NCBI RefSeq assembly: GCF_000374065.1
Contig: NZ_KB893255.1
Coordinates: 1-64,000, forward strand
Source of the DNA: Spirosoma luteum DSM 19990
Lineage (GTDB): Bacteria; Bacteroidota; Bacteroidia; Cytophagales; Spirosomataceae
Length of the DNA stretch: 64,000 bases
Direction of reading: 5' to 3'
Shown here one piece after another: positions 1 through 64,000 of the stretch (its first letter is position 1; every line of letters starts with the position of its first letter). Both the position numbers and the translations under genes were made by a program. The notes under the pieces are model-generated. The model did no database searches, was not told the origin of the DNA, and saw only the letters and a list, made by a program, of their open reading frames with translations.

Positions 1-3000
1 GTCAGAGGTTGGGCATCGGCGACTGTGCGCAGTTCAGTATCCACAAACTGATTGGGGTTAGTTGTCCAGCCAGTAATGCCAACCGAAAAATACTCGATAG
101 GCGTCCCGTTACCGCCCCGGGTATTGAAGGTAAAGGCTCCCGTTGAGCAGTTATACGTGGGCGCAATTAAAGCCAGTCCGGTTGGTGGCGTAACCGTTAC
201 GGAACTACAGGCGGTAAGGGCATTCCACGAATACTGTACCGTAATGCCGTTTTGCGTTGCCGACAGCGTGAAGGGCTCCACATTTGGCTTCTGTTCCCGA
301 ATGTCCTGCGCGATACCCGCATCGACCATAGCTGCACAGTTCGTCGTCGGAACCGAGATGCCTACCGCCGAATAACTGATGGGGGAACCATCGCCACCCA
401 CGGTGTTAAACTTAAACTCCCTCGTGGTACAGTTGTAGGTTGGTTCTACGAGACTAAGTGGCTGCCCCAGCGTGGCCGTTGGACTACCACAGGGCGTAGT
501 AACGGGTGGACAAGTACCTAAAACCATAATTTTCTGGGAGGCTGTTCTGACATTGCCACAGGCATCGGTAACGGTCCAGGTGCGGGTAATGGTGTAGGAC
601 GTACCGGCTGTTGGGGGGGCTACCGTGATCAAATCTTTTACCGTGACCATAACGGCACCGGGGCAGTTGACCGCCGAAGCCGTTATTGCCGCCGTACTGG
701 ACGCGGGCACATCAGTGGCACACGCATACTGAGCAGCTACTGGAATGCCACAAATCTTGGGTAGAAAACTCATGCCCAGGGGTGGATTGCCGGATGCCCG
801 AATGCTGGTCGGGGTATTGTTAAGCGTGTTGTTGAGGTAGTCGCGCAGGGCCGGTTTCTCCTGACCCGTACAGGCATCCACCAAAAACGCTTCCTGGGCC
901 GTACGCCAGTGGCCCGTCAGATACCCCCACAACGTAATACCGATTACCGACGGGTGATTCCAGTACAACCCAAAAATGCGTTCGTACTCCGATTTCTGGA
1001 ACGCCTGCTTCACAGCGATGTCGGTCGTAACGGTATAGGTATTGTCTACATTGCCGTCAATATCAAGTTCGGTAATCATGATTGGCAATCCGGTCGCAGC
1101 AATTTTATCGAGTTGCCCTTTCAGGTAGGCGGTATGATCGGCAAAGCTTTGGCTGGCATTATACTTCCGGGTCGAGAATGAGTGGGCCTGTAGTCCTACC
1201 ACATCCAGCAGATTGTCTGCCTTCAACAGATTTACCAGCGTCACGTAATCGTCCGTCAGGTTGGTTTCGGCGTTGTATTCGTTCAGAACCAGCTTGGTTT
1301 CGCAGGGGAAATATTGCCGGGCCAGCTTAAAGGAATTGACAACCCAGTCGAACTGACCGGGTGTGGTGCCCAGTTCGGCATTCAATGATTTCAGGGCGTT
1401 CACATAATCACCACTGGCGGGGTCAGTCATGTTAGGACCCAGGTTATTTGGCGGATCGTTCAGCGTTTCGTTGGCTACTTCAATGTATTCCAGTTTGGCC
1501 CGTGCGTTCGAGCTGCCATCGTAGTGGTTGGCAACAGCCTGGAACCAGGCTTTCAATTTCTGAACCTTCTCCGCATCGCTCAATGGCTTCAGCCAGGTTG
1601 GCTGCTGCGCACCCCACACCAGTACGTGGAACCGGAAAGGGAAGTTGCGCACTTTAGCAAACTCGCGCGCCTGATCCACTTCGGTGAAGTTATAAACACC
1701 TTTAGTTGCTTCGATACTGCCCCATTTACCCGCGTTTTCGGGCGTTACCTGGTTGAAATACTTCTCGAAGTTGGGAATCTGGGGCGTACTGTAGGCCGAA
1801 CCCAGAAATTTGTTTTTTCCCGTAGCAATGGGTGTTTGATTGGCGGGCACCTGATACTTGACCGCACAGTCGTCCGCTCCAACCACGGTTACATTATCGA
1901 CAAAGAAGGTGCCGACGCTGGTGCCCATGTCCAGCACAATGCGGGTGCTGGCATCGTTGGCCGTAAATGTCCAGGTCATGGCTTTCCAGGCCGTGGTGGT
2001 AGTGTAATTGGGTCCGTATAGAGCCCCAGCCGTCGCATTGGTCGAAAATCGAATAATTTCTCCACCCACGTTCGAGCGTACATATACGGTAGCCGTGTAA
2101 TTTTTACCAACTGTCAGGCTCATCGGATCGCTTACCAGTTGCACACCAAACGCATTACCGGCAACTGTGTTGGTCACCTTTACCGCCCTGGCTCCCTCGT
2201 TTACTTCGGCCGCAACGGTGGTTTCGGTCATGTTGGCCGCCCCATTGAATTTTGACCAATTCGTGAAGTTGTTGCCAGGGCCACCTAACTCAAAACTGCC
2301 GTTGTTGACCAGGTTGATAATGGCCGGGCTGATGTCGGCATCGTCGAGGTAATAAATATTGGTATTTTTGCCCAGGTCGAGTACCAGCTTGGTCTGGGCT
2401 TCATTGGCCGTGAAGACCCAGCTCAGTTTGGTCCAGGTGGTTGGCACGGGCGTATCGGGCCCGTAGAGGGCGCTGGGCTGGGTCGAGAACCGAATCGTGC
2501 TGCCAGCCGTAGTGGCTTTGGCCCATATCGAGAAAACATACTGCGTTCCAACAACCGTCGTGGCAGCATCGTTGATTAGCTGCACGGAATAAGCTTGTCC
2601 GGCATTGGGCTGGCTGCCGGTCACTTCAGCCCGTAACGCCCGGCTGCCGGAGTGGGTCTCGGTAGTGGTGACCGTCAGAAACGACGCTCCGTTTTGCCTG
2701 GTCCAGTTGGTGAAATCGTTGCCGCCGGTTTCAAACCCACCGTTTCCAATCAGCAGGGCGTCGGTCGAGGTCAGGCTCATGTCGTCCACAAAATAGGTAG
2801 CGGCACTACTTCCCATATCGATGGCTACCCGCGTGGTGGGTTCTACCGGAATAAAATCGAGCGTCAACAACTGCCAGTTGGTACCAATGCTGGTCGAGGT
2901 CGAATAGGCGTAAGCCCCATAATTAGCCAGGGGCGAGATAGTCGATAGTCTGACCATACCCCCGGCCGTGGCTGCTTTGATGTAGATACTGAACCGGAAG

Positions 3001-3758
3001 TGCCTGCCAACCGCCGTATTAAGAAAGGGGCTGGCAAACTGAACGTCGTAGGCATTGCCAGGGGCCGCTGATACTACCTTCAGGGCTCTGGCGCCAGCTT
3101 TCACTTCGGCCGGGTTGGTCGTTTCCGAGAACGAACCCGCCCCGTTCAGGGCTGTCCAATCCGTGAAGGTACTGCCCGTACCGGCTTCAAAACCGGGGTT
3201 GGGTAGATAGTTTGTCAGGTTGGCAGGGGGGGGCGTAACAACCACGGTGCCCAGCATTTCCATGTCGTCCAGGTAATAGACTACGTTACTCTGTCCCAAA
3301 TCCAGAGCAATGCGTGTTTGGGTCTGATTGGCCGTAAACGTCCACGATAGTTGCGTCCATACCCCCACCGGAACGTTGGTGTCCGGTCCATACAAGGCAC
3401 TGGGCTGGGTCGAGAACCGAATCGTGCCGCCAGCGGTGGCGGCTTTGACCCAGATTTTGAACGTGTAGGCGGTACCGATGGTCGTTGGAATCAAATCGCT
3501 CAGCATTTGCACCTGGTACTGCTGACCGGCAAAGCCCGGTCCCGCCGACTTCAACGCGCGTGTTCCGCCGTGTACTTCGGCCGCAACGGTGGTGGCCGTT
3601 AGATAGCTGGCTCCGTTGGCTTTGGTCCAGTTGGTGAATACGTCACCGGCTCCGGATTCGAAGCCCGGATTGGGGATAATATTTTGCTGGGCAAACAGCG
3701 GTGATACAGCCCCCAACAGCAGGAGGCAACTTACGAACAGCCTGTAAATTTTTCTCAT
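1..3758 (-). CDS. secreted multimodular endo-1,4-beta-xylanase, GH10 (C-terminus outside window)
   Basis: The frame is open from the ATG at 3758 down to the window edge, giving over 1250 residues with no stop. It begins with a signal peptide (MRKIYRLFVSCLLLLGAVSP then LFAQ). Four similar beta-sandwich modules of about 150 residues follow, starting near residues 25, 181, 333 and 480; each opens with a motif like NPGFE/NGGFE...FTNW and resembles CBM4/9/22 carbohydrate-binding modules. The GH10 barrel runs from about 648 to 970, with acid/base E764 in VANET and nucleophile E897 in ITELDID. After it come a Cys-containing HYR-like Ig domain and two copies of a repeat with YNC(S/T)T and an FNT core, typical of Bacteroidota adhesins. 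It should cleave xylan outside the cell or on its surface. A type IX sorting domain may lie beyond the edge. The GH10 call is firm; the module families are by resemblance. Confidence 0.93.
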   Translation of the reverse strand, partial: MRKIYRLFVSCLLLLGAVSPLFAQQNIIPNPGFESGAGDVFTNWTKANGASYLTATTVAAEVHGGTRALKSAGPGFAGQQYQVQMLSDLIPTTIGTAYTFKIWVKAATAGGTIRFSTQPSALYGPDTNVPVGVWTQLSWTFTANQTQTRIALDLGQSNVVYYLDDMEMLGTVVVTPPPANLTNYLPNPGFEAGTGSTFTDWTALNGAGSFSETTNPAEVKAGARALKVVSAAPGNAYDVQFASPFLNTAVGRHFRFSIYIKAATAGGMVRLSTISPLANYGAYAYSTSTSIGTNWQLLTLDFIPVEPTTRVAIDMGSSAATYFVDDMSLTSTDALLIGNGGFETGGNDFTNWTRQNGASFLTVTTTETHSGSRALRAEVTGSQPNAGQAYSVQLINDAATTVVGTQYVFSIWAKATTAGSTIRFSTQPSALYGPDTPVPTTWTKLSWVFTANEAQTKLVLDLGKNTNIYYLDDADISPAIINLVNNGSFELGGPGNNFTNWSKFNGAANMTETTVAAEVNEGARAVKVTNTVAGNAFGVQLVSDPMSLTVGKNYTATVYVRSNVGGEIIRFSTNATAGALYGPNYTTTTAWKAMTWTFTANDASTRIVLDMGTSVGTFFVDNVTVVGADDCAVKYQVPANQTPIATGKNKFLGSAYSTPQIPNFEKYFNQVTPENAGKWGSIEATKGVYNFTEVDQAREFAKVRNFPFRFHVLVWGAQQPTWLKPLSDAEKVQKLKAWFQAVANHYDGSSNARAKLEYIEVANETLNDPPNNLGPNMTDPASGDYVNALKSLNAELGTTPGQFDWVVNSFKLARQYFPCETKLVLNEYNAETNLTDDYVTLVNLLKADNLLDVVGLQAHSFSTRKYNASQSFADHTAYLKGQLDKIAATGLPIMITELDIDGNVDNTYTVTTDIAVKQAFQKSEYERIFGLYWNHPSVIGITLWGYLTGHWRTAQEAFLVDACTGQEKPALRDYLNNTLNNTPTSIRASGNPPLGMSFLPKICGIPVAAQYACATDVPASSTAAITASAVNCPGAVMVTVKDLITVAPPTAGTSYTITRTWTVTDACGNVRTASQKIMVLGTCPPVTTPCGSPTATLGQPLSLVEPTYNCTTREFKFNTVGGDGSPISYSAVGISVPTTNCAAMVDAGIAQDIREQKPNVEPFTLSATQNGITVQYSWNALTACSSVTVTPPTGLALIAPTYNCSTGAFTFNTRGGNGTPIEYFSVGITGWTTNPNQFVDTELRTVADAQPL

Positions 3759-4097
3759 AATCGAAGAGCTGGCGGATCGAGTGCTCCGGCATGATTTGCA
3801 GCTTACGGTCGAAAGGGGTAGTTACTCTCTTTATACTTGTAATAGTGACACTTATAATTAAAAAAAGTATAAAAAATATATAAACAGGCTGTGGCTCATT
3901 CCTGTGCTTACCTGAGGCTTTGGATATCGATTCTGAACGGGTTATATTTTCTGCCTGTATGTCTCTTTACTACAAGCGCTATTTTGTCATTTTGAACCGG
4001 ACCAAAAATGAGTTCAGTGTCAGCGAAGCGTACCAGCTCAAAAGTCAGCCCCTCTACATTCAATCATTCTATCACTTAGTCATTCTATCATTCAACT
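3759..4097. other. divergent intergenic region with AT-rich promoter-like stretch
   Basis: This 339-bp gap separates the divergent xylanase and dehydratase genes. Bases 3830-3892 are very AT-rich and contain a direct repeat, ACTTGTAAT (3835-3843) and ACTTATAAT (3850-3858), spaced 15 bp start to start. That spacing would suit a regulator bound upstream of the xylanase, but this is only inference. Near the dehydratase start (4063-4096) there are tandem copies of a CATTCTATCA-like unit. I see no gene and no clear consensus promoter. Confidence 0.4.
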
Positions 4098-5027
4098 ATG
4101 GCCTTACCCTTATCCCAAATAAAAGCCTCGCTGGAAGACGGCTTGTTATCCTTTCCCATTACAGACCTGGATAAAAACGGCCAGTTCAACGCCGATACCT
4201 ATGCCATCCGGCTGGACTGGTTCGTCACCCACGAGGTATCGTCCATCTTTGTAGCGGGCGGAACGGGTGAATTTTTCTCGCTGTCGGAAAACGAGTATCG
4301 AAAAATTGTGGAAGTAACAGCCCGTACCGTTCAGGAAAAAGTACCCATGATTTCGAGCGTGGGACGGAGCATTCCTGAAGCCATTGCGTTTGCCAAAATC
4401 GCCGAAAAAGCGGGGATGAGTGCCCTGTTGCTGATGCCCCCCTACCTTACCGAATGCCCGCCCGATGGTATTTACCAGTATGCCAAAACGATTATGGACA
4501 ATACTAGTCTGCCCGTTATTTACTACAACCGGGGTAACGGCGTCTTACCGAGCCAGTACGTTCAGAAATTAGCGGATAGCTGCCCCAACTTTATTGGTCT
4601 GAAAGATGGCACCGGCAACATGCAGGACCTGAACGACACCATTAAATCCGTTGGCAGTCGCTTATCCTACATCGGTGGGGTACCAACCGCCGAAATCATC
4701 GCCGAAGCGTATTTGTCCATTGGCGTCAATACGTACTCGTCGGCCGTTTTCAATTTTGTACCCGAACTGGCGAACCTGTTTTATACGAGTCTGCGGGCGG
4801 GGAACAAAGAGGTTGTCGCCACCATACTCCAGCAATTCTACATCCCGTTTGTCCGGCTAAGAAACCGGAAGCAGGGGTATGCCGTCAGTCTGATTAAAGC
4901 GGGGGCAACCATCATCGGCCGCCCGGCGGGTGATGTCCGCCCACCCCTCACCATGCCGACATCGGAAGAAATCCAGCAACTGGAAGCTATTATTCAGCAG
5001 TCGGCTAATTTGATAACGGCTCGATAG
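4098..5027 (+). CDS. kdgD: 5-dehydro-4-deoxyglucarate dehydratase (DapA/NAL superfamily)
   Basis: This 309-residue TIM-barrel protein of the dihydrodipicolinate synthase/N-acetylneuraminate lyase superfamily matches the length of 5-dehydro-4-deoxyglucarate dehydratases (EC 4.2.1.41). Those enzymes dehydrate and decarboxylate the glucarate/galactarate intermediate to 2-oxoglutarate semialdehyde. The GGTGEF loop lies near residues 54-59. The catalytic tyrosine is Y143 in YYNRGN, and the Schiff-base lysine is K169 in GLKDGTG. The YNRGN and GLKDGTGN signatures favour this subfamily over DapA. It stands alone, divergent from the xylanase, with a strong terminator behind it. A role in uronic or aldaric acid use would fit the sugar genes near 20-24 kb, although those are not linked to it. 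Confidence 0.82.
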   Translation: MALPLSQIKASLEDGLLSFPITDLDKNGQFNADTYAIRLDWFVTHEVSSIFVAGGTGEFFSLSENEYRKIVEVTARTVQEKVPMISSVGRSIPEAIAFAKIAEKAGMSALLLMPPYLTECPPDGIYQYAKTIMDNTSLPVIYYNRGNGVLPSQYVQKLADSCPNFIGLKDGTGNMQDLNDTIKSVGSRLSYIGGVPTAEIIAEAYLSIGVNTYSSAVFNFVPELANLFYTSLRAGNKEVVATILQQFYIPFVRLRNRKQGYAVSLIKAGATIIGRPAGDVRPPLTMPTSEEIQQLEAIIQQSANLITAR

Positions 5028-5061
5028 GTAACCAAAAGTACCCCATTAGCGTACCCCATCA

Positions 5062-5091
5062 AAAAAAGCCGGTCAAGTTGACCGGCTTTTT
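5062..5091. terminator. bidirectional rho-independent terminator
   Basis: The arms GCCGGTCAA and TTGACCGGC are perfectly paired around a single G and flanked by A5 on the left and T5 on the right. The site lies between the convergent dehydratase gene (end 5027) and the small secreted protein gene (end 5125), so it can end transcription in both directions. Confidence 0.9.
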
Positions 5092-5124
5092 CCACACTCT
5101 CCTTCCTATACTCAAAACACGCAA

Positions 5125-5619
5125 CTAATGGTCATAAGGCCCATACGAACCCCGACCATTGCCGTAGCCGCCCCCCCGACTCGCCGAACGGTTCCCGTTC
5201 CGTAGTTCGTAAGGACGCATCCGGGCAATGACCCGGTCACGTTGTTGTGGCCCTAACACGGCCATCATGTCAATAAACTGCCGCTGACGGGCCTGCCGCA
5301 TGAAATCGCGCTGACGGGGGTCGCGGGGATCTATATTTTGTGTTTGCTGGGTATACCTCGCCCGAACCCGGCGAATCTCGCGTTCCTGCTTCCGGGTCAG
5401 GTTCAACTCCCGGTCCCACCAGTCCAGATGACGGTCGAACCGGTAATCGTCGTAATCATAGTTATACCTATTCTGCTCATAGGACTGATTATAACCGGGC
5501 TGATTATACCCCGGCTGTCGCTGTGGGTAGTTATTCTGCGGATAGCCGTAGCGTTGCGCAAAGGCACCGGTCGAGAGGAGGGCAATCAGGGTTGCGGCAG
5601 TTAACAATACTTTTTTCAT
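5125..5619 (-). CDS. small secreted Tyr/Arg-rich protein, Spy/CpxP-like
   Basis: A 164-residue protein with a clear signal peptide (MKKVLLTAATLIALLSTGAF then AQ). A low-complexity stretch at about residues 22-60 is rich in Tyr, Asn, Gln and Pro. A helical middle section follows (about 65-130), including WWDRELNLTRKQEREIRRV and many Arg and Gln residues. The tail is Gly/Arg-rich. The LNLTRKQ segment resembles the LTxxQ motif of periplasmic Spy/CpxP-type proteins, but this is weak similarity and I do not assign a function. It is convergent with the dehydratase gene and shares its terminator. Confidence 0.75.
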   Translation of the reverse strand: MKKVLLTAATLIALLSTGAFAQRYGYPQNNYPQRQPGYNQPGYNQSYEQNRYNYDYDDYRFDRHLDWWDRELNLTRKQEREIRRVRARYTQQTQNIDPRDPRQRDFMRQARQRQFIDMMAVLGPQQRDRVIARMRPYELRNGNRSASRGGGYGNGRGSYGPYDH

Positions 5620-5952
5620 GGTAGCAACTATTTTCAGGTTGTATTCGCTACTTTGAACAAACTGCCATGAAATGGTTTAATTAATTCCCTGAATAAGGCT
5701 AAAAATTCTTCCATTCGTGGGAAAGAATGGAAGCCTGCTTTTGTCGGCTGTAATCTGGCAGTGTTTTATAAGTCAGCATTCATGATTGAAATTAGGCCGA
5801 ATCTGCCTGTTTCCGAATAAGGTAACTTGTTATTCGTCAGGCTACATAGTGGTTCTGTCCGGTTAAACCCGGCATTCAATCCGATTTAGTTTCCGGGGCA
5901 GCGGGCAACCCACACCTTTGTCTTAGTTAGACGAAACAAACAAATACAGATC
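5620..5952. other. divergent intergenic region
   Basis: This 333-bp gap lies between two divergent genes for small secreted proteins. One hairpin is visible: CTTCCATTC (5708-5716) pairs with GAATGGAAG (5725-5733) around an 8-nt loop. No gene was found. Promoters for both genes must lie here, but I cannot place them with confidence. Confidence 0.4.
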
Positions 5953-6321
5953 ATGAAAAAAACGATTCTATTGATGCTGGGACTGGTAGCCGGTACCGCA
6001 TCGTTCGCCCCAAAAACCACTGCGCAAACCATCGACACGCCAACGCCACAAGCCCGCGTAGTGATGACCGACAACCAGAAAATCAAGTTGTTCGTTCAAC
6101 CCCTACTGGCCGAAGGAGAGGTGGCCATTACGGATGCCAGCGGCCATTCCCTGTACACCTCCACGATGAACCTGAAAAATGGACTTGGCGTCCAGTTCGA
6201 CGTATCGGCCTTATCGGCGGGTACGTACCGGATGACCCTGAAGACCGGGAGCGAGGTTGTTACCAGGACGTTTGTAGTTCAGGTTGTTCCGTACGAAAGT
6301 TTTGTCGTGCTGAATGCCTGA
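5953..6321 (+). CDS. small secreted protein resembling a free-standing type IX sorting domain
   Basis: A 122-residue protein with an N-terminal signal sequence (MKKTILLMLGLVAGTASF). The mature part is one small beta-sandwich. The segment from about residue 43 to the end (KIKLFVQPLL...GEVAITDASG...FDVSALSAGTYRMTLKTGS...FVVQ) follows the layout of type IX secretion C-terminal sorting domains (TIGR04183-like), which normally end with sALxAGxYxxxL and a final strand. Here the domain makes up the whole mature protein instead of a tail. Function is unknown; it might be an exported filler or a binding domain of a related fold. Confidence 0.7.
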   Translation: MKKTILLMLGLVAGTASFAPKTTAQTIDTPTPQARVVMTDNQKIKLFVQPLLAEGEVAITDASGHSLYTSTMNLKNGLGVQFDVSALSAGTYRMTLKTGSEVVTRTFVVQVVPYESFVVLNA

Positions 6322-6357
6322 TGATCGTTCTTTTGCGCGTAATTGAGCCCCGTTACG

Positions 6358-6390
6358 TCCGGCAAACCAGCTCGAAGCTGGTTTGCCGGA
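6358..6390. repeat. perfect 15-bp inverted repeat upstream of sensor kinase gene
   Basis: The arms 6358-6372 and 6376-6390 pair perfectly (TCCGGCAAACCAGCT with its complement) around the 3-nt loop CGA. The site lies 37 nt after the stop of the small secreted protein and 32 nt before the kinase ATG. No T-run follows, so it is either a terminator of the Bacteroidota type or a leader hairpin in the kinase mRNA. Confidence 0.8.
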
Positions 6391-6421
6391 TTCAGTCTAT
6401 CACGGAGTAACTTTGTCTGTC

Positions 6422-7549
6422 ATGCACGCATCGCCCGTTCCTTACCTCACCCCGCGTCAAAAAGCCCGGATAGCCTTGAGCATTCTGCTCATCTACTGGC
6501 CCATTCGGGTATACATGAATGTGGGAACACTGAGCTGGAACATCGTGTGGGACAATGCTTTTTTCTTCGTAATCGAGCTTTCCCTGACGTTTCTTTTTTT
6601 CTGGGGATGGGTTAGTTTGATCGACTGGTTGCAGGAGCGGTTATTGCGTCGGTTCGGGGATGATCCCTCCAATGCCCTGCGCTGGCCCGTTCAGTTGATT
6701 TCACTGGTGGTTGCTACGGGGATGGCCCTGATTTTCAACGCGGGCTTCGGCCTGGTACATCACCGGATGGATACGGGTATCGAGCGGAAGTTCCCTACCC
6801 TGGGTCGACCGCTTGAAAAAACACCAAGAGGGGGCCGGGAAAATAGGCAACGCATGAACAACGGGCTGGTTTTCATGGCCATGCTATCCGCTTTTTACCT
6901 GACCGTAAACCGGCGGTCTACCCAGCATATACAAACGCTTCAGCTACAAACCGAGCGGCTACAAAAAGAAGCGGTGCAGGCGCAGTTCGATGCGCTGAAG
7001 AATCAGGTAAGCCCGCATTTTCTGTTCAACAGCCTGAGCATTTTATCGTCGCTGGTCGAAATTGACACCAAACTATCGGTGCAGTTCATCAACCGGCTCT
7101 CGAAAGCCTATCGCTATATCCTCGACCAGCGCGACAACGAACAGGTATCGCTGAAAACCGAGCTGGACTTTATCGAGGCTTACATCTTCCTGCTCAATAT
7201 CCGTTTCGACGACCGGCTCAAGGTGATAATCAACGTGCCCGAAGCCGCCCGTACCCGCTACCAGATTGCCCCGCTTACCCTGCAACTGCTGGTCGAAAAC
7301 GCCGTAAAGCACAATCAGATGTCGGACGAAGCTCCGCTAACGGTCACGATTGCGCTGGTGGGCGAAACGCTGCGCATAAGCAATCCCATCCAGCTCCGGC
7401 CTTCCAGTGGCGATTCAACGGGTATGGGGCTGCAAAATATCAGCAGTCGTTACCGTTTGCTCACCGACCAACCCGTCCGGGTGGGCGAACACAACAGCGA
7501 CTTTGTGGTGATTATTCCACTATTAACGAGTGAAAGAGCGAAAGAGTGA
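6422..7549 (+). CDS. LytS/YehU-type sensor histidine kinase
   Basis: The ATG at 6422 is chosen over an upstream TTG because the extra residues overlap the hairpin at 6358-6390. The protein has about 375 residues. Four hydrophobic segments come first (roughly residues 17-35, 45-70, 85-110 and 145-163), then a short coiled coil, the His_kinase domain (PF06580) with H199 in NQVSPHFLFNSL, and an ATPase domain with the N-box LLVENAVKHNQ and the G-box GMGLQN. There is no large sensor domain, so the signal is probably sensed in the membrane. Its partner is the LytTR regulator at 7646. The last residues (SERAKE) and the stop lie inside an inverted repeat. Confidence 0.93.
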   Translation: MHASPVPYLTPRQKARIALSILLIYWPIRVYMNVGTLSWNIVWDNAFFFVIELSLTFLFFWGWVSLIDWLQERLLRRFGDDPSNALRWPVQLISLVVATGMALIFNAGFGLVHHRMDTGIERKFPTLGRPLEKTPRGGRENRQRMNNGLVFMAMLSAFYLTVNRRSTQHIQTLQLQTERLQKEAVQAQFDALKNQVSPHFLFNSLSILSSLVEIDTKLSVQFINRLSKAYRYILDQRDNEQVSLKTELDFIEAYIFLLNIRFDDRLKVIINVPEAARTRYQIAPLTLQLLVENAVKHNQMSDEAPLTVTIALVGETLRISNPIQLRPSSGDSTGMGLQNISSRYRLLTDQPVRVGEHNSDFVVIIPLLTSERAKE

Positions 7550-7631
7550 GTAACTGGCACAGCAAGGCTTTCGCTTCGCGTCAGCTATTCACTCCGCTTC
7601 GGCGGTTCGGTTTCATTCTTTTGCTCTTTCA
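7531..7631. repeat. imperfect inverted repeat filling the kinase-regulator gap
   Basis: The left arm 7531-7548 (TGAAAGAGCGAAAGAGTG) matches the complement of 7614-7631 at 16 of 18 positions. The left arm covers the last codons and most of the stop codon of the kinase gene. The right arm ends 14 nt before the regulator ATG. Confidence 0.65.
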
Positions 7632-7645
7632 TACACTCTCTGCCC

Positions 7646-8431
7646 ATGATGAACGTAGTCATTATTGAAGACGAAAAACTAACGGCCCGGCGGCTGGAAA
7701 GTATGCTCCTCCAGTATGATCCATCCATTCGGGTACTAGCCCAGTTGCCCTCGGTGAGTAAAGCGTTGGCTTGGTTTACCGAGGTGGTTAACAGCCACGG
7801 ACAACTCCCCCTGCCCGACCTGCTGTTTCTGGATATTCACCTCGAAGATGATTCGGGTTTCCGGCTTATCGAGCAGGCGAACCTGACGCTGCCCATCATC
7901 TTCACGACGGCCTACGACCAGTATACCCTCCAGGCGTTCAAAACCAATAGTATCGACTACCTGCTCAAGCCCATTGATGCCGATGAACTGGCCGCTGCCC
8001 TGGATAAGTTCAAGCGGTTGCAGAAAACCACCGAACCCGCAATGGCCGATATAAATACCCTGCTCAAACTGATGCAGAAACCATCCGCAAATTACAAGGA
8101 GCGGTTTATGGTCACCATCGGCACCAAAATCCGCAGCATCGAAACGACCGGGGTTGCCTATTTCTTTTTTGAAGACAAAGCCACCTGGCTCACTACGCAG
8201 GAAGGCCAGCACATTACTATCGACTACAGCTTAGACAAGCTGGTCGAACTGCTGAATCCCACGCACTTTTTTCGGGTCAACCGGGCCTACCTGGTTTCGC
8301 TGGGGACCATTCGGACCATCCACACTTATTCCGGCAGCAAACTCAAACTGGAGCTTGACCCGGCACCCCGGCAGGAAGTTTTCGTCAGTGGCGACCGTAT
8401 TACAGCGTTCAAGGAGTGGCTGGGGAAGTGA
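7646..8431 (+). CDS. LytTR-family response regulator
   Basis: This 261-residue regulator has an N-terminal receiver domain (acidic pocket IEDE near residues 7-10, phospho-acceptor D63 in LLFLDIHLED, conserved T/Y and K in TAYDQY and LLKPID). After a linker comes a C-terminal LytTR DNA-binding domain (about residues 155-255, with FFFEDKATWL and FFRVNRAYLVSL). It pairs with the kinase just upstream and is expected to act on promoters with paired LytTR boxes. ATG is doubled at the start (MMN), so initiation could shift by one codon. Confidence 0.93.
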   Translation: MMNVVIIEDEKLTARRLESMLLQYDPSIRVLAQLPSVSKALAWFTEVVNSHGQLPLPDLLFLDIHLEDDSGFRLIEQANLTLPIIFTTAYDQYTLQAFKTNSIDYLLKPIDADELAAALDKFKRLQKTTEPAMADINTLLKLMQKPSANYKERFMVTIGTKIRSIETTGVAYFFFEDKATWLTTQEGQHITIDYSLDKLVELLNPTHFFRVNRAYLVSLGTIRTIHTYSGSKLKLELDPAPRQEVFVSGDRITAFKEWLGK

Positions 8432-8707
8432 TTTAGTAGGTGAGTACTATCTACAGGAATTAGCCGGTTTCGTCCGTTAAAGGCTACCGTAGCTGAATCC
8501 ATCAATACACCCGCATGTTAGTTGATCACAGCGTGCTCCGGCTCCGGTCCTGGTGGACAAATGTGTTATGCCTTCCATCATAAACGGGCATTATTTTGGT
8601 TATATATGAACCAGCCGCTTCGTGAGCGGTTATTCCTGTACGTATTTAACAGGATCGGAAGCACATATAACCGATACACGGACGGATTTCAACCTACTGA
8701 AAAACTG

Positions 8708-9115
8708 ATGAACTTATTTATATACCGAAGCCTGCTTTGGGCGGTACTGCTACCGACGTTTATACTGGGAGCAACAGCCGATCAGCCAGCCGACCAGCTA
8801 TTAGGGCAATGGCTGTTTCCCACCAAAGGGTCCAGTGTTACTATCTACCGGTTAGAGAATCGCTATTTTGCCCGCGTTAATGAGGTTGACCAGGCAGGGG
8901 AAGACAATTTTGGCCTCGTTAAGGACGCTATCCTCATTCGCAACTTGAAGTATGACGGAGAGGTATGGACAGGAGGGGAATTGGTTCATCCCAAAACGGG
9001 TATTGACCTGAGCGTTGAAGTGACGATGAATGACCCACAAACGGTAACGGTTCTGGTGTATAAAGGCATCAAACTGTTTCACCGAAAATTCAACATGACC
9101 CGAAAGCCAGGTTGA
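8708..9115 (+). CDS. secreted DUF2147 family protein
   Basis: The ATG at 8708 starts a 135-residue protein with a signal peptide (MNLFIYRSLLWAVLLPTFIL). The reading frame is open further upstream, but that part lacks a signal peptide at its start. The mature part (QLLGQWLFPTKGSSVTIYRL...RNLKYDGEVWTGGELVHPKTG...TVTVLVYKGIKLFHRKF) matches the DUF2147 layout of G-W, YDG-W-GG and a final hydrophobic strand. A paralogue lies at 26888. The family is lipocalin-like and exported; its function is unknown. The 276 bp before it, after the regulator gene, hold no gene that I can recognise. Confidence 0.8.
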   Translation: MNLFIYRSLLWAVLLPTFILGATADQPADQLLGQWLFPTKGSSVTIYRLENRYFARVNEVDQAGEDNFGLVKDAILIRNLKYDGEVWTGGELVHPKTGIDLSVEVTMNDPQTVTVLVYKGIKLFHRKFNMTRKPG

Positions 9116-9354
9116 AAACGCTCGATTCAATCGCTGTTTAGAAGCTGCGGGGTTGGACCAACCGGCAAAAAGAGAAATAACGGCCGTATATCGGTAGGTT
9201 TTGGCACTATTCATCTTCCATGGATACCGTCCCGCGTGCATACCCCATGTGTCCATGAGCGTGTTGCTGATCTGCCTGCGGTCAGCGTTCGCTGCGTAGA
9301 AAATGGGGCTGGTATACTTTTACTGCCGGACGAATAGCGCAACCAATAACTTCC

Positions 9355-10659
9355 ATGACCACCGCCCCCCTAACCAGCCCGGTCGAATCAACCCGCCTGA
9401 CACCCCTTCAGTACGCGGTCGTTTCCATCTGCTTTCTGATGAATATGCTCGATGGCATGGACGTGATGGTCATCTCCTACACGGCCACATCTATCGGAGC
9501 TGAGTGGGGTGTGGCCGCTCCGCAGTTCGGGATCGTTTTCAGCGCGGGCTTGCTGGGCATGGCCATTGGCGGTATGGGCCTCTCTCCCATCGCCGACCGC
9601 ATTGGCCGACGTGCCATGATCATCAGTTGCGCCGGCATCATGGGAGTGAGTATTGCTGCCACATCGCTTGTGCAATCCGTTGAGATGCTGGGGTTCATGC
9701 GCCTGATCAGCGGTCTGGGCATTGGCGGTATGCTGGCCAGTACCGCTACCATTACGGCCGAATATGCGCCGAAGAAAACGAAAGATTTCTGGGTTAGTCT
9801 CGTTGTAGCGGGCTACCCCGTCGGGGCTGTGTTATCGGGGCTGGTCTCGGCCAGTATCATTGCCGAGTCTGGCTGGCGAGCCGTTTTTCTGGTGGCGGGG
9901 TGCATCACGCTGCTTACCCTCCCGTTTGTATTGATCCTGCTGTCTGAATCGCTCGATTTTTTACTAAAGGCTCAGCCTGCCAACGCCCTGTTCCGCGCCA
10001 ATCGCATTCTTCGTCAGCTCAAACAGCCAACGATGACCGTCCTACCCGTTTTAGTAGACGATCATCAAGCTAAATCGTCCATCAACAAGCTATTGTCCAG
10101 CGCGCAGCGCATACCCACCTTCTGGCTCTGGACGGCCCTGTTCATGGTTTTTGCCACCCTTTATTTTCTAACGAGCTGGATTCCAAAATTGGCCTCCAAC
10201 ACGGGTTTATCCCTCGAACTGGCCATCTATTCCGGTACAATTTTCAACGTGGGTGCCTTCGTCGGAATCCTTACGCAGGGATACCTGTCCAGCCGGTTCG
10301 GGTTGCGCCGAACCATTTGTGGTTTTCTGATTGGCACGGCGGCTCTGATGGCGGGGTTTGGCTTTGTGAGCGGATCTTTCTGGACGCTGGTAATCCTGGG
10401 CCTGATCGGGTTCGGCGTTCAGGGCGGGTTCGTGGGTATGTATGCGGTAGCTGCCCGGCTGTATCCAACTCAAATCCGGGCAACGGGGGTGGGCTGGGCT
10501 ATGGGGCTGGGGCGGGTAGGTGCCATTGTCGGGCCACTCGTTGGTGGGGTGCTGATCGGATCGGGCTTCTCCATGTCACTGAGTTTTCTCTGCTTTGCGG
10601 CCCCCGTACTCATCAGCGGAATAGCCACGCTGCTGATTTCCTCCACTGACGTTTCCTGA
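9355..10659 (+). CDS. MFS transporter, aromatic acid:H+ symporter (AAHS) type
   Basis: A 434-residue protein with about 12 membrane segments. The first segment carries LDGMDVMVISY, the DGxD signature of AAHS carriers such as PcaK and BenK. The loop between segments 2 and 3 has the MFS motif PIADRIGRRA. Substrates of the family are benzoate-type acids, but no aromatic catabolic gene is nearby, so the substrate is unknown. It is monocistronic as far as can be seen. Confidence 0.85.
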   Translation: MTTAPLTSPVESTRLTPLQYAVVSICFLMNMLDGMDVMVISYTATSIGAEWGVAAPQFGIVFSAGLLGMAIGGMGLSPIADRIGRRAMIISCAGIMGVSIAATSLVQSVEMLGFMRLISGLGIGGMLASTATITAEYAPKKTKDFWVSLVVAGYPVGAVLSGLVSASIIAESGWRAVFLVAGCITLLTLPFVLILLSESLDFLLKAQPANALFRANRILRQLKQPTMTVLPVLVDDHQAKSSINKLLSSAQRIPTFWLWTALFMVFATLYFLTSWIPKLASNTGLSLELAIYSGTIFNVGAFVGILTQGYLSSRFGLRRTICGFLIGTAALMAGFGFVSGSFWTLVILGLIGFGVQGGFVGMYAVAARLYPTQIRATGVGWAMGLGRVGAIVGPLVGGVLIGSGFSMSLSFLCFAAPVLISGIATLLISSTDVS

Positions 10660-10745
10660 ATGAATTGAGTCTATTTTTACGAATTGACTCTAGTCCATCC
10701 GGAAAGTATAGCGAGCCTTGTACAGCACGTACCTCCACCACACCA

Positions 10746-11069
10746 ATGACTTCAATAACAAAGCAGGAATTAGATAAATACGAAGCCTTCGTTCGGCGTA
10801 TACCGGCAGTACAGGCAGAATTCGCGTCGATACCCATTTATTTTCCGAACGCCCGGTTCAGGAAATTACTTGACCCGTTTTTTGATGTAGCAAAACTGCT
10901 TATCGACTATGCCTATAGTCAGGGCTGGTATGACCTGAGTGACTATTACAAACTAATTGAAACGCCTACCCCAGACACAGGGCATCAGGAATACATATAT
11001 CTTTTTGAACATCACACCCAGTTTCTTGACATCATAGCTAGGTATAGAATCGAAAAAAATCTGGTATAA
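10746..11069 (+). CDS. hypothetical protein, 107 residues
   Basis: The ATG at 10746 is preferred; the same frame extends to 10665 but those residues look non-coding. The product is soluble, without signal peptide or membrane segments, and rich in aromatic residues (FFDVAKLLIDYAYSQGWYDL, then a Tyr-rich stretch). It appears mostly helical. It is not recognised. It lies 87 nt after the MFS gene and 29 nt before the esterase gene on the same strand, so cotranscription is possible. Confidence 0.55.
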   Translation: MTSITKQELDKYEAFVRRIPAVQAEFASIPIYFPNARFRKLLDPFFDVAKLLIDYAYSQGWYDLSDYYKLIETPTPDTGHQEYIYLFEHHTQFLDIIARYRIEKNLV

Positions 11070-11098
11070 ATCAATACAGTACTACTAAACAGAAATTT

Positions 11099-11929
11099 GT
11101 GAATACAATCCGTTTACTGGTCTCAGCAGCCCTTTTTGTACTCTACGGTCCGTCTTGCCTGGCGGCCAAAGTCGATACCGTATCCACGACCAGCGCATCG
11201 ATGAACAAGACGATTAAAGCGGTGGTCATCACGCCGGATTCGTACACAGCTGGCCAGGCATTGCCGGTGCTGTACCTGCTCCACGGCTACAGCGGTAGCT
11301 ATAGTGACTGGGTCAAAAAAGCGCCGGGAGTCAGTCAGCTGGCCGATACGTACCAGATGATCGTCGTTTGCGCGGATGGCAATTTCGGAAGCTGGTATTT
11401 CGACAGCCCAATCGATCCGGCATTTACCTACGAAACCTACGTGGCCAGTGAACTAGTTGACTGGATTGATAGCCATTACAAGACCATCAAAGACCGCACG
11501 GGTCGCGCTATCACGGGCCTGAGCATGGGCGGACACGGGGCGTTGTACCTGGCTTTCCGGCACCAGAACACCTTCGGGGCAGCGGGCAGTATGAGTGGCG
11601 GGGTCGATATCCGGCCGTTTCCCAACAACTGGGACATGGCCAAACGGCTGGGTACTTACGCCCAGTTTCCCGAACGCTGGGAGCAGAACACGGTCATTAA
11701 CCTGCTGCATCTGCTCACGCCCGGCGCCCTGTCGCTGATTATTGATTGCGGCACCGAGGATTTCTTTTTCCGGGTCAATAACAACCTGCATGAAAAGATG
11801 CTGGAGCGTAACATTGCCCACGATTACATTACCCGCCCCGGCGCGCACAACTGGGCGTACTGGTCCAACGCCATCAACTACCAGATGCTGTTTATGCGGC
11901 ACTATTTCAATAAACAAAGACGCGAGTAA
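11099..11929 (+). CDS. exported esterase of the esterase D / S-formylglutathione hydrolase type
   Basis: This 276-residue alpha/beta hydrolase starts with GTG and has a signal peptide (LLVSAALFVLYGPSCLAA). The oxyanion segment LLHGYSG, the nucleophile elbow GLSMGG, the acidic residue in DCGTEDFF and the histidine in GAHNWAYW form a complete catalytic triad. The family includes FrmB, mycolyltransferase-like esterases and feruloyl esterases (putative esterase family PF00756). Export and the xylanase about 8 kb away make a feruloyl or acetyl esterase plausible, but the substrate cannot be read from the sequence. Confidence 0.85.
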   Translation: MNTIRLLVSAALFVLYGPSCLAAKVDTVSTTSASMNKTIKAVVITPDSYTAGQALPVLYLLHGYSGSYSDWVKKAPGVSQLADTYQMIVVCADGNFGSWYFDSPIDPAFTYETYVASELVDWIDSHYKTIKDRTGRAITGLSMGGHGALYLAFRHQNTFGAAGSMSGGVDIRPFPNNWDMAKRLGTYAQFPERWEQNTVINLLHLLTPGALSLIIDCGTEDFFFRVNNNLHEKMLERNIAHDYITRPGAHNWAYWSNAINYQMLFMRHYFNKQRRE

Positions 11930-11943
11930 GCCTTCATACAGAT

Positions 11944-11971
11944 AATGCCCACCGATTGCTCAGTGGGCATT
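11944..11971. terminator. hairpin terminator between convergent genes
   Basis: AATGCCCAC (11944-11952) pairs perfectly with GTGGGCATT (11963-11971) around a 10-nt loop. It lies between the esterase gene (end 11929) and the nitroreductase gene (end 11996), which converge. The T-run is short. Confidence 0.65.
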
Positions 11972-11995
11972 ATGGCTTAAAACACATGGGCAACC

Positions 11996-12628
11996 TTACG
12001 CCAACTCAATAAATAAGTCTTTACGGGCGCGCCGAACTTTGGGGGCACTCGACAAAAAATCTTTAGTCGCATCCCGGTATCCCAATGCCAGCAAAGAAAC
12101 ACTGTGCAATCCCTTTGCCGGTAAGTCCAGCAGCGCATCGAGTGCTTCGGCATTGAATCCTTCCATCGGGGTAGCATCTACCTGCTCGGTAGCGGCCGCA
12201 ATCAGCGCCGAGCCTAAGGCAATATACGACTGACGGGCGGCCCAGTTATTTAGCTCTTCTTCCGTCTTGCTGAACAGATTCCCTTTTACCGAATCGGCAA
12301 AGGGGGTCAGCGATTCGACCGTAACACCCCGGGTTTCGGCAACGAGTTTCATATAGTCGTCAACCTGCGTGGCGTTCATTCCTGTCCAGGAAGCGAAAAC
12401 CAGTAAGTGAGACCCTTCTACCACCTGCGGCTGCGGGCAGGCCAGTTCATGGATTCTGCCTTTCAGTTCGTGGTTATCAATCACCAGCACGGTATAGGGC
12501 TGCAACCCCACCGATGAGGCCGACAGCCGAATTGCTTCCAGAATGGTGTCTATTTTTTCGGGCGATACGCGTTGCCCGTTCATTTTTTTGGCAGCGTAGC
12601 GCCAGTTCATTGCGTCAATTAATTCCAT
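11996..12628 (-). CDS. nitroreductase family NAD(P)H-dependent oxidoreductase
   Basis: The ATG at 12628 gives 210 residues; upstream in-frame codons overlap the DsbA-like gene in another frame and are not used. The start MELIDAMNWRYAAKKMNGQR is typical of NfsB-type flavin (FMN) nitroreductases, with RLSASSVGLQPY near residues 33-44 and ALGSALIAAATEQVDATPMEGF further on. It should reduce nitro- or quinone-type compounds using NAD(P)H. It is the last gene of a TetR - DsbA-like - nitroreductase unit, only 25 nt after the gene before it, and so is probably controlled by that TetR protein in response to a reactive compound. Confidence 0.9.
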   Translation of the reverse strand: MELIDAMNWRYAAKKMNGQRVSPEKIDTILEAIRLSASSVGLQPYTVLVIDNHELKGRIHELACPQPQVVEGSHLLVFASWTGMNATQVDDYMKLVAETRGVTVESLTPFADSVKGNLFSKTEEELNNWAARQSYIALGSALIAAATEQVDATPMEGFNAEALDALLDLPAKGLHSVSLLALGYRDATKDFLSSAPKVRRARKDLFIELA

Positions 12629-12653
12629 GGTTGTATTGCTTGTTTGATTGATT

Positions 12654-13358
12654 TTAACAGATTTCGCCGGGCGTACAGACTGGTCCCTCAGCGGATAGGT
12701 CGGTAACGGCCGGGTTCGCTTTTTCCCATTCCGACCAGGCCGTTTCCAGGGCACCCAAAAAGGTTTCGGGTTGTTGCGCGCCCGAAACCGCATACCGGCG
12801 GTCGAGCACAAAGAAGGGCACACCCCGTGCACCTACCTGTTGGGCTTCGTACACGTCCCGGTTTACGGCATCAGCATACTCGGCACTTTCCAGCATTTGC
12901 CGAACAGCGTCCGTCGACAGACCAATGTCGGTGCCCAGTTCGAGCAGTGTAGCGTGGTCGGAGGTATCGCGGCCTTCAGTAAAATAGGCTTTAAACAGGC
13001 GTTCTTCGGCTGCATCGCCCAGGCTGTGCTGCTTAGCCAGTTGAATCAGCCGGTGCGCATCGAAGGAGTTAGCCACAACGGCCTTATCGAAGTCGTAGGT
13101 CAGGCCTACTTCGCTGGCCATGCCCGTCACGTGGTCGTTCATGCGTTTGGCTTCGTCCAGACTCCAGCCTTTCACCTCGGCCAGGTACTGGTTAATGTTC
13201 TTACCCGGCTCCGTTTTCATATCAGGATTCAGCTGAAAGCTCTTCCAGACCACGTTTACCCGATCACGCTGGGCAAACTGACCGAGGGCGCTTTCGAATT
13301 TCCGTTTGCCGATATAGCAAAAAGGACACATCACATCACTCCAGATTTCTACATCCAT
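12654..13358 (-). CDS. DsbA family oxidoreductase, FrnE-like
   Basis: A 234-residue protein with no signal peptide, so it is cytoplasmic. The active-site CPFC lies at residues 11-14 in SDVMCPFCYIGKR, and the DSBA-like helical insertion follows (HRLIQLAKQHS, LFKAYFTEGRD). GVPFFVLD supplies the cis-proline loop. The C-terminus CTPGEIC carries two more cysteines, as in FrnE-type proteins that act in oxidative stress or as polyketide-associated isomerases. It is in an operon with the nitroreductase, behind an operator-like site shared with the TetR gene. Confidence 0.9.
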   Translation of the reverse strand: MDVEIWSDVMCPFCYIGKRKFESALGQFAQRDRVNVVWKSFQLNPDMKTEPGKNINQYLAEVKGWSLDEAKRMNDHVTGMASEVGLTYDFDKAVVANSFDAHRLIQLAKQHSLGDAAEERLFKAYFTEGRDTSDHATLLELGTDIGLSTDAVRQMLESAEYADAVNRDVYEAQQVGARGVPFFVLDRRYAVSGAQQPETFLGALETAWSEWEKANPAVTDLSAEGPVCTPGEIC

Positions 13359-13405
13359 CTTTATGTCGAATTAAGGTTGGTTTCAAATTTTTACACCGCT
13401 ATAAA

Positions 13406-13419
13406 TTATAACACTGTTA
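13406..13419. promoter_or_regulatory. candidate TetR operator upstream of DsbA-like gene
   Basis: TTATAACACTGTTA contains the near-palindrome TAACA-C-TGTTA and matches the site at 14059-14072 in 12 of 14 positions. It lies 48 nt upstream of the DsbA-like start, where a repressor would block the promoter. Two independent copies at the two promoters of one regulatory unit support the idea; binding is inferred. Confidence 0.5.
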
Positions 13420-13436
13420 GGATTAAAGTAAAAAAA

Positions 13437-14039
13437 TTAGCCGTTCAACGCGTTGATAAATCCACTGATGGCATCTTTCAGAACCAGTTTGCTCCACGGA
13501 TTAACCGTTTCATTCGGACCAGTCATCTGAATCGAAACCAGCCCGTGCAAAATGGATAGGTAGGTGTGGTATTTCAGGAAGGCATCCAGTTCTGGCTGGC
13601 TCCCCGCCCGAATTACTTCCTGAATAACGGCAAGTACGATGTCGGCGAAGGCCTGCATCTCAACCGTCCTCTTCACCTGTTCGCAGGCTGGTATACCCAG
13701 ACCGAACATAAGCTGGTAATATTCCTTGTGGGCAAAAGCAAAATTCCAGTACCCCTCCGCCATAGCTTCCAACTGCCGACTGGCATTCGTCTCACTGTTT
13801 CGTTGCTGCGTAATGGCTTCCGTCAGTAGCCGGAACCCTTCCTTCGTGAATTCGTGCAGAATAGCGTCTTTACTCTCGAAGTGAGTATAAATCACGGGAA
13901 CGCTGTACTCGATGGCATCGGCTATTTTGCGGATAGACAGCGCCTGCCAGCCTTCTGTGAGTACCACCTCCCAGGCGGCCTCCAAAATGCTGATTCTGAC
14001 TTCTGTTTTCTGCCGCTGCCGACGTTCAAGGATTCCCAT
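13437..14039 (-). CDS. TetR/AcrR family transcriptional regulator
   Basis: A 200-residue protein. The N-terminal helix-turn-helix covers about residues 15-62 (ILEAAWEVVLTEGWQALSIRKIADAI, then VPVIYTHFESKDAIL). The C-terminal ligand-binding part contains MAEGYWNFAFAHKEYYQLMFG, as in the WHG-type TetR C-terminal domain. It is the first gene of the tetR - dsbA-like - nitroreductase group on this strand and very likely represses its own gene and the two behind it through matching operator-like sites. Confidence 0.92.
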   Translation of the reverse strand: MGILERRQRQKTEVRISILEAAWEVVLTEGWQALSIRKIADAIEYSVPVIYTHFESKDAILHEFTKEGFRLLTEAITQQRNSETNASRQLEAMAEGYWNFAFAHKEYYQLMFGLGIPACEQVKRTVEMQAFADIVLAVIQEVIRAGSQPELDAFLKYHTYLSILHGLVSIQMTGPNETVNPWSKLVLKDAISGFINALNG

Positions 14040-14058
14040 GCGTTATATACGTTCTGTT

Positions 14059-14072
14059 TTATAACGGTGTTA
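14059..14072. promoter_or_regulatory. candidate TetR operator upstream of its own gene
   Basis: TTATAACGGTGTTA with the dyad TAAC-GGT-GTTA lies 20 nt upstream of the tetR ATG. It matches the site at 13406-13419 in 12 of 14 positions. This position suits autorepression. Confidence 0.5.
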
Positions 14073-14154
14073 ACTTTACTAATGGCTATAAAGTTCATCA
14101 GTAGAAATAAGCACATTGATGACGCATATGTGGAGGTCTATTGCTGACGCATGT

Positions 14155-14296
14155 GTAGAGACGCAATACCTTGCGTCTCATATGCCGGATGGTTTTTAGG
14201 GTTGACGATATAAATTGCTGACGCGCATGAGACGCAAGGTATTGCGTCTCTACAGGGCGGTTCCAAATCGTAGAGACGCAATACCTTGCGTCTCAT
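14155..14296. repeat. REP-like palindrome cluster downstream of type III res gene
   Basis: There are three 27-nt units in alternating orientation: 14155-14181 (+), 14227-14253 (-) and 14270-14296 (+). Each has a 9-bp stem GAGACGCAA/TTGCGTCTC with loop TACC, preceded by GTA and followed by AT. The spacer between units 1 and 2 carries CCGGATGG, a T-run and ATTGCTGACGC. The same architecture recurs at 18965-19331 next to the RAYT gene. The rest of 14040-14368 holds no gene. Confidence 0.92.
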
Positions 14297-14368
14297 GCGC
14301 GTCAGCCCCTTGCGTCAGCAATACCCCGTGTTTCTGAATTGACATTGTATATTGCCACCATCCGTTTC

Positions 14369-16996
14369 CTACAATTGGGCAACCAACTCTTTGGCCTCGC
14401 TGATGGTGTAGGTATTGTCCAGCCGGTTCGTTTCAAACACCATAAAATAACGGTACTGTCGGCCGGCCTGTTCGGCCCATTTCTGGCCCAGTCGGTTTTT
14501 GGCCGCGCTGTCGGAATTATCGCGGTCGTCGCCTTTGGTTTCCAGCACGATCAGTGTACCGTTTCGAGTGTAGAGCACGAAATCGGGGTAGTGGTTCGAC
14601 TTGAAGCCGTTGATGGCAAACCCTTTGCCCCGTCCTAAGTTCCGATGCCAGAACAACACGTTCGGGAGGGCTGCCAACTCGCTGATAATCCGCTCCTCGA
14701 AGCCATTCATGCTACCCTCCCGTTCGTACAATGACTTCCCCAGGGATTTCCCCAACTGGCCCGGCACAATCATTTTTTTGAAAACGAAGCCTTCTGCTAC
14801 GGTAATCTTCCCCACCGTCAGCAGTTTTTTAAACTGGCCTTCGGCGTAGTGATCGGCCAGTACCCGGATTTTCTTTTTGATTTTGTCGCGGTAGGTGTAC
14901 TCCCGTGCCAGCCAGTCTTTCAGGCGTTCGGCGTCGAAACTGCCCAGAATCCGTTCCAGATATTGCCTGATTTGCGGGTCGGGAATGGGGTACATGTCGC
15001 CAATGAGTTGCAGCATTCGGTGGGCCAGGTCCTTGATCTGACCCGCTTTGGGTTTGGCCAGAATGTATTCCACAAAGGCTTCCTTGACCTGGATGTTGTC
15101 GATTTGCAGGAAAACCGGGCGGTATTCGTTGCCCTGCGTCCGTTCCAGGTCAATTTTATACAGGTCCGTTTCGACAGTGTCCCACTCAATTTTGATGTCT
15201 TCTTCCGACAGCCGGAAGCCGTTCAACAGCACTTCCTGATTGAGCAACACGCGCCCGCCCTCACTGAACAGGCTCACCTGCGGAACGTCCAGATAAAATT
15301 GCGGCAACGTAAGCGTCTGGGCAATGGCCGCGTAATCGTCTTTCAGAAGGCTCTTTTTCACTTTATCGCCAAGTTCCTGCAACAGGGGCAAGGGTTCTTC
15401 GGATTCCTGCTGACTGATTTGTTTTTCGAACGCCTGATTTTTCTCTACTGCAAGCTGCGTAATAGCCGTCAAGGTCGGCGTCAGGGTAAGCGGTACGTCA
15501 TCCAGCGGAGCCGTTGGGTCGAACTGTATTTTCTCCGGCTCGATCTCGTCACTTACGGTATCCGCTTCTGGGAATAAAAAGCCCTGCAATGCCTGCGCGG
15601 TGCTTTTGGGTTCGTCTTCAACTTGCTCAGCCCTATAGTCGTTTCGACTGAAACCGGCAAACTCCAGCCCCCGGATAATGCTTTGCAGGGTTTCGGTGAA
15701 TTTGGCGGAAGCTGTCAATACATACGACACGTTCAGCAGGTCGTTCTGGTGACGCATGACGTAGGGCTGCCGCAATACCCGCCCCAGAATCTGCTCGATA
15801 TCAACCGCCGACGAGCGGTCGGCCAGCGACGCGAGGATGTAGGCAAATGGGCAATCCCAGCCCTCTTTCAGGGCGTTGACCGTGATGATGTAACGCACCG
15901 GGCATTTCGGACTCATCAGGTCAACGTCCTTAAGTTCGTTGATGCTGGCGGTCTTGATTTTGATCTGCGCTTCCGGAATTTTAAGTTTCAGCAGTTGCTG
16001 CTTCAGCTTCTCGAAGGTGGTATTGTCGTCGTTCGTTTTCGGCTGTGCCTGAAACAAGACGATGGGCCGGATGTACCGCCCACCCGCTTTCTGCTCGGCT
16101 TTGGCCAACTGCTCCAGTTGCCGTTGCAGGTTCAGCGCACTCTCCACCACCTGCGATTTTTCCTTGTGGTTGTAAGCAATGACCGGCAGCTTCACCATGT
16201 GCTCTTTCTTCAACTCGATGGCCGGTACGAAGCTGACGATGTTGGCATTTTTCTTGGGCGTGGCAGTCAGGTCGAGCACAAACGACGGGTTCAGGTTGCG
16301 GAGCATCTCCACGCTCAGGTCGCTCTCGGCATTGTGACTTTCATCGACCACCACCACCGGTGTCAGGCTCCGGATTACGTTGATGAGGGCCGTTTGGTCG
16401 GTGTCGGCCAGGACGTGGTCGCTGGTGTCCGCCTGATTGGCGAAGGGGGCCAGCGCGCCGTTTTCCTCGAATATTTTCCGGTCTTCTTTTTTGGTGGCTC
16501 GCAAACTGCCGAAACTCAGCACGAAAATGCTCAACTGCTGCTGCACCACCGCCGGACTGAAATTGGCACCCTGCAAGAGGTCTTTTTTCTGATAAACGGC
16601 CACCCGATGATTGAACAGGCTGTTTAGTTTCTGGCGGTAGGGATGGGCCGGATTGGTCAGGTTGCGCACCGTCTGGTCGAGCAGGTTGCTCCAGGGCACC
16701 AGCCAGACCACCGCTTTGGGCCGCTCGGTGGCAAAAGCATCGAACAGGGTGTGCAGGGCGTTTACGGCAATGAACGTTTTGCCGCCCGCCGTGGGCACTT
16801 TAATGCAGACGTGTGGAGTGCCGGGTACGTTGTTCTGGTAGGGCCGCATACCGGTATTGCTTAGCGGGTCGTAGTCGCCCACTTCGTCGCGCCAGTAGTG
16901 GTTGTAGGCTAAGTCATAGCGGTGGGTGCGCTGCACGTACTGCAAGTAGCGGTCGAGGTCGCGGAGAACACCCGCCTGATAGGGTTTCAGTTCCAT
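14369..16996 (-). CDS. res: type III restriction enzyme, Res subunit
   Basis: An 875-residue SF2 helicase-nuclease. Motif I is VPTAGGKT (K73) and motif II is DESH (D218-H221). TATPKK and the motif VI-like QILGRVLRQP follow. The C-terminal PD-(D/E)xK nuclease has D805 in HYPDFVLY and E819/K821 in VLETKGD. Together with Mod it should cleave DNA after ATP-dependent communication between two head-to-head unmethylated sites. Its ATG abuts the mod stop codon with no gap, so the pair is translationally coupled. No frameshift or internal stop is seen, so the enzyme looks intact. Confidence 0.95.
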   Translation of the reverse strand: MELKPYQAGVLRDLDRYLQYVQRTHRYDLAYNHYWRDEVGDYDPLSNTGMRPYQNNVPGTPHVCIKVPTAGGKTFIAVNALHTLFDAFATERPKAVVWLVPWSNLLDQTVRNLTNPAHPYRQKLNSLFNHRVAVYQKKDLLQGANFSPAVVQQQLSIFVLSFGSLRATKKEDRKIFEENGALAPFANQADTSDHVLADTDQTALINVIRSLTPVVVVDESHNAESDLSVEMLRNLNPSFVLDLTATPKKNANIVSFVPAIELKKEHMVKLPVIAYNHKEKSQVVESALNLQRQLEQLAKAEQKAGGRYIRPIVLFQAQPKTNDDNTTFEKLKQQLLKLKIPEAQIKIKTASINELKDVDLMSPKCPVRYIITVNALKEGWDCPFAYILASLADRSSAVDIEQILGRVLRQPYVMRHQNDLLNVSYVLTASAKFTETLQSIIRGLEFAGFSRNDYRAEQVEDEPKSTAQALQGFLFPEADTVSDEIEPEKIQFDPTAPLDDVPLTLTPTLTAITQLAVEKNQAFEKQISQQESEEPLPLLQELGDKVKKSLLKDDYAAIAQTLTLPQFYLDVPQVSLFSEGGRVLLNQEVLLNGFRLSEEDIKIEWDTVETDLYKIDLERTQGNEYRPVFLQIDNIQVKEAFVEYILAKPKAGQIKDLAHRMLQLIGDMYPIPDPQIRQYLERILGSFDAERLKDWLAREYTYRDKIKKKIRVLADHYAEGQFKKLLTVGKITVAEGFVFKKMIVPGQLGKSLGKSLYEREGSMNGFEERIISELAALPNVLFWHRNLGRGKGFAINGFKSNHYPDFVLYTRNGTLIVLETKGDDRDNSDSAAKNRLGQKWAEQAGRQYRYFMVFETNRLDNTYTISEAKELVAQL

Positions 16997-18652
16997 TTAA
17001 AAGCGGGAGATATCACGGGGAATTTTCTTGAAGATGATCCGGCGCTGCTGAAGCCATTCTCGGGCAATCAGGCAGTTGTCGGCATAGATGACGTACTGTT
17101 CGGCGGGTGTTCGAATGGTCGACAGAAAGTCGTAATCCAGCGTGGTGAGCTGGTTCGGCTCGTAGTAGAAATAATACGCCGTGTCGAACAGCTTGCCCAG
17201 AAAATGGGGTTCTGGCTGGTCTGCGGTATCGGGCGTTGGGAGCGGTGACCGCGTTTCAGAGTACCATACGTACTCACGGATACGGGCCAGCGGAAGGGCT
17301 TCGTTCAGCAGGTTCTCTTCCGTAAACAGGGCCGGGCCGAGTTCGTAGTAAGCAAAACTCCCGCCCGTTCCTTCTTTGGTGCCGTAGCCGTCAATAACCC
17401 GCCGAACCCGCTCGGCGGTGATGGTTTCGGCGTATTCTTCCATCTCCACCAGAATAAACTGCCGATTCCCTCCGTCCTGTTTGTTCAGGTTCAACACTGC
17501 ATGGGCTGTCGTGCCCGAGCCGGCGAAGGAATCAAGAATGATGTCGCCGGGATTGGTGGAAGTCCTTAATAACTCTTCAATAAAATCAACAGACTTGGGT
17601 TGCGGAAAATCATTTTTATTTAATCCTGGAAAAATTTTTCCGAATTCGGTTTGTCCTTTTTCTGTATAAAACCGAGGGTCATTCCAGATCGTGAACGGTT
17701 TTCTTTTTACGGAAGCTCCATCATCACTTTTTGCGTAAGACTTTCTTGAAATCACCCAGCGACTCTTTTGCTTCACTGCAACTAACAAATGTTTGTCTTC
17801 GCGAGCTAAATCCTTACCCCAAGTCCAGCATCCTTCAAAACCGTCTGGCCAAGAAGGTTCTACTTTTATCGAGTGTACATCATTTTGATCAACTGATACT
17901 TTACCTGAAATCGGATCAACAAATAGAGGATAAGATAAGTTAGGGCGCGTTTCTCGATTAAATTCTCTATGTGTATTTCGGAGTTCTAAAAGACGGTATT
18001 GCCCCAATTCATCTTGTTTCTTATACTCTTTATCAACTAATGCTTGATCTTTCGAAATACTGAAAGAGTCTTTGTATAGCTCTTTCTTTGAATAGACTAA
18101 ACAATACTCATGATTTGTACTGAAATATTTATCCTGACTCCTTCCTTTGGGATTACAGAGTAGGGAAATTTGAGCAACGAAACCGGTTTTCCCAAAAATC
18201 TCATCAAATACCAGTTTCGCATTATTTGCTTCATTCTCATCAAGTGATGTAAAAAGAACCCCGTCGTTGGCTAACAACCTATACAAAAGTTGTATACGCG
18301 GGTACATCATGCACAGCCATTTATCGTGGCGGCTGAGGTCTTCGCTTTCCTTGCCTACCACTTTACCCAGCCAGCGTTTGATTTTAGGATCGTTGACATT
18401 ATCGTTGTAGACCCAGTTCTCGTTGCCTGTGTTGTAGGGCGGGTCGATGTAGATACACTTGATGCGGCCTTCGTAATAGGGCAAGAGGGCTTTCAGGGCT
18501 TCCAGATTATCGCCGTGAATGATGCGGTTTGGGCGGTCCGGCGTTCCGGCATCCGCGTCGCCAAAGGTGTATTGCTGTTCGAGTACCCGAAACGGTACGT
18601 CGTTGTGATGGTTAACTACTTTATCTTTCCCAATCCAGGTCAGTGTGGGCAT
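16997..18652 (-). CDS. mod: type III DNA methyltransferase, Mod subunit
   Basis: The ATG at 18652 gives 551 residues; the frame is open 25 codons further up but without a better start. Motif IV DPPY (residues 70-73) comes before the AdoMet-binding FAGSG (376-380), the order of beta-class N6-adenine methyltransferases. The central part between them, about residues 115-364, is the target recognition domain. Its DNA (17560-18310) is strikingly AT-rich, for example 20 of 60 bases G or C in 18061-18120, against 33 of 60 in 18421-18480. That pattern suggests a swapped-in specificity domain. The protein modifies host DNA and gives specificity to Res. Confidence 0.95.
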   Translation of the reverse strand: MPTLTWIGKDKVVNHHNDVPFRVLEQQYTFGDADAGTPDRPNRIIHGDNLEALKALLPYYEGRIKCIYIDPPYNTGNENWVYNDNVNDPKIKRWLGKVVGKESEDLSRHDKWLCMMYPRIQLLYRLLANDGVLFTSLDENEANNAKLVFDEIFGKTGFVAQISLLCNPKGRSQDKYFSTNHEYCLVYSKKELYKDSFSISKDQALVDKEYKKQDELGQYRLLELRNTHREFNRETRPNLSYPLFVDPISGKVSVDQNDVHSIKVEPSWPDGFEGCWTWGKDLAREDKHLLVAVKQKSRWVISRKSYAKSDDGASVKRKPFTIWNDPRFYTEKGQTEFGKIFPGLNKNDFPQPKSVDFIEELLRTSTNPGDIILDSFAGSGTTAHAVLNLNKQDGGNRQFILVEMEEYAETITAERVRRVIDGYGTKEGTGGSFAYYELGPALFTEENLLNEALPLARIREYVWYSETRSPLPTPDTADQPEPHFLGKLFDTAYYFYYEPNQLTTLDYDFLSTIRTPAEQYVIYADNCLIAREWLQQRRIIFKKIPRDISRF

Positions 18653-18964
18653 TATGAGCGTCGGGTATATTGTTGAAACCCCGAGGCTCGGTAGGGGGCA
18701 AAAAAACAGGGCGGCCTCCGCTGCCATACATCATTTCTCAGGAAGGTACCGCCAAGCACCCAGCGAGGAAAATGTAGAGGACAGCAAGAGGACACGCCCT
18801 TTCGAGCGCGTCCTGCCTTACTGCTTCCTCTCCTCGCTTTAAAAAAATTGGCGGTTTTTCCTGAGGGGGAAACGGTTAGCAACGCTAAATCTTTATGGTA
18901 TATCGGGTTATCTTTTTATAGTCGTTATTGGGTTGATTTCAGTCGGCAAGTTAACCCGATAACG
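18653..18964. other. mod leader region with long imperfect hairpin
   Basis: No gene was found in this stretch upstream of mod. A long imperfect hairpin spans 18763-18837: GCGAGGA at the left edge pairs with TCCTCGC at the right edge, and AGAGGA, AGCA and AGGACACG blocks pair inside. It would lie about 110 nt upstream of the mod ATG on the transcribed strand. Its role is unknown. Confidence 0.4.
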
Positions 18965-19331
18965 GTAGAGACGCAATACGTTGCCGGTCCGCCGGTGCGG
19001 TCTCCATATGCGTCAGCCCCTTGCGTCAGCAATACCCCGGTCGTTGCTTTTTGGGTTGCCATTGTATATTGCTGACGCGGATGAGACGCAAGGTATTGCG
19101 TCTCTACAGGCCGTTCCAATTGTAGAGACGCAATACCTTGCGTCTCATGACCGGATGGTTTTTTGACATCATAAATTGCTGACGCTCATAAGACGCAAGG
19201 TATTGCGTCTCTACACCACTGGTGCGACAATACCTTGCGTCTTTTGACCGGATGGCTTTTGGGGTTGTTGATATATATTGCTGACGCATATAAGACCGGT
19301 TCGCCGGTGCGGCAAGGTACTGCATCTCTAC
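18965..19331. repeat. REP-like palindrome cluster upstream of RAYT gene
   Basis: Alternating palindrome units lie at 18965-19004 (+), 19081-19107 (-), 19122-19148 (+), 19188-19214 (-), a degenerate copy near 19221-19243 (+), and 19292-19331 (-). The core stem is GAGACGCAA/TTGCGTCTC with loop TACC. Spacers carry CCGGATGG, a T-run, ATATA and ATTGCTGACGC. The first and last units contain an extra 15-nt GC-rich block (18985-18999 and 19297-19311). Paired units in opposite orientation resemble the BIMEs of enterobacteria. Confidence 0.92.
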
Positions 19332-19403
19332 ACTACAGGATGGTTACCCTTGTAAATACCAGATGATTTTTGGTTTGCTGATACCCTCTATTCCTGATTT
19401 CTC

Positions 19404-19946
19404 ATGGATAACCTGTTTACCCAAAAATACCGCATCTCGTCAACCCAGCTGGTGGATTATGATTACGGGTCGAATGGAATGTATTTTATAACCATCTGCA
19501 CGCGGGGACGGGCACTGTACTTTGGGGATATTGACACTACACAGGAGGTTTCAGCCATCTGTCCATCGGGGATGGGGCAGGTAGCTATTGACTGCTGGAT
19601 GGCTATCCCGATGTATTTTCCGTTTGTGGAACTGGATGCTTTTCAACTGATGCCGAACCATCTTCATGGCGTTTTGTGGATTTGCAAACCCGACGAGGTG
19701 CAAACGGATTGGGTGCCGAATCAATTTGGTCCGCAACGGCAGAACCTGGCCTCCATCATTCGGGGGTTCAAGTCGGGGGTAAAAAAATACGCCACCATAA
19801 ACCGGATTGATTTCGGCTGGCAGCCCCGTTATTACGACCGCGTCATTCGCAGCGACAACGAACTGACCCGCATTCGTACCTATATCGAGAACAACCCCGT
19901 CAAATGGGTCGATGAGCAGCACAACCCGGAAAATTTGTACATGTAG
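19404..19946 (+). CDS. REP-associated tyrosine transposase (RAYT), IS200-like Y1 domain
   Basis: A 180-residue single-domain Y1 HUH nuclease. The segment YFITICTRGRALYFG is the first strand of the fold, the metal-binding HUH motif is H86-L-H88 in MPNHLHG, and the likely catalytic tyrosine is Y143 in YYDRVIRSD, followed by TYIENNPVKW. The last segment is typical of RAYT proteins, which nick and move REP palindromes and are usually single-copy and domesticated. It is flanked on both sides by the palindromes it presumably recognises. The TAG stop codon (19944-19946) is part of the downstream palindrome. No IS200-type tnpB or terminal ends of an IS element are present. Confidence 0.92.
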   Translation: MDNLFTQKYRISSTQLVDYDYGSNGMYFITICTRGRALYFGDIDTTQEVSAICPSGMGQVAIDCWMAIPMYFPFVELDAFQLMPNHLHGVLWICKPDEVQTDWVPNQFGPQRQNLASIIRGFKSGVKKYATINRIDFGWQPRYYDRVIRSDNELTRIRTYIENNPVKWVDEQHNPENLYM

Positions 19947-20051
19947 AGACCGGTCCGCCGGTGCGGCAATACCTTGCGTCTCATTCGCGTCAGCAAAACC
20001 ATCCAGCACCCGAGACGCAAGGTATTGCCGCACCGGCGGACCGGTCTCTAC
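19943..20051. repeat. perfect 40-bp inverted repeat abutting the RAYT gene
   Basis: The arms 19943-19982 and 20012-20051 are exact reverse complements, 40 nt each, with a 29-nt loop. Each arm is a REP unit with the 15-nt block CGGTCCGCCGGTGCG inserted between GTAGAGAC and GCAATACC (19951-19965; complement at 20029-20043). The loop holds the spacer motifs GCGTCAGCA and CCATCC. The left edge contains the RAYT stop codon. Confidence 0.97.
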
Positions 20052-20131
20052 CCAGGCGGACCATTATGTTGCGTCAGGGGTAAATAGAACGGGTTACCCG
20101 CTTTGCCTGTAAACCTATTTTAAAACCCCTC

Positions 20132-21379
20132 ATGCAGGCAATTACCGACACTGGCCAATCGAAGCCAGCTACTTTTACCGACAGCCAATACCTGGTTACC
20201 CTCGTCTTTGTTACCTCATTGTTCATGTTCTGGGGCATTGCCATCACCATGGGCGATGTACTGAACAAGCACTTTCAGCACGTGCTGAGCCTGACCAAAA
20301 CGCAGTCGGCCTTCGTTCAGTTTGCCATTTTCGGGGCCTATTTTGTGATGGGTATTCCGGCGGGTCTGTTCATGAAACGGTTTGGCTACAAAAACGGCGT
20401 ACTGCTGGGTCTTTCGCTGTTTGCTGCGGGCGCGTTTCTATTTGTACCAGCCGCTGCCGCTGCTTCCTTTACGTATTTTGGTATCGCGCTATTCATTCTG
20501 GGTTGCGGCCTGTCCACCCTCGAAACGGTAGCTCACCCCTTTGTAGCCTCCCTCGGCGATCAGCGTACCAGCGACCAGCGGATAAACTTCGCCCAGGCGT
20601 TCAACGCGCTGGGTGCCATTATCGGGCCTGCCATCGGCTCTTATTTTCTGCTGCGCAACAACACCGAAGGCAGCACGGATCTGACCTCCGTCAAGATGCT
20701 GTACATAGCCATCGGCAGCGTTATCGCGACCATTGCCATTCTTTTCTCCTTCGTCAAAGTCCCCGCCCTGACGGACCCTCACGCCGTAGTAGCCAACCCC
20801 GATGCGGCCAATGTGGATGTGGAACCCGGCAAGACCCTGTTCCAGCACAAACATTTCGTCTGGGCCGTTATCGCGCAGTTTTTTAACGTAGCCGCGCAGG
20901 GTGGCACCTGGGCTTTTTTCATCAATTACGGCCACGAGAAAATGGGCTTCCCCGATGCTACAGCGGGTAATTACCTGGTGCTGTTTATGGCCCTGATGCT
21001 GGCCGGGCGGTTTGTAGGTACGTTCCTGATGCGGGTCATTGCGCCCCACACGCTGCTGGCCATTTTCGCGGCCTGTAACATACTCATGTGCCTGATTATT
21101 GCCCAGAGTTTTGGCTGGCCTTCGTTCATTGCGCTACTGATGCTCAATTTTTTCTTCAGCATCATGTTCCCAACCATTTTCAGTCTGGGCCTCAAAAATT
21201 TGGGGCCACACACCCAGCAGGCGTCGTCGTTTATTTCGATGGGCGTAGTTGGCGGGGCCGTTTTCCCCTTCCTGATGGGCCTGGTAGCCGAGAGCAACGT
21301 AGCCCACGCGTACTACCTGCCCATTATCTGCTACGCGGTCATTTTCCTGTTCGGGGCGAAGTTCTATAAGGTGAAGTAG
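20132..21379 (+). CDS. sugar MFS transporter, FucP (FHS) family
   Basis: A 415-residue protein with about 12 membrane segments. FMFWGIAITMGDVLNKHFQ near residues 30-48 and the AYFVMGIPAGLFMKRFGYK loop are hallmarks of the fucose:H+ symporter (FHS) family, as is the LETVAHPFVASLG segment. The cargo could be fucose, glucose, galactose or a related sugar. The next gene codes for KduD, so uptake of a uronate-derived or deoxy sugar is possible, but a long palindrome and about 280 bp separate them. Confidence 0.88.
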   Translation: MQAITDTGQSKPATFTDSQYLVTLVFVTSLFMFWGIAITMGDVLNKHFQHVLSLTKTQSAFVQFAIFGAYFVMGIPAGLFMKRFGYKNGVLLGLSLFAAGAFLFVPAAAAASFTYFGIALFILGCGLSTLETVAHPFVASLGDQRTSDQRINFAQAFNALGAIIGPAIGSYFLLRNNTEGSTDLTSVKMLYIAIGSVIATIAILFSFVKVPALTDPHAVVANPDAANVDVEPGKTLFQHKHFVWAVIAQFFNVAAQGGTWAFFINYGHEKMGFPDATAGNYLVLFMALMLAGRFVGTFLMRVIAPHTLLAIFAACNILMCLIIAQSFGWPSFIALLMLNFFFSIMFPTIFSLGLKNLGPHTQQASSFISMGVVGGAVFPFLMGLVAESNVAHAYYLPIICYAVIFLFGAKFYKVK

Positions 21380-21404
21380 GGATTTTTGAAATCTTTTTGT
21401 CTAT

Positions 21405-21487
21405 TTTTTGTCATTTCGACGCAGGAGAAATCTCAACATCGCGTAGTAACTGAACTTAAGATTTCTCCTGCGTCGAAATGACAAAAA
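21405..21487. repeat. perfect 29-bp inverted repeat, TCATTTCGACGCAGGAGAAA type
   Basis: The arms 21405-21433 and 21459-21487 are exact reverse complements with a 25-nt spacer. The core TCATTTCGACGCAGGAGAAA is a sequence I recall as common between genes in many Bacteroidota genomes. It lies 26 nt after the transporter stop and could also act as its terminator. No gene lies between here and kduD. Confidence 0.9.
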
Positions 21488-21661
21488 GCTGTTTGTACAT
21501 TTTTCAACAGTGGTGAAGCATAAACAGCCTGAAAAATGACAGCAAAAGGGTAAGGAAGAGCCGAGTATGACTCCTTCTTAAAAAGCCGGGTTTACTACCT
21601 CCGGCTACGCCTTTTTCACACAAGTGATGCCTGCCAGGCTGGCAGGCATCCGTTCTATTCT

Positions 21662-22435
21662 ATGACGACCGTACTGGATTCTTTTTCATTAGCGGGCAAA
21701 AAAGCCCTTGTTACCGGCTGCAAGCGGGGAATTGGTAAAGCAATGGCCGAGGCTTTGGCCGAAGCCGGGGCCGATATTATTGGGGTATCGGCTAATCTGG
21801 AGCTGGAAGGCAGTGCCGTGTCGAAATCGGTTACGGCGCTGGGCCGCAGTTTTCAGGCTTATCAGGCCGATTTTGGCAATCGGGAATCATTGTACCAGTT
21901 TATTACGCAGGTAAAGCAGGAGCATCCGGTCATTGATATTCTGGTGAATAATGCCGGTACAATTCTTCGCAAGCCTGCCGCCGAACACCCGGACGAATAC
22001 TGGGATGAAGTAATTATGGTGAACCAGACCGCACCGTTTATTCTCACCCGCGAGATTGGGAAAGGCATGGTGGAGCGGGGCAGTGGACGGGTTATTTTCA
22101 CCGCGTCGCTGCTTACTTTTCAGGGGGGTATCAACGTGCCGGGCTATGCCGCCAGCAAGGGTGCCATCGGTAGTATGGTGAAGGCATTTGCCAATGAGTG
22201 GGCGGGTAAAGGGGTTAACGTCAATGCCATTGCCCCCGGCTATATTTCAACTGATAACACAGAAGCGCTACGGGCCGATCAAGCGCGGAGTGAGTCGATT
22301 TTGAGCCGGATACCGGCGGCCCGGTGGGGTGAACCCGAAGACTTCAAAGGCCCGGTTGTATTCCTGGCTTCGAGCGCAGCCAGCTACGTTCATGGCACCA
22401 TCCTGACGGTGGATGGCGGCTGGATGGGACGGTAA
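21662..22435 (+). CDS. kduD: 2-dehydro-3-deoxy-D-gluconate 5-dehydrogenase (SDR family)
   Basis: A 257-residue classical short-chain dehydrogenase. It has the cofactor motif TGCKRGIG near residues 19-26, NNAG, and the catalytic S149, Y162 and K166 (YAASK). The C-terminal segment ILSRIPAARWGEPEDFKGPV and the ending TVDGGWMGR closely follow KduD, which interconverts 2,5-diketo-3-deoxygluconate and 2-keto-3-deoxygluconate in pectin and alginate-derived uronate breakdown. KduI is not in the window. A terminator follows directly. Confidence 0.85.
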   Translation: MTTVLDSFSLAGKKALVTGCKRGIGKAMAEALAEAGADIIGVSANLELEGSAVSKSVTALGRSFQAYQADFGNRESLYQFITQVKQEHPVIDILVNNAGTILRKPAAEHPDEYWDEVIMVNQTAPFILTREIGKGMVERGSGRVIFTASLLTFQGGINVPGYAASKGAIGSMVKAFANEWAGKGVNVNAIAPGYISTDNTEALRADQARSESILSRIPAARWGEPEDFKGPVVFLASSAASYVHGTILTVDGGWMGR

Positions 22436-22469
22436 AAAAGCCTCATACCGGCAGACAGTTTTCGTTAAA

Positions 22470-22518
22470 GCAGGGAGTGAAATGGCAGACAAAACACCGT
22501 TTTACTCCCTGCCTTTTT
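22470..22518. terminator. rho-independent terminator of kduD
   Basis: GCAGGGAGTGAAA (22470-22482) pairs with TTTACTCCCTGC (22501-22512, one mismatch or bulge), followed by a run of Ts. It lies between convergent kduD and the GH3 gene, and its T-run reaches the GH3 stop codon. Confidence 0.85.
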
Positions 22519-24593
22519 TAGTAGTTCATGCCTTCATCGTACTTGAAAAGTGGGTAGGCAGCACCTTCCAGATACCCCGGCACATCTTCTTTCTGCTGCT
22601 GGGCAGCCGTTTCGGAGATGGGCGTGGTGAAGGGCATTTTACCCGTTGGTTTGAACTTACCCGTCACGATGTCCAGCAATGCATCGGGGGTAGTACCAAA
22701 CGTAGCCAGAATGCCCTTGACGTTCTTCTTCTGCGTATCGCTGTATAGTTCGTCAATTACCCAGGGGTTGGTGTAATTGATGGCCAGTACGGTTGGCTTC
22801 TTCGCCATCAGGGTATTGATATAATTGACATCAACGCCGTTTTTCGACAGCGACAGGGGCAACGGTGAACCATCGGAGCCAAACAATGCTCGACCCGAAG
22901 GCCGAAGCCACAACAGAATAACGTCGGCCTCTTCGGGCGTTTTAACGAACGTGACGGGGTATTTACCCTCATTGGTGGTGTACACCTCACCGGGGCCAGC
23001 CTCCGCGCCAACGCGTTTCTGATAGATTTCGAAGTAAACTTTCGTAGCGGCTTTCAGGGGCAGCGTTTTAGTTTCGTTGCGTAGCAGTACGATGGATTTA
23101 CGCAGGGCCAGGTCGGCGCGGGCCTGAAATTTAGCACTACCGACAATCCGTTCGGCGGCATCCTCATCTACGTACGGGTTTTCAAACAGGCCCATTTTAA
23201 ATTTCTCTTCCAGCAACCGCAGCACCGAATCGTCAATCAGCTTCCTGTCAACCATTCCTTTTTTGACCGTCTCGAGCAGATTAGCGGGATCAGCGGTGCC
23301 GGAGTAGAGATTGACCCCGGCTTCCAGCGTGCGCTTGTAGCGTTCCTGAATCGACAGGTTTTCGGCACCCCAGGGCATCATTTCAATGGGGCCGGTGTCG
23401 GAATTGATGATGCCTTTAAAGCCCAGTTTGACCCGCAATAAGTCGTGAATAACGGCCCGGTTGTAGGCGTAGGCAATGGGTTCGTACTCCGTGCCAACGG
23501 GCATGGAATAGTACGGCATAATAGCCGAGGTGCCCGCCTTGATGGCAGCTTTGAATGGAATCAGGTTATTCTCGAACATTTTTCCGGGAAACACTTCCTG
23601 TTTACCCCATTCAAAGTGCGGGTCCTGCCCTTCTTTTCCTGCGCCACCACCGGGAAAATGCTTGGTGGTCATGGCTACCGAGGCCGGACTCAGGCTGGCA
23701 CCCTGAAAGCCCAGCACTATTTCTGTAATCATCTTCGCTACCCAGTCGGCATTCTCACCAAAAGTGCCGTCGATGCGTTGCCAGCGGGGTTCGGTGGATA
23801 AATCGGCCATGTACATATAGCCTTTACGCAGCCCCACGGCGGCCCACTCCTGCCGGGCAATATCGGCAAACTCGCGGGTGAGTTTCAGGTCGCGCATGGC
23901 GGATAAACCCAGTTCACCGGGCCAGACCGAGAAGACCGTTTTTCCTACACTCGTACCGATAGTGGCCGCGTTGGTCACGTGGTTGCGCGGATTGGACGCC
24001 ACAATGGCCGGAATACCCAGCCGCTGCTTTTCGCACAGCGCCTGTAATTTGTTAGTCCATTCGGCGGTCATCCGGGCACTGACATTGGCACGGAGAATAA
24101 AATGCCGCAGGTGAAAATCCGTGACGGCTTTGGTCGTCCCGGCCGCATTCATGATGGCCGTAGGCAGCGGTTTGCGGGTAAACATGTTCTGGCTGGCCAG
24201 CAGGTCATCTTCGTTGAAATCGCTGGTGATGGGGTCTTTATTCTGGGGTGCTCCAAACGACCAGTCGTTTTTCATGCGGGAGGTGCTGATGAGCATAAAG
24301 CCTACTTTTTCTTCCAGCGACATCTGCCCCATTAAATCTTTGCTTCGTTCCTCCGGCGTTAGTCGCCAGTCTTCGTAGCTGTCGAGTTTGCCGTTCTGAT
24401 TCAGGTCCTTGAACGATAGTCCATTGGCCTGAATCAATTTCGCCGACCGCGTGCCCAGCACGGGTTGTTTGGGAGCCTTACCCGGTGGAGTCTCCGATAA
24501 ACGGGTGCCGGATGCCGGAAATGGCTTTTTGCTCGTGTAGGCTGTCAGGACCAGGGATATAAGCAGGCCCGACGTCAGTAAAATATGCTTCAT
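22518..24593 (-). CDS. exported glycoside hydrolase family 3 protein
   Basis: A 691-residue protein with a signal sequence (MKHILLTSGLLISLVLTAYT). Residues about 61-74 (DLNQNGKLDSYEDW) form an EF-hand/dockerin-like calcium loop at the start of the mature protein. The GH3 N-terminal barrel follows (MSLEEKVGFML, TKHFPGGG), with the nucleophile D399 in GIINSDTG, then the alpha/beta sandwich (LRKSIVLLRNETKTLPL). It should release beta-linked glucose, xylose or a similar sugar from short oligosaccharides in the periplasm. The usual SDW after the nucleophile is SDT here. The gene is alone on its strand and convergent with kduD. Confidence 0.88.
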   Translation of the reverse strand: MKHILLTSGLLISLVLTAYTSKKPFPASGTRLSETPPGKAPKQPVLGTRSAKLIQANGLSFKDLNQNGKLDSYEDWRLTPEERSKDLMGQMSLEEKVGFMLISTSRMKNDWSFGAPQNKDPITSDFNEDDLLASQNMFTRKPLPTAIMNAAGTTKAVTDFHLRHFILRANVSARMTAEWTNKLQALCEKQRLGIPAIVASNPRNHVTNAATIGTSVGKTVFSVWPGELGLSAMRDLKLTREFADIARQEWAAVGLRKGYMYMADLSTEPRWQRIDGTFGENADWVAKMITEIVLGFQGASLSPASVAMTTKHFPGGGAGKEGQDPHFEWGKQEVFPGKMFENNLIPFKAAIKAGTSAIMPYYSMPVGTEYEPIAYAYNRAVIHDLLRVKLGFKGIINSDTGPIEMMPWGAENLSIQERYKRTLEAGVNLYSGTADPANLLETVKKGMVDRKLIDDSVLRLLEEKFKMGLFENPYVDEDAAERIVGSAKFQARADLALRKSIVLLRNETKTLPLKAATKVYFEIYQKRVGAEAGPGEVYTTNEGKYPVTFVKTPEEADVILLWLRPSGRALFGSDGSPLPLSLSKNGVDVNYINTLMAKKPTVLAINYTNPWVIDELYSDTQKKNVKGILATFGTTPDALLDIVTGKFKPTGKMPFTTPISETAAQQQKEDVPGYLEGAAYPLFKYDEGMNY

Positions 24594-24758
24594 GGTTTAA
24601 CGGATGTTCAGGATGGGATGTGTTAAATCAAACTATCGGCAAAGGGCTGACAGATCCTGCGCATAAAAGTGCTTTCCACTCGTAAAATACTGTCACTGCG
24701 TCCGTCCAGGACTGAGAACATCCTGGCCAGCGCTGATTACCAACCCGCTTCCCGGCAA

Positions 24759-26030
24759 TCAATATTTGTACTCCGGCATTTCATCCTGTGCTTCCAGACG
24801 GAGTACTTTTTCGTATTTGGCCCGGTCGAAATCGCCTTCGCTGTTGGCGATGAAAATGGTGGCTACCGTGTTGCCGATGATGTTCGTGAGGGAGCGGGCT
24901 TCGGACATGAACCGGTCTACGCCCAGCAGCAGAGCCAGCCCTTCTACCGGAATGACCTTGATGGCCGTCAGCGTACTGGCCAGCACAATGAAGCCGCTAC
25001 CCGTAACTCCCGCTGCGCCTTTGGAGGTAAGCATCAGAATGCCGATGATGGTTAACTCCTGCCCCAGCGAAAGGTCGACCCCGAACACCTGCGCCAGGAA
25101 TATGGTGGCCATAACCAGGTAAATGGTGGTACCGTCGAGATTAAACGAATACCCCGCCGGAACGACCAACCCCACCACCGACCGGGAGCAGCCCAGCGTT
25201 TCGAGTTTGTCCATAATCTGCGGCAGGGCCGATTCAGAAGAAGACGTACCCAGTACAATCAGCAGTTCTTCCTTGATGAATTTAAGCACCGCCCACAGGC
25301 TGATTTTGTAATAGCGCAAAATCAGGTTCAGCACCACGAAGATGAACAGCAGCATGGTGGCATACACGGTACCCATTAGCTTGGCCAGCGGCAACAGGGT
25401 GCTCAGGCCGTACTTGCCAATCGTAAAGGCCATTCCACCAAAAGCACCCAGCGGAGCCAGTATCATCACCACACTAAGGATATTGAAGAACACTTTCGAA
25501 ATCCGCTCAAACGTCAGAATGAGGGGTCTACCGGTTTCGCCCATGCGGGCCAGCCCAACACCAAACAGGATAGAAAAAACCAGTACCTGCAAAATATCCC
25601 CTTCGGCAAAGGCTTTGACGGCATTGCTGGGCACGATGTGCAGGAAAAACTCGGTCCAGTCCATGCTGGCCCCCTGCTCGGTGTATTTGCTGATATCTCC
25701 TCCTTTTACGGCCGCGGTTTGCACCCCGTCGCCGGGCCGGATCAGGTTAGCCAGAACAAGGCCGATAGCCAGGGCACCGGTTGTGACAATTTCGAAATAA
25801 AGTAACGCCTTCCCCCCTACCCGACCCACTTTTTTCAAGTCACCCATGTTGCTGATTCCCAGCACAATGGTCAGGAAAATAATGGGCGCAATGACCATCT
25901 TGATCAGGTTGATGAAGAGGTCGCCGAGGGGTTTCAGGCTGGCCGCCGTTTCGGGGAAGAAATACCCGGTGAGGATACCGAGGGTAATGGCAATCAGAAC
26001 GCGTACGGTCAGGTTGTTCAGAAACTTCAT
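24759..26030 (-). CDS. dctA: C4-dicarboxylate:cation symporter DctA
   Basis: The ATG at 26030 gives 423 residues; codons further upstream read through an AT-rich repeat and are not used. The protein shows the DAACS family motifs GTSSSESALPQ, NLDGTTIYL and GVDRFMSEARSLTNIIGN, and the DctA-like segment LGCSRSVVGLVVPAGYSFN. About eight transmembrane helices and two re-entrant loops are expected. It takes up succinate, fumarate, malate and possibly aspartate. Its upstream gap contains a palindromic AT-rich element shared in type with three other loci in the window. Confidence 0.92.
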   Translation of the reverse strand: MKFLNNLTVRVLIAITLGILTGYFFPETAASLKPLGDLFINLIKMVIAPIIFLTIVLGISNMGDLKKVGRVGGKALLYFEIVTTGALAIGLVLANLIRPGDGVQTAAVKGGDISKYTEQGASMDWTEFFLHIVPSNAVKAFAEGDILQVLVFSILFGVGLARMGETGRPLILTFERISKVFFNILSVVMILAPLGAFGGMAFTIGKYGLSTLLPLAKLMGTVYATMLLFIFVVLNLILRYYKISLWAVLKFIKEELLIVLGTSSSESALPQIMDKLETLGCSRSVVGLVVPAGYSFNLDGTTIYLVMATIFLAQVFGVDLSLGQELTIIGILMLTSKGAAGVTGSGFIVLASTLTAIKVIPVEGLALLLGVDRFMSEARSLTNIIGNTVATIFIANSEGDFDRAKYEKVLRLEAQDEMPEYKY

Positions 26031-26045
26031 AAAGAGAATGAGGAG

Positions 26046-26166
26046 TGATGAATGATGCGTTATAAACGGTGATCGGGTTGCCGGAGCAATGCTAGCTGGC
26101 GTTCCAGCAACAAATGACAAATCGGTCGTAATTCATCATTTATACTTTATAATTCATCATTGACTG
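26046..26166. repeat. degenerate AT-rich palindrome between thioesterase and dctA genes
   Basis: Segments with TGATGAATGATG and TTATAAA at 26046-26066 and copies of ATTCATCATTTATA and TATAATTCATCATT at 26130-26160 form an imperfect inverted repeat. These belong to the same sequence type as 33956-34045, 35309-35413 and 60437-60494. The thioesterase stop codon TGA (26157-26159, complement) lies inside it. Confidence 0.6.
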
Positions 26167-26675
26167 ACCACATGACTTTTGATGTCACGAATGCGGTCGT
26201 TGAAATTCAGGCTGGGAAAGTCAATATTCGGCACCAGGGTTGCCTGTAAATAGCCCATCACCAGTTCATCGTGGGGGATGCGTTTACCCGTGGACACACT
26301 AATGTATTTGGACGTTACCCAGAGTACGTTTTTCAGGTGCGTTTTCCCATCGTCGGTCATGATGTATTCCGTCACGGTGGTATCGTCGTTGACGTAAATC
26401 AACCGCGACATAATCCGGACCCATTCGCTCACCTGCGCGGGCCGGATGTAGGCAATCTGGTGCTGATACACGACCCAGCTCGTTTTCAGTTCACGAAACA
26501 ACTGGCCGGGGCTGAAATCATACAGCTTGGCCACCTGGTCTTCGCGGGCATTGAAATAATAGTCGAAATATTTGGCATTGTTGAGGTGCTGCAACGGGTC
26601 GCAGTCCTGAAAACGGACAATCATTCTCGACTCTGTTTCGGTCGGATAACTACGGTTGGGGTCACGTTTGAACAT
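26157..26675 (-). CDS. acyl-CoA thioesterase-like hotdog protein (4HBT)
   Basis: A 172-residue hotdog-fold protein. FQDCDPLQHLNNAKYFDYY near residues 22-40 carries the catalytic Asp and the HxN pattern of the 4-hydroxybenzoyl-CoA/FadM-type thioesterases, and the middle strands WVVYQHQIAYIRPAQ and ITE-like segments fit the fold. It probably hydrolyses acyl-CoA thioesters in the cytoplasm. It is upstream of dctA on the same strand with a 126-nt gap holding an AT-rich repeat. Confidence 0.85.
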   Translation of the reverse strand: MFKRDPNRSYPTETESRMIVRFQDCDPLQHLNNAKYFDYYFNAREDQVAKLYDFSPGQLFRELKTSWVVYQHQIAYIRPAQVSEWVRIMSRLIYVNDDTTVTEYIMTDDGKTHLKNVLWVTSKYISVSTGKRIPHDELVMGYLQATLVPNIDFPSLNFNDRIRDIKSHVVSQ

Positions 26676-26887
26676 ACTTCGCTGGATTATACCGGCAAGC
26701 GACCGGAGGCAGGGATTTAATCAACCCGGGTTGATATGCGGACTACGCATTTTGCTGAGTCAAGTATAAACAAAATCGGGCGAATCCACTCCATACGGCT
26801 AAATCATAAGCAGGTTTTCAAACTAATTTTCGCCCTATTATCGTTAGTACAAGGAAAATACCTATTCATTTTAACTGCCAGACACTT

Positions 26888-27337
26888 ATGAAAGTTACGC
26901 GTCGTATGTTGCCGTTTATTGCCCTGTTTGTTGGACTGACAGCCTTTGTATCGTCCGATGGGTCCGATGCGGTGGTGGGCACCTGGCTGAACGGCACGAA
27001 AAAAGGACACGTTCAGATTTATAAGCAGGGGGGTACGTACTTTGGCAAGCTGGTGTGGTTGGGGCAACCGAATGACGCGGATACCGGTAAGCCCCGGACA
27101 GACACTAAAAATGTAGACCCATCTAAGCGGTCGCGCCCTTTGCTCAATATGCCGTTGATGTACAACTTCAGGTACGACGGGGGTAATGTGTGGAGCGATG
27201 GTAAGATTTATAACCCCGAAGACGGCAAGGAATACAACTGTAAAATGATTCTGGAAAACCCCAATACGCTGCTCGTTCGTGGCTACGTTGGCATCTCCCT
27301 CTTCGGCAAAACCCAAACCTGGACGCGGGTGAAGTAA
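26888..27337 (+). CDS. secreted DUF2147 family protein
   Basis: A 149-residue protein with a signal peptide (MKVTRRMLPFIALFVGLTAF). The mature part contains VVGTWLNGTKKGHVQIY, GGTYFGKLVWL, a glycine- and aspartate-rich middle, MYNFRYDGGNVWSDGKIYNP and LLVRGYVGISLFGKTQTW, which are the conserved strands of DUF2147. A shorter paralogue lies at 8708. The function of the family is unknown; a lipocalin-like binding role is often supposed. The FMO-like gene follows 71 nt later. Confidence 0.9.
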   Translation: MKVTRRMLPFIALFVGLTAFVSSDGSDAVVGTWLNGTKKGHVQIYKQGGTYFGKLVWLGQPNDADTGKPRTDTKNVDPSKRSRPLLNMPLMYNFRYDGGNVWSDGKIYNPEDGKEYNCKMILENPNTLLVRGYVGISLFGKTQTWTRVK

Positions 27338-27339
27338 CT

Positions 27340-27404
27340 GTTTGATGTTTGTCGTTGGCTGGCGCAACAACAGGATGAGCATCAACTAACGTCAAACCTC
27401 AAAC
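27340..27404. repeat. imperfect inverted repeat filling the DUF2147-FMO gap
   Basis: GTTTGATGTTTGTCGTT (27340-27356) matches the complement of AACGTCAAACCTCAAAC (27388-27404) in 14 to 15 of 17 positions. It begins 2 nt after the upstream stop codon and ends 4 nt before the next ATG. Confidence 0.6.
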
Positions 27405-27408
27405 TTCT

Positions 27409-28545
27409 ATGCACACACTCATCATTGGAGCAGGCCCGGCGGGATTGGCTATGGCCGGGCAGCTGGCCCACCGGGGGTTGCCATTTACGGTGCTCGAAGC
27501 CAGTGAACACATCGGCTTTAGCTGGCGCAACCATTACGACCGGCTGCACCTGCACACGGTGAAGCAGTACTCGGCCTTACCGCACCTGCCCTACCCCGAC
27601 GTTTACCCCACGTACGTGTCGCGGCTGCAACTGGTTGAGTACATGGAGCAGTATGCCGAATGGTTTGGCATAAAGCCCCTGTTCAATCAAACGGTTACGC
27701 ATATTCAGCCAAACCCGGCTGACGGAACCTGGCGGGTGCAAACCCAGACCGATACCTTCACGGCCGAACGGGTCATTGTTGCAACCGGCTACAATCGCGT
27801 TCCCTACAAGCCGGAGTTACCCGGTCAGCGTACCTTCCGGGGCATCATCTGGCATAGCCACGAATACCGGAATGGGGCACCGTTCCGCAATGAAAACGTG
27901 CTGGTGGTAGGCATGGGCAACACGGGGGCCGAGCTGGCACTGGATTTACTGGAAAATGGCGCCAATCCCTTTATCTCGGTGCGGGGGCCAGTCAACATCA
28001 TCAAACGGGATGTGTTCGGGCGACCTGCCCAGCCAACCGCCATTTTTCTAAGCAAATTCCCAAACTGGTTTTATGATTTTGTAACGGGAATAGCCCAGAA
28101 AATCGACATCGGCGATGTGTCGGCCTACGGGCTGGGCAAACCCGAACACCCTCCTTCCTACGACACCCGGCGCGGCAAAATTCCCGTTATCGACGTTGGT
28201 ACGCTTGACCAGATAAAGGCGGGTAAAATTACCGTACTACCCGGCATTGACCGTATAAACGCCAAAACCGTAACGTTCAGCGACGGGCGGGAGTTACCCT
28301 TCGATGCCATCGTACTGGCAACGGGTTACCGGCCCGCGCTGGAAGCCGTGCTGGGTACTGACCTGGCCGGCAAAGTGCTGAATGAAAAAGGGTTCCCGAA
28401 AAACCTCTGGTCAGACGTAAAGAGCCTGCGGTGTCTATATTTTTTAGGGTATACAACCCCGCTAACGGGTGTCATTTATGGCCTCAATGTAGATTCAGAC
28501 CGGATCGCCCGGCACATCGCAGAAAACAATTTTGTCGTGGCTTAG
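27409..28545 (+). CDS. flavin-containing monooxygenase-like NAD(P)/FAD oxidoreductase
   Basis: A 378-residue protein with two dinucleotide-binding motifs: FAD site GAGPAGLAMAG (residues 7-17) and NADPH site GMGNTGAELALDL (about 168-180). LHTVKQYSALPHLPYP and VIVATGYNRVPYKPELPG are typical of the YUCCA-like/FMO group, and the ATG motif recurs near residue 304 (VLATGYRP). It should oxygenate a small soft nucleophile or organic substrate with NADPH and O2; plant relatives make auxin. No partner pathway is evident nearby. Confidence 0.88.
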   Translation: MHTLIIGAGPAGLAMAGQLAHRGLPFTVLEASEHIGFSWRNHYDRLHLHTVKQYSALPHLPYPDVYPTYVSRLQLVEYMEQYAEWFGIKPLFNQTVTHIQPNPADGTWRVQTQTDTFTAERVIVATGYNRVPYKPELPGQRTFRGIIWHSHEYRNGAPFRNENVLVVGMGNTGAELALDLLENGANPFISVRGPVNIIKRDVFGRPAQPTAIFLSKFPNWFYDFVTGIAQKIDIGDVSAYGLGKPEHPPSYDTRRGKIPVIDVGTLDQIKAGKITVLPGIDRINAKTVTFSDGRELPFDAIVLATGYRPALEAVLGTDLAGKVLNEKGFPKNLWSDVKSLRCLYFLGYTTPLTGVIYGLNVDSDRIARHIAENNFVVA

Positions 28546-28605
28546 TTATATAGGTGTAATCAGAGCGATTACTTAAAATCATCCAACCTTATAATCACTA
28601 CGACT

Positions 28606-28791
28606 ATGAACGAGACAACCGCAAAGGGTGGCTGGAATGAAATGAAAGGCAAGATTAAACAAGCCTGGGGTGACCTCACCGACGATGATCTGACCTACGA
28701 AGAAGGGAAAGAAGATGAAATGTGGGGTAAGGTTCAGCAGAAAACCGGTAAGACCAAAGACGAGATTCATAAGGCTGTTGCCGATTTATAG
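28606..28791 (+). CDS. CsbD family stress-response protein
   Basis: A 61-residue hydrophilic protein ([20 protein letters not shown], then [20 protein letters not shown]) that fits the CsbD family of small, charged, general-stress proteins of unknown biochemical role. It is separated from the FMO gene by 60 nt and followed by a strong bidirectional terminator. Confidence 0.93.
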
Positions 28792-28808
28792 TAGCATCAG
28801 GTACATAT

Positions 28809-28852
28809 CAACAAAGAAGGCCGAAACCCCTGGGTTCCGGCCTTCTTTGTTG
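28809..28852. terminator. bidirectional terminator between convergent genes
   Basis: The arms 28809-28823 (CAACAAAGAAGGCCG) and 28838-28852 pair perfectly over 15 bp around a 14-nt loop that itself can pair. It sits between the csbD-like gene and the convergent oxidoreductase gene. Confidence 0.9.
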
Positions 28853-28873
28853 TAGCTAACCGTTGTTCCGGCC

Positions 28874-30220
28874 TTATACCTTGGGCGGCTCCCAGCCTTT
28901 CTCGTACTGACGGCCCCATAGTTTCATGGCTTCGTCATCTTTTATGTGCCCGTTTTTCGTATCGACCGCGAACGATTTATTCGTGCGGTACGCAATGTTC
29001 GCCAAGTGGCAGAGCAGTGTGCTGGTAGCCCCTTCGTTGATGGGCGATGCCTGCTTGGCTTTCCCCCGAATGGCATCGAAGAAGTTAACGACGTGCCGGG
29101 TGGTCATGCCCCCGCCACCACCCAGGGCTGTACCCGCTTCCTCCTCGGTCGATTTACTTTCTTTTAGTTTCTTTCCCTCCCGATTAAACAGCGTGTACCC
29201 GTTCCGGTCGACGTAAACGGTGCCTTCGGTGCCGTAAATCAGGGTTCCCCGGTCAGAGCCAAAGGTTTTGTAGCCATTGCGGCTGTTACCGTCCCACTGA
29301 ATTATTTTGTTGCCGGGAAACCGGAATGTCGCTTCCATGGTGTCGTACACCTCCCAGCCATCATCCTTAAAGTAGCGTTTGTCGGCTTCAACGCTCACAA
29401 ATTCAGGGTGTTCCACCTGCAGGGCCCACCGGGCTACGTCGAGTTCGTGGGTAGCGTTGTTACCTGCTTCGGCCGTTCCGTAGTTCCAGCCGTACCAGTG
29501 CCAGTTGTAGTCCCAGGTTTCTGAGGTGTACTCCCGGTGCGGGGCCGGTCCCTGCCATAGTTCCCAGTCCAGCCCGTCCGGAACGGGCGCTTTTTTCTGG
29601 TGGGGCACTTCACCCCGCGCGCTGGCATAAAACGCCACCGCTTTGAAGGCCTTGCCAATAGCACCGCTATGAATCTGATTGATGATATCGATGGACTCCA
29701 CCGCCGACCGCTGCTGGTTGCCCATCTGAATGACTTTGCCGTATTTCTTCTGTACCTCTACCAGAATTTCGCCCTCGCGGGGATTATGGCTGCACGGTTT
29801 TTCTACGTACACGTGCTTGCCTCCCTGCGCAGCCATCCAGGTGCCGGGCGCGTGCCAATGGTCGGGGGTGGCAATGAAGAGGGCATCCACGTTTTTGTCG
29901 GCAATGATTTTGCGGACATCATTTTCCAGCTTGGGCGTGTAGTCGATGTATTTGGCGAACTTCTTCACGGCGGCTTCGCGCTGTTTTTTCATCACGTCGC
30001 ACATATACATCAGTTCTACGTTGCTGTCTTTCCGGCCAATGGGGTCGTAGTAGGCCCCCAAACGCCGACCCAGTCCAATAATGGCCAGATTCAGCCGCTC
30101 GTTGGCCCCCATTATTTTGGCGTAACTTTTGGGTGAAAAGCCCGGCGCCAGACCACCGATTGTTACACCCGCCGTACCCAAAGCTGCTTTTTTGATAAAC
30201 TCTCTACGCGAATTCTCCAT
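28874..30220 (-). CDS. Tat-exported Gfo/Idh/MocA family oxidoreductase
   Basis: A 448-residue protein whose N-terminus SRREFIKKAALGTAGVTIGG is a twin-arginine signal. The NAD-binding fold follows (LAIIGLGRR), then ATPDHWHAPGTW and the conserved HVYVEKPCSHNPREGE, where EKP supplies the catalytic lysine. A C-terminal alpha/beta domain completes the fold. Such exported dehydrogenases in Bacteroidota often act on sugars or their 3-keto derivatives with a tightly bound cofactor. The TIM-barrel gene at 30255 lies 34 nt upstream on the same strand, so the two probably form one operon. A paralogue with the same layout is at 50738. Confidence 0.9.
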   Translation of the reverse strand: MENSRREFIKKAALGTAGVTIGGLAPGFSPKSYAKIMGANERLNLAIIGLGRRLGAYYDPIGRKDSNVELMYMCDVMKKQREAAVKKFAKYIDYTPKLENDVRKIIADKNVDALFIATPDHWHAPGTWMAAQGGKHVYVEKPCSHNPREGEILVEVQKKYGKVIQMGNQQRSAVESIDIINQIHSGAIGKAFKAVAFYASARGEVPHQKKAPVPDGLDWELWQGPAPHREYTSETWDYNWHWYGWNYGTAEAGNNATHELDVARWALQVEHPEFVSVEADKRYFKDDGWEVYDTMEATFRFPGNKIIQWDGNSRNGYKTFGSDRGTLIYGTEGTVYVDRNGYTLFNREGKKLKESKSTEEEAGTALGGGGGMTTRHVVNFFDAIRGKAKQASPINEGATSTLLCHLANIAYRTNKSFAVDTKNGHIKDDEAMKLWGRQYEKGWEPPKV

Positions 30221-30254
30221 TGAGTATCGATTGATTTTTGCGTTCTACGCAGTA

Positions 30255-31118
30255 CTAACTCTTCCGTTTACCTGATTTCGTCGCTTCGGTAACGCCCTTG
30301 AAATAGCCGACCGATTCGGCGATACCGGCCAGCGGGTCTTTCATATCCTTTTCATACTCCAGCGCGCAATGTCCATCGTACTTCACTTTTCGCAGCATAG
30401 CCACGTACGCGGGTATGTCGATAATACCCCGGCTCAACTCGCAGGTTTTCCCCTCTTTAGTGGGGGCCGTTACGTTTTTGAGGTGCATATCGAAAATACG
30501 TTTGCTGTATTTTTCAAGGTCGGCAATGGGGTCGTCGCCGAAGCGTTTATCGTGCCCCATGTCGAAACAGAGGCCCATGCGGGGGTCTAAATCCTTCACC
30601 GCATCATACACCGATTTGGCAGTGGGGTACAGTTCAATATCGGGACCGTGGTTGTGGATGGCGTAGCGCATATCATACTCCTTCACCTTTTTATCCACGT
30701 AGGGTAACAACTCCGGGTTAGGAACCCCGATAATCAGCTTTACGCCCACCCGCTTGGCGTAGTCGAACGCATCATCAACCGCCTGCTGGGTTTTCATGTA
30801 GATTGGCCCCACGCCATAACCCGTTACGCCCGACTGCTTCAACTTCTCATGAAAGGCCGCAATTTCGTCGGCGGTGCTTTTGAGGGGCAGGTGGAAATCC
30901 TTGATGCACAGGTGATGCACATCCACCTTACGCATCATTTCCAGCGCCTGATCCAGCTTGAAATGAACAAAGGTATAACCTGCCAAAGCCAGTTTAAACG
31001 GGTCATCACCGACCGCACGGGTCTTTTCGGGAGCGTTGGCCAGCAGTACGGCCGGACTTGCGGTGGCCAGAGCAAGGCCCCCCCCGGCATTTTTAAGAAA
31101 CGTTCGTCGTGTCGTCAT
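30255..31118 (-). CDS. exported sugar phosphate isomerase/epimerase-like TIM barrel protein
   Basis: A 287-residue protein with a Tat-like signal (TTRRTFLKNAGGGLALATAS). The AP_endonuc_2/xylose isomerase-like barrel shows the metal-ligand segments YAIHNHGPDIE and GLCFDMGHDKRFG, with DMHLKN and CALEYEKDMKD near the end. Members of this group isomerise or epimerise sugars, and some act on 3-keto-glycosides. It is the first gene of the pair with the Gfo/Idh protein; both carry export signals, so they likely work on the same sugar outside the cytoplasm. Confidence 0.87.
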   Translation of the reverse strand: MTTRRTFLKNAGGGLALATASPAVLLANAPEKTRAVGDDPFKLALAGYTFVHFKLDQALEMMRKVDVHHLCIKDFHLPLKSTADEIAAFHEKLKQSGVTGYGVGPIYMKTQQAVDDAFDYAKRVGVKLIIGVPNPELLPYVDKKVKEYDMRYAIHNHGPDIELYPTAKSVYDAVKDLDPRMGLCFDMGHDKRFGDDPIADLEKYSKRIFDMHLKNVTAPTKEGKTCELSRGIIDIPAYVAMLRKVKYDGHCALEYEKDMKDPLAGIAESVGYFKGVTEATKSGKRKS

Positions 31119-31391
31119 TTGGTAAATAAAACAAGGTGCTTTTCAATTTTTACCGGTGGCAGCCTGTTCAGGGCAAAGCCTCGCCTGGCCCGTAGGGTTG
31201 CTGATACGTCCGGGTATTTATCATAAAAACGTCTTTTCACTCTTTTCTACTGGAAACAGCGTACGTGTCGTGACTTCCTGCTTTCCAGTTCTGAAATTAG
31301 TTGCTTTACGGCTATTTTTTTCCGCTTCGTGTAAACGGGTCAGTTTTGTTATCCTATTTTCATTTCCTTTGACCATCCATTCTGTTGATGT

Positions 31392-32708
31392 ATGCATCGG
31401 TTTTTTCTCATCGGCCTGTTGTTTTGCGCTGGTACCGGTTCCGCCCAAACGGTGGTGGCTACGGTTCAGGAAGCCCTGGCCCTGGCCCGACGTACCAACC
31501 CGGAACTGGTGAACGCCCGCCAGAGTCGCGCCGTACAGGATCAGCAACAGATGGCTACCCGGTCGGTATTGCTGCCGCAGGCCCGCTTTTTCACCAACTT
31601 CGATTATAATTACGCCCTTCCGGTCCAGCTGATACCCACCGAACTGTTTGGTGGCCCGCCGGGTAGTTACCAATCCATCCGGTTTGGCTTACCCTACGTA
31701 CTGACCGCCGGTGCCGAAGTGACGGTTCCCGTTATCAATCGCCCGGCCCGCGCCGATTTGGGTATCGTAGCGCAAAACATACGCATCACCGACGGTCAGA
31801 ATCTGGTATTGCAGGACGACATTTCGACCCAAACGGCCCGTGTGTACTACGCAGCCCTGCTCACCCGGTCGGCCATTCGCATTACCCAACGCAACCTGTC
31901 GGCGGCCGATACGCTGGCGCAGATAGCCCGCGACCGGCTGGACAAAGGGCTGATTGAGCCGCTGGAATACAACCGCATCCGGTCAGTGCAGCTCACTACC
32001 GCCGACGTACTTTACCAGAACGAGCTAGGCTACGTCCGCAACATGAACCAGTTGAAACTGCTGTTCGGCCTGGCCCCGACAGACAGTCTGGTCTTGTCGG
32101 AAACGCTGGTCAGCCGCCCCGTTGGTATACCTGTTTCGGCTGCGGTATTGTCCCTTGCCGAACGCCCGCAGGTAACCCTTCGGGAAGCCAGAGTTGAACT
32201 GGCTAAACGGCAGCTCAACCGCGAACGACTTACCCGCTGGCCTACCCTCTCGGCCTACGGACGATTTACGGAGCAGGCACAGCGCCAGCAGATCAACTTC
32301 CTGAACACCAGCGAACCCTGGTACCGGATTGGGGTGGCGGGGTTGCAGTTCAACTGGCCAATTTATACGGGCGGGCTTCGCCTGAGTACTATGACCCGCG
32401 CCCGGCTGCAACTGAAGCTGGCCGAGTCGGAACTGACCTACGAACGCAACAAACAGAACACCGATACGGAAGACGTTCGGAACACCTATAATCAGGCCGT
32501 CCGGTCGCTGGATGTAAACCGGCAGAACTACGAACTCAGCAGCCAGAACGTGCAGATTGCGTTGATAAAATACCGGTCGGGGTTATTCGCCTACGACCAG
32601 TACCTGAACGTGTTCAACGAAGTGCTCACGGCACAGAACCGGTTTCTGACTACACTGTCGACTGTGTTTATCAATCAAACGATTTTACAAATCCGGAACG
32701 GTCAATGA
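31392..32708 (+). CDS. TolC family outer membrane efflux protein
   Basis: A 438-residue protein with a signal peptide (MHRFFLIGLLFCAGTGSAQ). The two outer membrane efflux protein repeats are visible from their long helices (VQEALALARRTNPELVNAR, and LAERPQVTLREARVELAKRQ) with beta segments between. It should form the outer membrane channel of the tripartite pump coded by the following genes (lipoprotein adaptor, MacB-like permease, ATPase). The 273 bp upstream are divergent from the isomerase gene and must hold the promoter; I see no clear operator. Confidence 0.9.
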   Translation: MHRFFLIGLLFCAGTGSAQTVVATVQEALALARRTNPELVNARQSRAVQDQQQMATRSVLLPQARFFTNFDYNYALPVQLIPTELFGGPPGSYQSIRFGLPYVLTAGAEVTVPVINRPARADLGIVAQNIRITDGQNLVLQDDISTQTARVYYAALLTRSAIRITQRNLSAADTLAQIARDRLDKGLIEPLEYNRIRSVQLTTADVLYQNELGYVRNMNQLKLLFGLAPTDSLVLSETLVSRPVGIPVSAAVLSLAERPQVTLREARVELAKRQLNRERLTRWPTLSAYGRFTEQAQRQQINFLNTSEPWYRIGVAGLQFNWPIYTGGLRLSTMTRARLQLKLAESELTYERNKQNTDTEDVRNTYNQAVRSLDVNRQNYELSSQNVQIALIKYRSGLFAYDQYLNVFNEVLTAQNRFLTTLSTVFINQTILQIRNGQ

Positions 32709-32772
32709 AGCCCGGCCAATTAACCCTGTAAGGATTTAAAAGCGTTAGATGTTTATAATCAACGATTTAGTC

Positions 32773-32796
32773 AAATTCATAATGCATTACAAATTT
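32773..32796. promoter_or_regulatory. 24-nt near-palindrome upstream of adaptor gene
   Basis: AAATT-CA-TAATGCATTA-CA-AATTT is symmetrical except for the CA steps. It lies in the 167-bp AT-rich gap between the channel and adaptor genes, about 80 nt before the adaptor ATG. It could be an operator for an internal promoter; no known box is matched. Confidence 0.35.
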
Positions 32797-32875
32797 GCCT
32801 GATTGCTTATTTATCCCTTATCATTTGGTTATACTGGTAGATACGAAAAACGTAATGATCAATCCTTGATATCCA

Positions 32876-33970
32876 ATGAAAATCAGTCTTTACCTTATAC
32901 TACTGTTTGCCACGGCCTGCCAGCAACGCACCGATAGTACATCGCCTGCGTACCGGGAGCTGACCGAAGCGGTGTATGCGTCGGGCAATGTGTACCCGCG
33001 CAATGAGTACACGGTTACGGCTGATGCCACGGGTATTCTACAACAGCGGCTGGTGAACGAGGGCGATTCCATCCGTAAAAACCAGTTGCTGTTTGTCTTG
33101 GAGAGCGCCACGGAAGATGCCCGTCGGCAGGCGGCTGCCAATGCGTACCGGCAGGCGCAGGTTAACCTGGGTGCTAACTCGCCCGTACTGGCTGAACTGG
33201 AAGCCCAGGTCCGCAACGCCCGCATCCGGGTAGCCAACGACTCCGTGAACTACACCCGCTTTCGGGAGCTACATAACCAGAACGCTACCTCCAAAGCCGA
33301 ACTGGAACGGGCCGAACTGAACTATACGGTATCGCGCAATAACCTCCGTGCCCAGCTCAACACCTTTCAGCGCAGCCGCGACCAGATTCGGCTGGAGGTG
33401 GCTAACAACCGCAGTCAGTTGGTCAGTACGGAAGTGGCGGGGCAGAACACGCGGGTGCGGAGTTTTGTGAATGGCAAGGTATACGAAGTGTACAAAGAAC
33501 CGGGCGAAATTGTGAAGCCGGGTGAGCAACTGGCGCTGGTCGGCAGCGGCAGCCGATTGTATGCCCAACTGGCGGTGGACGAAAGCGATTTTGGGCGGAT
33601 GCGCGTGGGGCAGGAAGTGGTATTGAAAGCCGATGTCTATCCCGATAAGGTATTCAGGGCGCGGGTCAGCAAGGTATATCCCAAACTGAACCGTACCGAC
33701 CAGTCGTTTCGGGTGGATGCCGAATTCGCCGGCGAACAACCGGCGTCCTATTACGGCCTCACGGTGGAAGCCAACATCATTATCAGCCAGAACAAGCATG
33801 TGCTGACCATTCCGAAAACGTACGTGACAGGCAGCGACAGCGTTTGGGTGGAGCAGGACGGCAAAAAGCAGAAGGTCAAATTCCGGAAAGGAGCCGAAAA
33901 CTTCGATCTGGTCGAGGTGAAAAGTGGGCTAACCGAGAAGTCGAAAATAATGATGAATGATGAATTATAA
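32876..33970 (+). CDS. HlyD/MacA-type periplasmic adaptor lipoprotein
   Basis: A 364-residue protein with a lipoprotein signal (MKISLYLILLFATAC; lipid-bearing C15). The barrel-sandwich (biotinyl-like) halves flank a long coiled coil (about residues 85-190, with AYRQAQVNLG and RNNLRAQLNTFQRSRD), and the second half reads VRSFVNGKVYEVYKEPGEIV. A beta-barrel and membrane-proximal domain end the protein. It should link the TolC-like channel to the MacB-like permease. The last residues, IMMNDEL, are coded by an AT-rich palindromic repeat that also provides the TAA stop, so the tail is probably a late addition. Confidence 0.88.
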   Translation: MKISLYLILLFATACQQRTDSTSPAYRELTEAVYASGNVYPRNEYTVTADATGILQQRLVNEGDSIRKNQLLFVLESATEDARRQAAANAYRQAQVNLGANSPVLAELEAQVRNARIRVANDSVNYTRFRELHNQNATSKAELERAELNYTVSRNNLRAQLNTFQRSRDQIRLEVANNRSQLVSTEVAGQNTRVRSFVNGKVYEVYKEPGEIVKPGEQLALVGSGSRLYAQLAVDESDFGRMRVGQEVVLKADVYPDKVFRARVSKVYPKLNRTDQSFRVDAEFAGEQPASYYGLTVEANIIISQNKHVLTIPKTYVTGSDSVWVEQDGKKQKVKFRKGAENFDLVEVKSGLTEKSKIMMNDEL

Positions 33971-34045
33971 ATGATGCAGGTAACGAGAATCATTCATCAT
34001 AACTCCAGTGGTCCGGTCATCATTCAACATTTATAATTCATCATT
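33956..34045. repeat. AT-rich palindrome spanning the adaptor-permease junction
   Basis: The arms 33956-33976 and 34025-34045 (core GAATTATAAATG, ends AATGAT) pair with one mismatch over 21 nt. The left arm covers the adaptor stop codon. The right arm ends 4 nt before the permease ATG. Confidence 0.88.
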
Positions 34046-34049
34046 TAGA

Positions 34050-35300
34050 ATGGATCTTCACATCGCATCCCAGATTGCCCAAACGCACCTGACGGCCAAA
34101 AAGCGGCAAACGCTGGTGGCTATGCTGGGCGTGACGTTTGGCATTGCGATGTTTATCACCATGATTTCGTTTATGCAGGGCGTCAACCAGTTTCTGGAAG
34201 ATTCGGCCCTGGATGCCAGTCCGCACATCCGGCTGTATAACGAGGTAAACACCCAGCGCCCCAGCCTTATCGAGCAGTTGAATCCCGGTCGCTTCAACGT
34301 GGTTTATCACCAGAAGCCCAAAGACGAACAGTCGCGGATAAAAAACGGGTTAACCATTGCCGAACGCATCGAACGCGAACCGGGCGTGCTGGGTGTGTCG
34401 CCCCAGGTAGCCACGCAGGTGTTCTACAACAACGGCCCTATCCAGTTGTCGGGTACCATTTCGGGTGTTGACATCGACCGCGAGAACCGGTTGTACAAAT
34501 TATATACCCGGCTTAAATCGGGTAGTCTGAACGCCCTCAAAACCAACCCCGACGGCTTGATTATGGGTACGGTACTGGCCCGCAAGCTGAACGTTCGGGT
34601 GGGCGATAAGGTGACGGTAACCACACCTAAAGGTACCACGCGGGTGCTGCGGGTGGTGGGCACATTCGGGTTTGGTGTGGGTACGGTGGACAATACCAGG
34701 AGTTATGGCAACCTCTCCACCGTGCAGGAAATGCTCCAGCGCGACCCCAGCTACATTACCGACATCCACATCAAGATGATTGACCCATTGCAGGCCCTGC
34801 CGTTCGGCCAGAAACTGCGGGCTACGTACGGCTATTATACTGAAGACTGGGCCACGGCTAACACGGCGATTCTGGCGGGGGAGAAAATCAGGAATATGCT
34901 CACCTATGTGGTGTCCATCACGCTGCTGGTGGTGGCCGGTTTCGGGATTTATAACATCATGAATATGACCGTCATCAACAAAATAAAGGATATCGCTATC
35001 CTAAAAGCCACGGGGTTCGATGCCCGCGACATTATCGCTATTTTTCTGTTGCAGGCCGTTTTCATTGGCTTTACGGGTGGACTGATGGGACTGGGAATCG
35101 GGTTTGGGATTAGCTATTTATTGTCTATCACGCCCTTTGATGCGGGTGATTTCCTGAGTATCAAGACCTTCCCGGTCATTTTTGCCGCCAAATATTACGT
35201 TATGGGGCTGCTGTTCGGGGTTATCACCACAATTTTGGCAGGGTATTTTCCCGCCAGAAAAGCCGCGCAGGTAGACCCGGTCGCTATTTTGCGGGGATAG
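34050..35300 (+). CDS. MacB/LolC-type ABC transporter permease (FtsX fold)
   Basis: The ATG at 34050 is preferred to an in-frame GTG at 34008, which lies in the palindrome. The protein has 416 residues. One transmembrane helix comes near residues 22-45 (LVAMLGVTFGIAMFITMISF), then a periplasmic MacB-PCD domain, then three helices in the last 140 residues with the FtsX core (NIMNMTVINKIKDIAILKATG) and the end PARKAAQVDPVAILRG. It lacks an ATPase, which is coded by the gene behind it. The set resembles MacB or LolCDE mechanotransmission transporters. Confidence 0.9.
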   Translation: MDLHIASQIAQTHLTAKKRQTLVAMLGVTFGIAMFITMISFMQGVNQFLEDSALDASPHIRLYNEVNTQRPSLIEQLNPGRFNVVYHQKPKDEQSRIKNGLTIAERIEREPGVLGVSPQVATQVFYNNGPIQLSGTISGVDIDRENRLYKLYTRLKSGSLNALKTNPDGLIMGTVLARKLNVRVGDKVTVTTPKGTTRVLRVVGTFGFGVGTVDNTRSYGNLSTVQEMLQRDPSYITDIHIKMIDPLQALPFGQKLRATYGYYTEDWATANTAILAGEKIRNMLTYVVSITLLVVAGFGIYNIMNMTVINKIKDIAILKATGFDARDIIAIFLLQAVFIGFTGGLMGLGIGFGISYLLSITPFDAGDFLSIKTFPVIFAAKYYVMGLLFGVITTILAGYFPARKAAQVDPVAILRG

Positions 35301-35308
35301 TTCTTTTT

Positions 35309-35413
35309 AATGATAAATGATGAATTATAAATGATGGATGAGTCATCAGGCGATGACAGGGCAGCATCATTCACAACGAATCATTCATCATTTATAATTC
35401 ATAATTCATCATT
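35309..35413. repeat. AT-rich palindrome filling the permease-ATPase gap
   Basis: The arms 35309-35341 and 35381-35413 pair at 30 of 33 positions, with a 39-nt loop. They share GAATTATAAATGATG with the elements at 33956 and 60437. The element starts 9 nt after the permease stop and ends 4 nt before the ATPase ATG. Confidence 0.88.
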
Positions 35414-35416
35414 CTT

Positions 35417-36109
35417 ATGCCTCCTGTTCTTTCAGCCCATCATCTTAACAAGTACTTCTACGACCCGACGAAATTTCAGGTCCTGAAGGATATTACGTTT
35501 GAGGTGCAGGCCGGTGACTTCATGGCCATTGTCGGCAAATCGGGTTGCGGTAAATCCACGCTGCTTTATCTACTCTCGACGATGGACACCGCATACGACG
35601 GTGAAATCGAGATGGCGGGCACGAAACTGACGGGGCGCAGTCAGGATTTTCTGGCCCGCTTTCGCAACGAGCACCTGGGATTCGTGTTTCAGTTTCATTT
35701 TCTGCTGCCCGAATTTTCGGCCCTGCAAAACGTGATGCTGCCCGGCCTCAAGCTGGGTAAGTACCCCGAAAAAGAGGTGGAGGAACGGGCCATGGAGAAA
35801 CTACGCCTTATTGGTATGGCGGACTTTGCCCGCAAACCAGCCAGTAAATTGTCGGGGGGGCAGCAGCAGCGGGTGGCCATTGCCCGCGCCCTCATCAACG
35901 ACCCCACCATCATCATGGGCGATGAACCAACGGGCAACCTCGACAGAGCCAATGGCGATAACGTATTTTCCATTTTCCGCGACCTGGCCCGGAAAGGGCA
36001 GACTATTATTGCCGTTACCCACGACCCCGATTTTGCCGCCGGAACCGACCGGGTTATCGAAATGTCGGATGGGATGATTATCGCCAGCTATGAAAATCCA
36101 GTTCAATAA
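35417..36109 (+). CDS. ABC transporter ATP-binding protein (MacB/LolD type)
   Basis: A 230-residue ATPase with Walker A GKSGCGKST (about residues 40-48), the Q-loop in FVFQFHFLLPEFSALQNVMLP split over FQF, the signature LSGGQQQR, Walker B IIMGDEPTGNLD and the switch His in VTHD. The FHFLLPEFSALQNVMLP segment is typical of LolD/MacB ATPases. It partners the permease before it. Its last 20 nt overlap the start of the kinase gene, so pump and signalling are translated together. Confidence 0.93.
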   Translation: MPPVLSAHHLNKYFYDPTKFQVLKDITFEVQAGDFMAIVGKSGCGKSTLLYLLSTMDTAYDGEIEMAGTKLTGRSQDFLARFRNEHLGFVFQFHFLLPEFSALQNVMLPGLKLGKYPEKEVEERAMEKLRLIGMADFARKPASKLSGGQQQRVAIARALINDPTIIMGDEPTGNLDRANGDNVFSIFRDLARKGQTIIAVTHDPDFAAGTDRVIEMSDGMIIASYENPVQ

Positions 36110-37115
36110 ATACGTCGAACTGCTATTGCTGGCAACCGCCGTCGGGGGTATTGCCGTCCGGCAGTGGCTCATTCCCAGCCTGACCTGGCCGGTGCAGGCG
36201 TTGCTTTTCGTGCTGTCATTCGGGGCATTGAACGTGATTTGGGCCTTCCACTTCCAATTCAACGAGTGGCTCAATTACCGACTTCCATTCGAGAAGAATG
36301 CCCGCTGGCGAATTGTCGTACAGGTGCTGGGCGGATGGAGTGTAGTTAAAATACTGTTCCTGATTGTCAGCTATTTCGTCAGTCGCTATTTTTTTCCACC
36401 TGCCGTATCCTTACTGGGTGGCTACACCTTCCTCATTATCGGGATTATGGTTTTCCTGGTCAATACAGTCATTTGTCTGGGTTTTATCGCCAGTCATCTG
36501 CTGAAACGCTGGCAGGAAGATGCAATTCGGACGGCACAACTCGAGAAGGAGAAAGTACAGGTGCAACTGGACAGCCTGAAAAATCAGATTAGCCCGCATT
36601 TCCTGTTCAACAGCCTGTCGTCGCTGGATAGTTTGATTGACGATAACCCCGTGCTGGCCCGGCAGTTTTTGCAGCAGCTATCGAAGGTGTTCCGGTACGT
36701 GCTGCAACACAAAGACAAATCGCTGGTAACGGTTGAAACTGAACTGGCGTTCATCAAAAACTACATCTCATTGCTTCATACCCGCTTCGCTGGAACGTTT
36801 GCGGTTACCTGTCAGGTGGATGACAGCGTGCTGGATCAGCAGATTGTGCCGGTAACGCTCCAAATTTTAATCGAGAATGCCATCAAGCATAATATCATCA
36901 GCGAAGCCCACCCGCTCACGGTGACCATCAGTACGCACAATGGCTATATTGCCGTGTCGAATCCTATCCAGCGTAAACGACAGGTTGGCACCTCGAACGG
37001 GCAGGGACTGGAAAACCTTAAACTGCTGTATAGCTACCTGGGACCGAAACCAGTTGACGTAGGCGATAATGGCGAAACCTTTCGGGTACAGATTCCTTTG
37101 CTAACTGGTGAATAG
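36090..37115 (+). CDS. LytS-type sensor histidine kinase of the efflux operon
   Basis: A 341-residue kinase with four N-terminal membrane helices (to about residue 130), a short coiled coil, then His_kinase with H170 in NQISPHFLFNSL and the ATPase N-box LIENAIKHN with the G-box GQGLENL. It overlaps the ATPase gene by 20 nt, so it is part of the pump operon. Lacking a sensor domain, it may sense the transported compound or the state of the pump in the membrane, as BceS-type kinases do with their transporters; that is inference. Its regulator is at 37256. Confidence 0.93.
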   Translation: MKIQFNKYVELLLLATAVGGIAVRQWLIPSLTWPVQALLFVLSFGALNVIWAFHFQFNEWLNYRLPFEKNARWRIVVQVLGGWSVVKILFLIVSYFVSRYFFPPAVSLLGGYTFLIIGIMVFLVNTVICLGFIASHLLKRWQEDAIRTAQLEKEKVQVQLDSLKNQISPHFLFNSLSSLDSLIDDNPVLARQFLQQLSKVFRYVLQHKDKSLVTVETELAFIKNYISLLHTRFAGTFAVTCQVDDSVLDQQIVPVTLQILIENAIKHNIISEAHPLTVTISTHNGYIAVSNPIQRKRQVGTSNGQGLENLKLLYSYLGPKPVDVGDNGETFRVQIPLLTGE

Positions 37116-37162
37116 ACGCTGGTTTGTAGTTTACGATTTTGGTATACGGCATTGCGTCGCTC

Positions 37163-37205
37163 GGTTGGCTGACGCATACACAATCTCTCGATGCGTCAGC
37201 CAACC
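37163..37205. repeat. perfect 15-bp inverted repeat with GCTGACGC core
   Basis: GGTTGGCTGACGCAT (37163-37177) pairs exactly with 37191-37205 around a 13-nt loop. The GCTGACGC string is the same as in the spacers of the RAYT-associated repeats and the element at 39266. It lies in the kinase-regulator gap. Confidence 0.9.
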
Positions 37206-37255
37206 TCACCGGTGACCCGGCAAGACCATCAACTTTACACCAAAACCCGTAAATC

Positions 37256-38035
37256 ATGACCATTCTCCTCATCGAAGACGAACCGCTGATTGCCCGGCAA
37301 CTCCAGAAAATGGTGCGTCAGTTGGAGCCGGAAGCGACCATTCAGGGGCCATTGGGGAGTGTGCAAGGCATCTGTACGTATTTTACCGCATCCCAGCCCA
37401 CTCCCGATTTAGTGATTGCCGATATTCAGCTTTCCGATGGAGTGAGTTTTGATGCCTTCCGACAGGTTGGGATGAACATACCGGTTATTTTCACCACGGC
37501 TTACGATGAGTATGCTATTCGTGCGTTCAAACTGAACAGCATTGATTACCTGCTCAAGCCTATTGACCCGAACGAACTGAAGGCAGCCCTGGAGAAATTT
37601 CATCGCTGGTCGGCGAGTCCGGTTCCGGATTTTAGCGAGCTGTTGCGGCAGGCCATGGCGCAACTGACCGAAACCAGCAATGTACCTCACTACAAACGCC
37701 GGTTCTCGGGCCATTACCTCCGGCAGATTGTGTCTGTACCGCAGGAAGAGGTCGCTTATTTCCTGCGGAATGAACTAATTTATTTGCATACGACGGCGGG
37801 TAAAAAGCTGGTTACCGATTACAAAACCCTCGACGAACTGGCGGAACTGGTCGACCCGGCCCGATTTTTCCGGGCCAACCGACAGTGTGTAGTTGCGCTC
37901 GATGCCATTGCCGGATACCGGCCTCACGACGGTCAGAAACTACAAGTCCTACTCAAAACCCCGAACGACAAACTCGAACTCATCGTCAGTAAAGAAAAAG
38001 CGGGGGCGTTCCGAGACTGGCTGGAAGGCTATTAG
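37256..38035 (+). CDS. LytTR-family response regulator of the efflux operon
   Basis: A 259-residue regulator. The receiver domain has LIEDEP at the start, phospho-acceptor D56 in VIADIQLSD, TTAYDEYA and LLKPIDP. The LytTR DNA-binding domain lies at about 155-255 (AYFLRNELIYL, FFRANRQCVVAL). It likely controls its own operon. It is 140 nt after the kinase and only 6 nt from the convergent peptidase gene, with no room for a separate terminator. Confidence 0.93.
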   Translation: MTILLIEDEPLIARQLQKMVRQLEPEATIQGPLGSVQGICTYFTASQPTPDLVIADIQLSDGVSFDAFRQVGMNIPVIFTTAYDEYAIRAFKLNSIDYLLKPIDPNELKAALEKFHRWSASPVPDFSELLRQAMAQLTETSNVPHYKRRFSGHYLRQIVSVPQEEVAYFLRNELIYLHTTAGKKLVTDYKTLDELAELVDPARFFRANRQCVVALDAIAGYRPHDGQKLQVLLKTPNDKLELIVSKEKAGAFRDWLEGY

Positions 38036-38041
38036 TACGAC

Positions 38042-39235
38042 TCATTTGGTATTGAGCCGGTTATGTTGTTTCAGTAGTTTCCGTATCGTTTCGTGCGGCA
38101 GGGCGGGCACAAAGTTGTCGTTGATACCGGTCATGTCCTTTGCCGCTACCAGCGCATTCAGGATGGCTTCTTCCGTGGCCTGAGCCGTAGCCGTAAAGAG
38201 CGGGTCTATCTTATCATTGGTCAACATCTCAACCGGTTTTGTGGTGGCTTTTCGGTCGAAAGCACCCGGATTGGCCGTTGAGAACGCCAGAAAAATATCG
38301 CCGGAGCTATTACCTCCTACCCCACCCATTTTACCGATACCCAATGACACCCGCTGGGCAATCCGCTTCAACTGGTGCGGCAGCAACGGGGCATCCGTGG
38401 CTACAATGGCAATGATAGAACCGCGTTCGTCCGATGTTTTGGCTTTAGGCTTGCCGTACACCGGCTCCCCATTCATGCGCCAGGGTAGCGTATCGAGCAA
38501 CGCCTGCCCTACCGGCACCCCCGCAATGGTTAACTGCGCCCGGCTGCCAAAATTGGCCTGTACCAGTACGCCAACGGTATAGCCATTCACCACCCGCGAT
38601 GCCGTACCGGTACCCCCTTTGAATCCCAGACAAATCATGCCGGTACCGCCCCCAACGGCTCCTTCGGCCACCGGCCCGCTTTTGGCGCCGTCGAGTGCCT
38701 GCATGGCGTGCTCTTTAGTGACGTGAAACCCGTTTATGTCGTTCAGGGCACCGTCGTAGGTTTCGGCCACGAGCGGATAGGAGAACCAGATATCCGGTGC
38801 CAGCTCTTTGTAGTACTTGTGGGCCGCTTCCCACGCAATGGTCGCGTCGCGCACCACCCCCACACTGTGCGTATTGGTAATCAGGATGGGCGTTTCCAGA
38901 AAGCCCGATTCCGTGACCCAGGTGGTGCCCGTCATTTCACCATTGCCATTCAGCGCGTGCCAGTTGGCAAAAACCGGGTCGCAGGTTTTGCCCCGTGGCA
39001 GGATAGCCGTGACCCCGGTCCGAACCGGCCCTTTACCCACGGCTAGCTTTCCACTACCCGAACTAAGCGTGACCATGCCTACCTCCACCCCTTTTACGTC
39101 TGTGATGGCATTGTAAACACCGGGCTTGCCGTCGAGCGGGATGCCCAGATCACGGGCGCGGACTGGCGACTGCGCCTGGCTGGTCGGTTTGCCAGATACC
39201 AGCAGCAGGAATAGGAATAGCCGGATTAGTCGCAT
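38042..39235 (-). CDS. exported P1 family peptidase (DmpA/L-aminopeptidase type)
   Basis: A 397-residue protein with a signal peptide (MRLIRLFLFLLLVSGKPTSQ then AQ). The start ARDLGIPLDGKPGVYNAITDVKGVEVG and the central EGAVGGGTGMICLGFKGGTGTASR are characteristic of the DmpA family. The self-cleavage site is before the Ser in GGNSSGDIFLAF, which becomes the new N-terminal nucleophile. It should remove N-terminal residues, including D-amino acids or beta-peptides, in the periplasm. Its stop is 6 nt from the end of the convergent regulator gene. Confidence 0.92.
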   Translation of the reverse strand: MRLIRLFLFLLLVSGKPTSQAQSPVRARDLGIPLDGKPGVYNAITDVKGVEVGMVTLSSGSGKLAVGKGPVRTGVTAILPRGKTCDPVFANWHALNGNGEMTGTTWVTESGFLETPILITNTHSVGVVRDATIAWEAAHKYYKELAPDIWFSYPLVAETYDGALNDINGFHVTKEHAMQALDGAKSGPVAEGAVGGGTGMICLGFKGGTGTASRVVNGYTVGVLVQANFGSRAQLTIAGVPVGQALLDTLPWRMNGEPVYGKPKAKTSDERGSIIAIVATDAPLLPHQLKRIAQRVSLGIGKMGGVGGNSSGDIFLAFSTANPGAFDRKATTKPVEMLTNDKIDPLFTATAQATEEAILNALVAAKDMTGINDNFVPALPHETIRKLLKQHNRLNTK

Positions 39236-39265
39236 CAGTATAAAACGAATACAGCGTTTATGCTT

Positions 39266-39348
39266 TGGGACGTCGGATTTCGGATTTATTGCTGACGCAT
39301 TAGTGGCTCCAGCGTCAGCAATAAATCCGAAATCCGACGTCCCAAATC
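39266..39348. repeat. perfect 35-bp inverted repeat ending in TTGCTGACGC
   Basis: The arms 39266-39300 and 39314-39348 are exact reverse complements, 35 nt each, around a 13-nt loop (ATTAGTGGCTCCA). The inner end TTGCTGACGC equals the conserved spacer motif of the RAYT-linked repeats. It fills the gap between glmS and the P1 peptidase gene on the minus strand. Confidence 0.97.
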
Positions 39349-39363
39349 CGAAAAATTAACCGC

Positions 39364-41205
39364 CTACTCCACCGTTACCGACTTGGCCAGGTTACGCGGC
39401 TGGTCGACGTTGCGGCCCCTCATTACGGCAATGTAATAGGCCAGCAACTGGAGCGGCACCGCTGAAACCAGCGGCATCAGCATATCGTGCACCTTCGGAA
39501 TTTCGATGGTAAAATCGACCATGCCGGGCAGGTCGGTGTCACCTTCGGTGGTGATGGCAATCACGCGGCCTTTGCGGGCTTTCACCTCCTGAATGTTCGA
39601 GACTACTTTCTCGTAGGAACTGTCTTTGGTAGCAATCACCACCACCGGCATGTCCTCGTCGATGAGCGCAATGGGCCCGTGTTTCATCTCGGCCGCCGGA
39701 TAGCCTTCGGCGTGGATGTAGCTGATTTCCTTTAGCTTCAGCGCACCTTCCAGCGCAACGGGGAAGTTTAGTCCCCGACCCAGGTAAATGAAATTGCGGG
39801 CGTAGGTGAAGATATACGCGATTTCCTTGATTTTGTCGGCAGCCTGCAACACCATTTCCACTTTGGCCGGAATGCTTTCCAGTTCTACCAGCAACTGTCG
39901 GAACAATGACTCCGATATGGTACCCTTGCGTTGGGCAGCTTCCAGCGCCATTATCGTTAGTACTGTTACCTGTGCCGTGAAGGCTTTTGTACTGGCCACC
40001 CCAATTTCGGGTCCGGCGTGGGTGTATGCCCCCGCATCCGTGGCCCGGGCAATGGACGAACCCACCACGTTACAAACCCCGAAGATGGTAGCTCCTTTGG
40101 CTTTAGCCAGTTCGATAGCGGCCAAGGTATCCGCCGTTTCGCCCGACTGTGAGATGGCAATGACAATGTCGCCCTCTTTGATAATGGGGTTTCGATAGCG
40201 AAACTCCGACGCATACTCAACCTCCACCGGAATTCGGGCCAGCTCTTCAAAAATGTATTCGGCTACCAGCCCGGCGTGCCAGGAGGTACCGCAGCCAATA
40301 ATGACAATCCGCTCCGACCGGGCCAGTTTATCCATGTAATCACGCAAACCACCCAGTTGCAGAATGCCTGCATCGGCCTGCACCCGTCCCCGCATCGAGT
40401 CGGCAATGGAACGGGGCTGCTCGAAGATTTCCTTGAGCATGAAATGGTCGTACCCTCCTTTTTCGATGGCGGCCAGCTCCATCTCAATTTTGTGGACATA
40501 GGGCGTTGTCGTCGTGTTATCGAGGTTAACGATTTTCAGGTTACCCTCTTTGATAACGGCAATCTCGTAATCGTTCAGGTAGATTACATCTTTGGTATAT
40601 TCCACAATCGGGGTAGCGTCGGAAGCCAGGAAATACTCATTTTCTTCCCCTACCCCAATGACCAGGGGCGAACCTTTGCGGGCGGCAATCAACTGCGTGG
40701 AGTCGGTTTCGCTCATGACCACAATGGCGTAGGCTCCTACTACTTCCTGCAGGGCCAGCCGCACGGCATCCTCCAGCGTTCCGCCGTTGTTCTCCCAGAT
40801 ATCCTCGATAAACTGACCCAGTACTTCGGTATCCGTTTCGCTGGTGAAGATGTGCCCTTTTTTAAGCAAGGCCTGTTTTATGGCCGCGTAATTCTCGATG
40901 ATGCCATTATGGATAATGGCCAGTTTGCGGTGAAACGAGTAATGAGGGTGTGCATTCACGTCGTTGGGTTCCCCGTGGGTGGCCCAGCGGGTATGGCCCA
41001 TGCCAATGGTGGAGTGGGTTTCTTTGCCATCCAGTTCCCGCTCCAACGCAACAACTTTGCCTTTTTTCTTATATACTTTCAGGCCCTGCCCATTCATCAG
41101 GGCGACGCCTGCACTATCATATCCCCGATATTCGAGACGCTTCAACCCTTTCAGTACGATTGGACACGCTTCCCGGTGACCCACATACGCTACAATACCA
41201 CACAT
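39364..41205 (-). CDS. glmS: glutamine--fructose-6-phosphate aminotransferase (isomerizing)
   Basis: A full-length 613-residue GlmS. Cys2 of MCGIVAYVG is the N-terminal amidotransferase nucleophile; GMGHTRWATHGEPN and HNGIIENYA follow. Two SIS isomerase domains come next (GCGTSWHAGLV, and SQSGETADTLAA), and the end QPRNLAKSVTVE is the classical C-terminus. It makes glucosamine-6-phosphate, the first step to UDP-GlcNAc for peptidoglycan and LPS. No glmS ribozyme is expected in this phylum and none is apparent upstream. Confidence 0.98.
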   Translation of the reverse strand: MCGIVAYVGHREACPIVLKGLKRLEYRGYDSAGVALMNGQGLKVYKKKGKVVALERELDGKETHSTIGMGHTRWATHGEPNDVNAHPHYSFHRKLAIIHNGIIENYAAIKQALLKKGHIFTSETDTEVLGQFIEDIWENNGGTLEDAVRLALQEVVGAYAIVVMSETDSTQLIAARKGSPLVIGVGEENEYFLASDATPIVEYTKDVIYLNDYEIAVIKEGNLKIVNLDNTTTTPYVHKIEMELAAIEKGGYDHFMLKEIFEQPRSIADSMRGRVQADAGILQLGGLRDYMDKLARSERIVIIGCGTSWHAGLVAEYIFEELARIPVEVEYASEFRYRNPIIKEGDIVIAISQSGETADTLAAIELAKAKGATIFGVCNVVGSSIARATDAGAYTHAGPEIGVASTKAFTAQVTVLTIMALEAAQRKGTISESLFRQLLVELESIPAKVEMVLQAADKIKEIAYIFTYARNFIYLGRGLNFPVALEGALKLKEISYIHAEGYPAAEMKHGPIALIDEDMPVVVIATKDSSYEKVVSNIQEVKARKGRVIAITTEGDTDLPGMVDFTIEIPKVHDMLMPLVSAVPLQLLAYYIAVMRGRNVDQPRNLAKSVTVE

Positions 41206-41342
41206 AGTTACAGTTATTTTTTCAGAGTAAAACGAACTGGCTTACCCCACTCCCTTCCACTATTGATGCCAAAATAGTCCCGGACCAGATGGTATAATAA
41301 ACTACAACCCATCATATTGGCCAAAGTCAACCGTAAAAAAAG

Positions 41343-41371
41343 ACAAAAAGCCGGAGATTCCGGCTTTTTGT
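41343..41371 (-). terminator. terminator of the starch-synthase-like gene
   Basis: ACAAAAAGCCGG (41343-41354) and its complement (41360-41371) form a perfect 12-bp stem with a 5-nt loop. On the minus strand a run of seven Ts follows. It lies between this gene and glmS. Confidence 0.9.
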
Positions 41372-41448
41372 TGCGGTGATTTATAATCCGCTGAAAAATT
41401 TCAATCGTTTCAGAGCCAATGCCTGAATGTACTAATGTAAAGTAGCGT

Positions 41449-42255
41449 TTATCCCAATAGCTGTGTGTACAGGTTAAAATAACGATCCGTGACGTCTTCA
41501 TCCTCCACAGTATCAAATTTGTGCTCGGTGAAATCGGTCAGGATAGCGTTCAGGCTCTCACTCGTCTCTTCCTCGGCGCGTACCACCGCATCGGCATACG
41601 TAGAGCCGATTCGGATAAACCCTTCAAAGTCAGCTGTTTTTAGCTCCGACAGCATCTCATCGTCAATATCCATCATGCGGGCTTTTTCAATGATGTCGCC
41701 TTCAAACCGGTGCTCAAATGAGTTGTTATAGACCGTAAAGACCGACTTGGTGTCTTTAAACATCGGGTCGTTTTTGTAGGTCGTTTTGAGGTAAAGCGGA
41801 ATCAGGGCCGTCATCCAGTCGTTGCAGTGAACGATGTCGGGAGCCCAGCCCAGCTTTTTCACCGTTTCCAGCACGCCCTTGCAGAAGAAGATAGCCCGCT
41901 CGTCGTTATCGGCGTAGAACCGGTTCTCTTTGTCGTGAAAAACGTATTTACGCTGAAAATAATCTTCATTGTCGATAAAGTAGACCTGTAGTTTGGCCGT
42001 TGGGATGGACGCTACCTTGATGATCAACGGCTTTTCGTCGTCACCCACCGCAATGTTAATGCCCGACAACCGAACCACTTCGTGCAGGCGATTCTTACGC
42101 TCATTGATTAACCCAAAGCGAGGTACCAGAATTCTTATTTCCATCCCCCGCTCCTGCATAGCCTGCGGTAATTTGCGGACGAAGTCAGCGACATCGGACG
42201 TTTTCAGGAAGGGATTGATTTCGCTGGCGACGTAGAGAATGCGTAATTTGCTCAT
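41449..42255 (-). CDS. starch/glycogen synthase catalytic-domain half protein
   Basis: A 268-residue protein that covers only the N-terminal GT5 domain (LRILYVASEINPFLKTSDVADFVRKLP to VHCNDWMTALIPLYLK and on). The ADP-glucose-binding KxGG motif of real glycogen synthases is KTSD here, and the whole C-terminal Rossmann domain is absent, so it is probably not a working glycogen synthase. Similar short proteins occur next to panC in many Bacteroidota as I recall, and panC is divergent from it here (182-bp gap). The tail is acidic. Its role is unknown; regulatory or sugar-nucleotide sensing is possible. Confidence 0.85.
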   Translation of the reverse strand: MSKLRILYVASEINPFLKTSDVADFVRKLPQAMQERGMEIRILVPRFGLINERKNRLHEVVRLSGINIAVGDDEKPLIIKVASIPTAKLQVYFIDNEDYFQRKYVFHDKENRFYADNDERAIFFCKGVLETVKKLGWAPDIVHCNDWMTALIPLYLKTTYKNDPMFKDTKSVFTVYNNSFEHRFEGDIIEKARMMDIDDEMLSELKTADFEGFIRIGSTYADAVVRAEEETSESLNAILTDFTEHKFDTVEDEDVTDRYFNLYTQLLG

Positions 42256-42437
42256 AAATTGGGAAGCGTGTGTTGGCGTTAGTGAACCAAAAAACTTGCA
42301 AAATTATACAAATTTTTCCCGTATTTCAATAAGATTTGTGCAAAAAAAGTAATCAGAAGGGTCAAAAGGGAACGTAACGGGTAGTCAGGCACTACCCATT
42401 TTCCCGAATGGCACCCGTTCATTTTCACCGTCCGAGT

Positions 42438-43277
42438 ATGCTTCAATTTGATACCATTGCGGGATTGCGCCAGCAGCTAAGGAGTATACGCTCTACGCAA
42501 TCCATTGGTTTAGTGCCTACTATGGGCGCCCTGCACGAAGGACATGCCACCCTCCTCGAAACCGCCCGTCAGGAAAACGAGGTTGTCGTGAGCAGCGTAT
42601 TTGTCAATCCCGTACAGTTCAACAACGCCGACGACCTCGCCCGGTACCCGCGTACGCTGGAAGCCGATTACAACCTCCTCGACGCTGCGGGCTGCGACCT
42701 GGTTTTTGTTCCGTCCGTGTCTGAAATGTACGCCGACTCCCCCCTGCTCCAACTGAATTTTGGGGCCCTGGAAACCACGATGGAAGGTGCTTTCCGGCCG
42801 GGGCATTTCAACGGGGTGGGGATTGTGGTGGCCAAACTGTTCAATATCATTCAACCCGACCGGGCCTATTTTGGGCAGAAGGACCTGCAACAGGTAGCCG
42901 TAATCCGGCGACTCACCAAAGACCTGAGCTTTCCGGTCGAGCTGATTCGATGCCCTACCGTGCGGGAAGCCGACGGGCTGGCCATGTCGTCGCGCAACCG
43001 TAACCTAACTGCCACCGAGCGGACACAGGCTACCCTGCTGTTCCGGGCGCTGACGCAGGCTCACAAAATGCTGACCGGGGGACATACTACCGCACAGACT
43101 AAAAACGCCATAAAAGCCCTTTTCGAAAGCTACCCGGCCTTTACGCTGGAATATGTGGAAATAGCCAATGCGGATACGCTGCAACCAGCAGACGAAATAC
43201 TGGCTCCGGGCCAGACGGCCATTTGTCTGGCCGCCCATCTGGGAAAGGTCAGGCTGATCGATAATCTGGTATTCTGA
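42438..43277 (+). CDS. panC: pantoate--beta-alanine ligase (pantothenate synthetase)
   Basis: The ATG at 42438 (MLQFDTIAGLRQQL) matches the usual PanC N-terminus; an in-frame ATG at 42408 would add ten residues. The protein has 279 residues with VPTMGALHEGHATLL (HIGH-like signature), FVNPVQFNN, FRPGHFNGVGIVVAKLFNI, YFGQKDLQQVAVI and the KMSKS-like MSSRNRNL. It joins pantoate and beta-alanine using ATP to make pantothenate, the precursor of CoA. Confidence 0.96.
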   Translation: MLQFDTIAGLRQQLRSIRSTQSIGLVPTMGALHEGHATLLETARQENEVVVSSVFVNPVQFNNADDLARYPRTLEADYNLLDAAGCDLVFVPSVSEMYADSPLLQLNFGALETTMEGAFRPGHFNGVGIVVAKLFNIIQPDRAYFGQKDLQQVAVIRRLTKDLSFPVELIRCPTVREADGLAMSSRNRNLTATERTQATLLFRALTQAHKMLTGGHTTAQTKNAIKALFESYPAFTLEYVEIANADTLQPADEILAPGQTAICLAAHLGKVRLIDNLVF

Positions 43278-43387
43278 CCTATCCAACCGCTTATCCTGAA
43301 TTTTGCCAACCCGCTGTAAAATCGGTTGATAAACTGGTCATTTATACGTAACTACACGCTTAGTTTTTAGACTTCCCAACTAATCCT

Positions 43388-46201
43388 ATGTTTATTCGAA
43401 ACAACCCTGTACGAATCGGTACACTGGCCGTTGCTTTACTGGTCAGTAGCCTGGGGATTACCTCCGCTCAGGATAAACCAGCCGCCGTGGCCGTACCGGA
43501 CGGTATTACCAAAGGTGCATCCGTTGAAGGCATTACGGAATACACGCTCAAGAACGGCCTGAAAGTACTCCTCTTTCCCGACCCGTCGAAGCCCACCATC
43601 ACCGTCAATATGACGTACCTGGTCGGTTCCCGGCACGAAGGGCTGGGCGAAACGGGTATGGCGCACCTGCTGGAGCACATGGTGTTCAAGGGCTCGACCA
43701 AACACCCTAATATTCCGCAGGAACTGACTACCCACGGTGCCCGGCCTAATGGTACCACCTGGCTCGACCGGACCAACTACTTCGAAACGTTTGCCGCTAC
43801 CGACGAGAACCTGAACTGGGCCCTCGACCTGGAAAGCGACCGGATGGTGAACTCGTTCATCAAGAACGAAGACCTCCAGAGTGAGTTCTCGGTGGTACGG
43901 AACGAGTTCGAGAGTGGCGAAAACAACCCCGGCCGCGTGCTGAACCAGCGCGTGGTGAGTGCCGCTTTCATCTGGCACAATTACGGCAACTCCACCATTG
44001 GTAACCGCTCCGACATCGAGAAAGTACCCATTGCCAACCTTCAGGCGTTCTACAAGAAGTTTTACCAGCCCGACAATTCCGTGCTGGTGGTAGCCGGTAA
44101 GATTGACGAGGCCAAAACCCTGAAACTGGTCGATCAGTATTTTGGGGCCATTCCCCGCCCCACGCGGGTATTGCAGCCCACGTACAGCATTGAGCCTACG
44201 CAGGATGGCGAGCGGAACGTAACGCTCCGGCGCATGGGCGATACCAAAGTTGTATCGTCGCTGTACCACATCATGCCCGGCTCGCACCCCGATTATCCCA
44301 CGATGGATGTCATCACCGATGTGCTGACCAGCGAACCCAGTGGGCGTTTGTACAAAGCGTTGATCGAAACCAAAAAAGCCGCGCAGGAATACGGGTATTC
44401 GTTCACGACCAAAGACCCCGGTTACGTATACTTCGCCACCGAATTACTCAAAGAGAAATCGACGGATGTAGCCAAAGCCGCCCTGCTTAACACGCTGGAT
44501 TCGATAGCCATTGTGCCGCCCACCAAAGAGGAAATCGACCGATCCAAGGCGACCATACTGAAAGACCTGGAACTTCAGTTTAAAAACGCGGAAAGTGTGG
44601 GTCTGGCCCTGAGTGAATTTATCGCTACCGGTGACTGGCGGCTGGGTTTCCTCTACCGCGACGCGCTGGAGAAGGTTTCCGTTGCCGATGTGCAGCGGGT
44701 GGCCAAATACTATTTCAAACCCTCAAACCGCACCGTGGGTATCTTTGAGCCAGACCCCTCGCCGGACCGCGTCGACGTGCCGAACCCGCCCGATATTGCC
44801 GCGATGGTGAAGGACTACAAAGGTCGCGCATTGGTGGCCCAGGGCGAAGCATTTGACCCCTCTCCCGCCAACATCGAGAGCCGTACGCACCGCACCGAAC
44901 AGGCCAACACCATCGAACTGGCCCTGTTACCCAAAACCACCCGTGGCAACGAAGTAAATGCCCGGATGACCCTGCGCTACGGCGACGTGAACAGCCTGAA
45001 GAATAAAGGCACCATTGCTGATCTTACGGCCAGTATGCTCGACAAAGGCACCACTACCCGCACCCGGCAGCAACTGAAAGATGAGTTCGACAAACTCAAA
45101 GCACAGGTCAACGTTTTTGGCGGAGGCAATCAGGTGAGCGCCAACATCAAAACGACGAAGGAGAATCTGCCCGCCGTTGTTAAACTGGTGGCCGATATGC
45201 TGAAGAATCCGGCTTTCGATGCCAACGAGTTCGATAAATTGAAGCAGGAGCAACTGGCGCAAATCGAGTCGCAGCGGTCGGAGCCGCAGGCCATTGCCGG
45301 CATGACCTTTCAGCGCACCATGAACCCGTACCCGAAAGATGATGTTCGGTACACCCAAACGCCCGACGAGCAGGTAGCCGCTATCAATGCCACCAAGCTG
45401 GACGACCTCAAGCAGTTTTATAAAGACTTCTACGGCGCACAGAGCTCCACATTTGCCGCCGTCGGTGATTTCGACGAGGCCGCTGTGAAGAAGGCCGTAA
45501 CGGGTGAGTTTGGTACCTGGAAAGCCAAAAAGCCGTTCAGCCGGTTGGTGTCGGTCTATAACGACGTGAAGCCTAGCCCGCAGTCCATCGAAACACCCGA
45601 TAAAGCCAACGCCCTTATGCTGGCGGGTGTGAACATCCCCCTGCGCGACGACGACCCCGATTATCCGGCACTGGTACTGGGCAACTACATGCTGGGTGGC
45701 GGCTTCCTGAACTCGCGGCTGGCTACCCGTATTCGTCAGAAGGAAGGGATCAGCTACGGCGTTGGTTCGCAGCTATCGGCTAACCCGCTCGACAAAACGG
45801 GTATGTTTATGACCTACGCCATCTACAACCCCGACAATGCCGAGCGGTTGGAAAAAGCCTTCCGGGAAGAAATGGAGCGGGTGGTAAAGGATGGCTTTAC
45901 GGCTGAGGAGATTCAGGCGGCCCGGTCAGGCTATTTGCAGTCGCGGATGGTATCGCGGGCGCAGGACCCCTCGCTGTCAAGTACGCTCAACAACTACCTG
46001 TACCTGAACCGGACAATGAACTGGGATGCCGATTTCGAGAAGAAAATGGAGAGCCTGACCCCCGAACAGGTCAATACCGCCATGAAAAGGCATATCGACC
46101 CCAGCAAAATCTCCATCATCAAAGCGGGGGATTTTGCTAAGTCCGCCCAAAAAGCCGCCGATGGCAAACCTGCGTCGTCGGTAAGTGGCGGCAAGAAGTA
46201 A
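43388..46201 (+). CDS. exported M16 family zinc protease (two-repeat, pitrilysin type)
   Basis: A 937-residue protein with a signal peptide (TLAVALLVSSLGITSAQ). The first M16 half has the inverted zinc motif HLLEH (H93, E96, H97) and the third ligand region in VVRNEFESGENNPG. The second half (from about residue 510) has the fold (MTLRYGDVNSLKNKGTIADL and GGGFLNSRLATRIRQKEGISY) but no HxxEH, as usual for the inactive half. It should degrade peptides in the periplasm. The C-terminus is Lys-, Ala- and Gly-rich. Confidence 0.93.
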   Translation: MFIRNNPVRIGTLAVALLVSSLGITSAQDKPAAVAVPDGITKGASVEGITEYTLKNGLKVLLFPDPSKPTITVNMTYLVGSRHEGLGETGMAHLLEHMVFKGSTKHPNIPQELTTHGARPNGTTWLDRTNYFETFAATDENLNWALDLESDRMVNSFIKNEDLQSEFSVVRNEFESGENNPGRVLNQRVVSAAFIWHNYGNSTIGNRSDIEKVPIANLQAFYKKFYQPDNSVLVVAGKIDEAKTLKLVDQYFGAIPRPTRVLQPTYSIEPTQDGERNVTLRRMGDTKVVSSLYHIMPGSHPDYPTMDVITDVLTSEPSGRLYKALIETKKAAQEYGYSFTTKDPGYVYFATELLKEKSTDVAKAALLNTLDSIAIVPPTKEEIDRSKATILKDLELQFKNAESVGLALSEFIATGDWRLGFLYRDALEKVSVADVQRVAKYYFKPSNRTVGIFEPDPSPDRVDVPNPPDIAAMVKDYKGRALVAQGEAFDPSPANIESRTHRTEQANTIELALLPKTTRGNEVNARMTLRYGDVNSLKNKGTIADLTASMLDKGTTTRTRQQLKDEFDKLKAQVNVFGGGNQVSANIKTTKENLPAVVKLVADMLKNPAFDANEFDKLKQEQLAQIESQRSEPQAIAGMTFQRTMNPYPKDDVRYTQTPDEQVAAINATKLDDLKQFYKDFYGAQSSTFAAVGDFDEAAVKKAVTGEFGTWKAKKPFSRLVSVYNDVKPSPQSIETPDKANALMLAGVNIPLRDDDPDYPALVLGNYMLGGGFLNSRLATRIRQKEGISYGVGSQLSANPLDKTGMFMTYAIYNPDNAERLEKAFREEMERVVKDGFTAEEIQAARSGYLQSRMVSRAQDPSLSSTLNNYLYLNRTMNWDADFEKKMESLTPEQVNTAMKRHIDPSKISIIKAGDFAKSAQKAADGKPASSVSGGKK

Positions 46202-46261
46202 CCGCACCGGCAACCCGACGTGTACTAAAACCGGTGGGATTGATTTTGCTTAGGGATAACC

Positions 46262-46302
46262 GCATTGAGCCCAGCCCCGTTAAACGGGGCTGGGCTCAAT
46301 GC
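46262..46302. repeat. perfect 20-bp palindrome after M16 protease gene
   Basis: GCATTGAGCCCAGCCCCGTT (46262-46281) pairs exactly with 46283-46302 around a single A. It lies 60 nt after the protease stop and 64 nt before the next ATG. It may terminate the protease transcript, though no T-run follows directly. Confidence 0.9.
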
Positions 46303-46366
46303 ATTTAGGCGTTTTTGGGTTAGTGGCTCATGTACAGTCAGACTGCTTTTTCGCTTTCTTTGCGGC

Positions 46367-47389
46367 ATGACCTTACGCAGAGCAGCCATTATCGGGGGCG
46401 GTAACATTGCCGATAAAAACCACATTCCCGCGCTAAAACAGCTGGCGGATCAAGTAGACATCGTGGCGGTTTGCAGCCGCGACCTTGGTAAAGCCCGAAC
46501 CCTGGCCGATACACACGGTATTGCCCACGCCTTCGACAGCACGGCCCAACTCTACCAGCAGTGTGCGCCGGATGTGGTGGTTATTTGCACACCCAACAAC
46601 CTGCATTATCCGCAAACGATAGAGGCCCTGGAAAACAACTGCCATGTTTTCTGCGAAAAACCCCCGGCCCTGAACGCCGAAAACGCCCGTGAAATGGCCG
46701 ACCTTGCCGCCCAAAAAGGGCGCGTACTGGCCTACAACTTCCAGCTTCGGCAAACGCCCGAATGGCAGTTGTTCACGCGCTGCAAAGCCGACGGACTACT
46801 CGGTGATATGTACCACATCAAGGCCCATTTTCTGCGTCGGCGGGGTATTCCGGGCTGGGGTTACTTCACCAACAAGGCTATGCAGGGCGGTGGCGCACTG
46901 ATGGACCTCGGCGTTCATGTGCTCGACCTGGCCCTCTGCGCCTTCGATTATCAGGTACCCGATACCGTGCTGGGTAACACCTACGATTTTATTGGCAAAG
47001 CGGGTGGCAAAGGCTTGATGGGCGACTGGAATCCAGCCACGTTCGAGGTGGAGGATGCGGCTATGGCGTACCTGTCGTTTCCCGGCAAAGCATCCGTTAT
47101 GTTATCGGCCTCGTTTGCCCTGAACACGCAGGTAGAAAAAGACCGTAACCTGGAACTGTTCGGTAGCAAAGGGGGGGTAAAACTCTTTCCGTTTGCGCTC
47201 CACACCGAACTGGCCGGTGAGCTGGCCGATGTGCAGTTTCCGTATCTGGAAGAGGTGGACATTCAGCTAAAAAACACAGCGGCTTTTCTGGATGCCTGCG
47301 CCGGGAAACCGTCCAACGTCTGCACCGCTGAGCAGGGCGCTGTCCTACAGGAAATTGTCCAGCGAATTTATGCGTCGGCACTAGTCTAG
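46367..47389 (+). CDS. Gfo/Idh/MocA family oxidoreductase (cytoplasmic)
   Basis: The ATG at 46367 begins a 340-residue protein directly with the NAD-binding motif AAIIGGGNIADKNHIPAL; the upstream open frame runs through a palindrome and is not used. VICTPNNLHYPQTIEAL, CHVFCEKPPALNAENA with the catalytic EKP, and GGGALMDLGVHVLDLAL with the conserved D and H are all present. Unlike the two Tat-type relatives in this window it has no export signal. It oxidises a sugar or related alcohol with NAD(P); the substrate is unknown. Confidence 0.88.
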   Translation: MTLRRAAIIGGGNIADKNHIPALKQLADQVDIVAVCSRDLGKARTLADTHGIAHAFDSTAQLYQQCAPDVVVICTPNNLHYPQTIEALENNCHVFCEKPPALNAENAREMADLAAQKGRVLAYNFQLRQTPEWQLFTRCKADGLLGDMYHIKAHFLRRRGIPGWGYFTNKAMQGGGALMDLGVHVLDLALCAFDYQVPDTVLGNTYDFIGKAGGKGLMGDWNPATFEVEDAAMAYLSFPGKASVMLSASFALNTQVEKDRNLELFGSKGGVKLFPFALHTELAGELADVQFPYLEEVDIQLKNTAAFLDACAGKPSNVCTAEQGAVLQEIVQRIYASALV

Positions 47390-47451
47390 GGCTCTAGCAT
47401 GCTACCGGGGCTTTTAGTTGGGGTAATTCTGAGAACCTGAATGGCGATGTG

Positions 47452-48921
47452 ATGAATCAAATAGCAAGAGAATTTCACAGACAATTCAACCGGCTGCTCG
47501 TACCGCTGTTGATTGGGCTGGTTACCTCCTCCTGCCAGCCAACTGCTGCCGTAACGGATGCACCAATCAGTACTACTGAGTTACGGGAGGACTTTCGTAT
47601 CCTGCGCAAAACACTTGAGGAAGCACATCCGGGTCTGTACTGGTATACCGCTAAAGGGAGGATGGACGCTTATTTCGACAGTACCTACGCCCAACTTAAT
47701 CAGGATATGTCGGAGGTTGAGTTTTTGACACGGCTGCTGCCCGTTATTGCCCATGTCCGATGCCTGCATACCAACGTTAGTTTTTCGGATAGACCTAGGC
47801 ATCAGCCTACGCGAATGTCCAGAGTGTTGCCGCTGGCCCTTTATCCGGACAAAGGCAAGGTGTACATCGAAAAAAACTATAGTAACGCCCTGCACGAAGG
47901 GAGCCAGCTGCTGGCCATCAATAACCAGCCAATCAATAAACTGACAAACCAGCTTTTACGGGCTATCCCGGCCGATGGGTACAACCAAACGTTCAAAGAG
48001 TACCTGCTGACCCAAGGCGTTTTCCGGGAGGGATTTGCCTTATTGGTGGGTCAGCCCAGGGAGTTCGCGTTGACGGTTCGGGAGCCGACGGGTAGAACGG
48101 TTCAGTGTACAGTACCGGCCTTGTCGCCGACAGCCATCAACCAACTGGCTGCCACTCATCGTTCAGAAGCAATGGACTTAGCCTTTCCGAAAGCCAGCGT
48201 CGCCTTACTGACTCTGCCCACGTTTGAGCGGAACAACAGCGCATTTCGGGACAGCATCAGGGCTATTTTTCGGACAATTAACCAACGAAATATCCGGACA
48301 CTGATTATTGACGTACGGGACAATGGCGGGGGCAATAATCAGAACGTAACGGAATTGTTTTCGTACATAGCAGCGCGGCCCTTCCGGCACCTGAAAAAGA
48401 CCGAACGGCTGGCTAAACCCATTACGTACGGCCCGCACATTAAAAATCAGGCGGCTTTTGCGCAATTAAAAGGCACCCGAACGGCTGCCGGGACCTACGC
48501 TATGGATTACCTGTATGCGGGCACCTCGACCCGAAAGCCAGTCAACGAGTATGGTTTTAGGGATAAGCTTATTGTACTGGCCAATGGCGGAACAGCGTCG
48601 GCCGCGTCGGAATTTGTGGCGCTGGCTCACGGATACAAACGGGCATTGGTCGTAGGCGAAGAAACCGGCGGCTGTTATTATGGTGCCAGTGGTGGGCGTT
48701 ACCTGACGTTAGTGCTACCCAACAGTCAGTTGCAGGTCAGGATACCGGTCATTCGTATTTTTACCGACGTACCGGAGGATTACGTCCGACAACCGAAAGG
48801 ACGGGGCGTATTGCCGGACTACCCCGTGCGGCCTACCATTGCAGACAGGCTGGCCCATGAAGACCCACAGTTCGAAACCGCCCTGAGGCTGACGAATAGT
48901 ACACTCCTGCGACCCCACTGA
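47452..48921 (+). CDS. S41 family peptidase, lipoprotein
   Basis: A protein of about 489 residues; a GTG just before the ATG at 47452 is an alternative start. A lipobox (LVTSSC) at residues 24-29 or so indicates a membrane-anchored lipoprotein. A tricorn-like helical part (ELREDFRILRKTLEEAHPG) and a degenerate PDZ-like region precede the protease core: TLIIDVRDNGGGNN, and the nucleophile serine near residue 383 in GGTASAASEF. Where processing proteases have a general-base lysine, this protein reads GEETGGCYYGASGG without lysine, a pattern I recall in other Bacteroidota S41 proteins. Its substrate is unknown. Confidence 0.88.
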   Translation: MNQIAREFHRQFNRLLVPLLIGLVTSSCQPTAAVTDAPISTTELREDFRILRKTLEEAHPGLYWYTAKGRMDAYFDSTYAQLNQDMSEVEFLTRLLPVIAHVRCLHTNVSFSDRPRHQPTRMSRVLPLALYPDKGKVYIEKNYSNALHEGSQLLAINNQPINKLTNQLLRAIPADGYNQTFKEYLLTQGVFREGFALLVGQPREFALTVREPTGRTVQCTVPALSPTAINQLAATHRSEAMDLAFPKASVALLTLPTFERNNSAFRDSIRAIFRTINQRNIRTLIIDVRDNGGGNNQNVTELFSYIAARPFRHLKKTERLAKPITYGPHIKNQAAFAQLKGTRTAAGTYAMDYLYAGTSTRKPVNEYGFRDKLIVLANGGTASAASEFVALAHGYKRALVVGEETGGCYYGASGGRYLTLVLPNSQLQVRIPVIRIFTDVPEDYVRQPKGRGVLPDYPVRPTIADRLAHEDPQFETALRLTNSTLLRPH

Positions 48922-49172
48922 CCTTTTAGATCAACCCTCCATAACTGCTATACCTACTGAGTACGTAAAGCGATCCCATAAAATCATTGAAAGCAGAAAA
49001 GTAGCGGGCTTCACTCCAACCAGGCCCTTTATACCAGCAACTTTTTAGTGCGTATCCCCGTCGACTTCGTTATCACTACATTGGCTTTCCGTTCATTCAG
49101 CACGGCATGAGGTTGACAACAGTTCGGTCTATGTAGAGCTGCTTTCAAGCTTTGCGCTCCCTGCAATAGACG

Positions 49173-50342
49173 CTACCGGATATTGCCCCCCGGATTGAGA
49201 CCACTGGGAACACGAGCCGGAATATACTTGTCAAAATCAGGGTCAGTCAGGGCGTTCAGGAACGAAATGAGCTGCTCCTGCTCCGTAGTGCCCAAAGCGA
49301 TTCGCTGTATTTTTGGGTCTAACTGCGGTACCGACACATGCGGATTTTGTGAAATGGGTTCGCCTATATCATCGTAAAACTTCATTACCTGCTTTAAGGT
49401 CTGAAAGACTCCATTGTGCATGTAGGGTGCCGTCAGCCCAACATTTCTCAGCGAGGGGGTTCGGAATGCATAGGTACCACCTGCGCCCGCATCAGAACTG
49501 GCAAGCTGGGTATTGTCGGGCACCGACAGCACATGCAACTGGTAGTCGGAAAACATTGGGCCCGAATGGCAAATGGGACAGCCTTCGTCCTTAAATAATT
49601 GCATTCCCCTTATTTGTCCTTCAGTAAGTGCCGTTTTGTTGCCCTTCTGGTAGTAGTCGAAGGGTGCATTCATGGCTACCAGGGTTCGTTCGAAGGCCGC
49701 AATAGCCTGGCTGATGGTAGCCGACGTAATACCCTGGCTGCCAAACGCAGTTTGAAAAAGTTGTTGGTACTCAGCAATTTTTGTCAAACGAGCCACCAGC
49801 GTATCTAACGTAACGGCTTCGCTGTAGGCATGGCCGCGCATCTCCTCAAAGGTCATCAGCGGGTGGGTCACCTGATGTTCGAGGCTTTGCGTACGCGAAT
49901 CCCAGAACATCGGCGCAGTTAACGGCACATACTTCCCGCTGACATCCATGCCATTAAAGGCCGCATTGAGTATAGTCTGGGTATTTCGCCTGGTAACCGT
50001 CACATCGTTCGGCCGCAGAAACCGGCGGTTTGGCCCGTAGCCAACAGCATTGGGACCCAGTGAAAGGTCCAGACCATCGGTATAAGCGTTGTTGGGGTGA
50101 TGGCAGGTAGCACAGGCTACGTCCTTACCACCCGACAGGATGGGGTCCCAAAACAGCGCCTGTCCCAGTGCCGCCGTATCATTAGTGATTGGATTACCAA
50201 TCGCAGGGCTGACCCCACCGGGTTGGACCGGTTGGCTTACTGCTGGGGTAATGTTGGTGTTCCCATCGTCTTTTGTACACGCTTCGATAACGAGGGTGAA
50301 GAAAATCAGTATCGTGAACAAAGCGAATAGGTTTTTGCGCAT
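49173..50342 (-). CDS. di-heme cytochrome c peroxidase family lipoprotein
   Basis: A 389-residue protein with a lipoprotein signal (lipid-bearing C22 in LVIEACTK). The two heme c sites are CATCH (in GKDVACATCHHPNNAYTDG) and CPICH (in DEGCPICHSGPMFSD), in the order of bacterial di-heme peroxidases and MauG-like proteins. GLTAPYMHNGVFQTLKQVMKFYD carries the Met/His ligand region. It probably reduces peroxide in the periplasm with cytochrome electrons, or oxidises a protein partner. A perfect palindrome sits 14 nt before the ATG. The 251 bp between it and the S41 gene (48922-49172) show nothing that I recognise. Confidence 0.93.
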   Translation of the reverse strand: MRKNLFALFTILIFFTLVIEACTKDDGNTNITPAVSQPVQPGGVSPAIGNPITNDTAALGQALFWDPILSGGKDVACATCHHPNNAYTDGLDLSLGPNAVGYGPNRRFLRPNDVTVTRRNTQTILNAAFNGMDVSGKYVPLTAPMFWDSRTQSLEHQVTHPLMTFEEMRGHAYSEAVTLDTLVARLTKIAEYQQLFQTAFGSQGITSATISQAIAAFERTLVAMNAPFDYYQKGNKTALTEGQIRGMQLFKDEGCPICHSGPMFSDYQLHVLSVPDNTQLASSDAGAGGTYAFRTPSLRNVGLTAPYMHNGVFQTLKQVMKFYDDIGEPISQNPHVSVPQLDPKIQRIALGTTEQEQLISFLNALTDPDFDKYIPARVPSGLNPGGNIR

Positions 50343-50356
50343 AGTACGGAAGGTAC

Positions 50357-50406
50357 ATTAAAATTGTCCGTTGAAAAAGTATGTTTTTTCAACGGACAAT
50401 TTTAAT
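50357..50406. repeat. perfect 22-bp inverted repeat in front of peroxidase gene
   Basis: The arms 50357-50378 and 50385-50406 pair exactly around a 6-nt loop (core TTGTCCGTTGAAAAA). It lies 14 nt upstream of the peroxidase ATG, inside its leader. A-runs and T-runs flank the loop instead of the foot, unlike a normal terminator. The rest of 50343-50737 holds at most one small doubtful gene. Confidence 0.93.
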
Positions 50407-50437
50407 GATTGTGTATAGGTCTGGATATGCTGGATAA

Positions 50438-50656
50438 TCAAGCGCGTATCAACGAACTACGTAGGCTGGTCTGTTTTGAAAACAGGAGGTCGTTGTAGCG
50501 TATTTCCAGGGTGATACCGCGCTTCCACCGAAGCCAGTCTCTCCGCCAGCCGACAGCTCCCTCCATCTGTGGCTGAAATTCCAGAACAACCTGTCGTTTC
50601 AATTTATAATAGATGGTTGGGTGTCTTACAGTCGTATGGATGAGTCCTGTTTTCAT
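50438..50656 (-). CDS. doubtful small basic protein, 72 residues
   Basis: An ATG at 50656 opens a 72-residue frame rich in Arg, Lys and Leu, with two Trp pairs (GWRRDWLRWKRG). There is no signal peptide or known motif. It lies alone between the Tat oxidoreductase and peroxidase genes on the same strand. It may be a chance frame. Confidence 0.3.
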   Translation of the reverse strand: MKTGLIHTTVRHPTIYYKLKRQVVLEFQPQMEGAVGWRRDWLRWKRGITLEIRYNDLLFSKQTSLRSSLIRA

Positions 50657-50737
50657 AATCGGGTAGTTAAAAATTGCCTGGTATTTTACCGCTGCACGTA
50701 TGACAACGTACGAAAAGGAGTGTTCAACTCTACTTAC

Positions 50738-52081
50738 TCATACCTTCGGTTCCCATCCTTTTTCGTAGGTGCGGCTCCATAGCTTCTGCGCGTCACTATC
50801 GCCGATGATATGGCCGTTTTTAGGATCGATGCTCAGTCCGCGGCCAACACGCCAGGCAATGTTGCCCAGTTGCATGGCCACCACACTTTTATAACCGGTT
50901 TCTACATCGCAGTTTGGCCGGCGATTGTTTCGGATGGCATCCAGAAAATCCATGACGTGCAGGTTGTCCATCCCTAAGCTGGGGCTGGCGGTGTTGCGGC
51001 CCTGCACATCGCCTTCCTCTACTGATTTCACTTCTTTCACCAGCTTTCCATCCAGGTCATACACGGTGTAATTATCACCCCCCGTGTCCAGACTACCCTT
51101 TTCGCCGTAGAAAATAATGCCCCGGTCCTGCCCTTCTATCTTCCGTCCGTTCGAGCTGCGGGATTCCCACATCAGCGAAACGCGGCCCGGATAATCCATA
51201 ATAATAACCTGGGTATCGGGCGTTTCCCAATCATCTTTAAATTCATAGCGCCCCCCAACGGAACTAACCCGAATTGGGAAATCGACTCCTAATCCCCAGC
51301 GGGCCACATCGACCTCATGGGTGCCGTTATTCAGGGCTTCGCCGGTGCCCCAGTGCCAAAACCAGTGCCAGTTGTAATGGATGAGATTATCCTTGTAAGC
51401 CATTCGGGGAGCGGGGCCCTGCCATAACTCATAATCAAGCCAGTCGGGCACGGTGCCGGGTTTAAGTACCGTTGCTTTCCGGTTGTTGGTATACCAGGTT
51501 TTGGCCATGTACACGCGTCCAATTATGCCCTGATGCAGTTGTTCGATGCCCTGCGTCAGCACGGGGGCCGACCGCCGTTGGGCACCCATCTGCACTACCC
51601 GGTTATATTTCCGGGCTGCTGCCACGGCCAACTCCCCTTCGTGCGGATTATGACTAAGCGGTTTTTCAACGTACACATGCTTACCCGCCTGACAACCCAT
51701 AATGGCGAGTGGAGCGTGCCAGTGGTCGGGGGTAGCGATGTAGATAGCGTCGATTGATTTATCTTCCAGTACCCGGCGGCAGTCTTTCTCTGATTTGGGC
51801 GTCTGGGTTTGTTTGGTACCCAGAATGGTTTTTATGGCCTTCGGAATAGCGCGGGAATCCACGTCGCACACCGTACCGACTTCGGCGTTCTTCTGACCGG
51901 CAATGGTGCCGCCCATGCTGTTTCCCCGGCTGTTAACACCAATGGTTGCTACCCGGATTAACTCGTTGGCCCCGATGATTCGGCTATAGCTTTTGGCACT
52001 CATCCCGTAAACGGAGCCACCCAGGGCTACACCCACCGAGCCAATGCCTACTTTCTTTATAAAATCGCGCCTGTTTTCCAT
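50738..52081 (-). CDS. Tat-exported Gfo/Idh/MocA family oxidoreductase
   Basis: A 447-residue paralogue of the protein at 28874. It has a twin-arginine-like signal (ENRRDFIKKVGIGSVGVALG), the NAD-binding part VATIGVNSRG, IYIATPDHWHAPLAIMG and HVYVEKPLSHNPHEGE. The C-terminus SRTYEKGWEPKV also mirrors the ending of the first copy. It probably acts on sugars outside the cytoplasm. Unlike the first copy, it has no isomerase-like partner next to it. Confidence 0.9.
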   Translation of the reverse strand: MENRRDFIKKVGIGSVGVALGGSVYGMSAKSYSRIIGANELIRVATIGVNSRGNSMGGTIAGQKNAEVGTVCDVDSRAIPKAIKTILGTKQTQTPKSEKDCRRVLEDKSIDAIYIATPDHWHAPLAIMGCQAGKHVYVEKPLSHNPHEGELAVAAARKYNRVVQMGAQRRSAPVLTQGIEQLHQGIIGRVYMAKTWYTNNRKATVLKPGTVPDWLDYELWQGPAPRMAYKDNLIHYNWHWFWHWGTGEALNNGTHEVDVARWGLGVDFPIRVSSVGGRYEFKDDWETPDTQVIIMDYPGRVSLMWESRSSNGRKIEGQDRGIIFYGEKGSLDTGGDNYTVYDLDGKLVKEVKSVEEGDVQGRNTASPSLGMDNLHVMDFLDAIRNNRRPNCDVETGYKSVVAMQLGNIAWRVGRGLSIDPKNGHIIGDSDAQKLWSRTYEKGWEPKV

Positions 52082-52402
52082 GGACTGCTTAGTAAAAGTT
52101 GCGTTTCGCCGATACTGAACAGATTCGTCGACGATATCTCACAAAGACATCCGCACCGGAAAATTACCGCATAGCCCGGTGGTGATCAGACTAAAGAGTC
52201 AGTTGTCGGTGCGCTATCCGGCAATGTATCCGTTTTGGGTCGCTTTTCAGGCCGGTCGCCCCTGGGCAGTTTCCAGTTGCACTGCTTCCGGAAGGGCATC
52301 GTTAGTAGTTACCCACCGTCAGCCCTCATCCCGATTGGCCGGTACCCCTATGGTTAATTCCCGCTGGGCAACATCCATCCAGTGCGTCTTAATCCTGCTT
52401 CA
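52082..52402. other. intergenic region without recognisable gene
   Basis: This 321-bp gap lies between the DUF4143 ATPase gene (end 52403) and the oxidoreductase gene (start 52081), both on the minus strand. Short open frames exist on both strands, but none has coding-like composition that I trust. It may hold a decayed gene, and should hold the oxidoreductase promoter. Confidence 0.4.
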
Positions 52403-53548
52403 TCACTCGATAAAATCGAGGTAATTATCCCGGTGTATAATCTCGAATGACGCGTCAGGATAGTTATTAGCGAAGGCTTTGGGGGCTTTCACCCGCGCCA
52501 GCGTAACCGGGTTTGCAGACCATTTAAATTCGTAAGCGCGAAGCTGACCATTTTCCAGTTCGAGCCAGTCAATTTCCTGCTGGTCGTACGTACGCCAGAA
52601 GTAGAAAGTGACTAGTCGTTGTTGTGCCTGTATCGTTTTCAGCCGTTCGGCAATCAGGTAATTTTCCCAAAGTTCACCCGTGTCAGTTCTAAGTGATAGC
52701 GGGCGAAAATCGCTGATGAGTGCATTCCGAATGCCCGTATCCGTGAAAAATAAGCGGGTCGTTTTGGTTACTTCCCGGCGCAGATTTCGGCTAAATCCGC
52801 CAACACGCACCAGAATAAACACTTTCGTGAACAGGTCGATGTACTTCTCGACGGTATTTTTGCTCATTTGCAGTTGCCGCCCAATCTCTTCCATTGATAC
52901 TTCTTTGCCGACCTGAAAAGCAATGAGCCGGAGAAGGTCTTTTATTTTAGCCGCGTTACGCACCCCCTCAAAGGCCAGAATATCTTTCAGCAGATAAGCA
53001 TTGACCAGATTAGTTAGGTATTGTTCCCGGCGGCTATTAGTCGGAAGCTGAAACAGTTCGGGATAGCTACCATAGATCAACCGGTCGTCCAGCCGTTGCC
53101 GGGTTTCGAGTCTGTTTTCGTAGGGTGATAGTTCGCGCTGAGCCAGCGGATAAAGCTGGTGTGTGAAAGCCCTGCCGGTCAGCGGTTCACCCGACAGATT
53201 CGCCAAATCGAACGCCGATGAGCCGGTAACGATGATGCGCAGGGGCGTAATGTGATCGACAATCAGTTTCAAAATTGGGCCGATATCGGGAATCTCCTGT
53301 GCTTCGTCAATAATCAGCAAATCAATACCTTCCAGCAGCCGCCGGTAGTTGGCAATACTACGCGGGATCAATAGTTGCTGCGTGTCTATATCTTCACCGG
53401 CCAGTACCATCGTTTGGTAGCCGGTGTGGGCCAGCAACTGGTTGATCAGGTATGTTTTACCAACGCGCCGGGTCCCAAAAATAAGATTTACCTTATTCGG
53501 AATGAGGTGCTCGAGTAGGATTGGTAACAGGTAACGGTTGAATTCCAT
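52403..53548 (-). CDS. AAA ATPase with DUF4143 domain
   Basis: A 381-residue protein of the AAA_14/DUF4143 type. Walker A is FGTRRVGKTY (K31), Walker B is LLIIDEAQE (about 77-85), and the sensor is IVTGSSAFDL. A winged-helix-like part (EVSMEEIGRQLQMSKNTVEKYI) comes before the DUF4143 segment, which ends in a nuclease-like EIDWLE...AYEFKWS strand pair. These proteins are widespread, often horizontally moved, and have been suggested as toxin- or defence-related; the function is unproven. A nested set of palindromes lies directly before the ATG. Confidence 0.92.
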   Translation of the reverse strand: MEFNRYLLPILLEHLIPNKVNLIFGTRRVGKTYLINQLLAHTGYQTMVLAGEDIDTQQLLIPRSIANYRRLLEGIDLLIIDEAQEIPDIGPILKLIVDHITPLRIIVTGSSAFDLANLSGEPLTGRAFTHQLYPLAQRELSPYENRLETRQRLDDRLIYGSYPELFQLPTNSRREQYLTNLVNAYLLKDILAFEGVRNAAKIKDLLRLIAFQVGKEVSMEEIGRQLQMSKNTVEKYIDLFTKVFILVRVGGFSRNLRREVTKTTRLFFTDTGIRNALISDFRPLSLRTDTGELWENYLIAERLKTIQAQQRLVTFYFWRTYDQQEIDWLELENGQLRAYEFKWSANPVTLARVKAPKAFANNYPDASFEIIHRDNYLDFIE

Positions 53549-53554
53549 ACGGCA

Positions 53555-53624
53555 ATTTAGCTTAATTCCGTCAGTACGTTGACGGAATTAAGCTAAATTG
53601 AGTCAACGTACTGACGGGATTAAC
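53555..53624. repeat. nested, mutually exclusive palindromes before DUF4143 ATPase gene
   Basis: Hairpin A: arms 53555-53574 (AATTTAGCTTAATTCCGTCA) and 53581-53600 pair perfectly with a 6-nt loop. Hairpin B: 53604-53624 (TCAACGTACTGACGG and on) pairs with 53564-53584 with one mismatch, using the inner part of hairpin A. Both cannot form at once. The A arm begins 7 nt from the ATG of the ATPase. Confidence 0.85.
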
Positions 53625-53633
53625 GGTATTTCA

Positions 53634-54413
53634 CTACCGGATGTCTTCAAAAACACGTTTCAGTTTTTCGGCCGGGTAGCCCATGCCCCACAGAAAACCA
53701 ATGTAGAGAAACAACCCATTCGCCCGCCAGAAACCCCATTTGGCCACCCGCCGGTCCGACGATTCGACCAGTCGGTTTACCTGCCGGATTCGCCCGTACT
53801 CTACCAGTCGAAGCAACAGATCCGCTTCCTCCATGATGGGTAAATCATCAGCGTAGCCGCCACAATCCAGAAACTGCTGGCGACGGCAGAAGATAACCTG
53901 GTCGCCAAAGAGCAGCCGCGCCCCTTTGAAAAAAAACAGACGGGGTCGAAAGAGGAGCGGGGCGTAGTAGGTTTTAATATAGTTGTGAAATGACGTTAGC
54001 CAGCGCGTTCGCAGCGGCCCGCGCATCAGCGAAATGAAGCCTCCGGCTGCCGTTCCGGGTTGGGCCAGCGTCTGGCAGATGACCGTCAGCGCGTCCGTCG
54101 GTAATACCGTATCGGCGTGTAAAAAACACAGGTAGGTACCCGTAGCGCGTCGGGCACCCAGGTTCATCTGACTCGACCGCCGGGCAACCGGACAGTTGAG
54201 CAACTGCACGGGTGGTTGACCTGCCCCGATCAGCTCCCGTTCCATGTACTGTTCAATCAACGGCACCGTTTGGTCAGTACTCCCCCCATCCACGAGGATA
54301 AGCTCGTCGGGGGCGGGGCACAGCTGCCGGAGCTGCCGAAAAATCAGGGGCAGCATCTTTTCTTCGTTCAGGATTGGAATAATGATGGAAACGGTAGACA
54401 CACTATGAACCAT
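53634..54413 (-). CDS. glycosyltransferase family 2, TIGR04283-like
   Basis: A 259-residue GT-A fold enzyme: IIPILNEEKMLP, LVDGGSTDQT, the metal site FLHADTVLP and GDQVIFCRRQQFLDCGGY. This matches the family called rSAM/selenodomain-associated transferase 2 (TIGR04283), named in databases for arsenosugar biosynthesis. Its usual partner (TIGR04282) is at 57087. There is a probable hydrophobic helix near residues 180-187 (LFFFKGAR) and at the end (LFLYIGFLWGMGYP). It is divergent from the HMG-CoA reductase gene. Confidence 0.87.
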   Translation of the reverse strand: MVHSVSTVSIIIPILNEEKMLPLIFRQLRQLCPAPDELILVDGGSTDQTVPLIEQYMERELIGAGQPPVQLLNCPVARRSSQMNLGARRATGTYLCFLHADTVLPTDALTVICQTLAQPGTAAGGFISLMRGPLRTRWLTSFHNYIKTYYAPLLFRPRLFFFKGARLLFGDQVIFCRRQQFLDCGGYADDLPIMEEADLLLRLVEYGRIRQVNRLVESSDRRVAKWGFWRANGLFLYIGFLWGMGYPAEKLKRVFEDIR

Positions 54414-54536
54414 AACGTTTGTAGTTTGCCGGTTGATCGTTGCTGTTCGTAGCTTACTGGCTTTTCTTTGCTACTAACTCGGCTGGGGTTATGGTTCTGC
54501 ACAACATCAACTGGTAACCTGTAAACTAAAAACTGC

Positions 54537-56111
54537 ATGTTTCGATTTATACCCAACGTCCTGTTAAAACAACTTTACAACCGCAATAGCCTGCGCAATA
54601 CGTCCGATGGCTTTACGTTTTCCCTGAAAAATCGACTGGCCGATGCCCGCTTCACGGGTCTTACCCGAATTCGTGTCGACGGGGAAGACTACCCGGTAAC
54701 GGCCTTCCGGCTGGAACTGGAAGGAAACGAATCCCTCGATGTCAGTCAGATATCAACTGCCGATCCCCTTGAGTTTCCCCTCCGACGGCGGGTGAATGCG
54801 TACGCCCGGGCGGAGCCGCTGGCACCGGGTCAGCACACCCTTGAACTGACGCTCCAGACCCAGCCCTTCGGAACGCTGGTGATTACGGTGACCGATGACC
54901 TGCAACAGCCACTGCCCGCCACCCCTGATACCGGCATCAGTACAGGTGTACCGCGCAATCCGGCCGACGATACATCACCGAAAATTATCCGGCAACGGCG
55001 GGACTACATCCAGCAGTTTACCCGGACGACGCTTACTCACCTGACAAATTACAGGTTTGACCCCGCCGTGGTGCAGGGTAACTGTGAGCAATTTGTTGGG
55101 GTGGCGCAGGTGCCTATCGGGCTGGCCGGGCCGCTGCGCATCAACGGCGAACACGCTCAGGGCGAGTTTCTTATTCCGATGGCCACCACGGAAGGCACGC
55201 TGGTAGCTTCCTACAACCGGGGTATCAAGTTGCTAAACCAATGCGGAGGGGTAACCTGTACGGTGGTAGACGAAGGCATGCAGCGGGCACCCGTTTTTGT
55301 GATGCCGGATGCCCGTGCTGCCCGTAATCTGGCCCACTGGATTACCACTCACGAAGCCGAACTACGGGCCGAAGCGGAAAGTACCTCCCGCTTTGCCAGG
55401 TTACTATATATTACGCCCTATCAGGTCGGGCGCATGCTTTTCCTGCGGTTTGGCTATACTACCGGCGATGCTGCGGGGCAAAATATGGTGAGCAAAGCCA
55501 CGCTGGCGGCCTGCAACTACCTGTTGCAGCAGGTAGAAAACGTGGAGCATTTTTACCTGGAATCCAATCTGGCAACCGACAAAAAACCCTCATTTATCAA
55601 CACGCTCCACACGCGGGGTAAGCGCGTTACGGCCGAGGTAGTCATTCCCAAAGACCTGCTTTTGCGGGAATTACAGGTTGACCCGGAGCAATTGGACCGC
55701 CACGCCCGTATCGGCAATCTGGGCGCATTCATGGCCGGAGCCAACAATAATGGCCTGCATTCGGTAAACGGGTTGGCGGCTTTGTTCATCGCCACGGGTC
55801 AGGACGTAGCCTGCCTGGCCGAATCCTCGGCGGCTATCACCACGTCGGAACTGCGGCCCAACGGCGATTTATACGGTTGTGTCACCCTGCCTTCCCTCAT
55901 TGTGGGTACCGTTGGCGGAGGTACGGGTTTACCCACCCAACGGGAATGCCTGACCATGATGGGATGCTACGGAAACGGCAATGTCCATAAGTTCGCGGAG
56001 ATTGTGGCGGGTGTCGTTACCGCCGGGGAACTCTCGCTGGCAGCCGCCATCTCCTCCCTCGACTGGGTATCCAGCCACGAAATGACAAGGAACGGAGGGC
56101 AAGGGGCGTAG
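54537..56111 (+). CDS. hydroxymethylglutaryl-CoA reductase with extra N-terminal domain
   Basis: A 524-residue protein. The catalytic part (from about residue 155) has all class I residues: E219 in TTEGT, K349 in TDKKPS, D423 in TGQD and H514 in SSHEM, plus the NADPH segment GDAAGQNM and GTVGGGTGLPTQRECL. It makes mevalonate for isoprenoids. The first 130 or so residues (FIPNVLLKQLYNRNSL, then beta-rich segments such as RIRVDGEDYPVTAFRLELEG) are not part of the usual bacterial enzyme and have no membrane helices. This looks like an added soluble beta-sandwich domain, perhaps for regulation or targeting. Confidence 0.94.
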   Translation: MFRFIPNVLLKQLYNRNSLRNTSDGFTFSLKNRLADARFTGLTRIRVDGEDYPVTAFRLELEGNESLDVSQISTADPLEFPLRRRVNAYARAEPLAPGQHTLELTLQTQPFGTLVITVTDDLQQPLPATPDTGISTGVPRNPADDTSPKIIRQRRDYIQQFTRTTLTHLTNYRFDPAVVQGNCEQFVGVAQVPIGLAGPLRINGEHAQGEFLIPMATTEGTLVASYNRGIKLLNQCGGVTCTVVDEGMQRAPVFVMPDARAARNLAHWITTHEAELRAEAESTSRFARLLYITPYQVGRMLFLRFGYTTGDAAGQNMVSKATLAACNYLLQQVENVEHFYLESNLATDKKPSFINTLHTRGKRVTAEVVIPKDLLLRELQVDPEQLDRHARIGNLGAFMAGANNNGLHSVNGLAALFIATGQDVACLAESSAAITTSELRPNGDLYGCVTLPSLIVGTVGGGTGLPTQRECLTMMGCYGNGNVHKFAEIVAGVVTAGELSLAAAISSLDWVSSHEMTRNGGQGA

Positions 56112-56173
56112 TGCTGGGGGGCTTATTGGTGTCCATTAACTGTATGCTTTACCCCAGCCCAACACACTATTCC

Positions 56174-56995
56174 CTACGCCCCAAGCCCTGAGACCAACCC
56201 CCGCATCAGTTCTGTTAGCTTCGGTTCGGCGGCACCGGCGGCTGCGATGATTTTGCTGATGTCGGCTTTTTCCAGCGTATCGGGCAGGCACATATCCGTG
56301 ATGACTGACACGCCGAAAACGGCCATGCCCATCTGATTGGCCACAATCACTTCCGGCACCGTCGACATACCAACGGCGTCGGCACCCCACTGGCGCAGCA
56401 TCCGGTATTCGGCCCGTGTTTCCAGCTGCGGGCCCGTCACGCTCACGTAAACGCCTTTTTTGAGGGGTATTCCCCGTTCAGAAGCAACCCGAAAGGCCTG
56501 TTCGATTAGGTCTTTACTGTATGGTTCGCTCATATCCGGAAAACGGTCGCCGAATTCGGGTGGGTTTGATCCTACCAGTGGATTTTGCGGCAATAGCAGG
56601 CCAATGTGGTCTTCGATAACCATCAAATCGGTGGTTTTATAGTCCGGGTTCATCCCACCGGCGGCATTGGAAACCAGCAGCGTCCGCACGCCCAGCGCGT
56701 GCATCACCCGCACCGGAAAGGTCACCTGCTGCATGATGTATCCTTCGTAATAATGAAATCGGCCCTGCATCACCACTACCGGTTTACCTTCCAGCGTTCC
56801 CAGCAGCAGCTTACCCGAATGAAACTCAACCGTCGACAGCGGAAAATGAGGAATCGTTTCGTAATTCAGCGTTGTTTCAATGGTTAACTCCTGGGCCAGT
56901 GCCCCCAGGCCGGTACCCAGAATAATACCAATTTGAGGGTGTACGGACGTATTGGCCTGAATAAAGCGGGCGGCTTCCTGGATCTGTTCGAGCAT
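56174..56995 (-). CDS. purine nucleoside phosphorylase, trimeric type
   Basis: The ATG at 56995 gives 273 residues; a longer frame to 57058 overlaps the start region of the next gene and is not used. The phosphate-binding GTGLGALA and [36 protein letters not shown] and [16 protein letters not shown] are classical for class I (PNP/MTAP) phosphorylases. It cleaves inosine and guanosine with phosphate. It is divergent from a TIGR04282-type transferase gene, within a group of sugar transferases. Confidence 0.95.
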
Positions 56996-57086
56996 GGTAT
57001 AATAACAGTCGTAGCGTAACTTTTTCCGCAAGATAACCGTTCGATTGTCATACTCCATTCACGAAACAGCATTTACCCCGCCTTTT

Positions 57087-57671
57087 ATGCCCGCTGAGCA
57101 TCTGATAATTTTCGTTAAAAACCCCATTCCCGGTCAGGTTAAAACGCGTATCGCCCGCACCGTTGGCGATGCCAAAGCCGTTGATGTCTACACCCATCTG
57201 TTACGCTATACCCAGCAACTCATTCAGTCTTTCTTAGGGCAGCGCGTCGTTTATTACGGTGACTTCATTAACCCGGATGATGGCTGGAATGCCTGTGATA
57301 AGCAACTACAGACCAATGGCGACCTGGGCGAGCGCATGGCCAATGCCTTTCAGGAGCAGTTTGCCGCCGGGGCCGAAAAGGTAGTTATCATTGGCAGCGA
57401 CTGCCTCGCTATTACACCAGCCCACCTGACTCAGGCATTTGCCGCCCTCAACACGGCAGACATTGTGATTGGTCCCGCTACGGATGGGGGGTATTACCTG
57501 CTGGGCATGAAGCAGGTCCATCCTTTCCTGTTTCAGGGTATGCCGTGGAGCCAGCCCGAACTTCGGCAGTTGACTGAACTGGCTATCTTACAACATGGGT
57601 TCACCTTCGCACCACTCGAAACGCTGACCGATATTGACGAATGGAGCGACTACGAACCGTATGATGTGTGA
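57087..57671 (+). CDS. TIGR04282/DUF2064 family glycosyltransferase-like protein
   Basis: The ATG at 57087 (MPAEHLIIFVKNPIPGQVKT) gives 194 residues and matches the family start; the frame is open further upstream. The GT-A core has GDLGERMANAF, VVIIGSDCLAI and VIGPATDGGYYLLGM. The family is called rSAM/selenodomain-associated transferase 1. It often occurs with TIGR04283 (here at 53634). The last codons (PYDV) and stop are within a small palindrome. The PNP gene diverges from it. Confidence 0.9.
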   Translation: MPAEHLIIFVKNPIPGQVKTRIARTVGDAKAVDVYTHLLRYTQQLIQSFLGQRVVYYGDFINPDDGWNACDKQLQTNGDLGERMANAFQEQFAAGAEKVVIIGSDCLAITPAHLTQAFAALNTADIVIGPATDGGYYLLGMKQVHPFLFQGMPWSQPELRQLTELAILQHGFTFAPLETLTDIDEWSDYEPYDV

Positions 57672-57693
57672 TGTACCCCTTCATACATCATAC
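57659..57693. repeat. short inverted repeat spanning a stop codon
   Basis: GTATGATGTGTGA (57659-57671) matches the complement of TCATACATCATAC (57681-57693) at 12 of 13 positions. The left arm contains the last three codons and the TGA stop of the upstream gene. Confidence 0.65.
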
Positions 57694-57728
57694 CGTCTAT
57701 AGCATACGCCATTTTTTACCCACTACCC

Positions 57729-58421
57729 TTGAAAGAGCCTGTCATTTATGTAATTATCCCCGCCTTCAACGAGGAAAACTCGGTTGGCCGCGTGGTTGGC
57801 GAAATACCGGCCGGACTGGCGCAGGAAATTGTTGTTGTGAACAATAACTCCAATGATCAGACAGCGGTGGAAGCTGCCCGCGCCGGTGCCACCGTCCTGC
57901 ACGAACCCATACAAGGGTACGGAAGGGCCTGCCTGAGGGGCATTGCCTATGCGAAACAAAGCCAGCCCAAGCCGGATATTATTGTGTTCGTTGATGCCGA
58001 TTACTCTGATTTTCCGGCAGAGATGCCCTCCCTGATTGCCCCCATCCTGAACCGGCAGGCCGACATGGTTATCGGGTCGAGGGCGCTGGGCAAACGCCAG
58101 CGTGGGTCCATGACGCCCCAGCAGATTTTTGGCAACTGGCTGGCTACTACACTACTCCGACAACTATACGGAGTTCGATTTACCGATTTAGGTCCTTTCC
58201 GGGCTATCCGGTTCGATACGCTGCTGGCACTGGATATGCAGGATACAACCTACGGCTGGACCGTTGAGATGCAACTCAAAGCCGCCAAACTGGGCTTTAC
58301 CTCAACCGAAGTGCCGGTTGATTACCGACGGCGAATTGGTCACTCAAAAATTTCGGGTACGGTTAAAGGAACCGTGCTGGCCGGGTATAAAATTCTGGCC
58401 ACTATCTTCCGGTACTGGTAG
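57729..58421 (+). CDS. glycosyltransferase family 2, polyprenyl-phosphate sugar transferase-like
   Basis: A 230-residue enzyme that starts with TTG; no ATG is near. VIIPAFNEENSVG, VNNNSNDQT, VFVDADYSDFPAE and GPFRAIRFDTLLAL, then TYGWTVEMQLKA and VPVDYRRRIGHSKISG, follow the DPM-synthase/GT2 type. It probably loads a sugar on a polyprenyl phosphate. The next gene codes for a GT-C membrane enzyme that could use that donor. The stop codon begins a small perfect hairpin (58419-58435). Confidence 0.88.
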   Translation: MKEPVIYVIIPAFNEENSVGRVVGEIPAGLAQEIVVVNNNSNDQTAVEAARAGATVLHEPIQGYGRACLRGIAYAKQSQPKPDIIVFVDADYSDFPAEMPSLIAPILNRQADMVIGSRALGKRQRGSMTPQQIFGNWLATTLLRQLYGVRFTDLGPFRAIRFDTLLALDMQDTTYGWTVEMQLKAAKLGFTSTEVPVDYRRRIGHSKISGTVKGTVLAGYKILATIFRYW

Positions 58422-58435
58422 CCTGTGGCAGGCTA
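58419..58435. repeat. small hairpin starting at the stop codon
   Basis: TAGCCTG and CAGGCTA pair perfectly around TGG. The first three bases are the stop codon of the GT2 gene. The next gene starts 28 nt later. Confidence 0.6.
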
Positions 58436-58462
58436 TGAACCGATGCACCGTAACTTGCACCC

Positions 58463-59824
58463 ATGATTACACCTTTCCGCATCGGTTGGCTGGGCCTTTC
58501 GCTGGCGTTGTTTACGCTGCTCGGCTACGGCATTACGCGGCCACAGTTTACATTGCTCATCACCCTGTACGGCCTTGTTTTCTGGGGCTACAGCCGGGTC
58601 ACGAATTCATGCTGGAATGAGGTGAATACAGGACCATACAGCCCGTCAGGCACGCAGCCTTTAGACCGGTTTCTTTTGGTATCAGCCCTGTTGTTTCGCC
58701 TTTCCTTACTGGCCGCAATCCCCAACTTATCCGATGACTACGCCCGTTTCATCTGGGATGGACGTCTACTGGCGCACGGCTATAACCCTTATCTCTACCT
58801 ACCGGCTCAGGTAATCAGCACGCCCATAGCATCTATTGCGGGGCTTACCGATAGCTTATTCCAGCGGTTGAATTCGCCCCGGTATTTTACGGTCTATCCA
58901 CCCCTGAATCAGGCCCTGTTCGGGTTGGCAGGCTGGCTTTCTCCCGCCAGTGTAATCGGTGCGGTTATTAGTCTGCGCGTACCAATCATACTGGCCGATA
59001 TGGGCTCAGTCGTTTTACTGGCGATGCTGCTGCGCCGATTTGGGAAGAATCCGAATTATAGCCTGCTCTATGCCCTGAACCCACTGGTCATTCTGGAACT
59101 GACGGGGAACCTGCATTTTGAGGCTATCATGATTTTTTTTGTACTCCTGAGTGTTTGGTTACTCGTACAGAATCAATGGATTAGCTCATCCATTGCACTC
59201 GCTTCGGGTATCGGCATGAAGCTGCTACCGCTGATTTTTCTGCCGTTACTGATTCGGTATCTGGGTTGGAAACGGGGCCTTATCTACGCCAGCCTGACAA
59301 CGGCACTGGTGGGTCTGCTGTTCGTTCCGTTTATCAGTATCGAATTGCTGAAAAACATTTATTCCAGCCTGAATTTGTACTTTCAATCGTTCGAGTTTAA
59401 CGCCAGTGTCTACTACCTCATTCGGGCGGTTGGCTACTGGTTTGTCGGGTACAACATCATTGCCGGAGCCGGTTTTATGTTGTTTGTCGTCATTGGCGTT
59501 TGCGTATTGATTATTGCTTTTCGGAAGACGGCCTATTTACCCGGTCCGCTCTTTCCCATGAAAGTCCTGTTAACGCTTACGCTTTACTGGTTGTTAAGTA
59601 CCACGGTTCATCCTTGGTACGTTACTTCGCTGGTTGCGGCTTCGGTATTCACGCCCTTTCGTTATCCGCTGGTCTGGTCGGGCGTTATTGTCCTCTCCTA
59701 CTCGGCCTACCAAACAACAGCATACGCCGAAAATGTATGGCTTACGGGCCTTGAATACAGCCTGGTACTCGGTTTTGGGCTATACGAATGGTACCGATTG
59801 AAAAACCAGCCTTTACCCGTATAA
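58463..59824 (+). CDS. GT-C type membrane glycosyltransferase (mannosyltransferase-like)
   Basis: A 453-residue protein with about 11 to 12 transmembrane helices. The first periplasmic loop has LSDDYARFIWDGRLLAHGYNPYLYLP; the DD and WDGR...GxNPY pattern is typical of GT-C enzymes that use polyprenyl-phosphate sugars (DUF2029/GT87 and PIG-M-like types). FTVYPPLNQALF and HFEAIMIFFVLLS also fit. It lies 41 nt after the GT2 gene and probably takes sugar from that gene's lipid-linked product for a periplasmic acceptor. Confidence 0.85.
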   Translation: MITPFRIGWLGLSLALFTLLGYGITRPQFTLLITLYGLVFWGYSRVTNSCWNEVNTGPYSPSGTQPLDRFLLVSALLFRLSLLAAIPNLSDDYARFIWDGRLLAHGYNPYLYLPAQVISTPIASIAGLTDSLFQRLNSPRYFTVYPPLNQALFGLAGWLSPASVIGAVISLRVPIILADMGSVVLLAMLLRRFGKNPNYSLLYALNPLVILELTGNLHFEAIMIFFVLLSVWLLVQNQWISSSIALASGIGMKLLPLIFLPLLIRYLGWKRGLIYASLTTALVGLLFVPFISIELLKNIYSSLNLYFQSFEFNASVYYLIRAVGYWFVGYNIIAGAGFMLFVVIGVCVLIIAFRKTAYLPGPLFPMKVLLTLTLYWLLSTTVHPWYVTSLVAASVFTPFRYPLVWSGVIVLSYSAYQTTAYAENVWLTGLEYSLVLGFGLYEWYRLKNQPLPV

Positions 59825-59903
59825 GTCATTTACTCCACTACTTTTGTACGACACCTCAACAACAGGAAACGTCAGTTAATGTCCCCGTCTTACCCCTACC
59901 CAC

Positions 59904-60266
59904 ATGAAACTACTCGCCGAAATTTTGATTGGTGTCGTTGCCCTTGAGCACCTCTACATTTTGTGGCTCGAAATGTTTGCCTGGACTACGCAGGGCCGCA
60001 AAACGTTTCGGTCTTTCCCCCCCGATTTGTTTGAGAAGACCAAATCACTGGCCGCCAATCAGGGGCTGTACAATGGTTTTCTGGCCGCCGGGCTTATCTG
60101 GTCACTACTGATTGAGGATGTGGTCTGGCAAACGAACGTTGCTTCTTTTTTCCTGGGCTGCGTTGTTGTGGCCGGTATATTCGGGGCGTTAACGGCTCAG
60201 AAGTCGATCTTCTACGTGCAGGCACTACCCGCTATTATTGCCTTGCTGGTTGTGTTGATGGCGTAA
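59904..60266 (+). CDS. DUF1304 family membrane protein
   Basis: A 120-residue protein with four hydrophobic segments (LLAEILIGVVALEHLYILWLE, a second near 52-70 GLYNGFLAAGLIWSLL, then FFLGCVVVAGIFGAL and ALPAIIALLVVLMA). The pattern ALEH...EMFAW...NQGLYNGFLA is the signature of DUF1304. Function is unknown. The gene is 79 nt after the GT-C gene. Confidence 0.9.
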   Translation: MKLLAEILIGVVALEHLYILWLEMFAWTTQGRKTFRSFPPDLFEKTKSLAANQGLYNGFLAAGLIWSLLIEDVVWQTNVASFFLGCVVVAGIFGALTAQKSIFYVQALPAIIALLVVLMA

Positions 60267-60436
60267 CCAGCCGCCATGTAGAGGAACTGGGTAGTACTTC
60301 ACCCCTAAAAGCAGGAAACCGCCCCCAAGCGGGAGCGGCTCCATGAGTACAACAAAACCACAGATAAAGCTGCCAGACATATTGGCCAGACAGGAGCCTG
60401 TGGCTCTGCTTTACAATGATGAATTATAACAATGAT

Positions 60437-60494
60437 GAATTATAAATGATGAATTGATTGTCACGGAATTTGCTTCATTCATCATTTATAATTC
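60437..60494. repeat. AT-rich palindrome after amt gene
   Basis: GAATTATAAATGATGAAT (60437-60454) pairs exactly with 60477-60494 around 22 nt. A further direct copy of AATGATGAATTATAA lies at 60416-60430. It ends 3 nt from the amt stop codon and may act as a terminator. Confidence 0.9.
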
Positions 60495-60497
60495 CGT

Positions 60498-61832
60498 TTA
60501 AGCTTCTATTAGGAACTCGTCGTGCTGACTAACGTCCAGCCCTTCTTTCTCATCCTCTTCGCTCACACGCAGGGGCAGGATAAGATCGGTTACTTTCAAC
60601 AGCGCATAAGACATGATGAACGCGAAGGCCGACACGCCTACCAGTGCAATCAGGTGGGTAATAAACAGACCCGTTTCGCCGAAAGCCAGTCCCTCAACGG
60701 CTACGCCTGAGTTGACCGCTTTGGTAGCAAAAATACCCGTCATCACCATACCTACCATACCGCCAACACCGTGGCAGGGGAATACATCCAGGGTATCGTC
60801 AAGCGTTGATTTAGAACGCAGGTGTGCTACGTAGTTGGATACGATACCGCCCACTACACCAATGAAAATGGCCGATGGAATCGTTACAAAACCAGCCGCT
60901 GGTGTGATGGCTACCAGACCCACTACCGCGCCGATACAGAAGCCCAGTGCCGATACTTTTTTGCCTTTGGCAGCATCGAACAATACCCAGGCCAGACCCG
61001 CAGCGGCAGCCGCCGTGTTGGTAGTAGCAAAAGCCGAAGCAGCCAGGGTAGAAGCACCAACCGCAGAACCAGCGTTGAAGCCGAACCATCCGAACCACAG
61101 CAAACCCGTACCCAGCAGCACAAAAGGAATGTTGGCCGGTGGGAAATGGCTGGCTTCCATGTGCGATTTCCGACGCTTCAGATACAGTGCACCGGCCAGG
61201 GCAGCCCAACCTGCCGACATGTGAACCACCGTTCCACCCGCAAAGTCAAGCACACCTAATTTGAACAGAATACCTTCCGGATGCCAGGTCATGTGTGCCA
61301 GCGGAGCGTAAACAAACAGGCTGAACAGGATCATGAACAGCACATACGACCGAAAGTTAACCCGCTCGGCCATTGATCCTGTAACAAGAGCCGGCGTGAT
61401 AACGGCAAACTTGAGTTGGAAGAAAGCAAACACTACCAGAGGAATCGTTGAGGCCAGCGACCAGGGCTTGCCATCCAGTACGCCTTTGAACATGAAGTGG
61501 TCCATTGGGTTTCCCACAAATCCGCCGATGGACGTACCAAAAGCCAGACTGAAGCCAACCACTACCCAAAGAATACTGATTACACCCATCGCTACAAAGC
61601 TTTGCAGCATGGTTGAGATCACATTCTTGTTGTTAACCATACCACCGTAGAAATACGCCAGACCCGGCGTCATCAGCAGGACAAGTGCCGTTGCTACCAG
61701 CATCCAGGCGGTATCACCTGAGTCGATACCTTCCGTAACGATTTGCGTAGGAACGCCATTGAAACCGGGAATCACGCCAAGCACGGCGACAGCACCCAGC
61801 AGAATTAGGGGAACGTAATTGGGCTTTTGCAT
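60498..61832 (-). CDS. amt: ammonium transporter
   Basis: A 444-residue Amt/MEP protein with about 11 to 12 helices. MTPGLAYFYGGMVNNKNVISTM near residues 54-75, DFAGGTVVHMSAGWAAL with the first pore His, and FPCHGVGGMVGMVMTGIF with the second are all present. It conducts ammonium or ammonia into the cell. Its gene is 57 nt downstream of a porin gene on the same strand, which suggests a joint operon. No glnK gene is seen. Confidence 0.96.
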   Translation of the reverse strand: MQKPNYVPLILLGAVAVLGVIPGFNGVPTQIVTEGIDSGDTAWMLVATALVLLMTPGLAYFYGGMVNNKNVISTMLQSFVAMGVISILWVVVGFSLAFGTSIGGFVGNPMDHFMFKGVLDGKPWSLASTIPLVVFAFFQLKFAVITPALVTGSMAERVNFRSYVLFMILFSLFVYAPLAHMTWHPEGILFKLGVLDFAGGTVVHMSAGWAALAGALYLKRRKSHMEASHFPPANIPFVLLGTGLLWFGWFGFNAGSAVGASTLAASAFATTNTAAAAAGLAWVLFDAAKGKKVSALGFCIGAVVGLVAITPAAGFVTIPSAIFIGVVGGIVSNYVAHLRSKSTLDDTLDVFPCHGVGGMVGMVMTGIFATKAVNSGVAVEGLAFGETGLFITHLIALVGVSAFAFIMSYALLKVTDLILPLRVSEEDEKEGLDVSQHDEFLIEA

Positions 61833-61889
61833 ACTGATCGAGGGAATTTTTGTTGTACTGATAAATATTTAGGGTAAGAAAACGGTGTA

Positions 61890-63047
61890 TTAGAACTTGA
61901 AGATAGCCGCCATACCCAGGGTAGCCTGAGAGGTGGTAAGCGAGCCATCGTTTTTCTCAAACTTATTGGCCGAGTACGAATCAACCCGGAACTCCGGCTT
62001 GAACAGTATGTGTCCGTCTGCCGCGTTGATATTACCCGTAATCGTAATGGACGTTACGCTGGCACCATTCCCGTCGGCATCCGTAATAGCCCGTACTCCA
62101 TTCTTATTGTCGAAAGTTTCGACGCGGGCACCCATGCCGAACTTGTCCGTAAAGGCGTAATTCGAATAAACGGCCACACCACTCCAGCTTTTAGTGGTCA
62201 ATGGACCACCGGCACCCTGGTAATCCCCTTTTTGCGAACCCGCAGCGGCATTCAGTCCCAGAAAAAATTTCGGCGTAACCTGGTAGGTTGTGGTCAGGTC
62301 ATACAACTGATACCGGGCCATGTTGGCCGGTACCACAACGGTTTCGGGGGTTGGAACCGGCGCAGACCCTTCGTTCGATATGATACCGTTCAGATAAACG
62401 CTCCAGTTAGCAACCGGCGAGAAGAAAAACTGTCCAATCAGGCCCTTCTTTTTATTATTGTCATACAGGTTGTCAACATTATTCACTAAACCCAGCATCA
62501 GCGAAGCCCGATCACTAAAGGCGTACTGCGCTTTCAGACCGATGTGATAGAAGGGTCCGTTGTTGAATAAATTGGAAAGTGAGTAGTTGTAATTGACGGG
62601 TGCGTCGATTACTTCGTACCCGATGTGCGTGCCAAACTGCCCCGCCGTGAATGATAGTTTGGGCGTCGCTTTAAACACGATATACGCCTGCTTGATGGCC
62701 AAAGCCGTAGAGCCGGGTCCGAGCGGTCCAATATTGTTACCGTAATTTCCAAGATCACTGTTAGGACCAAATGTCAGGTCCATTACCGCGTCTACCTTAT
62801 CGGCGGTATACATGGCTTTGGCCTGTATCAGCCCAATACCAAACATACCCGACCGTTGGTCGAATGCCCGTGCGGGACCACCTAATCCTAAATTTGACTG
62901 ACTTTGTGGATTGTTGAAATTACTGAAATAGTAAGTATCCATGTAACCGGAGAAGGTGAATTTTCCGGGAGTGGCTGTCGTACTATCCTGGGATCGAGCG
63001 GTAAAAGTCAAAAACAAAGAAGTGATAAGTAAAAGTACTTTTTTCAT
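61890..63047 (-). CDS. outer membrane beta-barrel porin (BBP2-like)
   Basis: A 385-residue protein with a signal peptide (MKKVLLLITSLFLTFTARSQ) and many amphipathic strands. FSGYMDTYYFSNFNNPQ, IKQAYIVFKATPKLSFTAGQFGTHIGYEV, NYNYSLSNLFNNGPFYHIGLKA and the final aromatic ending MAAIFKF are typical of the putative beta-barrel porin 2 family. It probably lets small solutes pass the outer membrane. Its position directly before amt suggests a role in nitrogen supply. Confidence 0.9.
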   Translation of the reverse strand: MKKVLLLITSLFLTFTARSQDSTTATPGKFTFSGYMDTYYFSNFNNPQSQSNLGLGGPARAFDQRSGMFGIGLIQAKAMYTADKVDAVMDLTFGPNSDLGNYGNNIGPLGPGSTALAIKQAYIVFKATPKLSFTAGQFGTHIGYEVIDAPVNYNYSLSNLFNNGPFYHIGLKAQYAFSDRASLMLGLVNNVDNLYDNNKKKGLIGQFFFSPVANWSVYLNGIISNEGSAPVPTPETVVVPANMARYQLYDLTTTYQVTPKFFLGLNAAAGSQKGDYQGAGGPLTTKSWSGVAVYSNYAFTDKFGMGARVETFDNKNGVRAITDADGNGASVTSITITGNINAADGHILFKPEFRVDSYSANKFEKNDGSLTTSQATLGMAAIFKF

Positions 63048-63336
63048 ATTGTTTATTTGGTTTTACGTGCAATGATTACTAGGTGAATTACGCAACAAAT
63101 TTTGTTCAAAAAATTATTACACGCAATAGGTAGCTATAAATAACTATGCTTTTATCTAAATAAACGGTCATTTTGTTAGAATTCTACTATATTATCAACT
63201 ATAAATACCTAACTTTTTAAAGTTATACCTATTTTATTATATTTTGCTTATTGACCTATATGCCAAATATTATTCACCTTAGTAGAGAATGCTTTTAGCC
63301 AAAATTGACCTTGTTTTTGGTTCTGATATGGTTAAA
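63048..63336. other. AT-rich upstream region of the porin-amt operon
   Basis: Bases 63100-63300 are markedly AT-rich, with many TATA- and TTTA-like strings. No gene is present. The region must carry the porin promoter, but I cannot fix the elements. A nitrogen-responsive site would be expected; none is recognised. Confidence 0.45.
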
Positions 63337-63341
63337 ATGCA

Positions 63342-63375
63342 ATAAGGCCCAACCAGCGAACTGGTTGGGCCTTAT
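63342..63375 (-). terminator. terminator of ferredoxin gene
   Basis: ATAAGGCCCAACCAG (63342-63356) and CTGGTTGGGCCTTAT (63361-63375) form a perfect 15-bp stem with loop CGAA. It lies 23 nt beyond the ferredoxin stop. A TTTT string follows on the minus strand. Confidence 0.85.
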
Positions 63376-63398
63376 GCCTGATTTTGTATTATAATAAG

Positions 63399-63761
<363 letters not shown>

Positions 63762-63882
63762 TTATGTAAGCTAAATGTATATCTTTCAGAATTGTACCAC
63801 AAATATAACTATTTAAAGGTCGGGCGCAAACTAATATTTAATTACATTAGTTGATGGTGTATTCCATTTGCTTATCCAATTC

Positions 63883-64000
63883 ATGCTTTTATCAGAACGT
63901 CTGCAAACGTTTGTAGCCCTGGGCAACTTTCTCCGCTCTCCCGGCGCACAGCCCGAAATTCAGGAAATTGCCCGACTGGCCCACCACAGGAATAACTGGT
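63883..64000 (+). CDS. start of acyl-CoA reductase (LuxC family), cut by window edge
   Basis: The ATG at 63883 opens a frame that is uninterrupted to the edge (39 residues): LLSERLQTFVALGNFLRSP and later ARLAHHRNNW. The start, and the NNW near residue 38, resemble the N-terminus of the LuxC-like acyl-CoA reductases found next to this ferredoxin in Bacteroidota. The assignment rests on a short fragment and gene context. Confidence 0.6.
   Translation, partial: MLLSERLQTFVALGNFLRSPGAQPEIQEIARLAHHRNNW

Follow-up and report, generated by a model that had tools for sequence, protein, structure and literature searches.

Why does a small transposase gene stand amid a cluster of short palindromes, and are the palindromes its own? 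The question is raised by a 64,000-nucleotide stretch of DNA from Spirosoma luteum DSM 19990 (here called the window), which forms the start of one contig (C11) of a genome of 6.61 Mb in 68 contigs. An earlier note on the window proposed that the gene encodes a REP-associated tyrosine transposase (RAYT) embedded in its own family of REP palindromes, a REPtron, and the proposal is upheld by the sequence, a structure model, genome-wide counts and comparison with relatives. The gene, the predicted fold of its product, the repeats, their spread through the genome, their paired layout and their correlation with the presence of a RAYT were all computed. We put at roughly 0.87 the probability of the following reading: a REPtron consisting of a domesticated Y1 HuH transposase (RAYT/TnpA_REP, Quentin subclass 2.4), present in one full copy, and of short palindromes that are most likely processed by it.

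The RAYT gene and its product

The RAYT gene (19404 to 19946, plus strand) encodes a protein of 180 aa. That the protein is a Y1 HuH transposase of RAYT type, with H86 and H88 in an NHLH motif (N85-H86-L87-H88), was already claimed in the earlier note, and it is borne out by alignments, by a protein family and by a known structure. The sole match in a search of NCBIfam was NF047646 (REP-associated tyrosine transposase, E 1.2e-13), a family that matches all 47 of the aligned RAYT sequences; the score of 51.2 bits lies under the curated cut-off of 80, as does the score against Pfam Y1_Tnp (PF01797; 13.7 bits, cut-off 23). An AlphaFold model of the protein (mean pLDDT 87.4) has as its best Foldseek match 4er8, the E. 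coli TnpA_REP on a REP hairpin (E 5.7e-7, TM 0.55; 17% identity in the structural alignment), followed by IS200/IS605 transposases.

The same note took Y143 as the catalytic tyrosine, and here it was wrong. Y143 aligns with F98 of chain 4er8, and it is Y160, within the motif YIENNP, that aligns with Y115, which we take to be the catalytic residue of the E. coli enzyme. The phmmer alignment from which this comes has an E-value of only 0.51, yet its WQ...YI..NP block is in register, and by alignment the catalytic tyrosine would be Y160. Y160, H86 and H88 are invariant in both of our alignments (30 and 47 sequences) and are among eleven invariant columns in the larger one. W94, Q95, R104 and Y115 of the E. 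coli protein correspond to W139, Q140, R149 and Y160, the first three matching residues from the region that contacts GTAG, while E100 and H101 are replaced by D145 and R146. W139 and Q140 are conserved at 90% or more in both alignments.

The shared Y1 HuH fold, and the IS200/IS605 transposases that come next among the structural matches, suggest a rival account, that this is an ordinary insertion sequence of the IS200/IS605 type and that the supposed REPs are its end hairpins. This is highly improbable. Such an element should occur as several near-identical transposase copies with common ends, and the genome has one full copy of the RAYT (the open reading frame at 19404 to 19946), as against sets of IS200-like Pfam matches of equal score in the same genome. 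The tyrosine motif, YIENNP, is not the Y[IV]ENQ tabulated for class 1 by Quentin et al. 2018 (PMC6006769). Furthermore, inverted pairs of the hairpins, joined by a conserved linker, are scattered over sites far from the gene, and the gene stands beside an MFS gene in two related genomes (G188 and G202) as well.

The genome also has six Y1 (IS200-like) transposase matches (L001-L006), which fall by identical score into two sets and all lie close to contig ends. A second, distant RAYT-like sequence (L010, G000:C35:117800) carries an internal TGA.

REP repeats in the window

The repeat has the layout GTAG-AGACGCAA-TACC-TTGCGTCT-C. The stem, the TACC loop and the two spacers, CCGGATGG and ATTGCTGACGC, match the description in the earlier note. 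The count of at least eight palindromes around the gene (18965 to 20051) holds if two degenerate copies are included (about 19228, plus strand, and 19293, minus strand); six copies have an intact GTAG foot (18965+, 19083-, 19122+, 19190-, 19943+ and 20012-). Within the window GTAGAGAC occurs 9 times, against a shuffle mean of 0.65, and the core AGACGCAATACCTTGCGTCT, allowing up to three mismatches, 8 times against 0.01.

Upstream of the gene is a hybrid REP (18965 to 19004, plus strand) with a GTAG foot and a GAGACGCAA arm, the other arm holding a 15-nt module. An intact REP (19083 to 19107, minus strand) is followed by an inverted pair, or REPIN, at 19122 to 19214, consisting of an intact REP (19122 to 19146, plus strand), a linker (19147 to 19189, plus strand) with CCGGATGG, a T-run and ATTGCTGACGC, and a REP with intact foot and one differing end base (19190 to 19214, minus strand). 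A degenerate REPIN (19228 to 19336) combines a half REP at 19228, a linker with ATTGCTGACGC, and a footless, module-bearing REP from 19293. Downstream lie a hybrid REP with the 15-nt module (19943 to 19982, plus strand) and its perfect inverted partner (20012 to 20051, minus strand; 40 nt, 100%). A second array, absent from the earlier note, has three copies between 14155 and 14294 (14155+, 14229- and 14270+), and a pair among them has the same linker as the REPIN beside the RAYT.

As single-stranded DNA, the REP at 19122 to 19146 is predicted to fold at -9.9 kcal/mol (z -8.1) and the whole REPIN, 19122 to 19214, at -30.4 kcal/mol (z -10.5); two 40-nt hybrid REPs fold weakly by themselves (z -1.9 and -2.0).

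REPINs across the genome

The host genome contains 19 copies of the REP at three or fewer mismatches (reversed-pattern control, 0) and 31 matches to a looser pattern, GTAGAGAC N5-35 GTCTC (control, 3). Loci fetched from the genome hold 34 distinct sites, six self-palindromic double matches having been merged, and several are degenerate. Twenty-two of the 34 make up eleven head-out pairs, with GTAG outside, and the remaining 12 are single or in arrays. A REPIN, as Bertels and Rainey reportedly defined it in 2011, is two inverted REPs plus a spacer, dispersed as a unit, and the layout here is the same: the eleven head-out dimers each appear to be an inverted REP pair that, with its linker, has dispersed as a unit. 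They are 75 to 162 nt long, with 25 to 97 nt between the arms. GGATGG or its complement is exact in nine of the eleven, and GCTGACGC is exact in eight and within one or two mismatches in the other three.

The 15 bases outside the 22 REPIN ends share no marked consensus, position -1 being a pyrimidine in 17 and position -4 an A in 11, and two of the outer flanks contain the linker motif or module-like sequence. Since the pairs share linker motifs and differ in their outer flanks, the REPIN would be the natural unit, and what the earlier note called spacers is the REPIN linker. The view that ATTGCTGACGC belongs to the mobile unit is supported, as among the loci compared this linker goes with this RAYT lineage only. 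A search for a filled and an empty site of a single REPIN turned up no such pair.

Some REPs of related genomes lie in the gaps of tandem arrays of paralogous permease genes (L253, L254 (G197:C5), L255 (G188:C8)), often 2.6 to 2.8 kb apart. Among open reading frames of at least 350 codons in these arrays, 18 of 19 are related, with 29 to 64% identity, and one that was tested is MacB/FtsX.

A fixed foot, a variable head and a lineage-specific linker

Palindromes of the GTAGAGACG kind are common in Nostoc-type cyanobacteria. A sample across phyla (the best 80 of 573 confirmed related RAYT loci) allows the parts of the repeat to be compared. At 71 of these 80 loci a GT[AG]G hairpin is found inside the gene or no more than 300 bp away, compared with 6 of 137 windows shifted by 1500 bp; by the same rule, 9 of the 80 have no hairpin nearby. 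The hairpin is inside the RAYT gene in 50 of the 80. The commonest hairpin begins with GTAGAGAC at 54 of the 71 loci and with GTAGGGAC and GTAGGGGC at 4 each. Judging by record titles, the 54 come from Bacteroidota, Cyanobacteria, Chloroflexi, Patescibacteria, Kuenenia (Planctomycetes), a Methylomonas, Ignavibacteriales, a deltaproteobacterium and an Acidobacteriaceae bacterium, many of them being metagenome bins whose host may be misassigned.

The information content of the REP exceeds 1 bit at positions 1 to 9 and is at most 0.61 at positions 10 to 13. Distances between RAYTs and between their REPs are correlated (Mantel r 0.47, 0 of 5000 permutations, 42 RAYTs), a figure that still includes shared ancestry. 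The linker is distributed more narrowly than the foot. The window's RAYT lineage, taken as the matches with E <= 1e-60, is represented by 15 loci, most of them from Spirosoma and five from other genera, and 12 of the 15 have GCTGACGC close to their REPs, at 16 times its density elsewhere in these loci; it is in none of 14 other loci of the family and none of 79 cross-phylum loci. Among the loci compared, the GCTGACGC/CCGGATGG linker thus occurs in this RAYT lineage only. The foot is accordingly common to most of the subclass, the linker to the lineage and the head to the RAYT type.

One might suppose that the repeats spread by recombination or gene conversion between palindromes and that the RAYT is not involved. 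In its favor, hybrid and nested REPs do exist, and REPs line the gaps of permease arrays in two relatives. Linker and stem nevertheless track the RAYT lineage, and the density of hairpins beside RAYT genes is about 31 times that at greater distances, both of which speak against the supposition and leave it improbable.

If the locus is a REPtron, its working can be sketched by homology with E. coli TnpA_REP, for which recognition of the foot, cutting at CT beside the REP and strand transfer are described by Corneloup et al. 2021 (PMC8266576). In a single-stranded state, for example on the lagging-strand template, a GTAG-footed hairpin would fold. The RAYT would use W139, Q140, R149 and similar residues to bind the GTAG foot, and would also bind the nearly fixed lower stem (AGAC/GTCT), after which Y160 would cut beside the REP and join strands, if the chemistry of the E. 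coli enzyme (PMC8266576) carries over. The spreading unit would be the REPIN (REP, linker of 25 to 97 nt, inverted REP) and not the gene, and cognate specificity would come from the parts that vary from one RAYT lineage to another, the upper stem and the loop. A fixed foot combined with an upper stem, loop and linker that track the enzyme may amount to a RAYT recognition code, testable by swapping the parts. The lineage offers a clean set of substrates for subclass 2.4, with a near-fixed 8-nt foot and lower stem and with an upper stem, loop and linker that vary with the enzyme; in the published sources at hand, RAYT biochemistry was found for enzymes of subclasses 2.2 and 2.5 only.

Genomic neighborhood

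The RAYT lies in a block of about 6 kb (14099 to 20109) between a TetR gene and an MFS gene, containing type III res and mod genes (Pfam ResIII and N6_N4_Mtase) besides the RAYT, with REP arrays near both ends. The block was not found in the nearest sampled relative, G211, whose MFS gene is 91.5% identical in DNA: similarity ends at 14098 and resumes near 20110, and in G211 the TetR gene adjoins the MFS gene across a 443-bp gap, mostly unrelated to the window. G188, on the other hand, shows the same gene order (res, mod, RAYT, MFS) and shares the REP, and in G202 the RAYT and MFS genes are side by side. Given these two arrangements, loss in G211 is as likely as gain in S. luteum.

Beyond the MFS gene, what appears by eye to be a short-chain dehydrogenase-like gene (21662 to 22435) lies before the gene at 22518 to 24593; G211 has no such gene at this place.

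REP number and the presence of a RAYT

RAYTs were sought by profile search and repeats by pattern count in 36 Spirosoma genomes. The 14 with a full RAYT have 6 to 216 repeat matches (median 64.5), and the 20 with no or only weak RAYT matches have 0 to 93 (median 15; Mann-Whitney p 3.7e-4, phylogeny ignored). Two genomes with split RAYT matches have 18 and 36. Reversed-pattern controls sum to 15 over the 14 genomes and to 18 over the 20. When only the window's own stem is counted, at two or fewer mismatches, the medians are 11.5 and 2.0 (p 1e-3), all controls being 0. The expectation that genomes without the RAYT also lack the repeats therefore stands as a trend in the medians and fails as a strict rule, in view of the 0 to 93 matches in RAYT-less genomes and the mere 6 in G186, which has a full RAYT. 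The exceptions without a full RAYT are G197 (93 matches, mostly of another stem, AAGGCATGCCTT), G183 (52) and G208 (34). In a family-wide set of 222 genomes, 106 have a RAYT match at E 1e-3 or better and 135 at least one pattern match, single matches being near the control level.

The exceptions lend some color to the idea that the RAYT is a relic of mobility and the REPs an old dispersed family kept for another role, such as transcript ends or protein binding sites, which the enzyme no longer moves. The 34 distinct sites in the fetched loci of the host genome are few and several are degenerate, REPs persist in genomes without a full RAYT, and G211, in which no RAYT was detected, still has 11 matches. 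Against it, internal stops are absent from all 20 RAYT matches with E <= 1e-60 (16 genomes), and dN/dS is 0.07 in the closest pair compared (G201/G190); of 28 pairs, 6 had a computable dS and gave dN/dS values of 0.06 to 0.15, dS being saturated in the other 22. The HuH motif, the tyrosine and the W, Q and R that may contact the foot are retained as well. In G188, where the gene occupies the corresponding position, the same REP has 77 matches at two or fewer mismatches. We consider the idea unlikely, if by no means far-fetched, and prefer the REPtron. The absence of the RAYT from G211 and the REPs of RAYT-less genomes bear on how long REPs persist after their enzyme is lost; G197 and G183, rich in REPs with no full RAYT detected, are candidates for REP populations that have outlived it.

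A stop codon in the foot of a REP

The RAYT gene ends in ATG-TAG, and the TAG (19944 to 19946) is formed by bases 2 to 4 of the GTAG foot (19943 to 19946) of the REP at 19943. A TAG stop preceded by G closes 24 of 110 RAYT genes (two genes counted twice). Among 40 plus-strand feet between -40 and +300 of the stop (108 loci), 13 are offset by exactly -1, the next offset having 3; the count required a stem, with duplicates removed, and the window's own hybrid foot is therefore outside the 13. Some of the peak at -1 is to be expected, because any REP that lands in frame close to the end of a gene creates the first stop. The close lineage is cleaner: four members (L047, L055, L059 and L061) have no REP there and stop at the same residue with TAA or TGA. 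It is likely that REPs land, and survive, at a dispensable gene end. REPs overlapping the ends of RAYT genes were described before by Di Nocera et al. 2013 (PMC3733652).

Relation to known systems

By its motifs, hosts and REP type, the RAYT is best placed in subclass 2.4 of Quentin (Bertels group 4). According to Quentin et al. 2018 (PMC6006769), this subclass abounds in Cyanobacteria and Bacteroidetes and most of its genes have GT[AG]G REPs nearby, so that the earlier note's impression of a Bacteroidota version little described does not hold up. Like the RAYT here, which has such REPs within 1 kb, the subclass is portrayed there with HuH, WQ and YIxNNP motifs, GT[AG]G REPs beside the gene and few copies per genome. 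Against that description, the departures are small or permitted: NHLH has L where the subclass motif, NH[IFV]H, has I, F or V; 72 residues separate the HuH motif from the tyrosine (H88 to Y160), the subclass median being 88; and there is no REP inside the gene, a feature frequent in the subclass and not required. The E. coli system (subclass 2.2, 4er8) shares the fold and the GTAG foot, but its REP stems are bulged, whereas the REPs here have a perfect 9-bp stem.

The REPINs of Bertels and Rainey 2011 (PMC3116915), in the part of that paper drawn on here, are from Pseudomonas fluorescens; host, stem and linker differ in ours. GTAG-footed palindromes, head-out dimers and REPs flanking or overlapping RAYT genes appear likewise in Di Nocera et al. 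2013 (PMC3733652), whose relevant passages place GTAG repeats in Proteobacteria, Cyanobacteria, Chloroflexi and PVC and name Bacteroidetes for CGTC repeats only. Literature searches gave no description of the exact repeat (GTAGAGACG, CCGGTCCGCCGG) among the matches listed, one possibly existing elsewhere; for REPs of Spirosoma they matched only a Caldithrix paper; and related terms were not found in the searchable part of Nunvar 2010 (PMC2817692). This kind of system is already in print, along with its representatives in Bacteroidetes and REPs inserted into such genes (PMC6006769). Neither the searched text of PMC6006769 nor the literature searches yielded the lineage-specific linker, the near-fixed foot across phyla, a stop codon supplied by a foot or the nested module discussed below. 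The fixed foot, lineage linker, nested 15-base insert and stop overlap add testable detail to a known kind of system.

A module nested within REPs

The 15-nt module of the hybrid REPs (CCGGTCCGCCGGTGCGG; 18984 to 19000, plus strand, with other copies in the window at 19296 to 19312, 19950 to 19966 and 20028 to 20044) is a palindrome of 15 to 17 nt that is dispersed separately and nested in REPs. The genome has 68 matches at two or fewer mismatches (control, 2). At least nine copies are in REPs or a REP remnant; in REPs of the GCAATACC type, the module interrupts GAGAC^GCAA, in either orientation. Related genomes carry similar REP-module hybrids. Thirty matches were fetched with their surroundings, including the two hybrid REPs beside the RAYT (L198 and L199), and 27 had a copy at the center of the locus by a stricter pattern. 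Of these, 17 are situated within open frames of 150 codons or more, an open frame not being proof of a gene; examples of modules in open frames are L193, L194, L205, L208 and L212. We take L205 to be IS1-like and L194 to be a permease. The protein of L193 aligns with its PDB homologue 1vpq up to residue 206 only, just before the module.

Perhaps the 15-nt palindrome CGGTCCGCCGGTGCG is itself a dispersed insertion unit, maybe among the smallest known, that enters REPs at GAGAC^GCAA both ways, another repeat family and open frames, a tentative and rather doubtful proposal. If true, each insertion in an open frame would add five codons, and REPs would serve as landing sites for nested repeats, giving two interacting levels of tiny elements beside one RAYT. 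The copy in a different repeat is at L203, which looks similar to another inverted repeat of the window, past the MFS gene (21405 to 21487; 32-nt arms, 97%).
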